The notes under the pieces: model-generated | Databases searched by the model: none | What the model was told of the DNA's origin: nothing | What the model saw: the letters and a program-made list of their open reading frames with translations, nothing else | Program-made: the position numbers and the translations under genes | From: an uncultured Cycloclasticus sp. | GTDB lineage: Bacteria > Pseudomonadota > Gammaproteobacteria > Methylococcales > Cycloclasticaceae | Length of the DNA: 64,000 bases | Assembly (NCBI GenBank): GCA_913060865.1 | Contig: CAJXTU010000001.1 | Coordinates: forward strand, 1 to 64,000 | Direction of reading: 5' to 3' | Shown here: piece after piece, positions 1-64,000 of the stretch | Layout of the letters: every line of letters starts with the position of its first letter | Numbering within the stretch: position 1 is the stretch's first letter

Positions 1-1
1 A

Positions 2-970
2 GAGCGTCACGGTAAATCTGAAGATGGCGCATACACCTGTGTTTATCATCAATGGGCTTTTGATGCAAAAGGCGATTTACGCGGCGTACCTTTCCAACGT
101 GGTCTTGCTGGTAAAGGCGGCATGCCAAAAGACTTTGATAAAAAGCAACATAGCTTACGTAAAGTGCGTGTCGTTAACCATTGCGGCGCTATTTTTGGCA
201 CCTTTAGTGACGACACCCCCGATATTGAAACTTATATGGGTGAAGACGTTAACTATCACTTTAAGCGTATTCTGAACCGCCCGATTGAAATCTTAGGCAC
301 CACTCGTCAACATATTAAAGGCAACTGGAAGTTCTATTCAGAAAACACCAAAGATCCTTACCACGCGAGTTTATTGCACTTGTTTCACGCAACCTTTGGT
401 TTGTATCGGTCCTCGCAACAAGGCGCCTCGATCATCAACAACGACTTCCACTCAATCCTATGGGCAAGCAGTGGCACCGAGGATGAGGGTGCGTTAGACG
501 ATATGAAAAAAGACAAGCTACGGACGCTGCAAACGGGGGAATATGAATTAAAAGATATGTCCCTACTAGCCGGCACACAAGAGTTTGATGACGGTGTTAC
601 TTTAGTTATTTTATCTCTGTTTCCTTCGCTGGTTTTACAACAGATTCAAAATACTCTCGCATTCCGTCAAATATTACCCAAAGGTAAAGATGAGTTTGAA
701 TTGGTCTGGACTTACTTTGGCTATAAAGATGATACTGAAGAAGTGCGTAATTACCGCTTAAAGCAGTTCAATCTTATTGGTCCTGGTGGGCTCATCTCGA
801 TGGAAGATGGTGAGTCAACAGAACTATGTCAAAATGCCATTGTTAGAGATGGCGAGTATACGAATGTAATTCGGATGGCTGGTGATGAAGCAACGGGTGA
901 CGACCACCTAGTGACTGAAGGCTTGATTCGTGGCTTGTGGAAAGGCTACCAAAAGATAATGGATTTCTAA
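2..970 (+). CDS. Rieske ring-hydroxylating oxygenase, alpha subunit (5' partial)
   Basis: The reading frame is open from base 2, so the gene is cut by the window edge; the first ATG in frame (122) is internal. The visible part begins inside the Rieske domain and keeps its second ligand pair, Cys-Val-Tyr-His, followed by QWAFDAKGDL. The catalytic domain has the mononuclear iron motif DPYHASLLH (Asp-x2-His-x4-His) near base 355, then GGLISMEDGE near the C terminus, where the third iron ligand Asp usually sits. DPYHA-LLH resembles the salicylate/anthranilate hydroxylase branch rather than naphthalene dioxygenase; that is a family-level guess from memory. No beta subunit follows: the next gene is an FNR-type regulator after a terminator. 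It should hydroxylate an aromatic ring in the cytoplasm with electrons from a ferredoxin encoded elsewhere. Confidence 0.93.
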   Translation, partial: ERHGKSEDGAYTCVYHQWAFDAKGDLRGVPFQRGLAGKGGMPKDFDKKQHSLRKVRVVNHCGAIFGTFSDDTPDIETYMGEDVNYHFKRILNRPIEILGTTRQHIKGNWKFYSENTKDPYHASLLHLFHATFGLYRSSQQGASIINNDFHSILWASSGTEDEGALDDMKKDKLRTLQTGEYELKDMSLLAGTQEFDDGVTLVILSLFPSLVLQQIQNTLAFRQILPKGKDEFELVWTYFGYKDDTEEVRNYRLKQFNLIGPGGLISMEDGESTELCQNAIVRDGEYTNVIRMAGDEATGDDHLVTEGLIRGLWKGYQKIMDF

Positions 971-994
971 TCCTAAGCTCAACCATCAAAAACC

Positions 995-1029
995 AAAAAC
1001 CCTAGTGTATACTTACTAGGGTTTTTTTT
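995..1029 (+). terminator. Rho-independent terminator after the first oxygenase gene
   Basis: Stem AAAAACCCTAGT (995-1006) pairs with ACTAGGGTTTTT (1015-1026) across an 8-base loop and runs into a T tract ending at 1029. It lies 25 bases after the stop codon and separates this gene from the FNR-type regulator. Confidence 0.88.
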
Positions 1030-1102
1030 GCTCTAGAACCGCTTTGATAACATCTAATTTTAGTTTACAGTACCCATAAGCGGCTAACCTCTAAATTAAT
1101 AT

Positions 1103-1819
1103 ATGACAACAAATAAAGTCGTCTCAAACTGTTCTGAATGTGTCCTAGCAAAAAGGTGCGTGCCGTCAGGCATGCCCACTGAAAAGTTGTTCCGGTTTGA
1201 AAATATTGTCCAAACCAATATTCCATACAACACAGGGGAGTCTTTATTTGAACAAAATACCAAAACAAACTATTTGTACGTCGTAAAAACAGGTTCATTT
1301 AAAACCCAAATGGTCTCCGCTCATGGCACAGAGCATGTCCATAACTTCTTTTTACCTGGCGAAGTCATTGGCTTAGATAGCGTCGGCATGGGTATGACTC
1401 TTAATAGCTCCAAAGCACTCGAACCAAGTTTAGCCTGTAAAATAGACTACCCTCTGCTACGCAATATACGAAAAGAATTTCCGACCTTATCTGACTTTTC
1501 AGTCAAACTGTATAGCACGGCCTTAGCATCTATGAGCCAAGTACAAAACATCATCTCTCTTCAAGCTGCATCCTCACGGTTAGCCGCCTTTTTGATATTA
1601 CATCATCGCCGTTTACTTTCATCTAATTTGCAAACGACTTCATTTCAATTACCAATGACTCGCCAAGATATAGCAAGCCACTTAGGTCTTGCAGTTGAGA
1701 CCGTCAGCCGATCTTTTTCCAAACTGATTGATATTGGCTGTATTGAAAAAGAGGGCCGCAGTATTCAAATTATTGATAGCAAAAAACTGGAGCAACTGGC
1801 CAACGCCTCTAATCGATAA
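1103..1819 (+). CDS. fnr: FNR-type oxygen-sensing transcription regulator (Crp/Fnr family)
   Basis: A 238-residue Crp/Fnr protein with cyclic-nucleotide-binding fold and C-terminal winged helix. Cysteines at 10, 13, 19 and 112 reproduce the E. coli FNR 4Fe-4S ligands (20, 23, 29, 122) with a constant offset of ten. The recognition helix VETVSRSF places Glu199, Ser202 and Arg203 on FNR Glu209, Ser212 and Arg213, which read TTGAT-N4-ATCAA. It should therefore be an oxygen-labile dimer acting on FNR boxes. It sits alone between two Rieske oxygenase genes, separated from the first by a terminator. This is an unusual place for a global regulator, and a perfect FNR box lies before another oxygenase operon at 21597. 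It could be the main FNR of the cell or a dedicated paralogue; this window cannot tell. Confidence 0.93.
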   Translation: MTTNKVVSNCSECVLAKRCVPSGMPTEKLFRFENIVQTNIPYNTGESLFEQNTKTNYLYVVKTGSFKTQMVSAHGTEHVHNFFLPGEVIGLDSVGMGMTLNSSKALEPSLACKIDYPLLRNIRKEFPTLSDFSVKLYSTALASMSQVQNIISLQAASSRLAAFLILHHRRLLSSNLQTTSFQLPMTRQDIASHLGLAVETVSRSFSKLIDIGCIEKEGRSIQIIDSKKLEQLANASNR

Positions 1820-1829
1820 AATCACTTGC

Positions 1830-1843
1830 GTGACTTATATCAA
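1830..1843 (+). promoter_or_regulatory. Candidate FNR box upstream of the second oxygenase operon
   Basis: GTGACTTATATCAA matches TTGAT-N4-ATCAA at eight of ten defined positions, with one perfect half-site. TATAGT at 1885-1890 could be the -10 element, putting the box about 60 bp before the start of transcription, a class I position. The strong ribosome site GGAGG at 1912-1916 serves the ATG at 1921. The imperfect half-site keeps confidence low. Confidence 0.35.
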
Positions 1844-1920
1844 GTTTATAAACAATAGTTATTGGTCACCTCTCCAAAAGTATATATAGTATTTTTTCAC
1901 GTACATTTCTTGGAGGAAAC

Positions 1921-3111
1921 ATGTCAAAAACACCGGATAACAGCGCTATCTTAGAATGGCCTGCTAAATATAATGAAATACCCAAAGAGGTATTTGAACG
2001 AGTCGACTTATGGCCAATTGAACTTGAAAAAATATTTTATGGGGATGAGTGGCACCCTATCGTCCACCAAAGTGAAATCCCAAATATTGGCGATTATAAG
2101 GCATCGGAACTCGGAGAGATGCCCCTTTTCGCCGTTCGTGGCGAAGACAATCAGATCCGTATTTTTCAAAATACCTGCACTCATCGCGGCACAACGCTAG
2201 TGACTGAGAGTTTAGGTAATAAAACAGAATTTGAGTGCCCTTATCACCGTTGGTTATTCAGTCCCCAAGGTGAATTAGTAGGTTGCCCAAATAGCCGTGA
2301 ATTCACACCTGGCTTTGACAAAAAAGATTTTAGTTTACCTACCTTTCGAACAGAAGAGTTTTGTGGCTTATATTTCATCACCATGAGCGAGACTGTTGCA
2401 CCACTTAAAGAGTATCTAGGTGAGGACTTCTATGAGCCTCTCAGCCGTATTCTAGGTGGCGACGGACGCTTAAAATTTGCTGGTTACCAAAAGGTCCACT
2501 ATGACTGTAACTGGAAAGCGTACTGTGACAACGACGGATACCACGCGCCATTACTTCACCTAGCTTTTAAAATGCTTAACTGGCAAGGCGGCCAAGGCGT
2601 TCAAAATGTATCTGAAAATGGTCATTTATCGTTCGAATCTGAACTTAAAATTCCCGATGATATTACCGCTCTAAAAGATGCCTCCATATTGGATTTTAAA
2701 GGCACTGAAACTAGCACGGGCTCCATTGTACAAATGCAGTTCCCTTTAACGGTCTATTCAAAGCACATGGACATGTTGAATATTCGCTATGCTTTCCCTA
2801 AAGGGCCTAAAGGCATTGAAGTTCATTATGCCTATTTCACCCATGAAGATGACGACGATGAAATGATTGAACATAGAATTCGTCAAGCCAGTAACTTACT
2901 GGGACCTTGTGGTTTAATCAGCATGGAAGACGCCTCAATTTTCTCTCGTATTGATAAGGGCAATAAAACCCCAGGTATGGCTATTTTCCAAAAAGGCGTT
3001 AAAGATGAATATAAGCTCGAGCTCAAAGTTGGGCAAAATGATGAGTCTGGAAATCTACCACGCTGGGAACACTATAGAAAATTAATGGGCTTTAAGAGGG
3101 CAGAATCATGA
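1921..3111 (+). CDS. Rieske ring-hydroxylating oxygenase, alpha subunit
   Basis: A 396-residue alpha subunit. The Rieske domain has CTHRG (Cys86, His88) and CPYHRW (Cys106, His109). The catalytic iron site is DGYHAPLLH with Asp205, His208 and His213, and GLISMED follows near the C terminus. It is shorter than naphthalene-type subunits (about 450), and its helical part resembles the partial oxygenase at the window start more than the two minus-strand enzymes. It starts on an ATG seven bases after GGAGG. Its stop overlaps the start of the beta subunit (ATGA), so the two are translationally coupled. The substrate cannot be read from sequence. The operon lies directly downstream of the FNR-type gene. 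Confidence 0.95.
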   Translation: MSKTPDNSAILEWPAKYNEIPKEVFERVDLWPIELEKIFYGDEWHPIVHQSEIPNIGDYKASELGEMPLFAVRGEDNQIRIFQNTCTHRGTTLVTESLGNKTEFECPYHRWLFSPQGELVGCPNSREFTPGFDKKDFSLPTFRTEEFCGLYFITMSETVAPLKEYLGEDFYEPLSRILGGDGRLKFAGYQKVHYDCNWKAYCDNDGYHAPLLHLAFKMLNWQGGQGVQNVSENGHLSFESELKIPDDITALKDASILDFKGTETSTGSIVQMQFPLTVYSKHMDMLNIRYAFPKGPKGIEVHYAYFTHEDDDDEMIEHRIRQASNLLGPCGLISMEDASIFSRIDKGNKTPGMAIFQKGVKDEYKLELKVGQNDESGNLPRWEHYRKLMGFKRAES

Positions 3112-3596
3112 GCGAGATTGAACCTAACGTAATTTTTAGCATTGAGAATTTAAATAGAGACTATATTTGTGCTCTCGACAAATTAGACATGAACAAGTGG
3201 CTTGCTTGTTTTAACAAGCAAGAAGGTACTTATAAGCTCATTTCAAATGAAAATGAGTCAAATGGTTTCCCCATCGCGTTTATGCTTGATGATAAATATG
3301 AGCGTCTACAAGACAGGGTAACTCAGGTGACTGTCATTCAAGAAGACTCAACCGAACATTACCAAACTAGGCACATGACCCAGCTAACATCCATTGTGGA
3401 TTTAGGTAATAATCGTTACCAAGCTAACTATAATTTTTCTGTTTTTTACACCCAGAACCTTATAGAACAGACCGCTATTTTGTGCGTTGGGCGTTATGAA
3501 GATATTGTGCTGATTGAAAATACTGCTAGCTTTATTCAGCGTAAAGCAGTTATTGATACTAACGTATTACCACGCTATATGGCTTATCCTGTCTAA
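3108..3596 (+). CDS. Ring-hydroxylating oxygenase, beta subunit
   Basis: A 162-residue protein coupled to the alpha gene by a 4-base overlap. It has the SnoaL/NTF2-like cone fold pattern of oxygenase beta subunits: an N-terminal helix with NRDYICALDKLDMNKWLACF, a central strand region ending in TRHMTQLTSI, and a C-terminal strand with FIQRKAVIDTNVLPRYMAYPV. Beta subunits complete the alpha3beta3 hexamer and are structural. The sequence is more divergent than the other two beta subunits here, so the call leans on position as well as pattern. Confidence 0.85.
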   Translation: MSEIEPNVIFSIENLNRDYICALDKLDMNKWLACFNKQEGTYKLISNENESNGFPIAFMLDDKYERLQDRVTQVTVIQEDSTEHYQTRHMTQLTSIVDLGNNRYQANYNFSVFYTQNLIEQTAILCVGRYEDIVLIENTASFIQRKAVIDTNVLPRYMAYPV

Positions 3597-3611
3597 GGGT
3601 TAGCTGAAAAC

Positions 3612-3655
3612 AAAAAGGGCCTCTATGATATTAAAACCATAGAGGCCCTTTTTTT
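3612..3655. terminator. Bidirectional terminator between convergent operons
   Basis: Arms AAAAAGGGCCTCTATG (3612-3627) and CATAGAGGCCCTTTTT (3638-3653) form a perfect stem with A and T tracts on either side, so it can stop both the plus-strand oxygenase operon and the minus-strand block. Its edge overlaps the TAA of the minus-strand dehydrogenase. Confidence 0.93.
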
Positions 3656-4445
3656 ATTCTGGCCGTTTGCCTACGCCAATACCACCATCTGAATTAATAA
3701 CTGTTGCTGTAATATACTTAGACTGGTCAGATGCCAACAATAAATAAGCACCTACATGATCCTCTGGTTGCGCTGTAAAACCCAATGGGGTCATGTCACC
3801 AATCATTTTATCAATCCCCGGCACCTCATTAAGTTTATTATCTGCCTGACCCGCCGCACTAGTACCGCCTAAATTTGTTACCGTACCACCCGGCGCAACG
3901 CCATTGACTCTAATATCTGGCGCCACTTCGTACGCAAGTTGCTTTATCAAGCCAATAACAGCATGTTTAGAAGCAACATAAATTGGCCCACCACCACCGG
4001 TATAATAACTTGACGTTGATGCGGTAAAAATCATATTACCTTTTGTCTTTCTCAGCTCGGGCAAGGCCGCTTTTGCACCTAATACATACCCTTTAACATT
4101 GACCGCAAAAATTTCATCGGCAATTTCTTCAACCTTATCATCTGGCTGCGCTTCCAAAGGCACCATATAGTCCCAAATACCCGCATTACCAACAAACACA
4201 TCCAACTTACCAAAGACAGACACTGTTTTTTCAACGGCCGCTTTATTTGAATCTAACGAGCGAACATCGCCCACTATGCCGACCACCGCGCCAGCGTGTG
4301 ACTTTTCTAGCTCATCAATCCGCTCTTGAGAGCGATCCATCACACATATTTTTGCGCCTTCTTCAAGGAATCGCTCAACGATCGCCAAGCCTATGCCCGA
4401 TGCACCACCCGTAACCAACACTACTTTATTATCTAACCACCCCAT
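3654..4445 (-). CDS. cis-dihydrodiol dehydrogenase (BphB/NahB-like SDR)
   Basis: A 263-residue short-chain dehydrogenase. The N terminus has the NAD site TGGASGIG, then NAGIWDY and the catalytic YVASK. The stretch [22 protein letters not shown] is typical of aromatic cis-dihydrodiol dehydrogenases such as BphB. It should oxidise the dihydrodiol made by the oxygenase encoded just upstream into a catechol with NAD. It is the last gene of the minus-strand oxygenase operon, 28 bases after the beta subunit, and ends in the bidirectional terminator. The activity class is well supported; the substrate is not. Confidence 0.9.
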
Positions 4446-4473
4446 GTAAACACCTTTATTTTTTATTAATAAA

Positions 4474-4995
4474 TTACAAAAAGAAATTCATATTACTGTC
4501 GAGTACAACACTATCATCCAATGTCATTAAACGTTCAAGCAATTGATAACCTTTTTCTGATTTAACCCAGATATCTTCACGTCCAACAGTAAAACGTTTT
4601 CTGTCAGCATTTAGTCTACTTCTGTGTAACTCAACAATCGAATATACTTTAAACTGACTTTTTTCATCCATCTCAAACACCTCTACATTACTAATAATGT
4701 GACGCGATGCGTTCATCGGATTCTCAGCCCATACAAAACCAGTATCGTAGCGTCCTATTCTAACCTTCAGCGATGCCAAATCATCATTAAATATAGGCGT
4801 TTTAGCCGGTGCACGTTGTCCAGATTTATCTTCCCTAAAACGCCTCTGGGGCATATCCATACGATAGTAAATGTCGTCAGATAATATATCGGCCAACCAT
4901 TCATCATAAAGCTCTGCACTCAGTATGCGGGCCTCTTGAAATAAACGTCTTTGAAGGTCTAAGTAAATGTCATTTTTTGCCGGTATTAAGTTCAT
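4474..4995 (-). CDS. Ring-hydroxylating dioxygenase, beta subunit
   Basis: A 173-residue beta subunit with the usual opening ([35 protein letters not shown]) and the [12 protein letters not shown] strand found in naphthalene and biphenyl dioxygenase beta chains. Its ATG overlaps the TAA of the alpha gene by one base. It should assemble with the alpha subunit encoded upstream and has no catalytic residues of its own. Confidence 0.93.
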
Positions 4996-6341
4996 TATTG
5001 ACCCTCCGTAGCTTGTGCTTCTTCTAGGCTATTATAAAAAGGAATATCAGCCCAACTATCTGCCTTCATCATTTCCAACCATCGTCTATATACATAGCGC
5101 TGGTTTTGCTCACAGATCAAGCCTTCACTGACCACACCAGGCATTTCTTCTCGACTATGTTCGCCACCAATCGCCATATTGGTATATAAATCCATTTGTC
5201 GTGATCTCCAACCGCGAGATTGTTCTGTTGCAGCCTGGAGGTTATCGCCATCATCATTATCAAACATACCCGCCGGGCCAAATGTTCGGCTCACATTATT
5301 AAGAATAATTTGCTTTAATTCTTCGGACATTTCTTTATCGACCATCGCCCATGTCCACATTTCAAACTTACCCGGCCCTTTTGGGTGATAAACACGGAAC
5401 CAGTTAAGCCCTGGTAGAAATTGTAAATTGGGGAATATCGTCATATTAAGTTGAGAGCCCCACATTTTCTCACCACGGAATTTACCAAGCCTCTCTACTA
5501 CCGTAGCTCTGTTTTCATCCAAGTAGTCCCAAGCTTTTTGATACTCATTATAAAAAGCATACCCAGACTTACCATCTAAGGCCGCCAGAAGAGTATTTCC
5601 ATTCATTCCCGCTACCGACACCGCTGAAGCGTTATCAACATCACTATTACCCACTGATAACCCAGCCAAACCTGACTCAGCCGTTACTGTCATTGCGCCC
5701 GCATGAGCCCAGCCTAAGTGGTACCCATCACCCGACACGTTTTCAATTGCTAATTTCCAATTGACCGGCAGTTCCACTTTCATTGCCGTACCAATCAGTT
5801 CTGTTCCTTCAGGCATAGCATCCAGCCAAACATCCATATACCACTTCATTTCACCTAGAGACTCTTCTAAACTCGGCGCTTGCTCATCAAATGTCGCAAA
5901 TATTAAGCCTTTATAGCTGGCAATTTGTGCTACTTCTACCATCCCAAATTTCGATTTATCTAATTTATTTTGATAGGCGGCTTCTTCAAGGGGCACACCT
6001 GTCAGCTCACCATCATAGCTAAAGCTCCAACCATGGTAGTTACAAACAAATGTCTTACTATTCCCGTGATCCGCCTTACACAGGCGATTACCTCTGTGTG
6101 TGCAAGTATTTAAAAAGGCTTTGACGCTATTATCTTTTTGCCTAACCACCAATACTTCATCCTCACCCATAAAGGTTCGAATAAAGTCACCTGGCTTTTC
6201 AAGTTGACATTCATGAGCCAAAAATAGCCAACTACGGCCAAATATTTTTTCCATCTCCTGCTCATAAATGCCAGCATCTGAATAGATAAGTCGTTTCTGG
6301 CGACCTGTTTTAAAATCTATTAAATCATCTAATTTTTCCAT
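4995..6341 (-). CDS. Naphthalene-dioxygenase-like Rieske oxygenase, alpha subunit
   Basis: A 448-residue alpha subunit of the size of NahAc. Rieske ligands are Cys80, His82 (CTHRG), Cys100 and His103 (CNYHGW). The iron site GDGYHLGWAH gives Asp205, His208 and His213, the same numbering as naphthalene dioxygenase. AGMFDNDDGDN near residue 360 carries the third iron ligand Asp. It lies 18 bases after the quinohemoprotein gene and overlaps its beta subunit, so one transcript probably carries dehydrogenase, alpha, beta and dihydrodiol dehydrogenase. The expected reaction is cis-dihydroxylation of a one- or two-ring aromatic compound with two electrons from a ferredoxin, which is not encoded in the window. 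Confidence 0.96.
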   Translation of the reverse strand: MEKLDDLIDFKTGRQKRLIYSDAGIYEQEMEKIFGRSWLFLAHECQLEKPGDFIRTFMGEDEVLVVRQKDNSVKAFLNTCTHRGNRLCKADHGNSKTFVCNYHGWSFSYDGELTGVPLEEAAYQNKLDKSKFGMVEVAQIASYKGLIFATFDEQAPSLEESLGEMKWYMDVWLDAMPEGTELIGTAMKVELPVNWKLAIENVSGDGYHLGWAHAGAMTVTAESGLAGLSVGNSDVDNASAVSVAGMNGNTLLAALDGKSGYAFYNEYQKAWDYLDENRATVVERLGKFRGEKMWGSQLNMTIFPNLQFLPGLNWFRVYHPKGPGKFEMWTWAMVDKEMSEELKQIILNNVSRTFGPAGMFDNDDGDNLQAATEQSRGWRSRQMDLYTNMAIGGEHSREEMPGVVSEGLICEQNQRYVYRRWLEMMKADSWADIPFYNSLEEAQATEGQ

Positions 6342-6359
6342 TTTTTATCCTGTTTTTAA

Positions 6360-8390
6360 TTAATGGATAACATATTCAAATATGTCATTGACCTCTTCTA
6401 CAGATAACTTATTACCCCATGCAGGCATTGAACCTTTTCCGTTAATCACTGAGTCCATAAACCGTGATTTATCAGTCTTCGGAAAGGTTCGTAGGTCAAA
6501 ATTACTGCCTGATGTTTTCATTCCAATACCATGACAGTGTGAGCATGTTTGTTCATAGAGTTCAGCACCATGTTTAACAGAGTCTGACCATGCCGCTTTA
6601 TCATCGAATACATCTTTAATATTATTACTTTTTGGAAGACGAATTGTTTTTGCATGGATGGTACTAGTATCAGTTCCAGTTCCTAATTCAAACACCCAAA
6701 TAGCGCCCCCCGGGTTGATATTTCCTAAGTCAGGATCATTAGATAGATTGTTGTACACACCGCCAATACCACTTACTACTGCAATATATTGCTTGCCATT
6801 TAGTTGATAGGTCACCGGTGGAGCTATGATTCCAGACCCTGTTCTAAATTCCCACAGTTTCTCACCCGTTTCTGCATTTAACGCATAAAGCTCTCCCGTT
6901 TGAGCACCGGAAAAGACAATATTTCCCTTCGTTACCAACGTGCCTCCATTCATGGGAACAGTCGTAGGAAACTCCCATTTAGCCTTACCCGTTAAAGGGT
7001 GAATGGCTCTTAAGTACCCTTTAGGTTCATCTGGTAAGACCCACTCCATTTTTGCACCAATATAAAAAACACCTTTTTTATACTCTTGTTTTACGGGGGT
7101 GTAATTCCACCCCACATTAAACGTATTAGCATAAGCAAGCCCCGTTAGCGGGCTATATGACATAGGTGCTAGGTTTTTACCACCAAAGGCTGAGGGCCAT
7201 ATTTCAGTCGTCTGCCCAGTCTTTATCATATCTTTTACACGTTGAGACAAAATAGGGCGCCCCGTCTTCATATCAATACCATCGGCCCAGTTTACTTTAT
7301 CGACAAATTGATTTGCTTTCAGTAATTCACCATTGGTTCGGTCAAGTACATAAAAAAATCCGTTTCTATTTGCTTGCATCATGACATTACGAAGCTTCCC
7401 ATCAATCATAATATCTGCAAGAATCGGATCATTTACACCGTCATAATCAAAACCATCATTTGGGCTAAATTGATAATGCCACACTAATTCACCCGTTGTA
7501 GGCCTTAGTGCTAAAACACTTTCCGTATATAAGTTATCCCCTGCCTCCATCGACATATTCCACGGTGCTTTATTTCCGACTCCCCAATAAACAAGGTCTA
7601 GCTCCTTATCGTATGAACCTATCAACCAAGTTGGCCCACCACCATGTTTCCATTCATCACCTTGCCAACTCTCATTACCTTTTTTACCAGGTTCAGGTAC
7701 GGTATAAAAGCGCCATAAATGATCGCCTGTTTTAGGATTCCATCCATCCAAAAACCCTCTAGCACCAAACTCACCACCAGCAACACCCGTAATCATTGTT
7801 CCATTAGCAATTAAAGGTGCACTCGTCATTGAATAACCTTCTTGAATGTCCGCAGCGAGCTTTTGCCAAATGACTACACCATCTTTTGGGTCAATAGCCT
7901 GAATATGATTATCGAGTGTTACGCGGTATAGAACACCTTCAAACCAAGTCGCTCCTCTATTCGTAATCCCACAGCATGTTAGCGTTTCTGCAGGGTATTG
8001 AATTTTACTTTTCCATAATTGCCGACCTGTCATCGCATCGACTGCATACGTAGCATTATGGGTCGTAACGTACATTACGCCATTTATTACTAAAGGTTGT
8101 GTTTGCTGGCCTCTGTTATCACCTAATGAGAGTACCCAAGTAGGTTTTAGTTGCTGCACATTTTTGTGATTAATTTGGGTTAATATCGAGTACCGCTGCA
8201 AATTTTGCTCTAAGCCATAATAATTGACACCTATATCCTGCTGAGTGTCCTTATTTGACTCTTCATCTACTTTTGCACTAATCAGTTGAGCTAACTCAAT
8301 ACTTGTATTTTCTGTTTGCTGCTTATCATGGCAGGCTGTTAAGGCCATTAGCATCAAACAATAAAATAAACTTTTTTTTATTTTAATCAT
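6360..8390 (-). CDS. PQQ-dependent quinohemoprotein dehydrogenase, lipoprotein, with lanthanide-type Asp-Tyr-Asp motif
   Basis: A 676-residue protein. It begins with a lipoprotein signal (LMALTAC, lipid Cys20), followed by a quinoprotein propeller with the adjacent Cys139-Cys140 pair, metal ligands Glu207 (GGEFGARGF) and Asn273 (GVGNKAPWN), and catalytic Asp315. Two residues on is Asp317 (FDYDGVND); in this family that second Asp marks lanthanide-dependent enzymes (XoxF, PedH), while calcium enzymes have Ala, Ser or Thr. A C-terminal cytochrome c domain has CSHCH at 616-620 and a probable Met655 ligand (GSMPAWG), as in type II quinohemoprotein alcohol dehydrogenases. It should oxidise an alcohol or aldehyde in the periplasm and pass electrons to its own heme. 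It is the first gene of the dioxygenase operon (ribosome site GAGGGG). PQQ synthesis genes are not seen here. Confidence 0.9.
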   Translation of the reverse strand: MIKIKKSLFYCLMLMALTACHDKQQTENTSIELAQLISAKVDEESNKDTQQDIGVNYYGLEQNLQRYSILTQINHKNVQQLKPTWVLSLGDNRGQQTQPLVINGVMYVTTHNATYAVDAMTGRQLWKSKIQYPAETLTCCGITNRGATWFEGVLYRVTLDNHIQAIDPKDGVVIWQKLAADIQEGYSMTSAPLIANGTMITGVAGGEFGARGFLDGWNPKTGDHLWRFYTVPEPGKKGNESWQGDEWKHGGGPTWLIGSYDKELDLVYWGVGNKAPWNMSMEAGDNLYTESVLALRPTTGELVWHYQFSPNDGFDYDGVNDPILADIMIDGKLRNVMMQANRNGFFYVLDRTNGELLKANQFVDKVNWADGIDMKTGRPILSQRVKDMIKTGQTTEIWPSAFGGKNLAPMSYSPLTGLAYANTFNVGWNYTPVKQEYKKGVFYIGAKMEWVLPDEPKGYLRAIHPLTGKAKWEFPTTVPMNGGTLVTKGNIVFSGAQTGELYALNAETGEKLWEFRTGSGIIAPPVTYQLNGKQYIAVVSGIGGVYNNLSNDPDLGNINPGGAIWVFELGTGTDTSTIHAKTIRLPKSNNIKDVFDDKAAWSDSVKHGAELYEQTCSHCHGIGMKTSGSNFDLRTFPKTDKSRFMDSVINGKGSMPAWGNKLSVEEVNDIFEYVIH

Positions 8391-8472
8391 ATTCCCCTCT
8401 TATTGATCAACAATACTATTTAATTTCCGCAACGACTACCACCTATTATTCAAATACTAGTGATTTAAAGCA

Positions 8473-8507
8473 TAAAAAAAGCAGTGAAACTTTCGCTTCA
8501 CTGCTTT
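8473..8507 (-). terminator. Terminator after the proximal DUF1329 gene
   Basis: Read on the minus strand, AAAGCAGTGAA and TTCACTGCTTT pair across an 8-base loop and are followed by a T tract. It lies about 30 bases after the stop at 8539 and separates the transport genes from the quinohemoprotein-dioxygenase operon. Confidence 0.9.
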
Positions 8508-8538
8508 GATTATTAATGCTGAGTATTACTTAGTACAG

Positions 8539-9972
8539 TTACTGATAATCTCGTAATTGGTCTACATCAAACATTGACTCATCAACAATCACATCTAAGT
8601 CTTCCCATGTCGCGCTCATATTCATGGTTGTCACACGTTGAGTAACATTGTTTCTAATTATAATTCCTCCCCAGTTCCCTTCACCTGTTGAAGGTTTCCA
8701 GTCACGTTTCTCATCATAACTTTTAAAGATATTTCCACGCGGATCCCACGTAATGTGTCGACGTGTATTGTAAAACTCTTTATCTACCCATGCGTGACGT
8801 TTAGAGTATTGATACTTACCTGATTTATCAATAATTTCAAGTTTCCATGTTGGGCGAAGTTCAACTTCCATATATTCTATGGCACATTTATCTTCTGTGA
8901 AAACCATTGAGTTATATGCATGTAATGAGGACACAGGCGATAAAATAAACTCTTCACCAATCAGGTTATAGTCAAATTTTTCAATATTAGTTTTCACCCA
9001 ATACGAACGCCAATCATCCCAGGACAGTTCTAATCCAGATGCCAATGGGTCTTCAGAGTCAGAACCTGTTAGCAAACGAGTTCTACGTAATGTAGGAATG
9101 AATACCTTAAAGTCATCTTCTTTACTTCCTGAAGCATAACGTTGACGTACACCTGCTAATCCACGTACATCATTCGGTTCAAAGAAAAATATTGCACCAC
9201 CTTCAACTAAATCTTCTTTACCAGGAATATCACCTAAGGGTGCAATCTCTGTTCTGTTATGAAAATGCCACCACCAAAGATCTGCTTTGTATTCTCGGTC
9301 AGGCTTGCCTTCTGAGGTACAAGAGTATAAATACACAGGACTAAACTCAAGTGTCTCGATAGCTACAGAGTTTGCGACCAAATTCCAATTTAGTTCTAAA
9401 CCATTTTTGGGGTTAATAAATGGAATTGATGAAGCACCTGCACCTGATAATAATGCATAGGAGCCATCGTCATAAACCATTTGACCATCTGCATCAAATT
9501 TAATATTTATATTTTTTTCTTTCAGTGCCTTGGTATTTTGCAAGTAACCATTGTGCATATAATACGTATTTGTTGGCACTATCTTCATTTTCTTGATGCC
9601 ACCCCACGTTCCACCAATCGCATCATAAAGTTCTTTTGTTAAGTATTTTTCTAACCAAGGGTAATTAGCCTTATTTTCACCTGTAATCACTAAGCCTGGT
9701 TTTAAGTCTTCAGGAAATGTTTCTTTATCCATTAGGTCATACGCATCATATCCACGTAGATCTTTCCACTCTTTAGCCATTTTAATTGATTTTGGATTTG
9801 AGATTAACTCAACCCATTTATCATAATCTGCATTTTTTTCTTCAGCAGCGAATGTTTTCCATGCATCTAATGCCCGATTAGTGTCTCCAGCAATTGCAGG
9901 GGCAGTAGAAACACCTAGTCCTAAAGCTACTGCAACAGCAGCTAACTTCATTTTTACCAACTTGTTGTACAT
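8539..9972 (-). CDS. DUF1329 periplasmic/outer-membrane-associated protein (paralogue 2)
   Basis: A 477-residue DUF1329 protein with a cleavable signal peptide (KLAAVAVALGLGVSTAPAIA). DUF1329 proteins are thought to have a LolA/LolB-like lipid-carrier fold and are commonly found next to DUF1302 and RND genes. Conserved stretches include WKDLRGYDAYDLMD, NTYYMHNGYL, LWWWHFHNRTE, FEPNDVRGLAGVRQRYAS, FIPTLRRTRLLTGSDSEDP and the end VDQLRDYQ. Two cysteines (CTSEGK and EDKCAIE) are shared with the neighbouring paralogue and could form a disulfide. A strong ribosome site (AAGGAG) precedes the ATG. It is the downstream copy of a tandem duplication and has terminators on both sides. A role carrying a hydrophobic compound between membranes is inferred from family and context. 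Confidence 0.9.
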   Translation of the reverse strand: MYNKLVKMKLAAVAVALGLGVSTAPAIAGDTNRALDAWKTFAAEEKNADYDKWVELISNPKSIKMAKEWKDLRGYDAYDLMDKETFPEDLKPGLVITGENKANYPWLEKYLTKELYDAIGGTWGGIKKMKIVPTNTYYMHNGYLQNTKALKEKNINIKFDADGQMVYDDGSYALLSGAGASSIPFINPKNGLELNWNLVANSVAIETLEFSPVYLYSCTSEGKPDREYKADLWWWHFHNRTEIAPLGDIPGKEDLVEGGAIFFFEPNDVRGLAGVRQRYASGSKEDDFKVFIPTLRRTRLLTGSDSEDPLASGLELSWDDWRSYWVKTNIEKFDYNLIGEEFILSPVSSLHAYNSMVFTEDKCAIEYMEVELRPTWKLEIIDKSGKYQYSKRHAWVDKEFYNTRRHITWDPRGNIFKSYDEKRDWKPSTGEGNWGGIIIRNNVTQRVTTMNMSATWEDLDVIVDESMFDVDQLRDYQ

Positions 9973-9995
9973 CTTTTCTCCTTCGAATATCTATT

Positions 9996-10024
9996 ATAAA
10001 AAAAGAGACGCAAAGCGCCTCTTT
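9996..10024 (-). terminator. Terminator between the two DUF1329 paralogues
   Basis: On the minus strand AAAGAGGCGC and GCGTCTCTTT pair (one G-U) around a 3-base loop and are followed by a T run. It sits between the stop at 10055 and the start at 9972, so the downstream copy is probably expressed partly by read-through or from its own promoter. Confidence 0.8.
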
Positions 10025-10054
10025 CGGGTATTACCTATTTTTCATTATACTACT

Positions 10055-11473
10055 TTATTTATAATCGCGTAATTGATCTATATCAAACAAATCTTCAGTC
10101 ACATTTTCACCCATCCCATCCCAGTCTGTAACCATTTCCATACTCGACACACGCTTCGTTGTTTCGTTAACCACCATTACAGTTTTAAATGACATATCAC
10201 CGACTGATGGCCTAAAGTCTCTTACGTCATCCCAGCTTCTAAATGGGTAACCACGTGGATCCCATGTCATAAAGTATTGACTGTAGTACATCTCTTTATC
10301 TATGTATGAACGGCGTTTAGAGTATTGGTATTTACCTGTCTTATCAATAATTTCTAATATCCAAACCGGCCTTAATTCAACCTCAGTCGATACTACATTA
10401 CACTTATCAGCAGTGAAGACTTGTGCGTTATAAGCATGCCCCACTTCAGGTGAAGCTAATATTAACCTTTCACCCACTAAGTTATATTCAAACTTACTAA
10501 CATCTGTTTTAACCCAATAAGAGCGCCAATCATCCCATGTTAGCTCTAAACCAGCGGCTAACGGATCTTGTGAATCAGACCCTGTCAGGATTCTAGTACG
10601 CCTTAGGCTAGGTATATAGACTTTAAAGTCATCTTCTTTATCAGCACTTGCATACCGTTGACGTACACCAGCGAAACCACGAATATCATTAGGTTCTAAG
10701 ATGAACAATGCCCCTCCTTCTATAAACTCCTCTTTACCATCAATATCACCAAATGGTGTTACATTCGTTCTATTGTGAAAGTGCCACCAATATATATCAG
10801 CCTTATATGACCTATCTATTACACCTTCCGCGGTGCACCCATTCATAGATATTGGGTTAAATGCCCCCGTATCTGAATTTGTTGAGTGAGCGACATAATC
10901 CCAATTAAGCTCAAGTCCATTTTTAGGGTGTAAAAAAGGAATAGCAGTTGTAGCTGGACCCTCTAGCAATGCCAGCTTACCATTTTCATAAACCAGCTCA
11001 CCTTTTTCATTCGCAATCACTTTAATATTTTTATCAATGAGTTCTTTAGTCCCTTTATAGTATCCATCATGCATGTAATAGGTATTCGTGGGTACGATGG
11101 TTATTTTACCAATGCCCCCCCAAGAACGTCCTATAGCATCGTATTGCTCTTTCGGTAAATAGTCTTTGAGCCAAGGGTAGTTTGCTTTATTGTCTTTAGT
11201 AAGAACCAAGCCTGGTTTTAATTCAGCCGGTAGTTCTGTTTTATCTATAATGTCATAGGCATCATACCCACGGAGTTCTTTCCATTTTTTAGCCTTTTCT
11301 ATTGCTGCAGGCTGTGAAATTAGGCTAACCCACTTATCATAATTAGGGTTATTTTGTTCTGCTGCAAAGCTTTTCCAAGCTTCTAGCGCCCTATTTGTAT
11401 CACCTATTACCGAGCCAGAAACTACCATTGCGGCAGCTAATGTTAGTGATGTCGTTATTTTTTTTACCACCAT
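10055..11473 (-). CDS. DUF1329 periplasmic/outer-membrane-associated protein (paralogue 1)
   Basis: A 472-residue paralogue of the protein encoded just downstream. It has a signal peptide (SLTLAAAMVVSGSVIG) and the same blocks: WKELRGYDAYDIID, NTYYMHDGYY, IYWWHFHNRTN, LEPNDIRGFAGVRQRYAS, YIPSLRRTRILTGSDSQDP and the end IDQLRDYK. Differences cluster in the middle and near the C terminus, where the partner ends in a GGIIIRNN-type strand and this one in FKTVMVVNE. Retention of two divergent copies suggests different ligands or a heteromeric carrier. The ribosome site AGGAGAG and the position after the DUF1302 gene make it part of the transport block, though a strong terminator at 11555-11590 separates them. 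Confidence 0.9.
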   Translation of the reverse strand: MVVKKITTSLTLAAAMVVSGSVIGDTNRALEAWKSFAAEQNNPNYDKWVSLISQPAAIEKAKKWKELRGYDAYDIIDKTELPAELKPGLVLTKDNKANYPWLKDYLPKEQYDAIGRSWGGIGKITIVPTNTYYMHDGYYKGTKELIDKNIKVIANEKGELVYENGKLALLEGPATTAIPFLHPKNGLELNWDYVAHSTNSDTGAFNPISMNGCTAEGVIDRSYKADIYWWHFHNRTNVTPFGDIDGKEEFIEGGALFILEPNDIRGFAGVRQRYASADKEDDFKVYIPSLRRTRILTGSDSQDPLAAGLELTWDDWRSYWVKTDVSKFEYNLVGERLILASPEVGHAYNAQVFTADKCNVVSTEVELRPVWILEIIDKTGKYQYSKRRSYIDKEMYYSQYFMTWDPRGYPFRSWDDVRDFRPSVGDMSFKTVMVVNETTKRVSSMEMVTDWDGMGENVTEDLFDIDQLRDYK

Positions 11474-11554
11474 ATCTCTCTCCTAGTTTAATTATTTTAT
11501 TTTCTTAATTCGATCGCTTTGCCTTTCTTTCTGAGTTTTAGTTTACTTTCTTTG

Positions 11555-11590
11555 TTTAAAATACCTGCCACCATTTTCTGGTGGCAGGTA
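11555..11590 (-). terminator. Strong terminator between the DUF1302 and DUF1329 genes
   Basis: Arms TACCTGCCACCA (11562-11573) and TGGTGGCAGGTA (11579-11590) form a perfect 12-bp stem with a 5-base loop. On the minus strand it is followed by TTTT before AAACAAAG. It lies 17 bases after the DUF1302 stop codon. Confidence 0.88.
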
Positions 11591-11607
11591 CTTGAACATT
11601 TAACGCT

Positions 11608-13569
11608 TTAGAACTGATATGTTAAAGACACTTCTACATAATCTGAGTTATTAAAGGTACCAATTGGTGCGCTTTCTTTTTCACCAGAGAAATGCATAAT
11701 CTCTACACGTGGGCGCCATGAGTCGCCAAAGTAGTTGAAGTCAATACGTTGACGATAAAAATCACCTGAACCTTGGAAGTCACGAATATATAAACCATCA
11801 AATACTAAACGCTGGTTATCTAACGGTGCATTCCAAGCAAAGGTTAGGAAGTTTTGATGATCTTGCACTTCAGTAAAGGCATATGGTGATTGCTGTAATA
11901 AGCCTTGATCTGAATTATGTGTGTAGATATCAAATAATTGCAAGCTAGTAAAAATAGACTTCGCTTGCGTGTCCCAACCCGGTACCCATAATGGGAAATC
12001 AAAACCAATCATCGTTGAAGTAATATCTTCCTTAACAATGTTACGACTTGCTTCTACCGCTAATGCACCAGAACCTGTTACTTCGCCTGCAAAACTGCCA
12101 TCAAATGGGCCAAAAACAGCCCCTGGATATACCACAGAACGGTTAAATGGGTGGTCAAACTCATGTGACATTTCTAAACGAACCGTTGGCGCAGAACCTT
12201 TACGACCAAATTTGACAAAATCACTTAGATCACGCGCAAAGGTAAAGCCCAACATTAATTGGCGGTAATCAAAATCAAGTTGAATCTCACCATTAATTGA
12301 GCAAGCCACGGTTCCAGGTGTAACTGTGTTGCCAAGAAACGGGTCATAACAGCCGGCTGCCCCCATATCTGCAGTTAAAAGAGCTAATGGACTAGGATTC
12401 GGAAGCACCCCTGTTTTAGCAAAATTATCAGCTGACCTTAACCAATCTAGATAACCACCTTGTCCATGTACGATAGCCTCGGTTGTTGGCGCATCAAAAG
12501 TAGGGAGTGTGAATGCTCCCGTGCCATTTGGATTGTTTGTTCCATTACCTATAATCAGTGTAGAACCCAGTAGCTTGGAGACGGGTAAATCTTGTTGGCC
12601 GTAAAATGCATTTAGCGTTGCAGAACCACCGAGTGTTTCAAATTTTAAACGCATAGACCATTCGGCATCCGTTAGACTTAAACGGTTAGGTTTATTGTCG
12701 TATAAGTTAAAGCCTAAACCGACTAAACCTGGGCCATTTTGCGTTGTGTCGTTTACATCAGCCCAATCTAAACCAAAAATACCACCTGAAGTATTATCAC
12801 CCGGTGTTGGGTTGTTAATAATAAAGTTAGATGTTTGAACTTCGGGTACAAAGTTAATTTCAAGTGATGGGTTTTTCATACCAATCGCTTTAAATGGCCC
12901 ATCTATACCCAATTTTCTAAAGTTAAAATCCGCTGAAATCATTAACGCGGGTAAGCGCAATTCGTCTGAATCTGTAAATGCAAAACGCTGACGTAAATCT
13001 TGTGCATGCAATACATCCATTAGACGTAAACCATCTGATTGACCCCAACCACGTTGGAAACGGCCTGCCTTGATAGAGAAACGACCTTTTTTATCACGGT
13101 ACTTAACTGAAAGTTCACGAATAACGTCTTCCCAGTCTTTTAACACCTCAAGCTCATCATCCATTTCTGCACAATATGAATTGCCTGTGCAATTACTTGA
13201 GTTCAGATTAAAGTTTGCATTTTGTTGGAAAGCTCCAATACCTGGAACTATGACTCCATTTACTTGGTCTGGCAAAGCTCCATTTGCTGAATCGTAGCTG
13301 GTGAATTGCGATGACATATCACCACGTAACCAGAAGTTAGCAATAAAACTCCACTGTCTATTAGGACGGTAGGTTGTTTTAGATTCTATGACCCAATTAG
13401 CTGGACCCGCTTTGTTGCCTTGATCAGGTAAATCATACAGGACCGACGCTCCCACTTTGATTCGGCCACTTTGGGTTAACCCCTTAATGCCTGTATCGAT
13501 AGCCATAGCCGGTGCCACAATGGACACACCCAGTATGGCGGCTAAGCTTATTTTTGTTATTTTCTTCAT
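11608..13569 (-). CDS. DUF1302 outer membrane protein
   Basis: A 653-residue protein with an N-terminal signal peptide (MKKITKISLAAILGVSIVAPAMA). The mature part is rich in alternating strands typical of an outer membrane barrel and ends in YVEVSLTYQF, the aromatic C-terminal signature of barrel proteins. DUF1302 members are usually encoded beside DUF1329 and RND/MMPL genes in degraders of lipids and hydrocarbons. Start support is a clear AAGGGG ribosome site. It is read in the same direction as the RND gene 111 bases upstream. It is probably the outer membrane channel or docking component of the system; no experimental function is known to me. Confidence 0.9.
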   Translation of the reverse strand: MKKITKISLAAILGVSIVAPAMAIDTGIKGLTQSGRIKVGASVLYDLPDQGNKAGPANWVIESKTTYRPNRQWSFIANFWLRGDMSSQFTSYDSANGALPDQVNGVIVPGIGAFQQNANFNLNSSNCTGNSYCAEMDDELEVLKDWEDVIRELSVKYRDKKGRFSIKAGRFQRGWGQSDGLRLMDVLHAQDLRQRFAFTDSDELRLPALMISADFNFRKLGIDGPFKAIGMKNPSLEINFVPEVQTSNFIINNPTPGDNTSGGIFGLDWADVNDTTQNGPGLVGLGFNLYDNKPNRLSLTDAEWSMRLKFETLGGSATLNAFYGQQDLPVSKLLGSTLIIGNGTNNPNGTGAFTLPTFDAPTTEAIVHGQGGYLDWLRSADNFAKTGVLPNPSPLALLTADMGAAGCYDPFLGNTVTPGTVACSINGEIQLDFDYRQLMLGFTFARDLSDFVKFGRKGSAPTVRLEMSHEFDHPFNRSVVYPGAVFGPFDGSFAGEVTGSGALAVEASRNIVKEDITSTMIGFDFPLWVPGWDTQAKSIFTSLQLFDIYTHNSDQGLLQQSPYAFTEVQDHQNFLTFAWNAPLDNQRLVFDGLYIRDFQGSGDFYRQRIDFNYFGDSWRPRVEIMHFSGEKESAPIGTFNNSDYVEVSLTYQF

Positions 13570-13622
13570 ATTTTCCCCTTACATTTATAGTAATACGCAT
13601 TTCTAACAGTTGTTTTATACGC

Positions 13623-13673
13623 TTGTTTATTTACATAAACAACATTTTTTTGCCTTTTTTACAACAATGTTGT
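13623..13673. repeat. Two short inverted repeats between RND and DUF1302 genes
   Basis: TTGTTTAT (13623-13630) pairs with ATAAACAA (13635-13642) around 4 bases. A second palindrome reads ACAACA-A-TGTTGT (13661-13673). Neither is followed by a T tract on the minus strand, so they are not classical terminators; the TTGT/ACAA theme suggests an operator or an mRNA-end hairpin. Confidence 0.45.
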
Positions 13674-13680
13674 TTTATTG

Positions 13681-16011
13681 CTACGCAACATCATCCTTTA
13701 TAGTAAACAACGCCTTAGGGTGAAATGCTGCAATCGCTGCCGGTACGAATAGCAATGAACCCAACATATTCATAAATAATACCAATGCTAATAACATGCC
13801 CATTTCTGCTTGAAAACGTAAAGGTGATGCTACTGCCCATGGTATTAGTGGCGCTATCATGGTGACCGCTGTAATAAAGATCGCATTACCAGATGTTAAG
13901 AAGGCGTGATGTATTGCTTCATGCACGTCTTTAACTTCCAGGTGCTTATATTCCTCTTTAATTCTATCGATCATATAGATACCGTAATCCACACCCAGAC
14001 CAACACCTAGCGCGGCAAGAGGAAGGGTACTTACGTTTAAACCCACTTCTTTCCATGCCATAAAGGCGTATGTTAATGAGTTAGCGGTAGCCAAACTAAA
14101 CAACAGAATCAAGCCCGTTGTTACTGAGCGATAGTACAAAACGATACAAAAGAAAATAACGAAGGCAATAGCCACCATTGTTTTAACATTTGATTTAACG
14201 ATTTCCTCATTTAGCGCTTCAACAATACCAACTTGCCCACCCATGTATAAGAAACTTGCCTCACTAACCACTTCTTTTTCATTGGCAAAGAAAGCATCTA
14301 GGTTATCTCTAAGCTTTTGAATTGTAGGACGACTATGATCTTCTAAAAAGAATGATATGTTGCCTATTTCCCACTCTTTATTAGTATAGGCGGCAAAATC
14401 ACCCGGTTCACCTCTTGAACGGAACATATAAATGTCAAAACCAACTTCTTCTTGTGTGTCCGGTATGATCGCGTAAGACGGATCCCCTTCAAATAACACT
14501 GAATTAATTAATTTAATGACCGGTACTAAGCTAATAGCTGGGCGAACTTCTGACATGTGCTCATACACATAGCGGTCCAGTGCTTCGGTTTGGTGGTATA
14601 CAGACGGATCTAACATTGTGTCCTTTTCACCTTCCACATAAACCTGCATTATATCGGTGCCTAAAAATGAGAATCGCGTATTAATTGACTCTACGTCTTT
14701 GTTAAAACGAGCCTCAGGCCACAAAATAGCACTACCTTTAGTATCTCCAACCGTTAAGTTTTGCGAATACCATGCACCCATTCCTAATAAGCTTGCCGTA
14801 ACTAAGACCATTGTCCACTTATGGTCTTCCATATTGATCACAGCGGCCCAAATTTTATTAAGTATCACAGACCCTGTTTTGTGTGACTTAGGTGGTTTAA
14901 TCAGACACATGACCGACGCTGCAAATATAAGCGCTGGCACAACTGATAATAACCAGAGACCACAAATAACCGCGAGTGACTCAATACTCGGTATCGCAAC
15001 TAGGCCTAAGACCCCAAAACCTGCCGCATCGGTAATAATCGCTGCCGTACTAGGCACTAATATTAGCGCCAAGCCGTTTTCGGTTACCTTTCGACAATCT
15101 GTTGGGCGAACCTCACATGCATCAATATTGTCCAATATTCGAGTGGTAAACTGTACCCCGTGTGACAATACGATCGCAAAAATAAACGCCGGTAATAAAA
15201 TAAGCAGCGGATCTAAGTTATAAGAAACCGCGCCCATTGCCCCTAAGCCCCATATAGTTGCAACTGTTGCTGTAAACATGGGAATAAATACACCGACCCA
15301 GGTTCTAAAGTACAAGAACAAAATAACTGCAATAATCAGTATGGATGCGGCTAATATATTAAAGACTGAGTCCAGCGACTGGTAGATATAACCCAACAAT
15401 ATAGGACGACCAACGAAGTTAATTTCTAGATCATCACCTTCATACTTTTCGCGTAGATCTAAGAAAAAGTTTAGTACTTCTAACTTATCAGCCTCATCTC
15501 TAAAATCAGCAATAACAATCGCCGAGGTCTCATCATTTGAAACTTGAAGCCCACGGTATTGTTTATTAACAAACTGACGCATACGCGTCATTTCTTTCTC
15601 GGTTTTAGGTAAATCTGGCCATAAAAGAGCATCAACACCTACCCGACCACCGCCGCCTGAAATAGCCTTTGTTTTTCTTAACACAAGCGACTGGCTCAAG
15701 TGACGATAAGTACTATTGTTATAGTAAACGTCTTCTGCAATTTGCTTGTATTTCGTTAAGTAATCTAGGTTATAAATATCCCCTTTCTTATTTTTTATCT
15801 CAATTAATGTGGTATTAGCACCACCAAATTGCTCACCAAACCTCAGAAATAATTCCACATTATTCGAGTTTGCCGGTAACATTTCTTCTAAAACCACATT
15901 CAATGATAAACCCTTATAGGCGTAATAACCTGGAATAACGGTTAATATCGCCAATATTGCTGTCACCAATACAGGTCTTCTTGCGATAAAGCTGGATAAT
16001 TTATTAATCAT
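13681..16011 (-). CDS. RND superfamily (MMPL/HpnN-like) transporter
   Basis: A 776-residue inner membrane protein with an N-terminal membrane segment, a large periplasmic loop, five more helices, a second periplasmic loop and six helices, the duplicated RND plan. Motifs include LGVGLGVDYGIYMIDRI in the second half and the matching FIFAIVLSHGVQFTTRI in the first, placing it with MMPL/HpnN-type lipid or sterol exporters rather than AcrB drug pumps. A longer frame reaches a TTG at 16026, but the ATG at 16011 has a good ribosome site (GGGGAGAAG) and overlaps the upstream stop by one base (TAATG), so I chose it. It is coupled to the YCF48-like gene. It likely moves a hydrophobic molecule across the envelope using the proton gradient. 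Confidence 0.92.
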   Translation of the reverse strand: MINKLSSFIARRPVLVTAILAILTVIPGYYAYKGLSLNVVLEEMLPANSNNVELFLRFGEQFGGANTTLIEIKNKKGDIYNLDYLTKYKQIAEDVYYNNSTYRHLSQSLVLRKTKAISGGGGRVGVDALLWPDLPKTEKEMTRMRQFVNKQYRGLQVSNDETSAIVIADFRDEADKLEVLNFFLDLREKYEGDDLEINFVGRPILLGYIYQSLDSVFNILAASILIIAVILFLYFRTWVGVFIPMFTATVATIWGLGAMGAVSYNLDPLLILLPAFIFAIVLSHGVQFTTRILDNIDACEVRPTDCRKVTENGLALILVPSTAAIITDAAGFGVLGLVAIPSIESLAVICGLWLLSVVPALIFAASVMCLIKPPKSHKTGSVILNKIWAAVINMEDHKWTMVLVTASLLGMGAWYSQNLTVGDTKGSAILWPEARFNKDVESINTRFSFLGTDIMQVYVEGEKDTMLDPSVYHQTEALDRYVYEHMSEVRPAISLVPVIKLINSVLFEGDPSYAIIPDTQEEVGFDIYMFRSRGEPGDFAAYTNKEWEIGNISFFLEDHSRPTIQKLRDNLDAFFANEKEVVSEASFLYMGGQVGIVEALNEEIVKSNVKTMVAIAFVIFFCIVLYYRSVTTGLILLFSLATANSLTYAFMAWKEVGLNVSTLPLAALGVGLGVDYGIYMIDRIKEEYKHLEVKDVHEAIHHAFLTSGNAIFITAVTMIAPLIPWAVASPLRFQAEMGMLLALVLFMNMLGSLLFVPAAIAAFHPKALFTIKDDVA

Positions 16012-17288
16012 TATTCTTCTCCCCAACGACTAGATATCAGCTTAATCGCTTCTGACCCAGCTACATTTAATTTTTGTCCAAAGGACATTTCACTCAAATT
16101 TCCATTTACGATCATGCCGCGCAGACCTGCTGCCCAAATAACGCCTGACTCAGTGACATCCACACCTCCTATCCAAACATAGGGCAAAGGGAAGCCATCT
16201 GCTGGCACTAAATTCGCTACTGTAAATACCGGTGCTTTAGCTGACTCTACAACCACCTCATCTGTGCTAGCAATGTCTCCAGGGCTTGCTGCCGCTTTAC
16301 TGCTTGATATTTTAAGCATAGCCGACGCCCCAACAACAACAACGTCATTAGTTGATGTACTAGACACATCATATAAGTGGTTGTTAATACCCGTATCTAT
16401 TGTTGTTATGTAATAGTTGATATCTGTTTCTGGCAGCGGCTCTACAACGGCAGGCACATAAGTTCGTTTTTTACGCGCTGCTATTTTTCTTGCTTTCGCT
16501 TCTTTTTTTGCTAACAGCTCTTGCTCAATGGTTTGTACTTCTGCCCATTGCTCATCTGTTGCTACAGCAATATGAACCGCGCCCCCATCTAAACCAACTG
16601 CAATAGCTCCATCTCCATATGACGCAACAGAGAGTAATGTCGCTTTGCTTGGGTTATAGCTCACTAACCACAGCTCACCTTTGTTTTCGGTATGCGCTAT
16701 CATGCCAAACTCACCGACTAGAATTGCACTGTTAGCATCTTTAGCAACTACACCATGTAGCCTTGGCAAATCACGACCATCAAAACCCGTTAAGGTTTGC
16801 TTATGCCAGTTTTTACCGCCATCTGACGTATGCCAAATGACCGCGCCATGCCCAACTGCCCAGCCATTATTTACATCTGCAAATGAAATATCTCTTAAAT
16901 AATTTCCTTTGTCTTGTTTCTGTATATCCCAAGTAATGCCGCCATCAGCGGTATGAAGAATTGACCCCCGATGACCAACTGCCCAACCATTATCAGCATC
17001 TACAAATGACATATGACGAATTAATTCATTGACGCCAATATAAATGGCACCCCAAGTTTCACCGCCATCTTCAGTTTTGAATACCGAGCCTGAATAGCCT
17101 GCTATAAAACCAACTTTATCGTTAACAAACTCAACTGCATATAAGTTATCTGGCCAAAATCTATGAAATTCACCCTCTTTATTTGCAACGCTCTCTACCG
17201 CTAGAGCAACACCGCTTACCAAGAACATCAAGGCTAGTACGCATAAAAAACGCACGCCTTGTTTTTGTTTAAAATTTATTAATTCCAC
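16011..17288 (-). CDS. YCF48/HCF136-like beta-propeller protein of the RND cassette
   Basis: A 425-residue exported protein starting on GTG (ribosome site AGGGG) with a signal or anchor helix (FLCVLALMFLVSGVALAVES). It carries BNR/YCF48 blades such as GYSGSVFKTEDGGETW, GHRGSILHTADGGITW and GHGAVIWHTSDGGKNW. Around residues 265-280 there is an unusual basic stretch (KKEAKARKIAARKKR) interrupting the propeller. YCF48-like proteins recur next to DUF1302/DUF1329/RND genes. The role is probably assembly or gating of the RND partner, inferred from context. It is the first gene of the minus-strand transport block. Confidence 0.88.
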   Translation of the reverse strand: MELINFKQKQGVRFLCVLALMFLVSGVALAVESVANKEGEFHRFWPDNLYAVEFVNDKVGFIAGYSGSVFKTEDGGETWGAIYIGVNELIRHMSFVDADNGWAVGHRGSILHTADGGITWDIQKQDKGNYLRDISFADVNNGWAVGHGAVIWHTSDGGKNWHKQTLTGFDGRDLPRLHGVVAKDANSAILVGEFGMIAHTENKGELWLVSYNPSKATLLSVASYGDGAIAVGLDGGAVHIAVATDEQWAEVQTIEQELLAKKEAKARKIAARKKRTYVPAVVEPLPETDINYYITTIDTGINNHLYDVSSTSTNDVVVVGASAMLKISSSKAAASPGDIASTDEVVVESAKAPVFTVANLVPADGFPLPYVWIGGVDVTESGVIWAAGLRGMIVNGNLSEMSFGQKLNVAGSEAIKLISSRWGEE

Positions 17289-17592
17289 TATTTCCCCTCT
17301 CAGATAACTCTATATTTATTGTCTTGTGAACAGTTTCCATTCTAACAAGCGTTCAAATTTATAATAATTTAACCCGCTCTGTCAATGATAATTTTTACCA
17401 TTCAACTTCCGCTTGTAAGAACCTTACCAACGACTAAAATAACCTTGGTAAGGCTTACGTCCAATCAGTATATAGTTGCTTTATGTTATTTTGCATCAAT
17501 TTTTTTATTAAATTCTTACTTTTCAAATAATGCTTTTACTTCAATCATAATTTTTGTTAGTTTCAAGGCCAGCCTTTATCTTTGGAATCATT
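17289..17592. promoter_or_regulatory. Divergent intergenic region with a long inverted repeat
   Basis: This 304-base region separates the transport block (minus) from a quinone oxidoreductase (plus). It contains GTAAG-aa-CCTTACCAA (17415-17430) and TTGGTAAGG-CTTAC (17445-17458), a 14-bp dyad with a 2-base bulge and a 14-base centre. Neither arm is followed by a T tract, and no gene ends here, so an operator for one or both divergent genes is more likely than a terminator. No other gene is seen. Confidence 0.5.
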
Positions 17593-18570
17593 ATGTACAA
17601 AAGCCTATCCGCCAATATTTACCAAACGGGTGACTCTCGTGTTTTTAAACTCGAAACCTCTGTTATCGACCCGCCAAAGCCAAACCAAGTCTTACTTAAA
17701 CAAACAGCTATTGGCGTTAACTATATTGATACCTATTTTCGCTCTGGGCTTTATCCTGTTGAGTTACCCGCCACCTTAGGCGATGAGGCCGTTGGAATAA
17801 TTGAACAAGTAGGCGAGGGCGTCAGCGAGTTTTCTGCTGGCCAGCGCGTTGCTTACCCCGCCGCAAAAGGCGCCTATACCCAATATAGAACTATTGATAC
17901 TAAGGAACTAGTTCCCGTGCCTGATGGTGTTGATGATAAGACGGTTGCGGCAAGTTTACTTAGGGGTATGACCGTTGAATATTTATTTTGCCGACTGTAT
18001 AAATTAACAGCTAACGACACCATATTAATACACGCCGCCGCAGGTGGAGTAGGGCAAATCGCCTGTCAATGGGCACGAGCCATTGGCGCGACTGTTATTG
18101 GCACCGTTAGTTCTGCTGAAAAGGCCCAAACCGCTAAACTGAATGGCTGTAACTTTGTTATTAACTACCGTGAACAGGATTTTGTTGAAGCCGTAAATGA
18201 CATCACAAAAGGTGAAAAGGTCGATGTTGTTTATGATGGCGTCGGTAAAGATACCTTTATGAAATCGCTTGATTGTTTACGTGTGCGAGGCTTAATGGTC
18301 AGCTTTGGGAATGCCTCAGGTAAGCCCGACCCACTTGATGTATTAGAGCTTTCCAAAAAAGGCTCTCTTTATTTAACCCGGCCCACGCTATATCACTACA
18401 CTAGAAACCGAGAAGAAATTCTTGAAAGTGCGGCACGTTATTTAAATATGTTAGAAAAAAGCCGTATCAAAATACAAATAGGGGAAACCTTTGCCTTATC
18501 TGATGTCACTAAAGCACACGACTACTTAGTACAACGAAATAGAATAGGTAGCCCCGTATTAATACCTTAG
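17593..18570 (+). CDS. NADPH:quinone oxidoreductase (zinc-independent MDR family)
   Basis: A 325-residue protein from the ATG at 17593 (MYKSLSANIYQTG); an upstream TTG at 17554 would add an unlikely hydrophobic extension. It has the GroES-like domain (IGVNYIDTYFRSGLYP) and the nucleotide site AAAGGVGQIACQWARAIGATVIGTV. The catalytic zinc cysteine and histidine of alcohol dehydrogenases are missing, as in QorA crystallins. It should reduce quinones with NADPH in the cytoplasm, fitting protection against catechol-derived quinones in a ring degrader. It stands alone and divergent from the transport block. Confidence 0.92.
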   Translation: MYKSLSANIYQTGDSRVFKLETSVIDPPKPNQVLLKQTAIGVNYIDTYFRSGLYPVELPATLGDEAVGIIEQVGEGVSEFSAGQRVAYPAAKGAYTQYRTIDTKELVPVPDGVDDKTVAASLLRGMTVEYLFCRLYKLTANDTILIHAAAGGVGQIACQWARAIGATVIGTVSSAEKAQTAKLNGCNFVINYREQDFVEAVNDITKGEKVDVVYDGVGKDTFMKSLDCLRVRGLMVSFGNASGKPDPLDVLELSKKGSLYLTRPTLYHYTRNREEILESAARYLNMLEKSRIKIQIGETFALSDVTKAHDYLVQRNRIGSPVLIP

Positions 18571-18579
18571 CCAGCTACT

Positions 18580-19479
18580 TTACCCGCGCTTTGATACCTT
18601 GAAACCAGCATAAAAACTGCCCGCAAAAATCAATATCATGCCAACAATTTGGTACTGCTCAGGCATAACCCCTAGAAACAGCGCATTAATAATGATGATA
18701 TAAACCGGTACTGTATTTAAAAACAACGAGGCACGTGAGGGGCCGATAATTTTCATCCCCTTGTTCCAAAATAATAATGACAACACCGTTGGCCCTGTAC
18801 TAATGAACATTAAGGCCCAAAATGCATTCAGTGTTAAATTGGGTCTTTGTATGACCATGGCCTCATATACCCCCAATGGAATAACAACCACCAGCGACAA
18901 CAATACCCCCAAGGCGGTCAGCAGCAGGGGAGACATACCCAACATCGCTTTTTTAGCAATAAGGCTATAAGCAACCCAACTAACCATCGCCGTCAGTACC
19001 AATAAATCTCCCACATTGAAATTAAGTCGCAATAAATTAGTTAAGTCACCTTCGCCAAGTATAAAGACCAAACCAACAATAGTGATTGTTGCAGCAACCC
19101 AGTGATGGTAATTCAGTTTTTCTTTTAAGAAAGCGGCTGCCATAAACGCCGTTAATAGTGGCGTTAGTGAATTTAACAGCCCCGCATTAGTTGCTGTGGT
19201 AAGCCGCAGGCCGTAGTACAGAAATGCTTGAAAACCAATGACCCCAGTGGCTGCCAATGCAATAACAACCCACCAGTTAGTCATATATTTAATTTTTTTA
19301 AGCTCACCAGCTTGCATCAGCAATAATACAAAAATACTACCTCCAATGACCAAACGTGTGCTGATAATTGACCAAGGGCCTAAAAAATCCGATAAATATC
19401 GACCCAATATCATATTACCGCCCCATAGCAGTCCCGCTATGTTTAGTAGCATAACGGCTTTAAATGTTTCGTTTTTCAC
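18580..19479 (-). CDS. EamA/DMT family transporter
   Basis: A 299-residue inner membrane protein with ten predicted helices in two EamA repeats; GLLWGGNMILGRYLSD opens the first and MVSWVAYSLIAKKAM the second. The family exports metabolites such as amino acids or drugs; the substrate cannot be read. It is convergent with the quinone oxidoreductase, nine bases apart, and downstream of a terminator of the oxygenase operon, so it is a separate unit. The start follows a purine-rich stretch at 19485. Confidence 0.9.
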   Translation of the reverse strand: MKNETFKAVMLLNIAGLLWGGNMILGRYLSDFLGPWSIISTRLVIGGSIFVLLLMQAGELKKIKYMTNWWVVIALAATGVIGFQAFLYYGLRLTTATNAGLLNSLTPLLTAFMAAAFLKEKLNYHHWVAATITIVGLVFILGEGDLTNLLRLNFNVGDLLVLTAMVSWVAYSLIAKKAMLGMSPLLLTALGVLLSLVVVIPLGVYEAMVIQRPNLTLNAFWALMFISTGPTVLSLLFWNKGMKIIGPSRASLFLNTVPVYIIIINALFLGVMPEQYQIVGMILIFAGSFYAGFKVSKRG

Positions 19480-19494
19480 TGACTCAACTCCATT

Positions 19495-19520
19495 AAAAAA
19501 CCCTGCTTTCGCAGGGTTTT
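19495..19520 (-). terminator. Terminator of the BenD-linked oxygenase operon
   Basis: AAAACCCTGC and GCAGGGTTTT form a 10-bp stem with a TTTC loop. On the minus strand it is followed by a T tract. It lies about 30 bases after the beta subunit stop at 19553. Confidence 0.9.
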
Positions 19521-19552
19521 ATTTAAGTGTTAATTAGACTCTAAGGTCTATT

Positions 19553-20089
19553 TTAAAGATAAACATTTAAGCTTTTATTTTTGAAGATATTTTGGTCCAA
19601 AATAATTTTACGTTTTGCTAATTTCAACACCCCGTTAACGCGCCTTATTAGATCGGTACGATGCCCTAACATCGTATGCTCTTCATCTTCGTTGATGTTT
19701 CTATGAACCGTTACTAGAGAGTAAACCCTAAATTCATCTGGATTCTCTGTTAGCTCAACTTCAATATTTGTTACAACATGCGCACTACGTGTGGCAGGGT
19801 CTTCTGACCAACACGTACCCGTTTCGGTTCGTATGATTCGCTTAACCAAACATTCCATATCGTCGTTGTAATACGCCGTATCCATGATAGTAGGCTCTTT
19901 CTCGTTTCTACGATAGCGTTGGTAACGATAGGGCATCCAATAATGAATGTCTTCGGTCAACATATCCAACCAGTCCCTAAATTCTTCGTTATCGTGGTGT
20001 CGCGCTTCACGGTATAAAAACTGCTGCACTTCATTAATTAGTTCCAAAGAAGCCACTGACCCTGTATTGCTTTTTGTTTCATTAGTCAT
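19553..20089 (-). CDS. Ring-hydroxylating dioxygenase, beta subunit
   Basis: A 178-residue beta subunit with the family opening (EVQQFLYREARHHDNEEFRDWLDMLTEDIHYWMPYRYQR), the ARSAHVVTNIEVE strand and the RKIILDQNIFKNKSLNVYL end. It follows its alpha gene by 9 bases and precedes a terminator. It resembles the beta chain at 4474 in length and motifs, so both probably arose by duplication of an ancestral naphthalene/biphenyl-type pair. Confidence 0.94.
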   Translation of the reverse strand: MTNETKSNTGSVASLELINEVQQFLYREARHHDNEEFRDWLDMLTEDIHYWMPYRYQRYRRNEKEPTIMDTAYYNDDMECLVKRIIRTETGTCWSEDPATRSAHVVTNIEVELTENPDEFRVYSLVTVHRNINEDEEHTMLGHRTDLIRRVNGVLKLAKRKIILDQNIFKNKSLNVYL

Positions 20090-20098
20090 CTAAACCCC

Positions 20099-21430
20099 CT
20101 ATACCGTTTTCTTGCCCGCATAACGCGGTGTGTAGCGGGTTGGAACATCGTCCCATTTATTGGCGTTCATCATGTCCGCCCAGCGCTCATAAAACAGGCG
20201 TTGGTTAGCATCATTAAATTGACCAGCATAAACGATTCCGGGTAGCTCTTCATGTTCAATTCTACGGTTTATTCCACAACCATAATGAAGTTTGCCTTTA
20301 CGAGTAACCACGCCTTTATTAACCGTCGTATTACCTTCCCAATTCTCGCCATCATCCATTTCTAACACACCCGCTGGGTTGAAGGTTTGCATACAACCAA
20401 TATTGATTGCTTGCTTAATTTCATCGGGCATATTTTTATTAACAATTGTCCACATGCGCATCTCAAATTTACGAGGCCCGCGTGGTAACCAAACACGGAA
20501 TGTCTGAATACCGGGTAAAAATGAGCAATTAGGGAACAACGACACGGATGCCAGCGATCCAAATATTTTTGATCGCATCTCACCCAATCGCTCTGCCATT
20601 TTAGGGCGGATTTTTTCGTAGTACTCGAGTACTTTAGGCTGGCCTAAAATGGCAATATCAGCAAGACCATCGGTACCAAACTCCCAGCCATGACCATTCA
20701 TACTGGCGTGATAACTGTCTGTCGGGTCTGCAGGCGGAAAGCCCTCATTATTGTTCATCGCTTTAAAGCCTGAATCGTGCGTCCATAAGGCGTGGTAGGC
20801 ATCTCCAATAAAATTCTCAACGCCAAATTTCCAGTTAGCATTAACGTAGTTTTTAATGCCACCACCAATAAACTCCGTACCACCTTCATCTTGGTCCAGC
20901 ATGATATCTAAATACCATCTAAAGTCGCCTAAGAACTCTTCTAGTGAAGGCGCTTCTTCATCAAACGTGGCAAATATTAAGCCTTTGTAGCTATCGACTC
21001 TAGCTTGCTGTAGCCCCCATTTGCTTTTGTCTATATCACCTTCATCATAAACATGTTCGTTAGATAAGCCTTTTAACTCGCCATCGGTTCCAAAAGCCCA
21101 GCCATGGTAGTTACAGGTAAAGTTTCGCGTATTACCATCATCTGCATAGCAAATCTTATTACCTCTGTGGGTACAAGAGTTAAGGAATACTTTGACACTT
21201 CCATCTTTTTGGCGGGCAGCAATAACACCATCTTCACCCATATAGGTGGTATAAAAATCGTTGGTGTTCGGCATCATCGAGTCATGCGCTATAAATTGCC
21301 AAGCTTTGGCAAATATTTGCTCTAACTCTTGTTCGTAAATTTCTTGTTCCCAAAAGATACGGCGATCGACCCAGCCTTCTTTTAAGTCCATATAGCGACT
21401 GTAGTCACTTTCTAGTTTTTTATTACTCAT
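20099..21430 (-). CDS. Rieske ring-hydroxylating dioxygenase, alpha subunit, next to a BenD-like dehydrogenase
   Basis: A 443-residue alpha subunit. Rieske ligands are Cys86, His88 (CTHRG), Cys106 and His109 (CNYHGW). The iron site GDAYHALWTH gives Asp210, His213 and His218, and GVLEMDDGENW contains the third ligand Asp. Overall pattern and size match naphthalene/biphenyl/benzoate-type dioxygenases. The gene downstream encodes its beta subunit. Upstream are a 226-base leader with a perfect FNR box, two hairpins and then a BenD-like dehydrogenase. BenD-like enzymes act on dihydrodiols with a carboxylate, so an aromatic acid may be the substrate; this is inference, since the iron-site sequence differs from BenA. 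Confidence 0.95.
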   Translation of the reverse strand: MSNKKLESDYSRYMDLKEGWVDRRIFWEQEIYEQELEQIFAKAWQFIAHDSMMPNTNDFYTTYMGEDGVIAARQKDGSVKVFLNSCTHRGNKICYADDGNTRNFTCNYHGWAFGTDGELKGLSNEHVYDEGDIDKSKWGLQQARVDSYKGLIFATFDEEAPSLEEFLGDFRWYLDIMLDQDEGGTEFIGGGIKNYVNANWKFGVENFIGDAYHALWTHDSGFKAMNNNEGFPPADPTDSYHASMNGHGWEFGTDGLADIAILGQPKVLEYYEKIRPKMAERLGEMRSKIFGSLASVSLFPNCSFLPGIQTFRVWLPRGPRKFEMRMWTIVNKNMPDEIKQAINIGCMQTFNPAGVLEMDDGENWEGNTTVNKGVVTRKGKLHYGCGINRRIEHEELPGIVYAGQFNDANQRLFYERWADMMNANKWDDVPTRYTPRYAGKKTV

Positions 21431-21504
21431 AAAACAAATCTCCTCTCAATAACCAACTTTTATCATTCTTTTTAAGTAGCCTAAAAGCGATGATGCCGCT
21501 TTTT

Positions 21505-21543
21505 TTGTCCGTTAAACTTATTTTTAATGGGCTTAACGGACAA
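21505..21543. repeat. Perfect 11-bp inverted repeat in the oxygenase leader
   Basis: TTGTCCGTTAA (21505-21515) and TTAACGGACAA (21533-21543) are exact reverse complements separated by 17 bases. On the minus strand it lies 75 to 113 bases before the start codon at 21430, just downstream of the predicted start of transcription. No T tract follows on either strand that would make a terminator for a known gene. It may be an operator of a dimeric repressor or a leader hairpin. A second small hairpin (AAAAGCG/CGCTTTT, 21483-21503) follows it. Confidence 0.6.
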
Positions 21544-21596
21544 CCACCGTGACGATGAATAAAAGCATCGTACATCAAAATACATCAAAAGAAAAT

Positions 21597-21610
21597 TTGA
21601 TTTAAATCAA
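21597..21610 (-). promoter_or_regulatory. Perfect FNR box with associated promoter of the dioxygenase operon
   Basis: TTGATTTAAATCAA is an exact match to the FNR consensus TTGAT-N4-ATCAA. Reading the minus strand, a -10-like TACGAT lies at 21572-21567, predicting a start near 21560, about 43 bp from the centre of the box. This is close to the -41.5 spacing of class II FNR activation. Two tandem copies of TACATCAAAA (21571-21590) fill the space between. The FNR-type gene at 1103 is the obvious candidate regulator. Confidence 0.78.
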
Positions 21611-21656
21611 TTTATAGAAAAGATTTATTTAATTCTTTTTACTTCAAGTGATTCCT

Positions 21657-22439
21657 CTAGCCAATTCCACCGCCCGCCACATTTATAATTTCTCCCGTAA
21701 TATATGACGCCTCGTCAGCCGCTAAAAAGCAAATTGCCGCCGCTTCTTCTTCCGGTGTGCCGTAACGTTTCATCGGGGTATCGCGATTCGTTTGCTCAAT
21801 GACGCCTTGCATTCCAGCCTTATCAATATCTGTCATAACACCTGTGTGCCTTGGGGTGGCTCTTTCACCTTGGTCAACCCCACCTGGGTTAACGCAATTT
21901 ACACGCACCCCATGTTCAGCCAACTCTAACGCCATACAAGTTGTCATCGCTTGAACGCCGCCTTTAGCAGCGGAGTAGGGCACACGGTTAATCCCGCGTG
22001 TTGCAACAGAGCCAACGTTTACAATAGCCCCTGATTGCTGTTCGATCATAAAAGGTATAACCGCGCGACAACACCATAACGTTGGCCACAACGATCGGTT
22101 AATTTCTTTTTCTATTTGGTCGTCTGGGTATTCCCAAAAAGGCTTTGCCCAAATGGTGCCACCAACATTATGAACCGACACGTCAATTCGCCCATAGGTA
22201 TCAACCGTTTCTTGCATAACCTGTTTTGCGCCCGCACTCGTTTCAAGGTCTACAATACAAACACTCGCTATTCCACCTTCAGTAATAATTTCTTGTTGTA
22301 CTAAACGTGCTTGTTCTTCTGCACGGTCAGCAATCATCACGCTTGCCCCTTCTGCTGCAAACCTTACTGCACATGCTTTACCAATGCCTTGCGCCGCACC
22401 CGTCACGACGACTACTTTCCCTTCAAAACGTTGTGTCAT
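21657..22439 (-). CDS. BenD/XylL-like dihydroxycyclohexadiene carboxylate dehydrogenase (SDR)
   Basis: A 260-residue short-chain dehydrogenase with NAD site TGAAQGIG and catalytic YSAAK. NVGGTIWAKPF, RSLWPTLWCCRAVIPFMIEQQSGAIVNV and ATRGINRVPYSAAKGGVQA are close to my recollection of BenD, which oxidises and decarboxylates benzoate dihydrodiol to catechol; CmtB, acting on cumate dihydrodiol, is a related possibility. Ribosome site AGGGAG. It is encoded upstream of and in the same direction as the dioxygenase at 21430, with a promoter-bearing gap of 226 bases. It is divergent from a glutathione transferase. Confidence 0.88.
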   Translation of the reverse strand: MTQRFEGKVVVVTGAAQGIGKACAVRFAAEGASVMIADRAEEQARLVQQEIITEGGIASVCIVDLETSAGAKQVMQETVDTYGRIDVSVHNVGGTIWAKPFWEYPDDQIEKEINRSLWPTLWCCRAVIPFMIEQQSGAIVNVGSVATRGINRVPYSAAKGGVQAMTTCMALELAEHGVRVNCVNPGGVDQGERATPRHTGVMTDIDKAGMQGVIEQTNRDTPMKRYGTPEEEAAAICFLAADEASYITGEIINVAGGGIG

Positions 22440-22527
22440 TTTTATCTCCCTAAAGTTTGTTATTTACAGTCTCTTCATAATTAACTATATTCATTGATCA
22501 ATCTACCTAAACAACAGGATAAATGAA

Positions 22528-23136
22528 ATGAGCGATGTCATCTTATACGGCTTTCCAATTAGCACTTACGTTAGAACGATTCATATAGCATTGCATGAAA
22601 AGGGTGTGAAATTTGATCACCTACACCACGCGCCTAATACTGATGAAATGCTCGCCGTTAACCCAACGGGGAAAGTCCCTGCCTTTAGCCACGGTGATTT
22701 TACACTATATGAAACTCTCGCTATTGCCAACTACATTGATGAGGCTTTTGAAGGACCGGCTTTAAAACCATCTGATGCCAAGCAACGCGGCATTATGAAC
22801 CAGTGGATAAGCTATATAAATGCTTATGTTTTTCCTACGATGATCCATGATCTTGTTTTATTTCGCCTTGAAATTATGCCTCTTAATCAAGCAGTACTTG
22901 ATGCGGCTATTCCCACTACTAAAGGCCAACTAAGCCTGCTTGAAGAAACCTTAGCAAACTCTGACTATTTGGCGGGTGATACGGCTACACTGGCTGATTA
23001 TTTCTTATATCCTATCCTTGCTTTCTTGGGCATGGTGCCTGAAGGTTCTTTAATAGCAGACTACCCCGGCGTTAACGCCTGGAAGGCTCGAATGGAAGAA
23101 AAAAAGAGCGTTATAGAATCTGCACCCACCTTTTAA
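22528..23136 (+). CDS. Glutathione S-transferase family protein
   Basis: A 202-residue GST. The N-terminal thioredoxin-like domain has YGFPISTYVRTIHIALHEKG with a likely catalytic Ser10 or Thr11, and NPTGKVPAFSHGDFTLYETLAIANYID, which binds glutathione. The C-terminal helical domain includes SDYLAGDTATLADYFLYPIL. Aromatic catabolic clusters often include a GST for electrophilic intermediates. It starts at an ATG after a purine-rich site (ACAGGATAAATGAA) and ends at a strong terminator. Confidence 0.92.
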   Translation: MSDVILYGFPISTYVRTIHIALHEKGVKFDHLHHAPNTDEMLAVNPTGKVPAFSHGDFTLYETLAIANYIDEAFEGPALKPSDAKQRGIMNQWISYINAYVFPTMIHDLVLFRLEIMPLNQAVLDAAIPTTKGQLSLLEETLANSDYLAGDTATLADYFLYPILAFLGMVPEGSLIADYPGVNAWKARMEEKKSVIESAPTF

Positions 23137-23152
23137 ACTAAATTTACATGAT

Positions 23153-23178
23153 AAAAAGCCGCGTACGCGGCTTTTTTT
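23153..23178 (+). terminator. Terminator after the glutathione transferase gene
   Basis: AAAAGCCGCG and CGCGGCTTTT pair almost without a loop (two bases, TA) and are followed by seven T. It lies 17 bases after the stop and marks the end of the catabolic island. Confidence 0.92.
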
Positions 23179-23237
23179 AGCGCTGAAAAAAAAGACTCTA
23201 TGCTACAGTCAAATGACTTAAAAAATTCTTTCGACGT

Positions 23238-24197
23238 ATGCCGTTAGCTCTTTCAAAACACTTATCTTTAAAACGCTTTACAAAAGGGGAGGCTGCTCAA
23301 CAAACCCATATAAAGTTAAATCACCGGCGCATTTTCATACTACCCAGTAAAGACGGCTTAACCCTCGCTATTGTTATTTTACTGATGCTTGTTGCCTCTA
23401 TTAACTACAACAATAGTATGGGGTTCGTTTTTACCTTTTTATTAGCTGCCGCTGCACAAGCATCCACCCTTTATAGTTTTAAAAATTTATCCGGACTTAT
23501 TGTATCGCTGTCAAAAACACCTGATTGTTACGCAGGCTCAACGGGCCACATTAACTTTATTATTAAAGAACCAGGGGAGCGCGAACGTTGGGCGATTCAT
23601 GCTTCTCATCTAGGTCAGCTAAAAACATTTGATATAACTAAAGACCTATTATTGCCGGTTAAATTGCCGATACAATTCAGCCATCGTGGCTGGTATACGC
23701 CTAGTACCATTACACTGTCTACATCATTCCCGTTTGGTGTTTTTCGAGCCTGGTCACCCCTGCTATTTAAACAACCTATTTTAGTTTACCCACAACCTAT
23801 TGATACAGGGCTGGCTTTAGAGTTTTACCCATTAAACAAAGAACAAAACGGGCTTCAAAGTTCTCAACTGGGCACCGATGATTTTGCTGGCTTGAAACCT
23901 TACCAATTAGGACAAAATTACCGACAGATCAACTGGAAAGCTTTTGCCGCCGAAAAAGGTCTGTTTAGCAATGAGTTTAGTGCCGAACAATCTGCCAGTA
24001 TTTGGTTAAATTGGCAATCGTGTCATCAACTAGCATTAGAAGAAAAACTATCGCAACTGTGTTTTTGGGTGCTTAATTGTGAGGCTGAGGGGCTTAAATA
24101 CGGCTTACGTTTGCCAGGTATTGAGCTTGCCCCCAGTCATGGTATAGAGCATCAACGTGCTTGCCTTAAAGAACTGGCTTTGTATGAGCACGCTTAA
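23238..24197 (+). CDS. DUF58 domain protein
   Basis: A 319-residue protein with two membrane helices near residues 40-75 followed by a beta-rich part and the DUF58 signature GTDDFAGLKPYQLGQNYRQINWKAFAAEKG. DUF58 proteins usually form an operon with a MoxR AAA ATPase upstream and a transglutaminase-like TgpA downstream. Here TgpA is present, overlapping by 14 bases, but the MoxR gene is missing: a glutathione transferase and a terminator precede. Function is unknown; a role in envelope protein maturation is inferred. Confidence 0.88.
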   Translation: MPLALSKHLSLKRFTKGEAAQQTHIKLNHRRIFILPSKDGLTLAIVILLMLVASINYNNSMGFVFTFLLAAAAQASTLYSFKNLSGLIVSLSKTPDCYAGSTGHINFIIKEPGERERWAIHASHLGQLKTFDITKDLLLPVKLPIQFSHRGWYTPSTITLSTSFPFGVFRAWSPLLFKQPILVYPQPIDTGLALEFYPLNKEQNGLQSSQLGTDDFAGLKPYQLGQNYRQINWKAFAAEKGLFSNEFSAEQSASIWLNWQSCHQLALEEKLSQLCFWVLNCEAEGLKYGLRLPGIELAPSHGIEHQRACLKELALYEHA

Positions 24198-26142
24198 CCA
24201 CGCAACTATGCCACTCAACCCTAACCTCATTAAACTATTAGTTGTTATTGGGGTTCTTCTCATCGTTCCACATACAGCTGAATTGCCAATCTCTTTTATT
24301 GCGATTGGCTTTTCCTTATTGGCATGGCGTGCGCTAACCCTTTGGGCTCCAAAGACCTTACCTAATAAGTGGCTATTATTACCCCTTTCTATAGGCTTGG
24401 GGTTTTTTGTGTTAAAAACCTACGGCATGTCTTTAGGGCGCGATGCTAGTAGTAGTTTATTGGTTTTATTGATGGGGTTGAAATTACTTGAAAGCCGCAC
24501 GCCGCGCGATGCCCAAGTTGTTATTTATATGAGCTTCTTTGTTCTGATTACCCCATTTTTATTTGAGCAACGGTTAGAAGTTGCTATTTATGCGCTCTTC
24601 ATATTCTACCTACTACTATTCGCTTTGGTAGTTAATAGTACTCGAAACACCTCTTTAAAAAGCCCCCCTTTATTACGCTTATCTGGTCTCGTACTATTGC
24701 AAGCTATCCCTTTAATGCTAGTTTTTTTCTTATTATTTCCACGAATGATTGGCCCGTTATGGGCAATGCCGGATACACAGTCTGCCGTTAGTGGTATTAG
24801 TGACTCTATTAATCCAGGTACTGTTTCAAATTTAGCTCTTTCAAAAGAGACCGCTTTTAGAGTGCGCTTTAACGGCAGTTTGCCCAAACAAAAAAGCTTG
24901 TATTGGCGAGGCCCTGTTTTTTGGGAAACTGATGGGCAGTCTTGGACGCTAACGCCACCGAAAAAAGATTCATTTGACCGCGCAAATCCTATACCCAGTC
25001 AACGTTCAGATATCCAATACACCTTGATGATGGAACCTCACCATCAATTTTGGCTTTACGCTCTCGATATTCCTGCCGCTGCACCAACAAATACTCGGCT
25101 AACACACGACCATCAATTGATATTAAATAAAAAACTAACTCGAAATATTTCATTTGATATCCGTTCAACAACCCAGAAAAATATAACAGAACTATCAGAC
25201 ACAGACCTTAGCCGAGCGCTTAAAATTCCTGATAACACGGACCCCAGAGTTATAGCTTTAGCAAAAAAATGGGTAACAACTAGTACAAATAAAAGCGATA
25301 CAGTAAAAAGCGCTCTTCAATTTTATAATGATGAGTTTTATTACACCCTTAAACCACCTTCATTAGGAAAGAACCCTGTTGCAGAGTTTTTATTTGAAAG
25401 TAAACGGGGCTTTTGTGGCCACTTTGCTACCAGTTTCGCCACCTTGATGCGAGCCGCCGGTATTCCGTCTAGGCTCGTTGCCGGCTACCAAGGTGGCGTT
25501 TATAACAAAGTAGGGGGCTTTTATAACGTGCGCCAGGCAGATGCCCATGTTTGGGTTGAAGTTTGGTTAGCAGACAAAGGCTGGGTTCGAGTGGATCCAA
25601 CTGCAGCCATCGCGCCTAATCGTATTGAACACAGTATCGACCCCTCGTTACAACGCATTAACAGTAATATTAATTTTTTATTAACGCCGCCAGAAGGGCT
25701 TCAAAAGTGGGCTCAACAACTCAAGTGGGCCATTAATAGCTTGGATTATTACTGGCAAAACTCTGTACTGGCCTATGGGCCAGAAAAACAACTAGATTTC
25801 CTTTCCAAATTTGGCATTCTTGATTGGGGCGACATGGTGAAATGGCTTGCTAGCCTGACCGGTTTAACCTTACTCTTTTCGCTAAGTATTGTGCTTCTAC
25901 TACAAAAAGAAACCCACGACCCCGTACAAAAGGCATACTTAGCATTGTGCAAAAAATTAGCAAAAAAAACAGGAGCACGACTTCCACACGAAACAACCAC
26001 CGATTACTTTAATCGAACAATACAGCTCTACCCGCAAAAAGCAGAGCATTTAAGGACGCTACAAACTCTTTACTTAAACACTCGATATGGGAAGGGCTCC
26101 CCACAGGTTTTTATACAAAACGTAAGGCGCTTTAAACTATAG
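24184..26142 (+). CDS. TgpA-like membrane transglutaminase/protease
   Basis: About 650 residues. Five to six N-terminal helices (DUF3488) are followed by a periplasmic transglutaminase core with the catalytic triad Cys in RGFCGHFATSFATLMRAAGIPSRLVAGYQGG, His in ADAHVWVEVW and Asp in VRVDPTAA, then one more helix (LTGLTLLFSLSIVLLL) and a DUF4129-like tail. A start at 24184 (MSTLNHATMPL) overlaps the DUF58 stop and suits coupling; an earlier TTG at 24157 would extend it and an ATG at 24208 would shorten it. In Pseudomonas aeruginosa TgpA is an essential periplasmic enzyme; the substrate is unclear. Confidence 0.9.
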   Translation: MSTLNHATMPLNPNLIKLLVVIGVLLIVPHTAELPISFIAIGFSLLAWRALTLWAPKTLPNKWLLLPLSIGLGFFVLKTYGMSLGRDASSSLLVLLMGLKLLESRTPRDAQVVIYMSFFVLITPFLFEQRLEVAIYALFIFYLLLFALVVNSTRNTSLKSPPLLRLSGLVLLQAIPLMLVFFLLFPRMIGPLWAMPDTQSAVSGISDSINPGTVSNLALSKETAFRVRFNGSLPKQKSLYWRGPVFWETDGQSWTLTPPKKDSFDRANPIPSQRSDIQYTLMMEPHHQFWLYALDIPAAAPTNTRLTHDHQLILNKKLTRNISFDIRSTTQKNITELSDTDLSRALKIPDNTDPRVIALAKKWVTTSTNKSDTVKSALQFYNDEFYYTLKPPSLGKNPVAEFLFESKRGFCGHFATSFATLMRAAGIPSRLVAGYQGGVYNKVGGFYNVRQADAHVWVEVWLADKGWVRVDPTAAIAPNRIEHSIDPSLQRINSNINFLLTPPEGLQKWAQQLKWAINSLDYYWQNSVLAYGPEKQLDFLSKFGILDWGDMVKWLASLTGLTLLFSLSIVLLLQKETHDPVQKAYLALCKKLAKKTGARLPHETTTDYFNRTIQLYPQKAEHLRTLQTLYLNTRYGKGSPQVFIQNVRRFKL

Positions 26143-26263
26143 TCAAGCAGATCCTAATCAATCTCTATAATTTACGACTAGGGCTTTTTCTTACCCAAGC
26201 TTTTAGAAACCACTTTGACTGGTCGTATGCCCAACCAGCCAGTATATATTTACCGTCTATCCC

Positions 26264-26920
26264 TTATATCCGTACAAAAACACTGTTTAAGCTACGTCGT
26301 GACTTAGGCAATTTTGCATTATAGTCCTCTTCAGGGTCGTGGTAACCAATCGCTAACGCAACTTCGCACTGGTAGCCATCCAGTTCTTTTTTAAACTCTT
26401 CGTTTACTAAATCAATATCGATGCCTTCCAGCGCTGTAGAGTCAATATTGAGACGAGCTAGGGTATGCAAGGTATTTCCAAGGGCTAGATACGTTTGTGC
26501 TTTTGTCCACTTACTGTTGTCACCTGCATCATCGGTATTACTGTCAGCAAATGCAAAAAGAGCAAACGCACCCTCACGATCTTCCTGTTTGATTCGCTTA
26601 TCCTCAATGCCTTTATCCACTATTTCTGCAAAATCATCACGTGTGTAGCGTGGGTTATGGGCAAATAGAATAATCTGAGAGCTATCAAACACATGCGATT
26701 GGTTGAATTGATATTTATGGGCAAATGTTTTACTCATACGTTCTTTGCCCTCATTGCTTTCAATAACGACAAACTTCCAGGGTTGGGAATTAATAGACGA
26801 TGGCGTTAAACGCATTGCCTCAAACAGCACAGCAAGGTCACTTTCTGGGATTTTTTTTGTGGCGTCATATTTTTTAGTTGTATGCCTCCATAAAAGACTA
26901 TCAATAATTGGGTGAACCAT
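26264..26920 (-). CDS. NfsB-like oxygen-insensitive NAD(P)H nitroreductase
   Basis: A 218-residue protein with the FMN-binding start LLWRHTTKKYDATKKI, RLTPSSINSQPWKFVVIES and the C-terminal DYNAKLPKSRRSLNSVFVRI, the plan and length of E. coli NfsB (217). It should reduce nitroaromatics or quinones as an FMN dimer in the cytoplasm. It is convergent with the TgpA gene across about 120 bases that hold no clear gene. No evident operon partner. Confidence 0.92.
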   Translation of the reverse strand: MVHPIIDSLLWRHTTKKYDATKKIPESDLAVLFEAMRLTPSSINSQPWKFVVIESNEGKERMSKTFAHKYQFNQSHVFDSSQIILFAHNPRYTRDDFAEIVDKGIEDKRIKQEDREGAFALFAFADSNTDDAGDNSKWTKAQTYLALGNTLHTLARLNIDSTALEGIDIDLVNEEFKKELDGYQCEVALAIGYHDPEEDYNAKLPKSRRSLNSVFVRI

Positions 26921-26958
26921 TTCAAACCTCTATCGTTAATGAATGTTTATTAAGCTGT

Positions 26959-28314
26959 TTATTTTCCGATACAAAATGAAGAGAAAATTTCCCCTAACAG
27001 ATCATCTGGTGTCATTTTTCCTGTGATTTCTGACAAAGCACTTTGCGCTAAACGTAAGTCTTCTGCAAATAATTCGCCCGCTTGGTAACTGAGTAATTGC
27101 TCTATACCCTCATTTAAAAACTTATTTGACCTTGCTAGCGCATCTAAGTGGCGACGACGTGCTAAAAATATATTTTTTTCTTCTGGGTTAAACCCCATCA
27201 GTGTTTTTAAATGTTTCGTTAATATATTTAGGCCATCCCCATATTTTGCTGACAACCTAATCACTGTCCGTCCGTCATTAGAACTTGCCTCACCAACCTC
27301 TGCACCCGTCATATCTGCTTTATTAAATATAACTGTTACTGGAATAGTAGTGGGAACATCCTGTAATAACGACAAGTAATCTTCTGTCTGTGACTCTTGA
27401 TCATCGACCACCAATAACACTTGATCTGCCGTTAAAATAGCCTGTTTAGCCCGCTTCACACCTTCTTGTTCAATAATATCACTGGTTTCACGTAAGCCGG
27501 CCGTATCTATAATGTGCACAGGCATACCATCTATTTGGATTTTTTCTGTGAGTATATCTCGTGTGGTACCTGCTACCTCCGTTACAATAGCGGTATCACG
27601 CTGCGCTAAGGCATTCAATAAACTCGATTTACCGGCATTAGGCTTACCGGCTAGCACCACAGTCATTCCATCTCGCAACAAACTGCCTTGCTTGGCTGTT
27701 TCGGAGAGTTTTTTAAATGCCTTTTGTAAATCAGCGATAATTTTTTTTAATTCATCACCTGCTAAAAAATCAATATCTTCATCACTAAAATCAATGGCTG
27801 ACTCTACATACAGGCGAAGGTGGGTTAATTGGCGCTGTAAATCATCAATGTGTTGGGAAAAGGCACCGGCTAAAGAACGTTGCGCAGATACTGCCGCTGC
27901 ACTGGTGCCAGCATCTATGATGTCGGCAACTGCCTCTGCTTGAGCTAAATCTAATTTATTATTTAAGAACGCCCGCTGGGTAAACTCACCTGGCTCGGCA
28001 AGCCTAGCGCCTAATGCCAATACCCGTTTCAACAACATGTCTAAAACAACTGGGCCGCCATGACCTTGAAGTTCTAACGTGTCTTCACCGGTATATGAAG
28101 CAGGAGATTTGAAATATAGAGCAAGTCCACTATCAATCGTTGTATCGTCATGCTCCTTAAATAACCTAAAACAGGCCTGACGGGCAGGTATTTGACTACC
28201 AAGTAGTTTCTCTATAATTTTTTGTGTTTTTGGGCCACTAACTCGAATAATACCAATACCACCACGACCACTGGCTGTCGCGACAGCAGCTATTGTGTCA
28301 TTATTATTTGACAT
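26959..28314 (-). CDS. mnmE: tRNA modification GTPase MnmE
   Basis: A 451-residue protein with N-terminal IAAVATASGRGGIGIIRVSG (folate-binding part), a GTPase domain with GKPNAGKSSLLNAL, DTAGLRET and NKAD, and the invariant C terminus FCIGK whose cysteine is functional. With MnmG it installs the carboxymethylaminomethyl group on U34 of some tRNAs. MnmG is not in the window. It follows yidC by 13 bases in the conserved origin-proximal cluster. Confidence 0.98.
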   Translation of the reverse strand: MSNNNDTIAAVATASGRGGIGIIRVSGPKTQKIIEKLLGSQIPARQACFRLFKEHDDTTIDSGLALYFKSPASYTGEDTLELQGHGGPVVLDMLLKRVLALGARLAEPGEFTQRAFLNNKLDLAQAEAVADIIDAGTSAAAVSAQRSLAGAFSQHIDDLQRQLTHLRLYVESAIDFSDEDIDFLAGDELKKIIADLQKAFKKLSETAKQGSLLRDGMTVVLAGKPNAGKSSLLNALAQRDTAIVTEVAGTTRDILTEKIQIDGMPVHIIDTAGLRETSDIIEQEGVKRAKQAILTADQVLLVVDDQESQTEDYLSLLQDVPTTIPVTVIFNKADMTGAEVGEASSNDGRTVIRLSAKYGDGLNILTKHLKTLMGFNPEEKNIFLARRRHLDALARSNKFLNEGIEQLLSYQAGELFAEDLRLAQSALSEITGKMTPDDLLGEIFSSFCIGK

Positions 28315-28327
28315 ACCGTCGAATTAT

Positions 28328-29962
28328 TTATTCTTTCCCTGCTTCAATTCTTTTCATTATGAATGTTTGTTGGGCAATCGTTAATAGATTATTTACAATC
28401 CAATAAAGCACCAAACCCGCTGGGAAGAAGGCAAAAAAGCCAGTAAACATAATGGGTAGCATTTGCATCATTTTCTTTTGCATTGGATCAACGGGCGCTG
28501 GGTTTAAACGCTGTTGGAAAAACATCGTGATACCATAAATAACAGGTAGTACAAAGTATGGGTCTGCAGCCGAAATATTATCAATCCATAATGCAAACGG
28601 CGCCTGCCTTAGTTCCACACTTTCAAGAAGTGTCCAATACAAAGCAATAAATACGGGGATTTGTATTAAAATCGGCAAACAACCGCCTAAGGGGTTGATT
28701 TTTTCAGTTTTATACAGCTCCATCATCGCTTTATTTAGCTGTTGTTTATCATCACCATAACGCTCTTTTAGAGCAACTATTCTTGGCTGTACTAGTTTCA
28801 TATGCGCCATCGATTTATAGCTTTTTTCAGATAATTTGAAGAATAGCGCTTTAATACTGAACGTTACCATAATGATAGCGACGCCCCAATTTCCAACAAA
28901 ATCATAAAAGAAGCTTAACAACCAAAAAATAGGCTCTGCAATAATCGTCAGTTTGCCGTAATCAACCATTAATTCTAGCCCTGGAGCAACCACACTTAAT
29001 TGCTCTTGAAGTTTAGGCCCTGCGAATAAAACCGAATGTATCGTTTTTACTTCACCCGCTTCAACCAACTTAACTGGTGAGTATGCACCTATTACATACA
29101 GCCCGCCTTTTAACGACTTTGTGTAATAGTTATATTGATTTTCTTTTTCTGGAACCCAAGCGACACCAAAATAGTGCTGGATCATTGCAACCCATCCACC
29201 AATTGCTTCGCGGCTTAAGTCCTCATCTTCCATATCACCAAAATCAATTTTTTGATATTTTTCTTCATCCGTATAAAACACACCGCCTGTATAGGTGTAA
29301 ATCATTGAGTTAGCTTTATTATCAGCATAGTCACTTCGCTTGATTTGCAAATACTCTCTTGCTGACCAACTATTAGCGCCGTTGTTTTCTATCTGCGTTT
29401 CAACATCTACTTTATAACTTCCTTTAGTGAAAACATAAGTTTTGGTAATTGAGATACCGGCATTATCACTCCACGTTAAAGGAACTCTTAACTCATCGCC
29501 AGTCATCACATAATTGTCTTCTGATGCACGCCATAAAACATGATGATTGGGACTCTCTCCATTTTGAGAAACTAGACCTGACTCAACAACAAATGTTTTA
29601 GGTGCTTGATTATGCAGCAACTGAACTTTTTTCTCTTCACCTTTTGTTTCAGGGTAATTGGATAAATGTAATTGAACAATGCTGCCACCCAATGTATCAA
29701 TCTCAATCTCATAAACATCTGTTACAACGCGTATAACACCACCTTTAGCCTGACTACTTCCTTCAGCTTTATTAATTTCGACCGCACCTAACAGTGTATT
29801 ATCGGTTGAAGCTGTATTAGGCACATCAGCTTGTTGTTTAGCTTGCCCTTCGACGCTAGCAACCTGCTGCTGAGGCAACACATAGTCTTTCTGCCACGCT
29901 TGCCAAATAAGTACCGCAATGAAAGCAAGTGCTGCAATGAGTAATGTTCTTTGATTATCCAT
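28328..29962 (-). CDS. yidC: Membrane protein insertase YidC
   Basis: A 544-residue protein with an N-terminal anchor (LLIAALAFIAVLIWQAW), a large periplasmic beta domain of the gram-negative type, and the C-terminal insertase core with KEKINPLGGCLPILIQIPVFIALYWTLLESVELRQAPF. It inserts membrane proteins with or without Sec. It overlaps yidD by 8 bases and precedes mnmE. Confidence 0.98.
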   Translation of the reverse strand: MDNQRTLLIAALAFIAVLIWQAWQKDYVLPQQQVASVEGQAKQQADVPNTASTDNTLLGAVEINKAEGSSQAKGGVIRVVTDVYEIEIDTLGGSIVQLHLSNYPETKGEEKKVQLLHNQAPKTFVVESGLVSQNGESPNHHVLWRASEDNYVMTGDELRVPLTWSDNAGISITKTYVFTKGSYKVDVETQIENNGANSWSAREYLQIKRSDYADNKANSMIYTYTGGVFYTDEEKYQKIDFGDMEDEDLSREAIGGWVAMIQHYFGVAWVPEKENQYNYYTKSLKGGLYVIGAYSPVKLVEAGEVKTIHSVLFAGPKLQEQLSVVAPGLELMVDYGKLTIIAEPIFWLLSFFYDFVGNWGVAIIMVTFSIKALFFKLSEKSYKSMAHMKLVQPRIVALKERYGDDKQQLNKAMMELYKTEKINPLGGCLPILIQIPVFIALYWTLLESVELRQAPFALWIDNISAADPYFVLPVIYGITMFFQQRLNPAPVDPMQKKMMQMLPIMFTGFFAFFPAGLVLYWIVNNLLTIAQQTFIMKRIEAGKE

Positions 29963-30185
29963 GTGTTTTGTCTGAAGTTGGTAAGGGGTCTACGCCACCT
30001 TTACAAAAAGGCTGACAACGTAAAAGTCTTTTTAATGTTAAATATAAAGCTTTGCTTGCACCATATTCTTTAAATGCCTCAAGTGCATAGTCGGAACAGG
30101 TTGGGTAAAAACGACATCGACTAGCCAACATTGGGCTGATAAAACGTTGATAACATTTAATTAAATAAATAAATAACTTATTCAT
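29955..30185 (-). CDS. yidD: Membrane protein insertion efficiency factor YidD
   Basis: A 76-residue protein with the family signature KCYQRFISPMLASRCRFYPTCSDYALEAFKEYG and three conserved cysteines. It lies between rnpA (8-base overlap) and yidC (8-base overlap), the invariant order. It is membrane-associated and assists YidC. Confidence 0.97.
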   Translation of the reverse strand: MNKLFIYLIKCYQRFISPMLASRCRFYPTCSDYALEAFKEYGASKALYLTLKRLLRCQPFCKGGVDPLPTSDKTHG

Positions 30186-30534
30186 TTATAATCAGCTTAT
30201 CCCAATGTTTACTAATGGATTTGGCCAGCTCTTTTTTTGTTGCTAAAGCTGCCTTATGGCGACATAAAATAACAAAATCGTAACCCGATAATCGTTCTTT
30301 TTCATGTCTAAAAGATTCCCTAACTATTCGTTTAATCAGGTTTCTTTTTACTGCTTTTTTTACGTTTTTTTTTGCTATCGCAAGACCAAGCTTTGCGCTA
30401 GATACATTTTTTTGCGCTAAAACAATAAATAAGCTATCCGTACTTCTTTTTGCGCCTTTAAAAACCCTAGCGTATTCTGACGAACTATTTAACCTAACTT
30501 TTTTTGTAAACGTATAGTCTTTTATATCTGTTAC
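30178..30534 (-). CDS. rnpA: Ribonuclease P protein component, with no canonical start codon
   Basis: The frame from about 30549 to the TAA at 30178 encodes [20 protein letters not shown], then [33 protein letters not shown], the RNR motif of RnpA, and ends [14 protein letters not shown]. It lies between rpmH and yidD as expected. The frame opens after a TAG inside rpmH and contains no ATG, GTG or TTG before the conserved part. GTA at 30534, within the rpmH stop (GCGTAACA), aligns with where a GTGA overlap start would be; ATA at 30525 and ATC at 30540 are other options. I annotated from GTA. The rest of the protein looks intact. Confidence 0.9.
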
Positions 30535-30665
30535 GCTGATAAACGAACTCTACCTTTTGCACGTCTAGCGTTAATTATTTTACGGCCTGACTTAGTCGCC
30601 ATTCTTGCTCTAAAACCGTGCGTTCTGGCTCTTTTTAAGTTACTTGGTTGAAATGTTCTTTTCAT
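30531..30665 (-). CDS. rpmH: 50S ribosomal protein L34
   Basis: A 44-residue protein, [29 protein letters not shown] and so on to RVRLSA, which is a full L34. It is very basic, as expected for a protein packed in the large-subunit RNA. It is the first gene of the minus-strand rpmH-rnpA-yidD-yidC-mnmE operon and is divergent from dnaA. Confidence 0.98.
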
Positions 30666-30835
30666 GCTGAAATGTCCTATGAATGACTGATTAATATGTT
30701 ACTAAAGAAAACTTTTGTTACTTACGATTTTCTTTTGAGAAAAAGACTGCGAAGGTTAGTTTTATTTATCCTAAAAGTCAATGTTTATATAAAGTTTAAG
30801 TATATCCTTTGTTTTTAATTCAATTGTGTTTTTCC

Positions 30836-30844
30836 TGTGGATAA
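30836..30844 (-). promoter_or_regulatory. DnaA box upstream of dnaA
   Basis: TGTGGATAA is the exact reverse complement of TTATCCACA. It may serve origin function or autoregulation of dnaA, whose start codon is 60 bases on. Confidence 0.85.
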
Positions 30845-30870
30845 CTTTCTATTTAAAGTATATTCTTATG

Positions 30871-30898
30871 CCTTGTTTACTCCAACTTTCAAACAAGG
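30871..30898 (+). promoter_or_regulatory. Leader hairpin overlapping the dnaA ribosome binding site
   Basis: CCTTGTTT (30871-30878) and AAACAAGG (30891-30898) are perfect 8-bp complements around 12 bases. The second arm includes most of the only Shine-Dalgarno sequence for dnaA (AAGGA, 30895-30899), which lies 5 bases before the GTG. Folding would mask the site. Confidence 0.5.
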
Positions 30899-30904
30899 AT
30901 TAAT

Positions 30905-32230
30905 GTGTCATCTCTCTGGGAACAGTGCTTACAACGTTTAGAAGAAGAAATTCCTCCTCAACAAATCAATACATGGATTCGTCCCTTACAAGCACAAGTA
31001 AGTCATGATGAGTTACATTTATTTGCTCCAAATAAGTTTGTTTTAGATTGGGTATCAGATCACTACATTAAAAATATAACCAATATAATCAATAAGTTAA
31101 CAAACGAAAAAACAAGGCTTTACTTAAAAATTGGTAGCTCAAAAACACCCTCATCCATCAAATCAGTGAAAGAGGGCGTTACACTTAAAACCACTAAAAA
31201 GCCGACTGTTTCACATAATCTAAATAGAGCATTTACATTTGATTCTTTTGTTGTTGGTAAATCTAATGAGCTTGCAAAAGCGGCCGCTGTTCAAGTCTCA
31301 GAAAACCCAGGAACAGCTTACAACCCTCTTTTTATTTATGGTGGTGTAGGCTTAGGGAAAACTCATTTAATGCACTCTATTGGGAATGCGATTATTCAAA
31401 CGAACCCAAATGCCCAGGTTAATTTTTCATCGTCAGAACGTTTTGTTTCCGATATGGTTCAATCATTACAAAAAAACACTATTAATGATTTTAAAAACCA
31501 CTATCGCTCATTAGATCTATTATTAATTGACGATATTCAGTTTTTTGCGAAAAAAGAAAGAACCCAAGAAGAGTTTTTTCATACTTTTAACACGCTGATT
31601 GAAAACAATAAACAAATTGTCTTAACCTGTGATTGCTACCCAAAAGAAATTAACGGTCTAGAAGAGCGCCTTAAATCTCGATTTGGTTGGGGTTTACCTA
31701 TTCCGGTAGAGCCGCCTGATTTAGAAACTCGTGTTGCTATTTTAAAAAGTAAAGCAGCCCAAAGTGGTGTTGATCTTGCTGATGAAGTTGCTTTTTTTAT
31801 GGGTAACAGAATTAAGTCTAATGTTAGAGAACTTGAGGGTGCCTTACGTAGGGTTATTGCTAATGCAAATTTTACCGGTCAACCCATCACGCTTGATTTT
31901 ACAAAAGAAGCCCTTAGGGACCTTATTGCTCTTCAAAACAAACGCATCAGTATTGATAATATTCAAAAAACAGTTGCCGAATATTACAAAATTAGAATGT
32001 CTGACTTACTATCTGCCAAACGCACTCGATCGATAGCACGACCGAGACAAATAGCAATGGCATTAGCTAAAGAGTTAACGCAATATAGTTTACCTGAGAT
32101 TGGTAACCAATTTGGTGGGCGTGATCACACAACTGTTTTGCATGCTACACGTAAAGTAAAAGAGCTTCGAGATTCTGACCAAACTATTGATGAAGATTAT
32201 ATTAACCTGTTAAGAACCCTATCGCATTAA
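30905..32230 (+). CDS. dnaA: Chromosomal replication initiator DnaA
   Basis: A 441-residue protein starting on GTG ([28 protein letters not shown]), with Walker [17 protein letters not shown], Walker [10 protein letters not shown], sensor regions, and the domain IV DNA-binding signature [15 protein letters not shown]. It opens the duplex at the origin as an ATP-bound oligomer. An out-of-frame ATG overlaps the GTG by one base at 30903 and could only encode 12 residues. It heads dnaA-dnaN-recF-gyrB. Confidence 0.98.
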
Positions 32231-32400
32231 TGAGGGGTAAGTTGTGGATAAAATAAGCAAGTTGCTTATAAACAAGTTATCCACACATTTAATTAATATT
32301 AGCAACATGGTTTGATTAGAGTTAAGTTTTTGATTTATAATAACAAAACAGTGTTATCAACTGTTTTTAAAACCCTTATAACTATAATAAGTATTTAAAT
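32231..32400. other. dnaA-dnaN intergenic region with two inverted DnaA boxes
   Basis: Perfect boxes TGTGGATAA (32243-32251) and TTATCCACA (32277-32285) face each other with 25 bases between. A related TTATCAACT lies at 32354-32362. The rest is very AT-rich. It may be an origin unwinding or DnaA-binding module, or regulate dnaN. No gene is seen. Confidence 0.6.
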
Positions 32401-33501
32401 ATGAAATTAAATATTAATAAAGAAAGCCTATTAGAGCCCTTACAAAAAGTAATTGGGGTTATAGAACGTAGACAAACGTTGCCTATTTTATCGAATGTAT
32501 ATTTATCGATTAATAAGGGTCGTTTAAAATTAACAGGTACAGATTTGGAAGTACAAATTAGTTCTGATTCACTAACAACTAGTGATGAGAATTTTAAAAT
32601 AACGGTGCCTGCTAGGAAGTTATTAGATATTTGTCGTTCCTTACCGGATAATGCTGAGATTAAATTTACGTTTAAAGACGCTGTTTTAATTATTACATCA
32701 GGTAAAAGTCGGTTCACCCTTAGAACCCTATCGGCCGACGAATACCCATTATTTGATGAGTCAAATTACATTAATCAAATTAATATAGAAAAAACAGTTT
32801 TATATAAAGCTTTTAGTAAAACTATATTCTGTATGGCCCAACAAGATGTTCGTTATTACCTCAATGGTTTAATGATGGAGGTAATAGATGGTGAATTACA
32901 AACAGTCGCATCAGATGGTCATCGTTTGGCACTATCAAAAAATAAGATAGACAATGAAAATCAATCAATTAGCCAAGTAATCATTCCAAGGAAGGCGGCT
33001 CAAGAGCTCTTAAAGTTGATTGATAAATATGAAGGAATTATTGATATAAAAATAGCAAAGAACAATATCAACTTTACATTAGGGGACGTTCAATTGAACG
33101 CTAAGCTAATTGATGGTCGTTTTCCAGACTTTAAAAATGTTGTTCCTGAAGAAACTAAACACAGTTTTACAATAGATAAACTATCTTTTAAATCAGCTTT
33201 ATCTCGAGTGTCTATTTTATCCAATGAGAAATACAAAGGGATACGTTTAGATTTATCAGCCCAATTAATGACCATTAATGCTAATAACCCAGAACAAGAT
33301 GAAGCCGTTGAAGAGGTGGTGGTCGATTATGATAGTGATGAAATGAGTATGGGCTTTAATTCTAGTTATTTAATGGATGCGCTTAATGTCATCGAATCAG
33401 ATAGTGTGCAAGTATCCTTTACAGATACAAACAGTAGTTGTTTATTAGAAAACCCTACAGATAAAAGTAGTCGCTTTATTATTATGCCTATGCGTATTTA
33501 G
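32401..33501 (+). CDS. dnaN: DNA polymerase III beta sliding clamp
   Basis: A 366-residue clamp of three repeated domains. Familiar stretches are LEPLQKVIGVIERRQTLPILSNVYL, VASDGHRLALSK, DGRFPDFKNVVP and the C-terminal FIIMPMRI. Two clamps encircle DNA as a ring dimer and tether polymerases. The usual length is 366-367, so it is complete. The next gene starts 35 bases on. Confidence 0.98.
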   Translation: MKLNINKESLLEPLQKVIGVIERRQTLPILSNVYLSINKGRLKLTGTDLEVQISSDSLTTSDENFKITVPARKLLDICRSLPDNAEIKFTFKDAVLIITSGKSRFTLRTLSADEYPLFDESNYINQINIEKTVLYKAFSKTIFCMAQQDVRYYLNGLMMEVIDGELQTVASDGHRLALSKNKIDNENQSISQVIIPRKAAQELLKLIDKYEGIIDIKIAKNNINFTLGDVQLNAKLIDGRFPDFKNVVPEETKHSFTIDKLSFKSALSRVSILSNEKYKGIRLDLSAQLMTINANNPEQDEAVEEVVVDYDSDEMSMGFNSSYLMDALNVIESDSVQVSFTDTNSSCLLENPTDKSSRFIIMPMRI

Positions 33502-33536
33502 ATGTCTAATAACCTCTCCTACTTGAAAATATTTAC

Positions 33537-34616
33537 TTGTCTTTAAAAGATGTTTTAATCAAAGACGTTCGAAATATTGAAAATTTAAATTTTCAACCGT
33601 CGCCTGAGTTTAATATTATTGTTGGGCCTAATGGTAGTGGTAAAACATCACTATTAGAGTCCCTTTATATTCTCAGTAGGGCGCGTTCATTCAGAACCCA
33701 TAATATTCGTAAGGTTTTATCTCACGATAAAAAAAACCTTATCGTATTTGCTGAGCTAGACACGTTGGGTGTTACTAATAAAATCGCCATTAAAAAAAGT
33801 CAACATGACACAATCATTAGAATAAATGGGAATACAGAAAAGAAAGCCTCTGAGTTATCCAGGTACTTACATACTCATTTAATTAGACCTGAATCCCAGT
33901 CTTTACTAGAAAACGGCGCTTCAAGTCGAAGGTCTTTTATTGACCTAGGTGTGTTTCACGTGAAACATTCATTCTTAATAGCCTTAAAACAGCATAATCA
34001 ATTATTAAAACAACGAAACTCACTGTTAAAGTCCAAACAGCTAGATACATTACCCATTTGGAGCAATAAGCTGAGTGAATACGGTACAATAGTAAGTAAT
34101 CAAAGAGCTGAATACATAGAGTCACTTAATCAGGAGTTAAAGCAAGTTGCTCAATATTTTTTTAGTAATATTGAATTCGATATTAATTACTTATGTGGTT
34201 GGGATATAAATTTAACGTTAACTGAAGCTTTAGATAAAAACCTTTCTAGAGATATGCAATACGGCTATACGACGGTCGGTACACATAAATCTGATATAAA
34301 GGTACTTGTGAATGGTAAGTTGGCGCAAGATTATTTATCAAGAGGACAGATGAAATTACTGGTTATAGCTCTATATTTAGCACAGATAAAATTAATGAGT
34401 AAGCGATCTTATAAGTCAGTATGTGTATTATTGGATGATTTAGCTGCTGAATTAGATGCTGCGAGTTTTAAAAAAGTCATGTTATTTCTAAAAAAATTGG
34501 GTATTCAAGTTTTTATAACAACGACAAATAAAGATTTATTTTCTGAATTTATTAAAGAGAAAGAGACAAAAGTGTTTCACGTGAAACAAGGTGTAATGCA
34601 CATAGAGGAAAGTTAA
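33537..34616 (+). CDS. recF: DNA replication and repair protein RecF, carrying two parS sites
   Basis: A 359-residue ATPase starting on TTG (SLKDVLIKDVRNIENLNFQP). Walker A is GPNGSGKTSLLESLYIL; the signature SRGQMKLLVIALYLAQIKL and Walker B VCVLLDDLAAELD follow. It loads RecA at gaps with RecOR. Its stop is next to the gyrB GTG. Two 16-bp parS palindromes are embedded in the coding sequence and translate as VFHVKH (near residue 140) and VFHVKQ (near the C terminus), a double use of codons. Confidence 0.96.
   Translation: MSLKDVLIKDVRNIENLNFQPSPEFNIIVGPNGSGKTSLLESLYILSRARSFRTHNIRKVLSHDKKNLIVFAELDTLGVTNKIAIKKSQHDTIIRINGNTEKKASELSRYLHTHLIRPESQSLLENGASSRRSFIDLGVFHVKHSFLIALKQHNQLLKQRNSLLKSKQLDTLPIWSNKLSEYGTIVSNQRAEYIESLNQELKQVAQYFFSNIEFDINYLCGWDINLTLTEALDKNLSRDMQYGYTTVGTHKSDIKVLVNGKLAQDYLSRGQMKLLVIALYLAQIKLMSKRSYKSVCVLLDDLAAELDAASFKKVMLFLKKLGIQVFITTTNKDLFSEFIKEKETKVFHVKQGVMHIEES
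33952..33967. other. parS centromere site 1, inside recF
   Basis: TGTTTCACGTGAAACA is a perfect 16-bp palindrome identical to the bacterial parS consensus bound by ParB. Its position about 3 kb from the candidate origin is where parS sites cluster. ParA and ParB genes are outside the window. Confidence 0.92.
34573..34588. other. parS centromere site 2, inside recF
   Basis: A second exact TGTTTCACGTGAAACA, 621 bases from the first (a multiple of three, so both are read in the same frame). Two identical sites in one gene make chance very unlikely. Confidence 0.92.
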
Positions 34617-37031
<2,415 letters not shown>

Positions 37032-37148
37032 ATAACAATTTGTTGTTTCTCATTCAATTTGAATCATTCTCAACTTATTTGAATCGATCTGAAAGAATAA
37101 AAACTTTATTTTTCATAAAGTTATAGTGTTTGTATTTATTTTGAAAAT

Positions 37149-37187
37149 AAAAAAGGCGGAAAAAACCTAGTTTTTCCGCCTTTTTTT
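37149..37187. terminator. Strong bidirectional terminator after gyrB
   Basis: AAAAAGGCGGAAAAA and TTTTTCCGCCTTTTT form a near-perfect stem with a short loop and end in seven T. It lies about 120 bases after the gyrB stop and can also work on the minus strand. Confidence 0.93.
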
Positions 37188-37932
37188 GAAAAAAACTCAT
37201 CACAATAAAACGCAACTCAAAATCCTTAAAAAGCCATAAAACAGAATATAAGCCACAAAAAAAACTAATATGAATAAACGGGTTGGTTTGTGTGAAAAGA
37301 CTCCTTATATAAGCTCTGGTAAGGTTTTTATTTGCTTTAAATTATTAAATTTTTATTGCTGAGGGGCGTTTTTATAAACCTTGAAATATTTTTATTGAAT
37401 AAGTTTGCCAAAGAGCAAGGTTAAGGTGTTAATTAAAAATAAATGACTAGGTAGCCAGAAACCCAAAACAGTTCGGCTTGTTGAAAACCTAGCAGCTTAA
37501 GATTTTTGCCTATGCGAATAACGTCGAAGTTTTAAGAAAAACTGAAAAAGGAAGCATCGGTTTTAAGTGGGTGTTAAGAAGTTCTTCCTTCAGTAATCTG
37601 CCAATGCATAATTTGTGAGATATAAATCTATATAGCGCAGTATGGAATATAAATGAAACAGATAATAAACTGGTTTGAAAAATATACTTTTTGTTTCTCT
37701 GGTGGAAAAGGGAATTGGTATAAATAGGGTTAAGAGTGTCAGTTTAAATATAAAAACCTTCACGCTGACTTACAGTGATTCTACTGTTTAGCAGGTCAAT
37801 AAGTTTTTTCTAACAGTACTAAGGCGCGGCCATCTAAACTAAAGCTTTAGTAATGGCTTATATTAAGACGGTCAAGTTATCAAGGTCTACTAATGTTAAG
37901 AATGAAAATAACGAATAGAAAATAAATTCCTT
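37188..37932. other. Gene-free region after gyrB
   Basis: About 745 bases with no supported reading frame on either strand, very AT-rich in its first half. I see no perfect DnaA box, no tRNA and no repeat array. The only structure noted is the palindrome ACTAAAGCTTTAGT (37838-37851). It could be decayed sequence or contain an unrecognised small RNA. Confidence 0.5.
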
Positions 37933-38667
37933 CTAGTGCCCAAGCTCGATATATCTGCACTTAGGGTACGCGCTACACGCAATAAAGTTATTGCCCTTGT
38001 TTGAGCCTTTCGAAGCTGTTCGAGTGACAAGTGGCGAAGAGCACCGAGGACAGGATTTCACAGTATCAGGCTCCTCTAGAGTTGAGGTGTTATCAACGGT
38101 TTGTTTAAGAGGGTCATCTGCAAGAGGTGGCTCAGGAAAAATTTGTTGTTGAATGCTAGTGACACTGTAATTATTGCTCGCCTTGAAGCGGTGAAGAGCT
38201 AAACCAGCTTTTAGGCAAGTACCTTCGACAAAGGTGTCACGCATTTTTTGTTTAGTTGTATTATGGGATTGGTCGTCTAATTCGACGACAGCAAGTATTG
38301 AAAGACTATTAGGTTCACACAGAACATAATCAAAGTGCTTTCTTGATACTTTGTTAAAAGCAGTTTGCCATTCGCTTTTATTAAGCTTCGCTTCTGGCTG
38401 CAGAATATCAGCAATACGAACCTTGCCAAAAACAATGGCTTTATCGGCGCATGCTAATGAAAGTGCGCCATAAAAAGAGCGTTCTGCGACTGAAAATAAA
38501 GGATCTCTTAATCTGTAGGGGTACGCCTCTTTGGGTTCTGGTGGTTTTACTTTTAAAGATGAAGGTTGATCTTCACCATACACATAGCCTGGGATTCGGT
38601 GTTTTCTTTTCTTTAAAAGAAATGTTATGACGAGCGCTATTAAAACTAAAAAGATTAACAATTCCAT
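37933..38667 (-). CDS. DUF2726 protein with topoisomerase-type zinc ribbon
   Basis: A 244-residue protein. An N-terminal membrane helix (LLIFLVLIALVITFLLKKRK) is followed by a DUF2726 domain (SVAERSFYGALSLACADKAIVFGKVRIADIL and FDYVLCEPNSLSILAVVELDDQSH), which resembles restriction-endonuclease-like folds. The C terminus has a zf-C4 topoisomerase ribbon (CPRCSSPLVTRTASKG and FIACSAYPKCRY). A membrane-tethered nucleic-acid-binding or nuclease-like role is inferred. It stands alone, minus strand, between two gene-free stretches. Confidence 0.82.
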   Translation of the reverse strand: MELLIFLVLIALVITFLLKKRKHRIPGYVYGEDQPSSLKVKPPEPKEAYPYRLRDPLFSVAERSFYGALSLACADKAIVFGKVRIADILQPEAKLNKSEWQTAFNKVSRKHFDYVLCEPNSLSILAVVELDDQSHNTTKQKMRDTFVEGTCLKAGLALHRFKASNNYSVTSIQQQIFPEPPLADDPLKQTVDNTSTLEEPDTVKSCPRCSSPLVTRTASKGSNKGNNFIACSAYPKCRYIELGH

Positions 38668-39020
38668 GTCTATCCTGTTTGACTGGTCCTATAGGCTTAA
38701 TACTGACATGTTTTATCTGAAAAGGCGATGTACATTAACAGTTGTCGGTTGGCCTAAATCTATCTTCGGGCGAGCTACATAGGGCTATTGAATCAAGAGC
38801 ATTTAAGTTTCCAAGCGAAAATTTGGCTTAAGACCACTTTTAGATTATTTCTTTTCGCTGATACTCTTAATATTCGAGAGGCTTTTGCCCAATAGCATGG
38901 GGTGTGTTTTGCAAATTTAATCGAGTATAGAGATGTTCCAGTTGCTGTTAGCTTTGATTTAAAAACGGTGAAGTCTATAAAAGCTACCTTGGATGGAAAC
39001 GTTAGCGGTTGATATCGACC
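38668..39020. other. Gene-free region between DUF2726 and plsC genes
   Basis: About 350 bases with no supported gene, RNA or repeat. It should include the promoter for the minus-strand DUF2726 gene near its left end and the end of the plsC transcript on the right; I see no clear hairpin terminator. Confidence 0.4.
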
Positions 39021-39770
39021 CTAAAAGGTTTTATTCTGGATCTCCTCCATCTGCCCTTCGATCCAATTTTCTGTCTTTTGGTTAAGTTCTCTAGGTGAAA
39101 TTGATTTGCTATCAATCATTTCGCCAATTCTAACTTGAATGGTACCTGGGTATTTTATAAATGCATTTTTTCTCCAAAACTCACCAGCGTTATGTGCTAC
39201 AGGGATAACAGGGTAGCCTGATTTTTCAGCAAGCAAGGCTCCGCCGATCATATATTTCTTTTTTTCACCAGGGGCAGTTCGAGTGCCTTCAGGGAAAATA
39301 ACGACCCATCGACCTGATTTTAATCGCTGAGTTCCTTGCTCTATAATTTGTCGAAAAGACTTGGTTTTTTTAGAACGGTCAATAGCAATCGGTTGCGTTA
39401 GAGCTAGAGCCCAGCCAAATAATGGTATCCAGAGGAGTTCTTTTTTTAAAACCCAACATTGTTCGGGGAATATAATTTGTAAGGCAAACGTTTCCCACGC
39501 GGACTGGTGTTTACAAAAAATAATACCATTACCTTTTATGTTTTCTTTACCGATTACTTGAAAGTCGAGATGACAAATAACATTTAGCCCTTTAATAACC
39601 AGTTTTGCCCATGCGCTGGCAAAAGAATACCTAATGCTATAAGGGAAAGGAAAAGAGAGTAAAACTAAAGGGGCAAAAATAAATAGCGTTGTTACTTGGA
39701 AAATAAAAAAAACAAAAGAACGTAGGCCTAAAATAAATAGGTTATGTGAGGATGTTTTGGCTTGCATCAT
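39021..39770 (-). CDS. plsC: 1-acyl-sn-glycerol-3-phosphate acyltransferase
   Basis: A 249-residue membrane-associated acyltransferase with two N-terminal helices, the catalytic FCKHQSAWET (His-x4-Glu in place of the common His-x4-Asp, a variant found in many proteobacterial members), and FPEGTRTAPGEKKKY for glycerophosphate binding. It makes phosphatidic acid from lysophosphatidic acid. It overlaps the end of gmhB by 29 bases in the glyQ-glyS-gmhB-plsC operon. Confidence 0.93.
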   Translation of the reverse strand: MMQAKTSSHNLFILGLRSFVFFIFQVTTLFIFAPLVLLSFPFPYSIRYSFASAWAKLVIKGLNVICHLDFQVIGKENIKGNGIIFCKHQSAWETFALQIIFPEQCWVLKKELLWIPLFGWALALTQPIAIDRSKKTKSFRQIIEQGTQRLKSGRWVVIFPEGTRTAPGEKKKYMIGGALLAEKSGYPVIPVAHNAGEFWRKNAFIKYPGTIQVRIGEMIDSKSISPRELNQKTENWIEGQMEEIQNKTF

Positions 39771-40290
39771 AGAGATTCTCGAAAATTGGATAGGGGAGGT
39801 TAGGGTTATCTTGAAGAGTCTTCGTACCTTTGCCTGTTAGCACTAGCAACGCTTTAGAAGCAACGGCTGTAGCGGCTTGGAGATCCCTTAAACTATCACC
39901 AATAACAATAGCTGTGCTTAATGAAATATCATGCTGATTAGCTAGAGATTTCAAGAGACCTGGCTTCGGTTTACGACAATCGCATTGATCAGTCGGCGTA
40001 TGTGGGCAAAACGCAATACCTGTAATTCTACCACCTGCTTGATGAATCAAATTAAGCATTTTTTCGTGCATAGCATTTAAGTCAGCTAGCGTAAAATACC
40101 CACGACCTAGCCCAGATTGGTTTGTCGCAATAAATAGTCGATGACCCGCTTTGTGAAGGTTGGCGATAGCGTGAATGCTGCTTTCTATAGGTATCCATTC
40201 ATCAGCACTTTTTACATAAGCATCACTATCTAGGTTAATAACACCGTCACGGTCTAAAATAATATCGGCTTTAGGTGGGTTATCAAGCAT
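39742..40290 (-). CDS. gmhB: D-glycero-beta-D-manno-heptose-1,7-bisphosphate 7-phosphatase
   Basis: A 182-residue HAD phosphatase with ILDRDGVINLDSDAYVKS, ATNQSGLGRGYFT, a zinc-type CPHTPTDQCDCRKPKPGL and IGDSLRDLQAA. It makes heptose monophosphate for the lipopolysaccharide core. It lies between glyS and plsC, the usual neighbourhood in gammaproteobacteria. Confidence 0.95.
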   Translation of the reverse strand: MLDNPPKADIILDRDGVINLDSDAYVKSADEWIPIESSIHAIANLHKAGHRLFIATNQSGLGRGYFTLADLNAMHEKMLNLIHQAGGRITGIAFCPHTPTDQCDCRKPKPGLLKSLANQHDISLSTAIVIGDSLRDLQAATAVASKALLVLTGKGTKTLQDNPNLPYPIFENLYDASQNILT

Positions 40291-40300
40291 CTTAAATTTC

Positions 40301-42367
40301 TTATATCATTGAAATATCAGCTATTTTTATAAATTTAGCGTGAATATTGCTCAATAAAGCCAACCTCGAATTTTTAATGCTCTCATCTTCGGCCATAATA
40401 AAAACATGTTCAAAAAATGCGTCTATAGGGTCTTTTAAGGTGGACAAAACCTTCAGCGCTTCAATATATTGATGTTGCTCAATGAGAGGGTTTACCTGTT
40501 GTTCAATCGATTGTAATTGATGATAAAGGTCGATTTCTTGCTTATCTGATAACAGTGAAGCGTCAAATAGAGCGCTAACGTTATTAGGTGCTTTTTTTAA
40601 TAGGTTTTGAATTCGTTTATTTGCTTCTCCTAAACTAGCGGCTTCATTTAGCTGGGAAAACTCGCTAACTGCACGAATTCGACTCATGAAATCAACAGGG
40701 TTAGTACAAAGAACAGACGCGACTGAGGCAAACTGTTCTGCTGAATAGTTTTTAGATAGGCAATAACCTTTTAAGCGTTCTAGTAAAAAGTTTAGAACTT
40801 GCTTTTTGGTGTTATCGATGTCGAACGTGTGAGTAAAATTTTTGGCAGCGAACTCGATGACGTCTTTTAGGTCGAGGTTAAGGTTACTTTCAATGATGAT
40901 TCTTAATATACCTAAAGAGGCGCGTCGTAAAGCAAATGGATCTTTATCGCCCGTTGGTAATAGCCCTATACTGAAAATACCAACGAGGGTGTCCAGTTTA
41001 TCAGCTAAAGCAAGCGTTATACCTGTTTGGCTTGCGGGTAGAACGCCCCCTGATTGTTTAGGTAGGTACTGCTCTTGAAGTGCATCAGCAACCTCTTCTG
41101 GTTCTGCATTTTCAATGGCATAATAACGCCCAATAACGCCCTGTAAGCTGGCAAATTCACCCACCATATCAGTAATCAGATCGGTTTTGCTTAACAGTGC
41201 GGCACGAGAGGCTAGTGCTACGTTATAGCCCAAGCGAGTTGCAAGTTCAGTAGACAGTTTTTCCACTCGTTTGGTTTTTTCACCGATAGAGCCTAGTTTA
41301 TGTTGGAACACAACATTGTCGAGAGAGGGTATACGATCTGCTAATGTGCTTTTCATATCTTGTTGCCAAAAAAACTCAGCATCAGACAGTCTAGGTCGAA
41401 TGACTCTTTCGTTGCCATGGCTAACAGAAAGAGGGTTACTACTTTGAATATTACTAATCGTAATAAAGTTTGCTAACAGCGCATCGTCCTTATCTAAAAC
41501 AGGAAAGTATTTTTGGTTGGTTTGCATGGTGGTAATGAGCACTTCTTTAGGTAATGCTAAGAAGTGTTCATCGAAACTACCGGTAATGGCAACAGGGTAT
41601 TCAACCAGCGCAGCTATTTCATCGAGTAGAGCTGGTTCAATATATGCTATACCGTTAACGGCTTGAGCGGCTTGTTTTGCTTGCTGCTCGATGAGTGTTT
41701 TTCGTTCTTCAAAACTGGCAATAACAAAAGCTGAAGAAAGTTGTTCGTTATACGAGCTAGCAGAGTTGATAGTAATAACGTCAGGCGCATGAAAACGATG
41801 ACCAAACGATGTATTAGACGCCTTGACTCCAAAAAATTGACTATTGATGACCTCATTACCGAATAACAAAACAATGGAGTGAACAGGCCTAACAAAGGCC
41901 TCATTGGAGCTGCCCCATCGCATGCGTTTTGCAATCGGTAGGCGGGTTAGCGCCTTGTCGATAATGGAGGGAATGAGTGCAGTAGCAGCTTGGCCTTTTT
42001 CCAATGTGTTATAAGATAGCCACTCACCTTTATCCGTTTTGAGTGTACCTAGTTCGCTGAAGTCAACGCTGCAGCCTCTAGAGAAGCCTAAGGCGGCTTT
42101 GCTTGGATTGCCATCGGCATCATAGGCAGCAGCCATGGCGGGGCCACGTTTTTCAACTTGAATATCTTGTTGGCTGGTTTCTACTGATTCAACCCAAATA
42201 GCTAAACGACGAGGTGTAGCAAAGCTATGAGTTTTGCCGAAACTCAAATTAGCCTCTTTTAAGCCCGCACAAACACCAGAAAGAAGGTGGTCACGTAGGG
42301 TTGTTAATGTTGTTGGCGGAAGCTCTTCGCAGCCTAGCTCAAATAATAAGTCTTGTGTATCAGCCAT
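40301..42367 (-). CDS. glyS: Glycyl-tRNA synthetase, beta subunit
   Basis: A 688-residue protein with the N-terminal DLLFELGCEELPPTTL, TPRRLAIWVE and the C-terminal anticodon-binding-like domain. It pairs with the catalytic alpha chain. Its start overlaps the glyQ stop by one base. Confidence 0.97.
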   Translation of the reverse strand: MADTQDLLFELGCEELPPTTLTTLRDHLLSGVCAGLKEANLSFGKTHSFATPRRLAIWVESVETSQQDIQVEKRGPAMAAAYDADGNPSKAALGFSRGCSVDFSELGTLKTDKGEWLSYNTLEKGQAATALIPSIIDKALTRLPIAKRMRWGSSNEAFVRPVHSIVLLFGNEVINSQFFGVKASNTSFGHRFHAPDVITINSASSYNEQLSSAFVIASFEERKTLIEQQAKQAAQAVNGIAYIEPALLDEIAALVEYPVAITGSFDEHFLALPKEVLITTMQTNQKYFPVLDKDDALLANFITISNIQSSNPLSVSHGNERVIRPRLSDAEFFWQQDMKSTLADRIPSLDNVVFQHKLGSIGEKTKRVEKLSTELATRLGYNVALASRAALLSKTDLITDMVGEFASLQGVIGRYYAIENAEPEEVADALQEQYLPKQSGGVLPASQTGITLALADKLDTLVGIFSIGLLPTGDKDPFALRRASLGILRIIIESNLNLDLKDVIEFAAKNFTHTFDIDNTKKQVLNFLLERLKGYCLSKNYSAEQFASVASVLCTNPVDFMSRIRAVSEFSQLNEAASLGEANKRIQNLLKKAPNNVSALFDASLLSDKQEIDLYHQLQSIEQQVNPLIEQHQYIEALKVLSTLKDPIDAFFEHVFIMAEDESIKNSRLALLSNIHAKFIKIADISMI

Positions 42368-43284
42368 TATGATGCCTCCTTATTTTTGAGCATAGGAAAG
42401 CCTAGTTTTTCTCGGGAAGCATAATACGTTTCGGCAACCATTTTAGATAAGCTGCGTACGCGCAAAATAAACCGTTGCCTTTCTGTGACAGAAATAGCGT
42501 GGCGAGCATCCAGTAAATTAAAGGTATGAGAGGCTTTTAAAACTTGCTCATACGCTGGCAGGGGCAAGTTTTTTTCAATGAGCAGCTGACAGGCGTTTTC
42601 ACACTCATCAAACTGCTTAAACATGACGTCTGTATTGGCATGATCAAAATTATAAGCAGACATTTCTACTTCATTCTGGTGGAAAACATCACCATAAGTA
42701 ATGGTGCCGTTTTTATTATTAGCCCAAACAAGGTCATAAACACTTTCAACGCCTTGAATGTACATGGCAATTCGTTCAAGGCCATAGGTTATTTCACCGC
42801 TAACGGGACGACAATCCAAGCCACCTACTTGTTGGAAGTAAGTAAATTGAGTTACTTCCATACCGTTCAACCAGACTTCCCAACCTAGCCCCCAAGCACC
42901 CAATGTTGGTGATTCCCAATTATCCTCAACAAACCGAATGTCATGCTCAAGCATGTCTATACCGAGGTGACTTAACGAATTGAGGTATAAGTCTTGAATA
43001 TCAGTAGGAGACGGTTTAATTAGAACTTGAAATTGATAATAATGTTGTAAGCGGTTTGGGTTTTCACCGAATCGCCCATCTGTTGGTCTACGTGAGGGTT
43101 GAACGTAGGCAGCTGACCAAGGCTCAGGGCCGATGGCTCGCAAAAAAGTGGCTGGGTGGAAAGTTCCAGCACCGACTTCAAGGTCGAGAGGTTGAAGAAT
43201 GGCACAGCCTTGGTCGGCCCAATATTCTTGTAAAGCAAGAACTAGGCCTTGGAACGTCATAAGGTCTTGATTAGATTTTGACAC
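42367..43284 (-). CDS. glyQ: Glycyl-tRNA synthetase, alpha subunit
   Basis: A 305-residue class II synthetase chain with LTFQ-like [34 protein letters not shown]-type [20 protein letters not shown] and [18 protein letters not shown]. It charges tRNA-Gly in an alpha2beta2 enzyme. First gene of the operon with glyS. Confidence 0.98.
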
Positions 43285-43439
43285 AGTAAAATTGGTAATT
43301 ATTTGAATAAAAGAGAAGTATATCTAATAAGCCTTCAATTATCATTAAAGCCGGGTTAAATGGGGGTGCTATTTAAGCATTTATACGAAACCCGAGTCCT
43401 TTAGGTATAATAAGAAATTAATGAATTTAAGAGAGAATT

Positions 43440-44480
43440 ATGGCAACGCAACGTAAGGCCGTCGCACTTATTTCTGGTGGGTTAGATTCGCTATTAGCGG
43501 CAAAAGTTATGTTAGAGCAAGGTGTTCATGTTGAAGGTATAAATTTTTATACCGGCTTTTGTGTGGAAGGGCATACTCATGCTATTCGCAAAAAAGATAA
43601 GGCAAAACCCAAAAGAAACAATGCGCTTTGGAGTGCAGAGCAGCTTGGTATTAAGCTTCATATCATTGATATTATTGAAGAATATAAAGATGTGTTAATT
43701 AATCCGAAGCATGGTTACGGTGCGAATATGAACCCATGCTTGGACTGTAAAATTTTTATGGTGGGTAAAGCAAAGCAATGGGCGGAAGAAAATGGTTTCG
43801 ACTTTATCATTACCGGTGAAGTAATTGGCCAGCGACCTATGTCACAACGAAAAGATACAATGCCCGTTATTTCTGAAGAGTCGGGTGCGGATGATTTATT
43901 GTTGCGTCCACTATGTGCACAAAATTTACCAGAAACAAAACCAGAACGGGAAGGTTGGGTCAAGCGTGATGAGCTGTATGATTTTAGCGGCCGTACGCGT
44001 AAACCACAAATGGCATTGGCAGAAAAATTTGGTTTTGATGATTATGCGCAACCAGCGGGTGGGTGTTGTTTCCTGACTGATAAATCTTATTCGGTAAAGT
44101 TGACGGATTTATGGGCTTCGCGTGGTAAACGAGATTATGAAATTGATGACATCATGTTATTAAAAGTGGGTCGTCACCTTCGGCCCAAGCCAAATTTCAA
44201 ACTGATTGTTGCCCGTGAAGAAGGTGAGAACAATTTCTTACAGGGCTACAAGAAACAATTTATTACGCTAAGAACAATGAGTCATAAGGGGCCATTAACA
44301 CTCTTAGATGGGACGGCGAGTGACGACGATCTTAAATTAGCGGCGCAAATAGTCGCTCGCTTTAGTCAAGGCCGAGAAGCAGAGGAAGTTGATGTTGAGG
44401 TGACTGACAATGGCGTACATAAAAACTTCACAGTTAAGCCATTAAGGTCGGATGAAATAGAAGATGCGTGGCGGGTATGA
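43440..44480 (+). CDS. PP-loop ATPase, MnmA/ThiI-like sulfurtransferase with C-terminal DUF814-like region
   Basis: A 346-residue protein. The PP-loop SGGLDS (12-17) binds ATP. Cysteines Cys100-x2-Cys103 (NPCLDCK) and Cys209-Cys210 (GGCC) are in positions like the catalytic pair of MnmA. The C-terminal part (KPNFKLIVAREEGENNFLQGYKKQFITL) resembles the DUF814/NFACT-R region. Similar proteins are often labelled tRNA thiouridylase. It overlaps a TusA-like gene by 13 bases, suggesting that a TusA persulfide feeds it. True MnmA should exist elsewhere; the substrate of this one is unknown. Confidence 0.85.
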   Translation: MATQRKAVALISGGLDSLLAAKVMLEQGVHVEGINFYTGFCVEGHTHAIRKKDKAKPKRNNALWSAEQLGIKLHIIDIIEEYKDVLINPKHGYGANMNPCLDCKIFMVGKAKQWAEENGFDFIITGEVIGQRPMSQRKDTMPVISEESGADDLLLRPLCAQNLPETKPEREGWVKRDELYDFSGRTRKPQMALAEKFGFDDYAQPAGGCCFLTDKSYSVKLTDLWASRGKRDYEIDDIMLLKVGRHLRPKPNFKLIVAREEGENNFLQGYKKQFITLRTMSHKGPLTLLDGTASDDDLKLAAQIVARFSQGREAEEVDVEVTDNGVHKNFTVKPLRSDEIEDAWRV

Positions 44481-44701
44481 TTGAGCTAGATGCACGCAGA
44501 TTAATGTGCCCTATGCCGGTTATTAAGACGCAAAATATCATCAAAACGTTGGTATCTGGTGATAACGTGAGGGTAACGTGCACTGACCCAGGTGTTATGC
44601 AGGATATTCCGGCTTGGTGCAGAATAAATGGTCATACTGTGTTAAAAACGGAAGAAATTGATTATGAGTATATTTTAACGATAGAGGTGGGCAGTGATTA
44701 G
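44468..44701 (+). CDS. TusA/SirA-like sulfur carrier protein
   Basis: A 77-residue protein with the conserved CPMPVIKTQ motif; Cys14 would carry the persulfide. The rest fits the two-layer fold (TCTDPGVMQDIPAWCRINGHTVL). It overlaps the PP-loop gene upstream and precedes a CDF transporter by six bases. It probably delivers sulfur to the PP-loop protein. Confidence 0.93.
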   Translation: MAGMIELDARRLMCPMPVIKTQNIIKTLVSGDNVRVTCTDPGVMQDIPAWCRINGHTVLKTEEIDYEYILTIEVGSD

Positions 44702-44707
44702 AAAAAT

Positions 44708-45844
44708 ATGTCGCAAAAATTAATAGAAACAGAGGCTAAAAAGAACATCACCGTTATTGGTGGCGTGGTTAACTTGGTGTTGTCGATCCTTAAAATAGGT
44801 TTTGGTTGGTTAGGTCAGTCACACGCGTTAATTGCTGATGGCTTTCATTCTTTGTCCGATTTACTCAGTGATGGTTTGGTGTATTACGCATCGCATCATG
44901 CCGGTCATGAGGCAGATGAAGAGCACCCTTATGGGCACGCGCGGTTTGAAACATTAGCAACGGTTATCTTAGGCTCACTCTTGGTCGCGGTTGCGAGTGC
45001 TATTATTTGGGGAGCTATCGCCCGCTTTTTTAATGATGAGGTTATTACACATGGCTGGTTGATTATAGTAATAGCGATCCTGTCAGTGTTAGCCAAAGAA
45101 GTGATGTTCCACTTAACAATGCGCACAGCCAGGGAAACTCGATCTGATTTATTGAAGGCAAATGCTTGGCACCATAGAAGTGATGCGATTTCATCATTTG
45201 TGGTATTGATTGGGGTGGGTCTCGAGATGGCTGGTTTTCACTATTTTGATTCAATCGCAGCGCTTATTGTGGGCTTGATGGTGGTTAAAATTGGTGTAGA
45301 TTTGGTGTTAGGCGCAAGCAAAGAGTTAGTTGATACTGCTTTAGATGCGGATGTTGTAGAGCAGATCAAACAAGTTATTCTAAGCATTAGTGGGGTTAGA
45401 GAGTTACATTTCTTACGTACCCGGAAAATGGGTGAGACTGCACTGGTGGATGTACATATTCTTGTTGACCCAAAAATAAGTGTGTCTGAGGGTCATTTAA
45501 TCAGCGAAACCGTTCGGTTATCGTTGATTAATGAGGTAGAGAATATTGGTGAGGTCATGGTGCATATTGATCCTGAAGATGATGAAATGTACTCACCCAG
45601 TGTAGCGCTCCCGCTGAGAAAAGAGCTTTTGATGCAGCTTGATAAGGCATGGGAGGGATTGCCTGAAAAAGCGAACATTAAAGATATTAACCTTCATTAT
45701 CTTGAAGGGAATGTGGAGGTAGAAATTGTGTTGCCTTTGGATACAATGAGAAATATTGATCAGGCGGAAGAGTTGTCGGAGAAATTTATAGGTAAAACAT
45801 TAATGATGCCTCAAGTGAAAAGTGCGAAGGTGTTATTTTCATAG
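44708..45844 (+). CDS. Cation diffusion facilitator (FieF-like) transporter
   Basis: A 378-residue protein with six helices. HALIADGFHSLSDLLSD and HRSDAISSFVVLIG carry the two His/Asp metal-binding motifs. A C-terminal cytoplasmic ferredoxin-like domain begins near residue 215 and is longer than in FieF, with a second such segment near 300-378. It should export zinc, iron or a similar divalent ion. Third gene of the PP-loop-TusA-CDF unit. Confidence 0.93.
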   Translation: MSQKLIETEAKKNITVIGGVVNLVLSILKIGFGWLGQSHALIADGFHSLSDLLSDGLVYYASHHAGHEADEEHPYGHARFETLATVILGSLLVAVASAIIWGAIARFFNDEVITHGWLIIVIAILSVLAKEVMFHLTMRTARETRSDLLKANAWHHRSDAISSFVVLIGVGLEMAGFHYFDSIAALIVGLMVVKIGVDLVLGASKELVDTALDADVVEQIKQVILSISGVRELHFLRTRKMGETALVDVHILVDPKISVSEGHLISETVRLSLINEVENIGEVMVHIDPEDDEMYSPSVALPLRKELLMQLDKAWEGLPEKANIKDINLHYLEGNVEVEIVLPLDTMRNIDQAEELSEKFIGKTLMMPQVKSAKVLFS

Positions 45845-45847
45845 GAC

Positions 45848-45894
45848 GCACTCAATTGGTGCAAATCATATTAAGCGTGCACCAAGTTGGTTTT
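45848..45894 (+). promoter_or_regulatory. Tandem NtrC-binding sites upstream of glnA
   Basis: Site 1, GCACTCAATTGGTGCA (45848-45863), closely matches the E. coli glnA enhancer. Site 2, TGCACCAAGTTGGTTTT (45878-45894), has one perfect and one weak half. They lie about 115 and 85 bases before the predicted start of transcription, a usual enhancer range. Confidence 0.85.
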
Positions 45895-45944
45895 AAGAAA
45901 CTAAGCGTTAGACAAATTTCTATGTAATACAAGGGGTTATATTT

Positions 45945-45960
45945 TGGCACAATATGTGCA
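45945..45960 (+). promoter_or_regulatory. Sigma-54 promoter of glnA
   Basis: TGGCACAATATGTGCA has GG at -24 and GC at -12 separated by the required ten bases. Predicted start near 45971, about 45 bases before the ATG. Together with the NtrC sites and ntrBC downstream it shows nitrogen control. Confidence 0.88.
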
Positions 45961-46015
45961 AAAATTACACAAGCTAAACTTATTTTGAAACAAAATTTAA
46001 AAATTAGGAGTAATT

Positions 46016-47425
46016 ATGTCAGCACAAGATGTATTGGATTTAATTAAAGAAAAAGAAGTCGCTTTTGTTGATTTCCGTTTCGTTGATACGATTGGTAAGG
46101 AACAGCACGTAACCGTTCCATCACACACGATGGATGAAAGTGTATTTGAAGACGGTAAAATGTTTGACGGCTCATCCATCGCAGGTTGGAAAGGTATTAA
46201 CGAATCAGACATGATTTTAATGCCAGACGCTTCAACAGCTGTATTAGATCCATTTTTTGATGATGTAACACTGATTATTCGTTGTGACGTTGTTGAACCA
46301 AGCGACATGTCTGGCTACGAACGTGACCCACGTTCAATTGCTAAAAGAGCGGAAGAGTATCTTCAGTCAACAGGTATTGGCGACACGGCTTATTTTGGCC
46401 CAGAAAATGAATTCTTTGTATTTGATGATATTCGTTGGAACACAGATATGTCAGGCTCTTTCTATAAAATTGACTCTGAAGAAGCCGGTTGGAATTCAGA
46501 TAAAGATTATGAAAGTGGCAATATGGGGCATCGCCCGGGCGTCAAAGGTGGTTATTTCCCAGTACCTCCAGTCGATTCACTTCACGATATGCGTGCAGCA
46601 ATGTGCTTAACACTTGAAGAAATGGGCCAAGAAACAGAAGTTCATCACCACGAAGTGGCAACAGCAGGCCAGTGTGAAATTGGCACGGTGTTTAATACGC
46701 TGGTAAAGAAAGCGGATGAAGTGTTAGAGCTTAAATATGTGGTTCAAAACGTTGCGCATGCATACGGTAAAACGGCAACTTTTATGCCTAAACCAATCGT
46801 TGGTGACAACGGTAATGGTATGCACGTTCACCAATCTATCTTTAAAGATGGTAAAGCATTGTTTTCAGGTGATTTATACGGTGGTTTATCAGAAACTGCG
46901 TTGTTCTACATTGGCGGCATCATCAAGCACGCAAAAGCAATTAACGCGTTTGCTAATGCATCAACGAACAGCTACAAACGCTTAGTCCCAGGCTTTGAAG
47001 CACCTGTTATGTTGGCTTATTCAGCACGCAACCGTTCAGCATCAATTCGTATTCCTTTTGTTGCAAATCCTAAAGGCCGTCGAATTGAAGTTCGTTTTGG
47101 TGATTCAACAGCTAACCCATACTTATGCTTCTCAGCAATGTTAATGGCTGGCCTTGACGGTATTAAGAATAAGATCCACCCAGGCGAAGCAATGGATAAA
47201 GATCTTTATGACTTACCAGCTGAAGAAGAAGCGGCGATTCCACAAGTAGCGACATCGTTCGATGAGGCGCTTGCAGCCTTAGACGAAGATCGTGCTTTCT
47301 TAACAGAAGGTGGCGTGTTTACTGATGACATGATTGATGGTTATATTGACCTTAAAATGGAAGAAGTGACTCGCTTACGTATGAGCACTCACCCTGTTGA
47401 GTTTGATATGTACTACAGCTTGTAA
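46016..47425 (+). CDS. glnA: Glutamine synthetase, type I
   Basis: A 469-residue enzyme with [43 protein letters not shown] and the adenylylation loop [10 protein letters not shown] whose Tyr is the target of GlnE. It joins ammonia and glutamate using ATP, as a dodecamer. Ribosome site TAGGAG before the ATG. Controlled by the sigma-54 promoter and NtrC sites upstream. Confidence 0.99.
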
Positions 47426-47442
47426 GTTTTACTAAAGCTGTG

Positions 47443-47471
47443 AAAAACCCCGCATTTGCGGGGTTTTTTTT
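47443..47471 (+). terminator. Terminator after glnA
   Basis: ACCCCGCA and TGCGGGGT form the stem with a short loop, preceded by A and followed by eight T. It lies 18 bases after the stop. Confidence 0.95.
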
Positions 47472-47529
47472 GCACAAAATTTAAGAAATGTGGTCTTATA
47501 TTTATAGAGTCATCAGAAAGGGACAGCAT

Positions 47530-48030
47530 ATGAAATATAGTATTTTTTTAATCAGCGTTTTTTTAGTTAGTTTTGTCCAGGCCGATGTTTATAAATACAC
47601 TAACAAACAAGGTAAAACAGCGTATTCTGATACACCTGTAGTGGGGGCTGAGAAAGTTGTCGTGCCACCGGTTATGACGTATGAAGCGCCTACTATTCCA
47701 ACAAAAGAAACGGCTGCTGTAGAACAGAAGAAAGAGTCCACAGAGGAAAGTATTCCTTATAGTTACTTAAAGGTTATCTCGCCTATTGAGCAGAGTACGG
47801 TTAGGAGTAACCAAGGGATTGTAAATGTAAGCTACGACTTGCAGCCGGCATTGCAAAAAGGGGACAGCATTGAGTTGTTGGTTGATGGTGTTGTTCGGGA
47901 AGGTTTTAATATTCAAGGAATAGAACGAGGTGCGCATGTTGTCCAAGTACAGGTTATAGCTGAGAATGGCGATATAAAAATTAGTAGCTCTAGGGTGACA
48001 TTTTATTTACAGCGCAGCTCAAAGTCATAA
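47530..48030 (+). CDS. DUF4124 domain exported protein
   Basis: A 166-residue protein from the ATG at 47530, where AAAGGGA is a good ribosome site; an upstream ATG at 47488 has none. A signal peptide (YSIFLISVFLVSFVQA) precedes the DUF4124 motif DVYKYTNKQGKTAYSDTP, and a C-terminal Ig-like beta domain follows (INVSYDLQPALQKGDSIELLVDG-type pattern). Often found between glnA and ntrB in gammaproteobacteria; function unknown. Confidence 0.85.
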   Translation: MKYSIFLISVFLVSFVQADVYKYTNKQGKTAYSDTPVVGAEKVVVPPVMTYEAPTIPTKETAAVEQKKESTEESIPYSYLKVISPIEQSTVRSNQGIVNVSYDLQPALQKGDSIELLVDGVVREGFNIQGIERGAHVVQVQVIAENGDIKISSSRVTFYLQRSSKS

Positions 48031-48174
48031 AGGTTTGTTGTCCGAAGATCAGATAAACAAATAGATTTGCACTATATTGGTGCGATCTGTAGTTAGTGAT
48101 CACTCTGGCGGGCCTACTCTATTTAAGCTGAGAGGCTTGAGTTATTTGGCGCGCTAATTGCTAATCATTCAGGA

Positions 48175-49245
48175 ATGGAAAAACAAACCTACATGTCTAA
48201 CTCTGTGATGGAGCAACTCTCCATCGGAATTCTGGTGCTTAATAAACGGAATGAATTGATTTATATAAACAATGCTGCCGAAGAATTATTAGATATTAGT
48301 GAGCGAAAAGCCATTGGTATTAAAATTGAACGACTATTTGAGCTAGCTAGTTTTAATATAATAGGGGCATTAAAGCGTTGTAGAAGAGAGGGAGCTAAAA
48401 TCACAGAGCATTTGGTGTCGATAAACTGCCCTAGTGGGGTAAAAAGAAACATCAGTTTATCTATGACGCTTATATCTACAGACCATGATAATGACGACGC
48501 TATGCTGATTGAAATGGTGGATTTTAACCATTATTTGCAAATAGATCATGAAGAGAAATTACTAGCACAAAATGAACTAGCAACGGATATGTTGCGTGGC
48601 CTCGCGCATGAAATAAAAAACCCGTTAGGGGGAATACGTGGAGCAGCTCAGTTACTCTCAAAGGAACTCGAGGGAAAATTCACCGATTATATTCATGTCA
48701 TTATTGAAGAAGCAGATCGCCTAAGAACGCTGGTTGATAGAATGTTAGGTTCTTCTGAAGTACCTAATCATCAATATATTAATATTCACGTCATCCTGGA
48801 GCGAGTTCGTCAATTAGTAGAAGCAGAAGTCAGCGATAAAATAGTTATAAAAACAGATTATGACCCCAGCATACCAGACATCAAAGCGGATAAAGATCAG
48901 CTTATTCAAGCGTTATTAAATGTTGTTAGAAATGCAACGCAAGCGGTAGATAATGGTGGAAATATTATTCTTAGAACAAGAATACACAGAAACTTTACCA
49001 TTGGTGAAGAAATGCGAAAACTAGCAGTAAAAATCGACATTATTGATGATGGACCCGGCATCGAAAAAGAGATGCAAACGAAAATTTTCTATCCGATGGT
49101 GACAGGAAGAACGGAGGGAACGGGTTTAGGGCTATCGATTGCACAAACGAATGTGCAGCGCCATAACGGAATAATTGAGGTGACTAGTGAGCCAGGTAAA
49201 ACGGTGTTTTCAACAATATTGCCATTAGAAAAAAAGCAAGGATGA
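48175..49245 (+). CDS. glnL: Nitrogen regulation sensor kinase NtrB
   Basis: A 356-residue kinase with an N-terminal PAS domain (IGILVLNKRNELIYINNAAEELLDIS), the phospho-acceptor His in RGLAHEIKNPLGGIRGAAQLLS, and ATPase boxes NVVRNATQAV, DDGPGIEKE and GRTEGTGLGLSIAQ. It phosphorylates NtrC under nitrogen limitation, controlled by PII. The ATG at 48175 directly abuts its ribosome site (AGGA); 48193 is an alternative. Cytoplasmic. Confidence 0.96.
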   Translation: MEKQTYMSNSVMEQLSIGILVLNKRNELIYINNAAEELLDISERKAIGIKIERLFELASFNIIGALKRCRREGAKITEHLVSINCPSGVKRNISLSMTLISTDHDNDDAMLIEMVDFNHYLQIDHEEKLLAQNELATDMLRGLAHEIKNPLGGIRGAAQLLSKELEGKFTDYIHVIIEEADRLRTLVDRMLGSSEVPNHQYINIHVILERVRQLVEAEVSDKIVIKTDYDPSIPDIKADKDQLIQALLNVVRNATQAVDNGGNIILRTRIHRNFTIGEEMRKLAVKIDIIDDGPGIEKEMQTKIFYPMVTGRTEGTGLGLSIAQTNVQRHNGIIEVTSEPGKTVFSTILPLEKKQG

Positions 49246-49321
49246 AGCTAGTGAATGATGAGGCATGGGTGGCTAAACGAAAAGCTAGCCAATTTAGACA
49301 GAGCAAAGGAACGTAATAAGT

Positions 49322-50731
49322 ATGGGTGAAAAGCTAAAAGTATGGGTTGTAGACGATGATCGCTCAATAAGGTGGGTATTGGAGACAGCTCTTAAGAGGG
49401 AAGGTTTTCAGGTCACTAGTTTTGAGAATGCAGAAGGCATAATGAGCCTCATGCACAAAGATATGCCTGATGTGCTGCTGACCGACATTCGGATGCCCGG
49501 AAAAAATGGGATTGAATTATTAGCAGACTTACAAGATAAATTTCCAAACCTGCCGGTTATTGTCATGACAGCTCATTCTGATATGGATAGTGCGGTTTCA
49601 GCCTATGATGGCGGTGCTTTTGAGTATTTGCCTAAACCATTTGATGTAGATGAAGTGGTCAATCAGGTGGAGCGCGCGTACGAGCACCATAAAAAGAAAG
49701 TGAATGTTGATAATAAACGAGCTCAGGAAGAAGCGAGTGAATCAGGCATTATAGGAAGTGCACCGGCTATGCAGGTGGTTTTTCGAGCCATTGGGCGCTT
49801 ATCTCGATCTAACATAACGGTCATGGTGAATGGAGAGTCTGGCACAGGTAAAGAGCTGGTTGCTAAAGCACTTCATCAACACAGTCTCAGAAAGGAAAAA
49901 CCTTTTATTGCGTTAAATATGGCTGCAATTCCCAGAGATTTATTAGAATCAGAACTGTTTGGGCATGAAAAAGGAGCCTTTACGGGCGCAACGAGTCGTC
50001 GTAAAGGGCGCTTTGAACAAGCAGATGGGGGTACCTTGTTCTTAGATGAAATTGGTGATATGCCGGCAGAGATGCAAACACGTTTGTTGCGAGTATTATC
50101 AGATGGAGAGTTTTTCTCGGTGGGTGGCCATCAACCCATTAAAGTAGATGTTCGGATTATTGCTGCGACACACCAGGGGCTTGAGAAATTGGTCGAAGAA
50201 AAATTTTTTAGAGAAGACTTATTTCATCGCTTGAATGTTGTAAGAATCAGAATCCCACCGATTAGAGAGCGACGCGAAGATATTCCATTATTACTCAAAC
50301 ACTTTTTGGCTAAAGCGGCAAAGGAGTTGAGGGATGATGTCAAAGTATTAGATGCAGAATCAATGCGTTACCTATCTAGTCTGCCTTGGTCGGGCAATGT
50401 TAGGCAAATTGAAAATACCTGTCATTTACTAACGGCGATGTGCCCCAGTAATACCATTCAACTAGATGACTTACCTGAAGAGTTGAGAAACGTGAAAGTT
50501 GCTACTGAAACATTGGTTGACGGTGATTGGTTGGATGCGGCTAAAGTAGACATTAAGAACAGACTGTTAGCAGCTGAGCCAGATATTGCGAAAAGAGTAG
50601 TGGCTTCGATAGAAAAATTGTTAATTATGCAGGCGCTTGAAGTGACGAATGGTCGTCGGCAAGAAGCAGCAAAGCTTTTAGGCCTTGGGCGTAATACGCT
50701 AACACGAAAGATTAAAGATTTTAGTGCTTAA
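49322..50731 (+). CDS. glnG: Nitrogen regulation response regulator NtrC
   Basis: A 469-residue protein: receiver with phospho-Asp in DVLLTDIRMPGKNG, AAA+ sigma-54 activator with GESGTGKELVAKALHQH and GAFTGA, and a C-terminal Fis-type helix-turn-helix (RRQEAAKLLGLGRNTLTRKIKD). It activates the glnA promoter above. Its stop overlaps the convergent pyrD gene by 4 bases. Confidence 0.98.
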   Translation: MGEKLKVWVVDDDRSIRWVLETALKREGFQVTSFENAEGIMSLMHKDMPDVLLTDIRMPGKNGIELLADLQDKFPNLPVIVMTAHSDMDSAVSAYDGGAFEYLPKPFDVDEVVNQVERAYEHHKKKVNVDNKRAQEEASESGIIGSAPAMQVVFRAIGRLSRSNITVMVNGESGTGKELVAKALHQHSLRKEKPFIALNMAAIPRDLLESELFGHEKGAFTGATSRRKGRFEQADGGTLFLDEIGDMPAEMQTRLLRVLSDGEFFSVGGHQPIKVDVRIIAATHQGLEKLVEEKFFREDLFHRLNVVRIRIPPIRERREDIPLLLKHFLAKAAKELRDDVKVLDAESMRYLSSLPWSGNVRQIENTCHLLTAMCPSNTIQLDDLPEELRNVKVATETLVDGDWLDAAKVDIKNRLLAAEPDIAKRVVASIEKLLIMQALEVTNGRRQEAAKLLGLGRNTLTRKIKDFSA

Positions 50732-51657
50732 AAATCGAGACTACCAACTAACTCGGATAAGTGGTTAAGCTGATGCGTATCTAAGTAATCAGCAATACCA
50801 TCATTAATTTTTTTACTGAGTAGTGGGTCATAAAATAACCCAGTGCCAAGCCCTATGGCACTAGCGCCGGCAATAATAAACTCCAGTGCATCGTTAACGG
50901 TTGTGATACCACCTTGTCCAATAATAGGAATGTTATGCGATTTACAAACTTGATATACTTGATGGACCTTTAGCAAGGCAATCGGTTTGATGGCTGGGCC
51001 TGAAAGGCCGCCTTGTACATTACCAATAATCGGAGTTCTAGTTTTGGTGTCAATGGCCATACCCATCAGCGTATTAATCACCGAGAAAGCATCACTACCA
51101 GCTTCAATGCAGCGTTTAGCATTATCAGCAATATTGGTTTGGTTGGGTGATAGTTTAGTGATGATGGGCTTCTTTGTTACCGAACGACATGCTTCAACAA
51201 CGCGGGCGGACATCTCTGGATCATTACCAAAGGTGACGCCACCTTCCTTTACGTTGGGGCAGGAGATATTTATTTCTATGGCATCAACAGGTGACTGATC
51301 AAATAAGCGAGTGACTTCTGCGTATTCTTCAATCGTAGAGCCGGAAACATTGGCAATAAAGCGGGTTTGATCGAAGTCTAAAGAGGGCAAAATATCGTTT
51401 ACAACTTTATTTGCCCCCGGATTTTGTAGCCCAATGGCATTTAACATGCCTGATGGTGTTTCATAAATACGGTGGGTTGGGTTGCCGGGACGTGCTTCAA
51501 GAGTTGTACCTTTTAGGCAAACAGCACCAATATCTTGATGTGAAAATCCATCAACGCGGGTATATTCTTCACCGAATCCAACACAGCCTGATAATAATAC
51601 AACAGGTGTTTGTAATCGCATTCCACAAAAATAAGAGGCTAATTTAGGATGTAACAT
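50728..51657 (-). CDS. pyrD: Dihydroorotate dehydrogenase, class 1B type
   Basis: A 309-residue FMN protein with the active-site Cys in EINISCPNVKEGG, QNPGANKV and the FMN-binding GQGGITTVNDALEFIIAGASAIGLGTG. The lack of an N-terminal membrane extension and the GGLSGPAIKPIALLKV motif place it in class 1B, which normally pairs with PyrK and uses NAD. Gammaproteobacteria more often have the membrane class 2 enzyme. No PyrK is encoded nearby. It catalyses the fourth step of pyrimidine synthesis, or a related reaction. Confidence 0.9.
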   Translation of the reverse strand: MLHPKLASYFCGMRLQTPVVLLSGCVGFGEEYTRVDGFSHQDIGAVCLKGTTLEARPGNPTHRIYETPSGMLNAIGLQNPGANKVVNDILPSLDFDQTRFIANVSGSTIEEYAEVTRLFDQSPVDAIEINISCPNVKEGGVTFGNDPEMSARVVEACRSVTKKPIITKLSPNQTNIADNAKRCIEAGSDAFSVINTLMGMAIDTKTRTPIIGNVQGGLSGPAIKPIALLKVHQVYQVCKSHNIPIIGQGGITTVNDALEFIIAGASAIGLGTGLFYDPLLSKKINDGIADYLDTHQLNHLSELVGSLDF

Positions 51658-51716
51658 TTGCTGGGAGATAGTGAGATAATAAGCAGAATTATACCAGTTA
51701 ACTAAAGGCTAGCATC

Positions 51717-52175
51717 ATGATACACGTTGTTTTATTTGAGCCAGAAATCCCCCCTAATACTGGGAATGTGATGCGCCTTTGTGCCAATACGGGCGCTCGA
51801 TTAAGTTTAATTCATCCATTAGGTTTTGAGATTAATGATAAGCAATTAAGGCGAGCAGGGATGGATTATCGTGATGTAGCGGATGTTAAAGAGTATCAAA
51901 ACTTTGATGAGTTTTTAGCGACAGAAAAGCCTAATAGAGTCTATGCCTTTTCCAGGTTTGCTAAAAATAACTATGCGCAAGTCAGTTATAAAAATGGCGA
52001 TGCGTTAGTCTTTGGCCCAGAAACAAGAGGCTTACCAGCCGACATAATGCAGCTGTTACCCGAACAGCAACGTATTCTCATTCCAATGAAAGAAGGCAAT
52101 AGAAGTCTTAATCTATCAAACTCTGTTGCTGTGGCGGTTTATGAAGCCTGGCGTCAACACGACTTTAAATGGTAA
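51717..52175 (+). CDS. trmL: tRNA (cytidine(34)-2'-O)-methyltransferase TrmL
   Basis: A 152-residue SPOUT methyltransferase: FEPEIPPNTGNVMRLCANTGARLSLIHPLGF, FGPETRGLP and IPMKEGNRSLNLSNSVAVAVYEAWRQ. It methylates the wobble position of leucine tRNAs. Divergent from pyrD and convergent with gpsA, seven bases apart. Confidence 0.96.
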   Translation: MIHVVLFEPEIPPNTGNVMRLCANTGARLSLIHPLGFEINDKQLRRAGMDYRDVADVKEYQNFDEFLATEKPNRVYAFSRFAKNNYAQVSYKNGDALVFGPETRGLPADIMQLLPEQQRILIPMKEGNRSLNLSNSVAVAVYEAWRQHDFKW

Positions 52176-52182
52176 AGAAGGC

Positions 52183-53193
52183 TTAACCTAACTGAGGCAC
52201 AGATTGCTGAGCTCGCGTGAGGAGATACCTAACGGCAACCTCAGGGGCGAGGCCCTCATATAAAATGCGGTACGTTTGAATACAAATAGGCATATCAAGT
52301 GACCACTTTTTGCAGATCGCATGCACTTCACGGGCGGCATGAATACCTTCAACTTCTTGCCCAATGGTTTGCTTTGCCTCTGCAGGTGTTTTACCTTGGC
52401 CAAGTTGCAAGCCAAGGCGACGATTGCGAGACTTGTCATCGGTACATGTCAATACAAGGTCTCCAACGCCGGCTAGGCCAAGAAAAGAACTTTCTGAGCA
52501 TTGGTAGATATTACCAAGCTGTACCATTTCGGTTAAACCTAACGTAATTAACGCTGCGCGAGCATTTGCTCCGAACCCTAAGCCGTCGGAAATACCAGCG
52601 GCAATGGCGAGTATGTTTTTCATCGAGCCGCCAATTTCGGCGCTGGCAATGTTATCACTCGGAAAGGCCAAAAAATTTGAAGTTCTGATCGCGTTAGCAA
52701 CAGATGTGGCGACTTTAATGTCAGGGGAGGCAACCACCACAGCCGTTGGTAAATTCTCGGCAACTTCAAGTGCAAAGCTAGGTCCGGATATTAACGCGAC
52801 GTTAGTATCTTTGCCTAAGGTATCAAAAACTACCTCGTGTGCTAGTAAACCGGTATCGGTTTCAAATCCCTTAGTTATCCAGGTAAGCGTGCAGTTTTCC
52901 TGAAGGACTGGCTGACATTTAAGCAAGGTTTCTCTAAAGGCGTGACTGGGTACAGCGAGCATTAAAAATGTATGTTCGGCAACCGTTTGCTCTAAATTAT
53001 CTGAAACATCTAATGTTTTAGGGAAATTAGTACCGGGAAGAAACTGGGTATTACAGTTGTCTAAACGAAGTTGTTGAATATGCGCAGGGTTATGCCCCCA
53101 TAACGTAACATGATGACCTGAGCGAGCCATCATGATGGCCATGGCAGTGCCCCATGAGCCAGCACCAAGAACTGCTATTTTCTTTGGGGTCAT
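52183..53193 (-). CDS. gpsA: Glycerol-3-phosphate dehydrogenase [NAD(P)+]
   Basis: A 336-residue protein with the NAD site AVLGAGSWGTAMAIMMARSGH, GPSFALEVAENLPTAVVVAS and catalytic Lys in GGSMKNILAIAAGISDGLGFGANARAAL. It supplies glycerol-3-phosphate for phospholipids. Last gene of the arsR-rhodanese-secB-gpsA operon. Confidence 0.97.
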   Translation of the reverse strand: MTPKKIAVLGAGSWGTAMAIMMARSGHHVTLWGHNPAHIQQLRLDNCNTQFLPGTNFPKTLDVSDNLEQTVAEHTFLMLAVPSHAFRETLLKCQPVLQENCTLTWITKGFETDTGLLAHEVVFDTLGKDTNVALISGPSFALEVAENLPTAVVVASPDIKVATSVANAIRTSNFLAFPSDNIASAEIGGSMKNILAIAAGISDGLGFGANARAALITLGLTEMVQLGNIYQCSESSFLGLAGVGDLVLTCTDDKSRNRRLGLQLGQGKTPAEAKQTIGQEVEGIHAAREVHAICKKWSLDMPICIQTYRILYEGLAPEVAVRYLLTRAQQSVPQLG

Positions 53194-53207
53194 CTTAGGT
53201 AGCTTAT

Positions 53208-53669
53208 TTAATTTGCTTTACTGGTATCATTTTCTTGAATGTGTTGAGCATATAAGGCATCAAAATTAACAGGGTTTAGCAGCATGGGTGGAAAACCGCC
53301 TTTTGTGACAATCTCGGAAACGACTTCACGTAAATAAGGAAATAAGACACTAGGGCAAAAACTACCTAAAAGCGGACCTATTTCTGAATCTGAGAACCCT
53401 TTAACACCGAAAATTCCTACCTGAGTAGCTTCAACAAGGTAGGCTACTTTGTCGTTATTTTTAACAGTGACAGTAACGGTAATCGATACTTCAAAAAGAT
53501 CCTGAGGTGCTTTTTTTGCATTGCTGTTTAGATTGATATCGACGGCGGGGTCCCATTTTTCGGTAAAAACAACGGGTGTATTTGGTGACTCAAAAGACAG
53601 GTCTTTTACAAAAAGTTTTTGAATTGCAAATTGTTTTTCAGGTGCAGCAGTTGGTTCGGTAGAGGCCAT
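53208..53669 (-). CDS. secB: Protein-export chaperone SecB
   Basis: A 153-residue acidic protein with FAIQKLFVKDLSFESPN and the end PPMLLNPVNFDALYAQHIQEN. A tetramer that keeps preproteins unfolded for SecA. It lies between the rhodanese and gpsA genes, as in E. coli, but without the usual grxC. Confidence 0.97.
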   Translation of the reverse strand: MASTEPTAAPEKQFAIQKLFVKDLSFESPNTPVVFTEKWDPAVDINLNSNAKKAPQDLFEVSITVTVTVKNNDKVAYLVEATQVGIFGVKGFSDSEIGPLLGSFCPSVLFPYLREVVSEIVTKGGFPPMLLNPVNFDALYAQHIQENDTSKAN

Positions 53670-53693
53670 GTGGATTCCAAATAAGAGAAAGGT

Positions 53694-54119
53694 TTATTTT
53701 TTAACGAGTGGCATTCCGGCGTCTTTCCACGCTTGGATACCACCACTCAACGCATATACGTTGCTGAGGCCGAGCTTGCCTAAGGTTTTGCATGCCTCAT
53801 CAGATCGTGTTCCAGATTTACAATAAAATAGAAGTGGGCGTCCTTCATGTTTATTTAGTTTTTCGATACTGTCTTTTATCTCTGGAAGAGGAATTAATAT
53901 AGCATCTGAAATGTGGCCGTCTTTAAACTCAGCCTTGTTACGGGTGTCAATAACAACAGCCTCTTCACGGTTAATTAACCGAACCGCTTCGGGAGGGGAG
54001 ATGAGTTTATATTTACGCGTAGCGTCACTAAAAATAGTTTGTAGCAGTAAGACAATAACAAGCAGTAGTGCAGCAAATAGCAGGCTATGATTGCTTATAA
54101 ATTCAAAATAAATATCCAT
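53694..54119 (-). CDS. Membrane-anchored rhodanese-like protein (YibN type)
   Basis: A 141-residue protein with an N-terminal helix (LLFAALLLVIVLLLQTIF) and a rhodanese domain: VVIDTRNKAEFKDGHISDAILIP and the active-site loop LFYCKSGTRSDEA with persulfide Cys. It probably handles persulfide sulfur at the membrane. An ArsR-type regulator gene lies 28 bases upstream. Confidence 0.92.
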   Translation of the reverse strand: MDIYFEFISNHSLLFAALLLVIVLLLQTIFSDATRKYKLISPPEAVRLINREEAVVIDTRNKAEFKDGHISDAILIPLPEIKDSIEKLNKHEGRPLLFYCKSGTRSDEACKTLGKLGLSNVYALSGGIQAWKDAGMPLVKK

Positions 54120-54147
54120 CTAGGGGAAACCTTGGTGAGCGATTAAG

Positions 54148-54456
54148 TTAACAATAAATTTTTTTTAATAATTGGACTAAGTGTATAGCGGCTTTCTCAG
54201 CTACGCTGTATAGCACTTGGGTCGCATTTTTCCGGTGTTGTAGAACTCCGTTGTTACGCATAATAGCAAGGTGTTGCGAGACATTGCTTTGAGTGGATCC
54301 AACGAGGTTAATTAATTGTTGAACTGTTTTTTCATCGTGCCCTAATTCACAAATAATTTTTAATCGAATAGGGTGAGAAAGGACCTTTAGAAGTTCTGCA
54401 GCCTTGTTTATTTCGCTATCGCAGCTGATCAATGTATTAACGGCTTGATTACTCAT
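54148..54456 (-). CDS. ArsR-family repressor, probable persulfide sensor
   Basis: A 102-residue winged-helix protein (LLKVLSHPIRLKIICELGHDEKTVQQLINLVGSTQSNVSQHLAIMRNNGVL). It has three cysteines: 12, 36 and the C-terminal 102. The 66-residue spacing of Cys36 and Cys102 equals that of Cys41 and Cys107 in SqrR, which form a tetrasulfide bridge on exposure to sulfane sulfur. No arsenic or zinc site is evident. First gene of the operon, just before the rhodanese, so it could tune it by persulfide. The sensing role is inference. Confidence 0.85.
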   Translation of the reverse strand: MSNQAVNTLISCDSEINKAAELLKVLSHPIRLKIICELGHDEKTVQQLINLVGSTQSNVSQHLAIMRNNGVLQHRKNATQVLYSVAEKAAIHLVQLLKKIYC

Positions 54457-54554
54457 AATGTAGTGCCTTTGGGTTAGGTATTAAAGAGTGATATATCGTA
54501 AAATGATTCGAATATAGAAGTTTATTATAACAAGCAAATCGTGGAGATTGCATT

Positions 54555-56108
54555 TTGAAACAACATTTAGTGAGACGTCCCATTGTTTTGATGATTTTAG
54601 ATGGCTTCGGTTACTCTAAGTCCGGAGAATCTAATGCGATCGATACGGCGAACACGCCAACATGGGATACGTTGTGGGCAACTCGACCTAAAGCCTTATT
54701 GGATTGCTCTGGTTCAGCGGTGGGATTACCTGACCGGCAAATGGGGAACTCAGAAGTGGGGCACTTACATCTGGGTGCAGGTCGATTATTGCCGCAAACA
54801 CTCACTCAATTGAATAACGAAGTTGAGTCGGGAGCGTTTAAAAAGAACACCGTGCTTTGTGACCTTGTTAATGAGGTGATTTCTAATGATAAAGCGCTAC
54901 ACGTCGTGGGCTTATTATCACCTGGAGGTGTGCATAGTCATGAAAGTCACATTCAAGCGATGCTAGAAATGGCAGCAGAAAAAGGCGTTAAAAAGCTTTA
55001 TTTACATGCCATTCTTGACGGGCGAGATACACCACCGAAAAGCGCTCAGGCTTCATTGAAAAAAATGGACACATTATTTGAACATCTTGGTGTTGGTAAA
55101 ACGGTATCAATAGTCGGACGTTTTTACGCAATGGATAGGGATAATCGCTGGGACAGGATTCAACTTGCATATGATTTGTTAACGCAAGGCAAGGCTGAAT
55201 ACTCAGCTAGTACAGCGGTCAGTGGGCTATTGTCATCATATGAGCGAGGTCAGACAGATGAGTTTGTCTTGCCAACTAGTATTCATACTGAAGACGAAGT
55301 TGCAGTGAACATGATGAAAGGTGATAGCGTTGTCTTTATGAACTTCAGATCAGATAGAACGCGTGAGTTAACAAGAGCATTAACCGAGACGGGGTTTAAT
55401 GAGTTTGAGCGAAATGTTGTGCCCTCACTGAGTCAATTTGTTTGTTTAACAAAATATCATGAAGACTTTGTGCTACCGATTGCTTATCCACCGACCGACG
55501 TAAAAAATGGCTTTGGTGAGGTACTAGCGCAAAAAGGCCTAAAACAGCTTCGAATTGCAGAAACAGAAAAATATGCGCACGTTACCTTTTTCTTTAATGG
55601 TGGTGTGGACGAACCGAACGAAGGAGAGGATCGAATTCTGATCCCCTCACCGAATGTTAAAACATATGATCTACAGCCTGAAATGAGCGCGCCAGAGTTA
55701 ACCGATAAACTCGTTGAGGCGGTCTTATCAGGAAAATATGATGCGATAATTACTAATTATGCAAACTGCGATATGGTCGGTCACACCGGTGATTTTGAAG
55801 CGGCTGTTAAAGCGGTTGAGACTATCGATGTATGTATATCTAGATTAATAAAGGCGCTTGATCAAGTCGGTGGCGAGGTGTTTATAACGGCGGATCATGG
55901 TAATGCAGAACAAATGACCGATCCAACATCAGGCCAAACGCATACTGCGCATACAACGAATCCAGTTCCATTTGTTTACGTGGGGCGCTCTGCAACATTA
56001 GATAAGACAGGGGATTTAGCCGATGTAGCACCTACATTGTTAGCGGCTATGGGTATTATGCCGCCAGAGGAAATGAGCGGTCATAGCTTGTTACATTTAG
56101 CTGATTAG
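54555..56108 (+). CDS. gpmI: 2,3-bisphosphoglycerate-independent phosphoglycerate mutase
   Basis: A 517-residue enzyme with VLMILDGFGYS, the phosphorylated Ser in MGNSEVGHLHLGAGR, LHAILDGRDTPP and metal-binding TADHGNAEQM. It interconverts 3- and 2-phosphoglycerate with two manganese ions. Divergent from the arsR gene; followed by envC at 10 bases. Confidence 0.98.
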   Translation: MKQHLVRRPIVLMILDGFGYSKSGESNAIDTANTPTWDTLWATRPKALLDCSGSAVGLPDRQMGNSEVGHLHLGAGRLLPQTLTQLNNEVESGAFKKNTVLCDLVNEVISNDKALHVVGLLSPGGVHSHESHIQAMLEMAAEKGVKKLYLHAILDGRDTPPKSAQASLKKMDTLFEHLGVGKTVSIVGRFYAMDRDNRWDRIQLAYDLLTQGKAEYSASTAVSGLLSSYERGQTDEFVLPTSIHTEDEVAVNMMKGDSVVFMNFRSDRTRELTRALTETGFNEFERNVVPSLSQFVCLTKYHEDFVLPIAYPPTDVKNGFGEVLAQKGLKQLRIAETEKYAHVTFFFNGGVDEPNEGEDRILIPSPNVKTYDLQPEMSAPELTDKLVEAVLSGKYDAIITNYANCDMVGHTGDFEAAVKAVETIDVCISRLIKALDQVGGEVFITADHGNAEQMTDPTSGQTHTAHTTNPVPFVYVGRSATLDKTGDLADVAPTLLAAMGIMPPEEMSGHSLLHLAD

Positions 56109-56118
56109 ATGAGTTTCT

Positions 56119-57297
56119 TTGCCTAAATTATTTTTAATCCCCAGCTTCATCAGTAGCTTATTGCTGCTGCTATTGCTGGTGTGTTCAGGCCATTTGTTTG
56201 CCTCTCCTGAGGGCGACAAAAAGAAACAATTAGCGTTGTTACGCGAGCGGATGCAGTCTGTTGAAAAGAGCATTGCGTTAACTCAACAGTCGAAAACAAA
56301 AGAAGAGCGAGAGCTTAGACAAGTTGAGAAGCGATTGAGCGACTCTTCAAAGAAGCTTCAATTGCTCAATAGTAAGTTAGCTAAAGCGAATAAAAAAATT
56401 AAAGCGCTGAAAGTCGAGCAAGTAACCTTACAGCAAGGGATAACAGCGCAAAAGTCTTTATTAGCGGAGCAATTGAAGTCGGCCTATTTGATGGGTAAAC
56501 AGCAGCGTGTGAAGATGTTATTAAATCAGCAACAGCCGGACCGAATGAGCCGGGTGATGCTGTACTATGATTACTTTAATCAAGCGAGAGTTGATAACGT
56601 TAAGGTTTTAGAGGCGGATATTCAAAAATTGATTAATGTTGAGGAGCATCTCGATGCTGAGAAACGTCAGTTAGCCTCTTTTATTTCAGCCAAGAAAGTA
56701 GAGAATGAAACCTTAGTGGCGTCTAAAAAGCGTCGTAAAAATATTTTGGCAACGTTAAGTAAAGAGATTAAGTCATCTGCTCAGGAGCTGTCCGAGTTAA
56801 AAGAAAATGAGAAGCGCCTAACAGAACTTTTAGCCAGTATTCGCCAAGCGATAAACGATATTCCCGTGTTAACACAAAAGAATAAACCCTTTAAAAATTT
56901 AAAAGGAAAGCTATCGTGGCCAATAAAAGGGTCGTTACATAAAAAATTTGGTAGTGCTAGAAAGTCGGGTCGATATGATGGTGTTGTGATCGCTGCAAGC
57001 GAAGGCACGGTTATCCGGTCTATTTCACATGGTCGGGTTGTGTATGCCGACTGGTTGCGTGGTTATGGGTTATTGATTATTGTGGATCATGGGTCAAATT
57101 ATATGAGCTTATATGCGTTTAATGAAGGTCTGTATAAAGAGGTGGGTGACTGGGTTGAAGTGGGTGAGGCGATAGGAACAGTCGGTGTGAGTGGCGGTCA
57201 ACAAAAAGCCGGTCTATACTTCAGCATTAGGAAGAATGGAAAACCGGTGAATCCTATTCATTGGTGTCGCGCGGTCAAAAATGGTCGTGTTGGGTAA
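56119..57297 (+). CDS. envC: EnvC-like murein hydrolase activator (degenerate M23 domain)
   Basis: A 392-residue protein starting on TTG, with signal peptide (LLLLLLVCSGHLFA), a long coiled coil (about 30-250) and a C-terminal LytM/M23 domain. The zinc-binding His and Asp residues are missing (RYDGVVI and GLYFSIR where active enzymes have H-x3-D and HLHF), as in EnvC, which activates amidases at the septum instead of cutting murein. It lies in the gpmI-envC-ctpA-deacetylase series. Confidence 0.92.
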   Translation: MPKLFLIPSFISSLLLLLLLVCSGHLFASPEGDKKKQLALLRERMQSVEKSIALTQQSKTKEERELRQVEKRLSDSSKKLQLLNSKLAKANKKIKALKVEQVTLQQGITAQKSLLAEQLKSAYLMGKQQRVKMLLNQQQPDRMSRVMLYYDYFNQARVDNVKVLEADIQKLINVEEHLDAEKRQLASFISAKKVENETLVASKKRRKNILATLSKEIKSSAQELSELKENEKRLTELLASIRQAINDIPVLTQKNKPFKNLKGKLSWPIKGSLHKKFGSARKSGRYDGVVIAASEGTVIRSISHGRVVYADWLRGYGLLIIVDHGSNYMSLYAFNEGLYKEVGDWVEVGEAIGTVGVSGGQQKAGLYFSIRKNGKPVNPIHWCRAVKNGRVG

Positions 57298-57321
57298 ATA
57301 AAGCGAGTTAATGGAGTTGAT

Positions 57322-58620
57322 ATGAATTTTGTAGGTAAGACGTTACCAGTGTTATTGGTTGGTGCTGTGCTGGGAGTTATGTTAAGTGTTGGCGGTACGG
57401 TGTTGGCTGAGAAAGAATCAACTAAAAGCTCGCTCCCTTTAGAAGACTTAAAAGCATTCTCAGAAGTTTTTGGGCAAATTAAAGCCTCTTATGTTGAGGA
57501 TGTGAGTGATCACGACTTATTGGAAAATGCTATTAAGGGCATGCTGACAGGCCTTGACCCACATTCGACTTATCTGGACAAAAAAGCATTCAAAGAGTTA
57601 CGTGAAGGCACGCGAGGAGAGTTTGGCGGCTTAGGTATTGAAGTGGGTATGGAAGATGGTTTTGTAAAAGTAATTACTCCGATTGATGACACGCCAGCAT
57701 TTAAAGCAGGGGTTGAGGCAGGTGACTTGATTATTCGTTTAGATGAAAAGCCAGTGAAAGGGATGACTTTGTCAGATGCGGTAAAAATAATGCGCGGCAA
57801 ACCGGGCTCAGATATTTTATTAACGATCATCAGAGAAGGAGAGCCTAAACCGCTCAGAATTACCATCACACGTGCGGTGATTAAAGTAGTGAGTGTAAAA
57901 AATCGTATCTTAGAGCCAGGGTATGGTTATGTGCGAATTGCCAGTTTTCAGACACGGACAGGGGCCAATTTGCATGAGGCGATTTCTGAACTCAAAAAAC
58001 AAAGCGACAATAAAGAATTAAAAGGTTTGGTATTAGATTTACGAAATAACCCGGGTGGTTTGTTAAATGCAGCTGTTTCGGTCAGTGACTCTTTCTTGGA
58101 CTCCGGTTTAATTGTGTATACAGAAGGTCGAATTGAACATTCCAAAATGAGCTTTAAAGCGGGCCCGGATGATGTCTTAAAAGGCGCGCCGATTGTTGTG
58201 TTGATTAATGGGGGCTCTGCTTCTGCATCAGAAATTGTTGCCGGTGCGTTACAGGATCATAAACGTGCGGTAATTATGGGCCAGCAAAGTTTTGGTAAAG
58301 GGTCGGTACAAACAATCCTAGAGAATAACAAAGGCGGTGCCATCAAATTGACGACAGCTCGTTATTTCACACCATCAGGTCGCTCTATTCAAGCGGAAGG
58401 TATTACCCCTGATATTACCTTATCGGCTGTAAAACTAGAGCAATTAGATGATGACTTTGTGTCGATCAAAGAAAAAGACTTAACTAAGCACTTAGTGAAT
58501 ACCGATAGTGAAGAGCAGAAGGTAGAAAAAGAAGAGAAAGAAGAAAAACCGGTGGGTAACGACTATCCATTACACGAAGCACTTAACTTGCTTAAAGGCA
58601 TCAATATTTTAAGGAAATAA
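57322..58620 (+). CDS. ctpA: Carboxy-terminal processing peptidase (S41)
   Basis: A 432-residue protein with signal/anchor, a PDZ domain (GLGIEVGMEDGFVKVITPIDDTPAFKAGVEAGDLIIRLD) and a catalytic Ser-Lys dyad in NGGSASASEIVAGALQDHKRAVIMGQQSFGKGSVQ. A short charged Lys/Glu tail (VEKEEKEEKPVGNDYP) lies before the end. It degrades periplasmic proteins, often murein hydrolases. Inserted between envC and the deacetylase. Confidence 0.96.
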   Translation: MNFVGKTLPVLLVGAVLGVMLSVGGTVLAEKESTKSSLPLEDLKAFSEVFGQIKASYVEDVSDHDLLENAIKGMLTGLDPHSTYLDKKAFKELREGTRGEFGGLGIEVGMEDGFVKVITPIDDTPAFKAGVEAGDLIIRLDEKPVKGMTLSDAVKIMRGKPGSDILLTIIREGEPKPLRITITRAVIKVVSVKNRILEPGYGYVRIASFQTRTGANLHEAISELKKQSDNKELKGLVLDLRNNPGGLLNAAVSVSDSFLDSGLIVYTEGRIEHSKMSFKAGPDDVLKGAPIVVLINGGSASASEIVAGALQDHKRAVIMGQQSFGKGSVQTILENNKGGAIKLTTARYFTPSGRSIQAEGITPDITLSAVKLEQLDDDFVSIKEKDLTKHLVNTDSEEQKVEKEEKEEKPVGNDYPLHEALNLLKGINILRK

Positions 58621-58640
58621 GGGTCAAACTGGAATTACAG

Positions 58641-59423
58641 GTGCAAAAACTGACGATTATTCAAGCTTCTTTATTGATTGCTTGGGTTGTTTTGGCTGCA
58701 CCTAGCCATTCTGATGAACTAAAGCCAGATGCCGTTATCAGTATTATTATTGATGATATCGGTTATCGTTTAGAAGAAGGCCGAGAGATGATTAATTTAT
58801 CGGCTAATTTAACGTATGCGGTATTACCAAATGCACCGAAAGCTAGGCAATTAGCCAGCCTTGCACACCAACGTGGTAAAGAAGTCATGCTGCATATGCC
58901 GATGCAGTCAACCTTGGGAGAAGCCGCTGAAGAGGGTGTTTTAGCTATTGATATGGAAGAGCAAGAGGTTAAGCAAGCCTTATTGCAAGCGTTTGATAAA
59001 GTTCCTCATGCCATCGGTATGAATAATCATCAAGGTAGCTTGCTAACACGACATCCTGGACATATGACGTGGGTGATGAAAGCAATGCGAGAGGAAAATT
59101 ACTTTTTTGTTGATAGTCGAACAGCTAAACAGTCTATTGCGGCAAAAATTGCCATTGAGCAGGGTGTTCCAGTCGTCAGCAGGGATGTTTTTCTTGATCA
59201 TAGTATTGATACGGAACAAATTAAACAACAGCTTGATATTTTAATTAAACAGGCCCTAGAGAAAGGCTATGCCGTTGGTATTGGGCACCCACATCCAGAA
59301 ACATTAAGTGTGCTGCGAGAAATGCTACCCATGTTAGCCTTACGAGGAGTGAGGCTTGAACCCATTTCATATCAATTACAGAAAAGAGCCTCTAAGGCAA
59401 TGGCTCATAGGACGGCTAATTGA
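58641..59423 (+). CDS. Divergent polysaccharide deacetylase family protein (YibQ type)
   Basis: A 260-residue exported protein, GTG start, with signal peptide (IQASLLIAWVVLAAPSHS), VISIIIDDIGYRLEEGREMINL, VMLHMPMQ and GMNNHQGSLLTRH, the divergent deacetylase pattern. Same gene order as E. coli gpmI-envC-yibQ. Substrate unknown; presumably cell wall. Confidence 0.93.
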   Translation: MQKLTIIQASLLIAWVVLAAPSHSDELKPDAVISIIIDDIGYRLEEGREMINLSANLTYAVLPNAPKARQLASLAHQRGKEVMLHMPMQSTLGEAAEEGVLAIDMEEQEVKQALLQAFDKVPHAIGMNNHQGSLLTRHPGHMTWVMKAMREENYFFVDSRTAKQSIAAKIAIEQGVPVVSRDVFLDHSIDTEQIKQQLDILIKQALEKGYAVGIGHPHPETLSVLREMLPMLALRGVRLEPISYQLQKRASKAMAHRTAN

Positions 59424-59455
59424 ATTGAGGTGTTGCCTGCGTTATTAATGTAAAT

Positions 59456-59493
59456 AAAAAGCCCCTGCTGACTTCTCTAGCAGAGGCTTTTTT
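59456..59493. terminator. Bidirectional terminator between convergent genes
   Basis: GCCcCTGCT and AGCAGaGGC pair with one mismatch around a 9-base loop and are flanked by A and T tracts. Located between the deacetylase (+) and the choice-of-anchor gene (-). Confidence 0.85.
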
Positions 59494-59507
59494 AAGTGAG
59501 CGTTGTG

Positions 59508-60998
59508 TTAATCGATAATTATTTCGTAAAGGCTCACGGTATTGCTGATTTCACTGGTAACGATTAACCAGCCAACGCTGTCAGCTTTTTTAACAAAAAG
59601 TAGGCCTTCGGGTCCAATATCACCTTGCTCTTCAATGTTGATGTAGCCAGCCGGTTTAGATCTTCCTGGGTTAGAGATGTCATATATGAAAATGCCACTG
59701 GCTCTTTCCAGCCCAATAAAAGCATATGTCTTATTGCCTAGTTCACCGGTGGTAATAGACTCTGGTTCAGGCCCTTTATCGTCACTGCGTCCTTCTTCCC
59801 AAGGTTCATTGTTTACGTTGTTATCGGCGTATGCGGCGAGAAAACGTTCAAAGTCTGAACCAGAATCATAGACGCGTTTGCCGTTAGCATTCCATATGGA
59901 AAAAGAGCGAGCACCGTATGAATAAATTTCGTCAACATCGCCATCACCATCGGTATCGCCATAGGCAGAGGTTGTTTTTAAGCGGCCAAGGTTAGACTCT
60001 TTTTGAAGTTCTTCAGCATTAGGAAATACGTTAGGATCAAGCGGTAATTTTTTAACGCGAACTTCTTCACTGTAGCCATCGTAGTCTCTTGCGTCACCCT
60101 CGTTAGCAGAAAGAATAAAGGTCGCGTCGCCACGTTGGAAGCTTGCAATAGCGTCTGGTTGATACATGCCTTTTGTTGGCCAAGGTTGAATATTTATTGC
60201 GTTATCTTTGTTGCTAGCGTCAAAGGCATTTTTTTCTTGATGGTGTTTTTTGTAACCTAAGCCATAAATGTCTGTAATGGTGGCAGAAGCGATGTCTAGC
60301 TTAGCTAATGCATTGTTTTCTTGCAGGCTAATCCATGCCGTTTTTGAATCAGCTGAAACGGCGATATACTCAGGTTCTACATCTTGAGCAACTGAGGCGT
60401 TAGGGCCAAAAATACGCACGTTTTTTAATTTTACGCTGTTAAAGGCATTAAAATCTGCTGTCGTGGGTATCCACGTTGATGTATTGATAACGGTTACTGT
60501 GCCTTCGGGGTCGTTACTATAATAATCATTAGGTTCACCTTCGTTAGCAACAATCAAAAATTGACCATCAGGTGTAAATGTCAGCATGTCGGGTAATGCG
60601 CCAGCTGTTATGGTGCGCTGTAAATTTCCATCAAGGTCATAAATCAGAACGCTGCCTGGGTTTTGTTTGTTAGTCGCTTCAACTGCCACAGCAACCCAGT
60701 TACCATACGTGGCGACACTGTTAGGGCCACCTCCAATAAGAGAAAGGGCGCTAAATTCAGTGAGCGTGCCGTTATCATTCACACTAAGAATTCTTAATTC
60801 ATTCTCGGCGGCATTGGTAGTGTATATTTTATTTGATACGGGGCTAAAGGCTGAAATTTCAGTGCAGCTTTCTTCGCCGCCACATTCTTCCGTATAACTG
60901 CCTTGTTTGACAATATTAATACTTGCAAAAGAAAGTGATGGTGTTGATATGCCAAGTGCTAAGGTGACGCCAAGGGTGAGTCTTGTTAATGAATTCAT
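59508..60998 (-). CDS. Choice-of-anchor I domain exported protein
   Basis: A 496-residue protein with signal peptide (LTLGVTLALGISTPSLSFA) and a propeller-like repeat structure: VATYGNWVAVAVEA, LPDMLTFTPDGQFLIVANEGEPNDYYSNDPEGTVTVIN, EPEYIAVSADSKTAWISLQENNALAKLDI, FILSANEGDARDYDGYSEEVRVKKL and GPEPESITTGELGNKTYAFIGLERASGIFIYDI. The family is known only as cell-surface or secreted glycoprotein-like, sometimes joined to alkaline phosphatase. The calcium-like GDTDGDGDVDEIYSYGARS lies near residue 355. A good ribosome site (AAGGAC) supports the start. Function unknown. Confidence 0.85.
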   Translation of the reverse strand: MNSLTRLTLGVTLALGISTPSLSFASINIVKQGSYTEECGGEESCTEISAFSPVSNKIYTTNAAENELRILSVNDNGTLTEFSALSLIGGGPNSVATYGNWVAVAVEATNKQNPGSVLIYDLDGNLQRTITAGALPDMLTFTPDGQFLIVANEGEPNDYYSNDPEGTVTVINTSTWIPTTADFNAFNSVKLKNVRIFGPNASVAQDVEPEYIAVSADSKTAWISLQENNALAKLDIASATITDIYGLGYKKHHQEKNAFDASNKDNAINIQPWPTKGMYQPDAIASFQRGDATFILSANEGDARDYDGYSEEVRVKKLPLDPNVFPNAEELQKESNLGRLKTTSAYGDTDGDGDVDEIYSYGARSFSIWNANGKRVYDSGSDFERFLAAYADNNVNNEPWEEGRSDDKGPEPESITTGELGNKTYAFIGLERASGIFIYDISNPGRSKPAGYINIEEQGDIGPEGLLFVKKADSVGWLIVTSEISNTVSLYEIIID

Positions 60999-61176
60999 GA
61001 AATGTCCTTAAGGATAGAATTGGACATTCAATGTAATGGCAAAATGTGACGTTTGAGTGAATGCTACGAGATGTTTTGGTGACAATGCGGTAGATCGATG
61101 CTTCGCTAGGCGAACAGGCTCTCTAGCAGCTTATTGCTGCTAGTATCATCAAAAAAATAAAGGAATTGGTGGGCTA

Positions 61177-61629
61177 TTAATTAATGGCAGTTTGGTAGAA
61201 AACGCTAAATTCGTTTAATTTTTCTAATGCCAGTAAGCCAGCTTCTTTAGTTGAGAACTCAAGTGCATCAAACCCTACGCGCGTTAAATAAAGTGCTTGG
61301 TCAGGCAATACATCGCCAACTGCTCTAATTTCTTGAGTGTAACTGTATTTTTCACGTAACGTTTTGGCGAGGGAATAGCCGCGACCATCGACAAAAGTTG
61401 GGAAATGTATGGCAATGAGTTCAAAGTGCTGTAAATCATCAGTAAATTGATCGCAGCTTTCATCCCCTTGAACCAATAAGCCAAGAGAAGTTTTGTTAGC
61501 GATTAATTCACTTTTATTGGCATTCCAATAGGCTAAATCAATAATGTTGTGGTCGGCTTGTAGGGCTTGACCCTCTTCTAGCACGCTCCAACGGTCTTGA
61601 ACGATTTCACTATTTTTAATGAGCGTCAT
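61177..61629 (-). CDS. DUF934 protein, CysI partner
   Basis: A 150-residue protein from the ATG at 61629 (MTLIKNSEIVQDRW); a longer frame to 61758 lies wholly within the reductase gene. The core has IAIHFPTFVDGRGYSLAKTLREKYSYTQEIRAVGDVLPDQALYLTRVGFDALEF, the DUF934 pattern. It always follows a sulfite/nitrite reductase gene and overlaps it here by 14 bases. Role probably in assembly or electron transfer of that enzyme. Confidence 0.93.
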   Translation of the reverse strand: MTLIKNSEIVQDRWSVLEEGQALQADHNIIDLAYWNANKSELIANKTSLGLLVQGDESCDQFTDDLQHFELIAIHFPTFVDGRGYSLAKTLREKYSYTQEIRAVGDVLPDQALYLTRVGFDALEFSTKEAGLLALEKLNEFSVFYQTAIN

Positions 61630-63259
61630 ACACTTTATCCTTAAACGGTTGTAGTCCGATGCGTTGTAGCGTGTTTGCAAAGTCTTCGTCGCCTGTTCGG
61701 TTTGTCTTATAAACTTGAACAATATCATCAATGGCATCAACAACATCGTCCTTGGCAATGGCTTTGCCTAGTCTATCGCCGAGTTTGCTTTGATGACTAT
61801 CGGAACCACCTAGGGTTAACTGGTACCATTGCTCACCTTTTTTATCGACACCTAATATACCAATTTCACCAATACTGTGATGGCCACATCCATTCATGCA
61901 TCCGGACATTTTGAGACTGATATTACCTGTGTCGATCGCGCTGTCAGTAAAACGGTCGGTGATGCCTTGTGCAATATCAATAGAACTGGCATTTGCTAAG
62001 CTACAAAAATCTAGGCCGGGACAGCAAATCATGTCGGTAATCGTGCCAATATTTGCTGTAGCAAGATCCTGTTCGGTTAACTGTTGCCAAAGTGCGTATA
62101 AATCAGCGGATTTCACATCAGTTAAGGCTAAGTTTTGATCATGGGTGGTTCTAATTTGGCCAAAACTGAACTGATCTGCCATATTCGCAACCTGTTCCAT
62201 TTGCACGTTGGTGATATCGCCGGGTGGGCAATTGGGCGACTTAAGTGAAACAAACGCAACACGATAGCCTGGCTGTTTATGCTCTTTGGTGTTTTGCTTA
62301 AACCACTGGCGAAATGCGCCACTGTTAGCTAAATGCTGTTCTAAAGCTTCGTCGTTAGCCGTTTCGTAATTTAGAGGCGTAAAGTAATTCTTTACACGCT
62401 GAATGTTATCGTCAGTCAGTGTCAGTTGGCCGTCTCGGATAGAGGCCCATTCTGCTTCGACTTGTTCTTTAAAGGTCTCTAAACCGGTTTCACGTACTAG
62501 AATTTTTATACGTGCTTTATATTTATTATCACGTCGGCCAAATCGATTGTAGGTACGAAGAATGGCCTCAAGATAGGATAAAAGGTCTTTCTCAGCAATA
62601 AAAGGCGCGATGGTTTGTCCGATCACTGGTGTTCGACCCAAACCGCCACCGACTAGAACCTCAAAACCAATTTGCCCATCACCGTCTTTTTTAACGTGCA
62701 GGCCAATGTCGTGAACTTGCGTGGCAGCGCGATCTTTAGGTGAGCCACTAACCGCTATTTTAAATTTGCGCGGCAAATAGGAAAATTCAGGATGCAAGGT
62801 TGACCACTGGCGAATAATTTCGCAATACGGCCTAGGGTCCTCAATTTCATCTTTACAGACCCCAGCTAAAGGGTCTGATGTTGTATTACGAATGCAGTTA
62901 CCACTACTCTGAATGGCATGCATTTGAACGCTGGCCAAATCAGCAAGAATATTAGGCACTTGCTCAAGAGCAGGCCAGTTATATTGGATATTTTGCCGGG
63001 TCGTAAAGTGTCCGTAGTTTTTGTCGTATTTATGGGCAATATGAGCCAGCATACGGAGCTGTTTACTTGATAATAAGCCGTACGGTATATTGACGCGCAA
63101 CATGGGCGCGTGTGTTTGAATGTATAGGCCATTCATGAGGCGTAACGGACGAAATTGCTCTTCCGTTAAGTCGCCATTTAAGAACCGTGTTGTTTGATCG
63201 CGAAACTGTTCAACACGTTCGTTGACGAGAGTTTGATCAAATTCGTTATACAGGTACAT
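61616..63259 (-). CDS. cysI: Sulfite reductase hemoprotein (CysI type)
   Basis: A 547-residue siroheme and 4Fe-4S protein with two ferredoxin-like half-domains. Cluster ligands are in CCPGLDFCSLANA and SGCMNGCGHHSIGEIG. The N terminus has TTRQNIQYNWP and VQMHAIQSSGNCIRNTTSDP. It should reduce sulfite to sulfide for cysteine synthesis; nitrite is a less likely substrate. Divergent from metX, which makes the acceptor for sulfur assimilation. Confidence 0.95.
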   Translation of the reverse strand: MYLYNEFDQTLVNERVEQFRDQTTRFLNGDLTEEQFRPLRLMNGLYIQTHAPMLRVNIPYGLLSSKQLRMLAHIAHKYDKNYGHFTTRQNIQYNWPALEQVPNILADLASVQMHAIQSSGNCIRNTTSDPLAGVCKDEIEDPRPYCEIIRQWSTLHPEFSYLPRKFKIAVSGSPKDRAATQVHDIGLHVKKDGDGQIGFEVLVGGGLGRTPVIGQTIAPFIAEKDLLSYLEAILRTYNRFGRRDNKYKARIKILVRETGLETFKEQVEAEWASIRDGQLTLTDDNIQRVKNYFTPLNYETANDEALEQHLANSGAFRQWFKQNTKEHKQPGYRVAFVSLKSPNCPPGDITNVQMEQVANMADQFSFGQIRTTHDQNLALTDVKSADLYALWQQLTEQDLATANIGTITDMICCPGLDFCSLANASSIDIAQGITDRFTDSAIDTGNISLKMSGCMNGCGHHSIGEIGILGVDKKGEQWYQLTLGGSDSHQSKLGDRLGKAIAKDDVVDAIDDIVQVYKTNRTGDEDFANTLQRIGLQPFKDKVYDAH

Positions 63260-63398
63260 GGTATTATCGTCGCTTAAGGCGCATTAGAGTTAAAATTTAA
63301 CAGTGGCTTTAAATGGCTGTTTCAATGAAACTTATGAGCATTGAGTATAAAGTCATACTAAGCACGCGAATATAAAGAGTTTTCTATATAATTAAAAA

Positions 63399-63418
63399 TG
63401 ATATTAATTGATATTAAT
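63399..63418. repeat. Tandem 10-bp repeat before metX
   Basis: TGATATTAAT occurs twice in direct tandem, ending 18 bases before the metX start codon. Each copy is also near-palindromic (ATTAAT core). It may be a regulator site or a simple slippage repeat. Confidence 0.5.
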
Positions 63419-63436
63419 ATAACCTAAAAGAATAAA

Positions 63437-64000
63437 TTGATAAATATTACAACACAATCAGTCGGTATTGTTGAGCCAAAAACGATACATTTTGATGAAG
63501 CCTTGCCGCTAGTTTGTGGAAAGGTATTAGAGCAATACGATATTGTTTATGAAACGTACGGCACGTTGAATGCGAAAGCAGACAATGCGGTATTGGTTTG
63601 CCATGCGTTATCTGCTGATCACCATGCAGCAGGCTATCACAGCGAAGAAGATGCAAAACCAGGTTGGTGGGATATTTGTATTGGTCCAGGAAAACCGATT
63701 GATACCGACCGTTTTTTTGTCGTGTCGCCTTGTAACTTAGGCCATTGTAGTGGCTCAACAGGACCTAGAAGTATTAACCCTGCAACGTCTATTGCCTACG
63801 GAAAAGATTTTCCAATGATGACGGTTGTCGATTGGGTGAATTATCAACAACGGCTGGCAGATAAATTGGGTATTGCGCAATGGGCAGCTGTTGCTGGCGG
63901 AAGTTTGGGGGGGATGCAGGCTTTGCAATGGGCGATTCAGTTTCCTGATAGGTTGCGTCATTCAATCGTTATCGCATCTGCACCAAAGTTGTCAGCACAA
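63437..64000 (+). CDS. metX: Homoserine O-acyltransferase MetX (3' partial)
   Basis: A frame open from TTG at 63437 to the window end, 188 residues seen, for a protein of normal length about 370-380. Features: [46 protein letters not shown] and the alpha/beta hydrolase nucleophile [13 protein letters not shown]. It activates homoserine with acetyl- or succinyl-CoA for methionine synthesis. The TTG is the only usual start after an in-frame TAA at 63425; the ribosome site is weak. Confidence 0.93.

Follow-up and report, generated by a model that had tools for sequence, protein, structure and literature searches.

The window analysed here is a stretch of 64,000 nucleotides from an uncultured Cycloclasticus sp. 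(contig CAJXTU010000001.1, positions 1 to 64,000). Cycloclasticus degrades PAHs and is ubiquitous in the sea. The window contains a ring-hydroxylating dioxygenase operon, an FNR-type box in the gap ahead of it and a gene for an FNR-type regulator. The features discussed below are the following:

1103-1819, plus strand: FNR-type regulator of 238 aa, assigned as the dpr-2 orthologue by tree, synteny and residues; about 20 kb from the box
10073-10086, no strand assigned: further perfect TTGATN4ATCAA match, taken for a decoy; lies in the codons for FDIDQLRDY, the conserved C-terminus of a DUF1329 protein
18580-19479, minus strand: EamA-family permease, final operon gene and equivalent of Q91_2242 (Pfam, gene order)
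19553-20089, minus strand: dioxygenase beta subunit, assigned as rhd2beta (Pfam/NCBIfam, gene order)
20099-21430, minus strand: ring-hydroxylating dioxygenase alpha subunit of 443 aa, assigned as rhd2alpha (Pfam/NCBIfam, orthology to the gene of genome G015)
21505-21543, minus strand: 13-bp inverted repeat (TTGTCCGTTAA...TTAACGGACAA) within the 5′ leader predicted for rhd2
21572-21567, minus strand: −10-like element TACGAT, 24 bp after the box, with a predicted start near 21560
21597-21610, no strand assigned: FNR-type box TTGATTTAAATCAA, proposed DPR-2 operator by synteny with the Q91_2244-2242 promoter bound by DPR-2 (PMC8547461)
21657-22439, minus strand: SDR dihydrodiol dehydrogenase (BenD-like), upstream of the promoter and on the same strand (Pfam/NCBIfam)

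The sequence-only reading had placed a perfect FNR box in the promoter of a ring dioxygenase operon, with a predicted transcription start about 43 bp away, and this description holds. TTGATTTAAATCAA is an exact 14-bp palindrome of the TTGATN4ATCAA consensus at the position given, and it is intergenic, lying in a 226-bp gap between the SDR gene and the same-strand operon (alpha, beta, permease), where about 166 bp separate its near edge from the alpha ATG (21430). From the −10-like TACGAT, transcription is predicted to start about 43 bp away from the centre of the box. Class II sites normally have their centre near −41.5 and about 22 bp to the −10 element; the spacing of the rhd2 box to the predicted −10 is 24 bp, and the class II geometry of this promoter is approximate. 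The promoter scan found no sigma-70 −35/−10 pair near the box or the predicted start, which is expected because the promoter would be activator-dependent. The 130-nt rhd2 leader folds with a z of −2.65. The strong hairpin formed by the inverted repeat has no U-run in the transcript direction and was not scored as a terminator, and the leader matched neither a known RNA family nor a terminator. The leader of G015 has, by eye, an inverted repeat of different sequence (CTCATTCTGA/TCAGAATGAG).

The regulator gene was said to stand among other oxygenases, and it is indeed flanked by dioxygenase genes. Upstream of it, a gene truncated by the start of the contig (122-970) also encodes a dioxygenase large subunit. 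The contig break falls within a dioxygenase large-subunit gene (window 1-121); since a near-identical copy of the gene end is found on the small contig C38 of the same assembly, the break is probably repeat-driven. The end of contig C5 is placed just upstream of the window by synteny.

The regulator and the operon were identified by comparison with Cycloclasticus P1. G015 is a complete genome from this genus, and an uninterrupted run of 27 of its genes (C1:2342838-2372868) agrees with the functions published for all P1 locus tags named from Q91_2218 to Q91_2244, with dpr-2 as Q91_2232 and the permease, beta and alpha genes as Q91_2242-2244. In G015, the qPCR primers published for rhd2alpha and rhd3alpha match with 0 mismatches and give products of 199 and 120 bp, as published. 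The G015 gene matched exactly by both rhd2alpha primers shares 96% identity with the alpha gene of the window. In the tree, the window regulator and DPR-2 of G015 form one fully supported clade, and the window protein has L91, D92, T99 and L100 at the DPR-2 sites mutated in P1 (PMC8547461). By primers, tree, residues and gene order, the alpha gene is rhd2alpha and the gene at 1103 is the dpr-2 orthologue. A further FNR paralogue beside RHD-1 (C9:72883) was considered as the equivalent of P1 DPR-1 and rejected, as neither the mutated DPR-1 residues (L93/D94/T101/L102) nor the gene order fit.

Work on P1 provides the function. DPR-2 ChIP-seq peaks include the Q91_2242-2244 promoter, SPR demonstrated promoter binding by DPR-2 with a KD in the nM range in the presence of c-di-GMP, and a dpr-2 knockout abolishes expression of the rhd2 operon in shaken cultures (PMC8547461). 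DPR-2 is described as a PAH/c-di-GMP-dependent activator required for growth on naphthalene and phenanthrene, its signal being PAH-driven c-di-GMP in shaken cultures (PMC8547461). DPR-2 and its target promoter are already published for strain P1, while the window belongs to another Cycloclasticus species; in essence, operator and regulator are known. Both systems have in common the 238-aa regulator with its mutated residues, the alpha-beta-permease operon and the gene order, and they differ in species and in that DPR-2 was treated as a cNMP-type c-di-GMP receptor (PMC8547461). Because P1 DPR-2 binds the promoter of the same operon and is needed for its expression, the box at 21597-21610 most likely serves as an activator site, the operator of DPR-2, and the regulator encoded at 1103 very probably binds it. 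Binding and activation were shown in the other strain, P1; that this box is the DPR-2 site and that its geometry is class II-like is what we infer here.

The genome was surveyed by pattern searches and a sample of stretches. The perfect TTGATN4ATCAA occurs at 18 sites against 3 for the reversed control, and the TGATN4ATCA core at 120 against 30. Among 15 perfect sites inspected of the 18, two are intergenic (the window box and C12:54792) and 13 lie inside genes. A perfect match was consequently rejected as proof by itself: because most inspected perfect sites fall in genes, the perfection of the palindrome alone is weak evidence, and the case rests on position, conservation and recurrence before dioxygenase genes. 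The decoy at 10073 belongs to one of two paralogous DUF1329 genes (window 8557 and 10073) ending in FD[IV]DQLRDY, the codons of which mimic FNR boxes and constitute a trap for motif scans.

An enrichment of the box at oxygenase promoters, which the sequence-only reading had proposed to look for, was found by pattern search: a perfect TGATN4ATCA core occurs within 300 bp upstream of 5 of the 22 dioxygenase alpha genes of the genome, against 0.4-0.75 expected (P about 5e-5 to 1e-3). Across 18 genomes of the genus, CTGATCTNNATCA was found about 40 times, against 3 for the reversed pattern. The sister dioxygenase operon (C11:30142) has a core-perfect box in all nine genomes, followed in eight of them by a −10 element at exactly 22 bp. 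The genome's own equivalents of two further published DPR-2 targets carry boxes too, ATGATTCAGATCAT upstream of the pdxA/RHD-3 operon (perfect core, −10 at 22 bp) and TTGATTTAAAACAC upstream of the ferredoxin reductase operon (one core mismatch, −10 at 21 bp).

Conservation of the box in relatives, on which the earlier proposal had been staked, is clear for the sister operon and divided for rhd2. The rhd2 box of G015 (TTGATTTGAATCAA) lies at the same distance to the ATG (−180), with TAAGAT again 24 bp after it; much of the surrounding gap has diverged from the window, yet the box and the −10 element are kept. Upstream of rhd2alpha in G004 there is a box variant without the spacing. The rhd2alpha orthologues of G005 and G008 have no upstream box, although both genomes encode DPR-like regulators. 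A substitute box upstream of the SDR gene was looked for in the latter two genomes, and none was found.

These data bear on the simplest alternative, a palindrome that arose by chance in AT-rich intergenic DNA and regulates nothing. Such an origin would agree with the intragenic location of most inspected perfect matches and with the absence of the box in two of five rhd2 orthologues. It would leave unexplained the retention of box and −10 element amid diverged flanks in the nearest relative, the enrichment before dioxygenases and the location in a promoter equivalent to a known DPR-2 target, and we regard it as very improbable.

Boxes of this type also precede other genes. In three genomes the promoter of ccoN (cbb3 oxidase) has the same box type with a −10 element exactly 40 bp away, a class I-like arrangement. 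ccoN is a classical FNR/ANR target. In the window's genome, this box (C8:77218) is located directly downstream of the ANR-like gene. A truncated haemoglobin gene (Bac_globin, C5:126582-126989) adjoins the RHD-3 operon and has the FNR-like box TTGATTTAAGTCAT upstream; the corresponding boxes in relatives are TTGATTTGGATCAT (G015, C1:2347112) and TTGATTTAAATCAT (G008, C1:2297002). At C9:75811-78232, a gene judged by its sequence to be Hcp-like (hybrid cluster protein) is divergent from a gene for a cysteine-free, DNR-like CRP/FNR regulator, with TTGACCTACATCAA between them at C9:77542; they are possibly a nitric oxide response pair.

The protein encoded at 1103-1819 matches the Pfam models HTH_Crp_2, cNMP_binding and Crp, and its best PDB match is FNR of A. 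fischeri (E about 1e-31). Alignment to FNR confirms the four cluster cysteines and the Glu-Ser-Arg recognition residues claimed for it: C10, C13, C19 and C112 correspond to FNR C20/C23/C29/C122, and E199-S202-R203 to E209/S212/R213. With 144 bits, the protein falls below the 228-bit cut-off of the NCBIfam Fnr model; this cut-off is strict, since the ANR-like protein of the same genome also fails it (174 bits). The four [4Fe-4S] cysteines and Glu-Ser-Arg are invariant in all 19 DPR-like proteins of the genus, and the only five invariant residues among the first 40 are three Cys, one Leu and one Pro.

The residues beside the cysteines are different. Window DPR-2 has V14 and R18 at the positions of FNR S24 and L28, and the 14-member DPR-2 branch never has Ser24 or Leu28, Ser24 being replaced by Val, Thr, Ile, Ala, Phe or Met and Leu28 by Arg, Lys, Gln or Asp. 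The ANR-like protein of the genus (C8:76468) retains both. Ser24 substitutions in E. coli FNR lower its O2 sensitivity, and O2 reactivity is reduced by changes next to the cluster cysteines both in this protein and in P. putida paralogues (PMC4505428). The D154A variant of FNR is active in air because its dimer persists (PMC4214427); the replacement of Asp154 by Met in DPR-2 was nevertheless down-weighted as a sign of O2-independent dimerisation, because Asp154 is missing from the genus' ANR-like proteins as well and the position is too variable within the genus to serve as a marker.

DPR-2 thus shares with FNR of E. coli and Aliivibrio fischeri and with Pseudomonas ANR the four cysteines, Glu-Ser-Arg, the TTGATN4ATCAA site and, approximately, the class II distance. 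It differs from them in Ser24->Val, Leu28->Arg and Asp154->Met, in the 144 versus 228 bits and in regulating oxygenases, whereas FNR and ANR regulate respiration. The P. putida proteins PP_3233 and PP_3287 are not known to us as dioxygenase regulators. Like DPR-2, they are FNR paralogues with four cysteines and altered cluster-adjacent residues; their slower reaction with O2 was measured (PMC4505428), while a slower reaction of DPR-2 is suggested by its residues.

The sequence-only reading went on to suggest induction of the operon at low oxygen or its repression by FNR. Its structural part stands (a real box, an activator-like distance and a nearby FNR-type regulator with intact cysteines and Glu-Ser-Arg), but induction by low O2 and repression by FNR stay conjecture, the regulator being the orthologue of DPR-2, which is published as a PAH/c-di-GMP-dependent activator (PMC8547461). 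A related possibility is classical low-O2 control, in which the ANR-like FNR (C8:76468) or an O2-labile DPR-2 binds the box and induces the operon as O2 falls. The ANR-like protein may bind this box as well, since it has the same recognition residues as DPR-2 and the third FNR-type paralogue and since ccoN uses the same box type. Moreover, rhd2alpha of C. pugetii PS-1 is expressed on pyruvate as well as on PAH, so that PAH as the sole signal fits poorly and there is room for another one (PMC10338962). On the other hand, in shaken cultures loss of dpr-2 by itself is enough to abolish rhd2 expression (PMC8547461), DPR-2 lacks Ser24 and Leu28, and the open-licence literature searched yielded nothing directly relevant on low-O2 or FNR control of such dioxygenases and no report of low-O2 induction. 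Because Ser24 changes lower O2 sensitivity, and DPR-2 has neither Ser24 nor Leu28, a classical anaerobic switch at rhd2 is unlikely, and we give classical low-O2 control as a whole little credence.

DPR-2 could, at the other extreme, be a pure c-di-GMP receptor with structural or relic cysteines, O2 having no part. The SPR affinities of about 30-40 nM and the c-di-GMP-dependent promoter binding speak for this (PMC8547461). However, all 19 DPR-like proteins, whose identity to DPR-2 goes down to 36%, have every one of the four cysteines, while the residues proposed to contact c-di-GMP are variable: 12 of the 19 have Glu for Asp92, and 8 retain Thr99. Furthermore, the published DPR proteins were purified by an ordinary procedure with EDTA and no cluster was sought, the paper making no mention of cysteines or an Fe-S cluster in DPR (PMC8547461); in the open-licence papers searched, no Fe-S cluster tests on DPR-2 were found. 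A role for c-di-GMP alone therefore appears improbable, about as much so as classical low-O2 control.

The explanation that we consider probable is activation from this operator by DPR-2 at a class II-like position, the protein most likely still having an O2- or NO-reactive but O2-hardier [4Fe-4S] cluster. A DPR-2 dimer would sit on the box, the centre of which would lie at about −43, at or close to the class II position, and would touch RNA polymerase there; its binding would switch on rhd2alpha, rhd2beta and the permease gene. Judging from its residues, DPR-2 most likely keeps a cluster that reacts with O2 or NO but withstands O2 better than the E. coli FNR cluster does, which would enable DPR-2 to work in cells needing O2 for the dioxygenase. 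c-di-GMP, as published, may act together with the cluster. Since the DPR-2 cluster would be less O2-labile, low O2 is more likely to modulate the rhd2 operon than to act as its on-switch. The invariant cluster ligands (19 of 19) and the same box type before ccoN are compatible with such a role, and DPR-2 may be O2-tuned. More tentatively, and in our view less probably than not, Cycloclasticus may have evolved a group of FNR-type regulators that serve ring-hydroxylating dioxygenases alone, with [4Fe-4S] clusters that the replacement of Ser24 and Leu28 has fitted to withstand moderate O2; expression of the PAH dioxygenases would then have a dual dependence on O2 and c-di-GMP.

The reports on expression conflict: P1 is described as needing PAH signalling for rhd2 and rhd3 (PMC8547461), and PS-1 expresses both without PAH (PMC10338962). 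If the master PAH regulators are O2-tuned Fe-S proteins, this tuning could help to explain the PAH dependence in P1 versus the expression of rhd2alpha regardless of PAH in PS-1, and the published c-di-GMP binding data would call for repetition with anaerobically prepared DPR protein. O2, beyond the substrate, would then set the expression of degradation genes in plumes and sediments.
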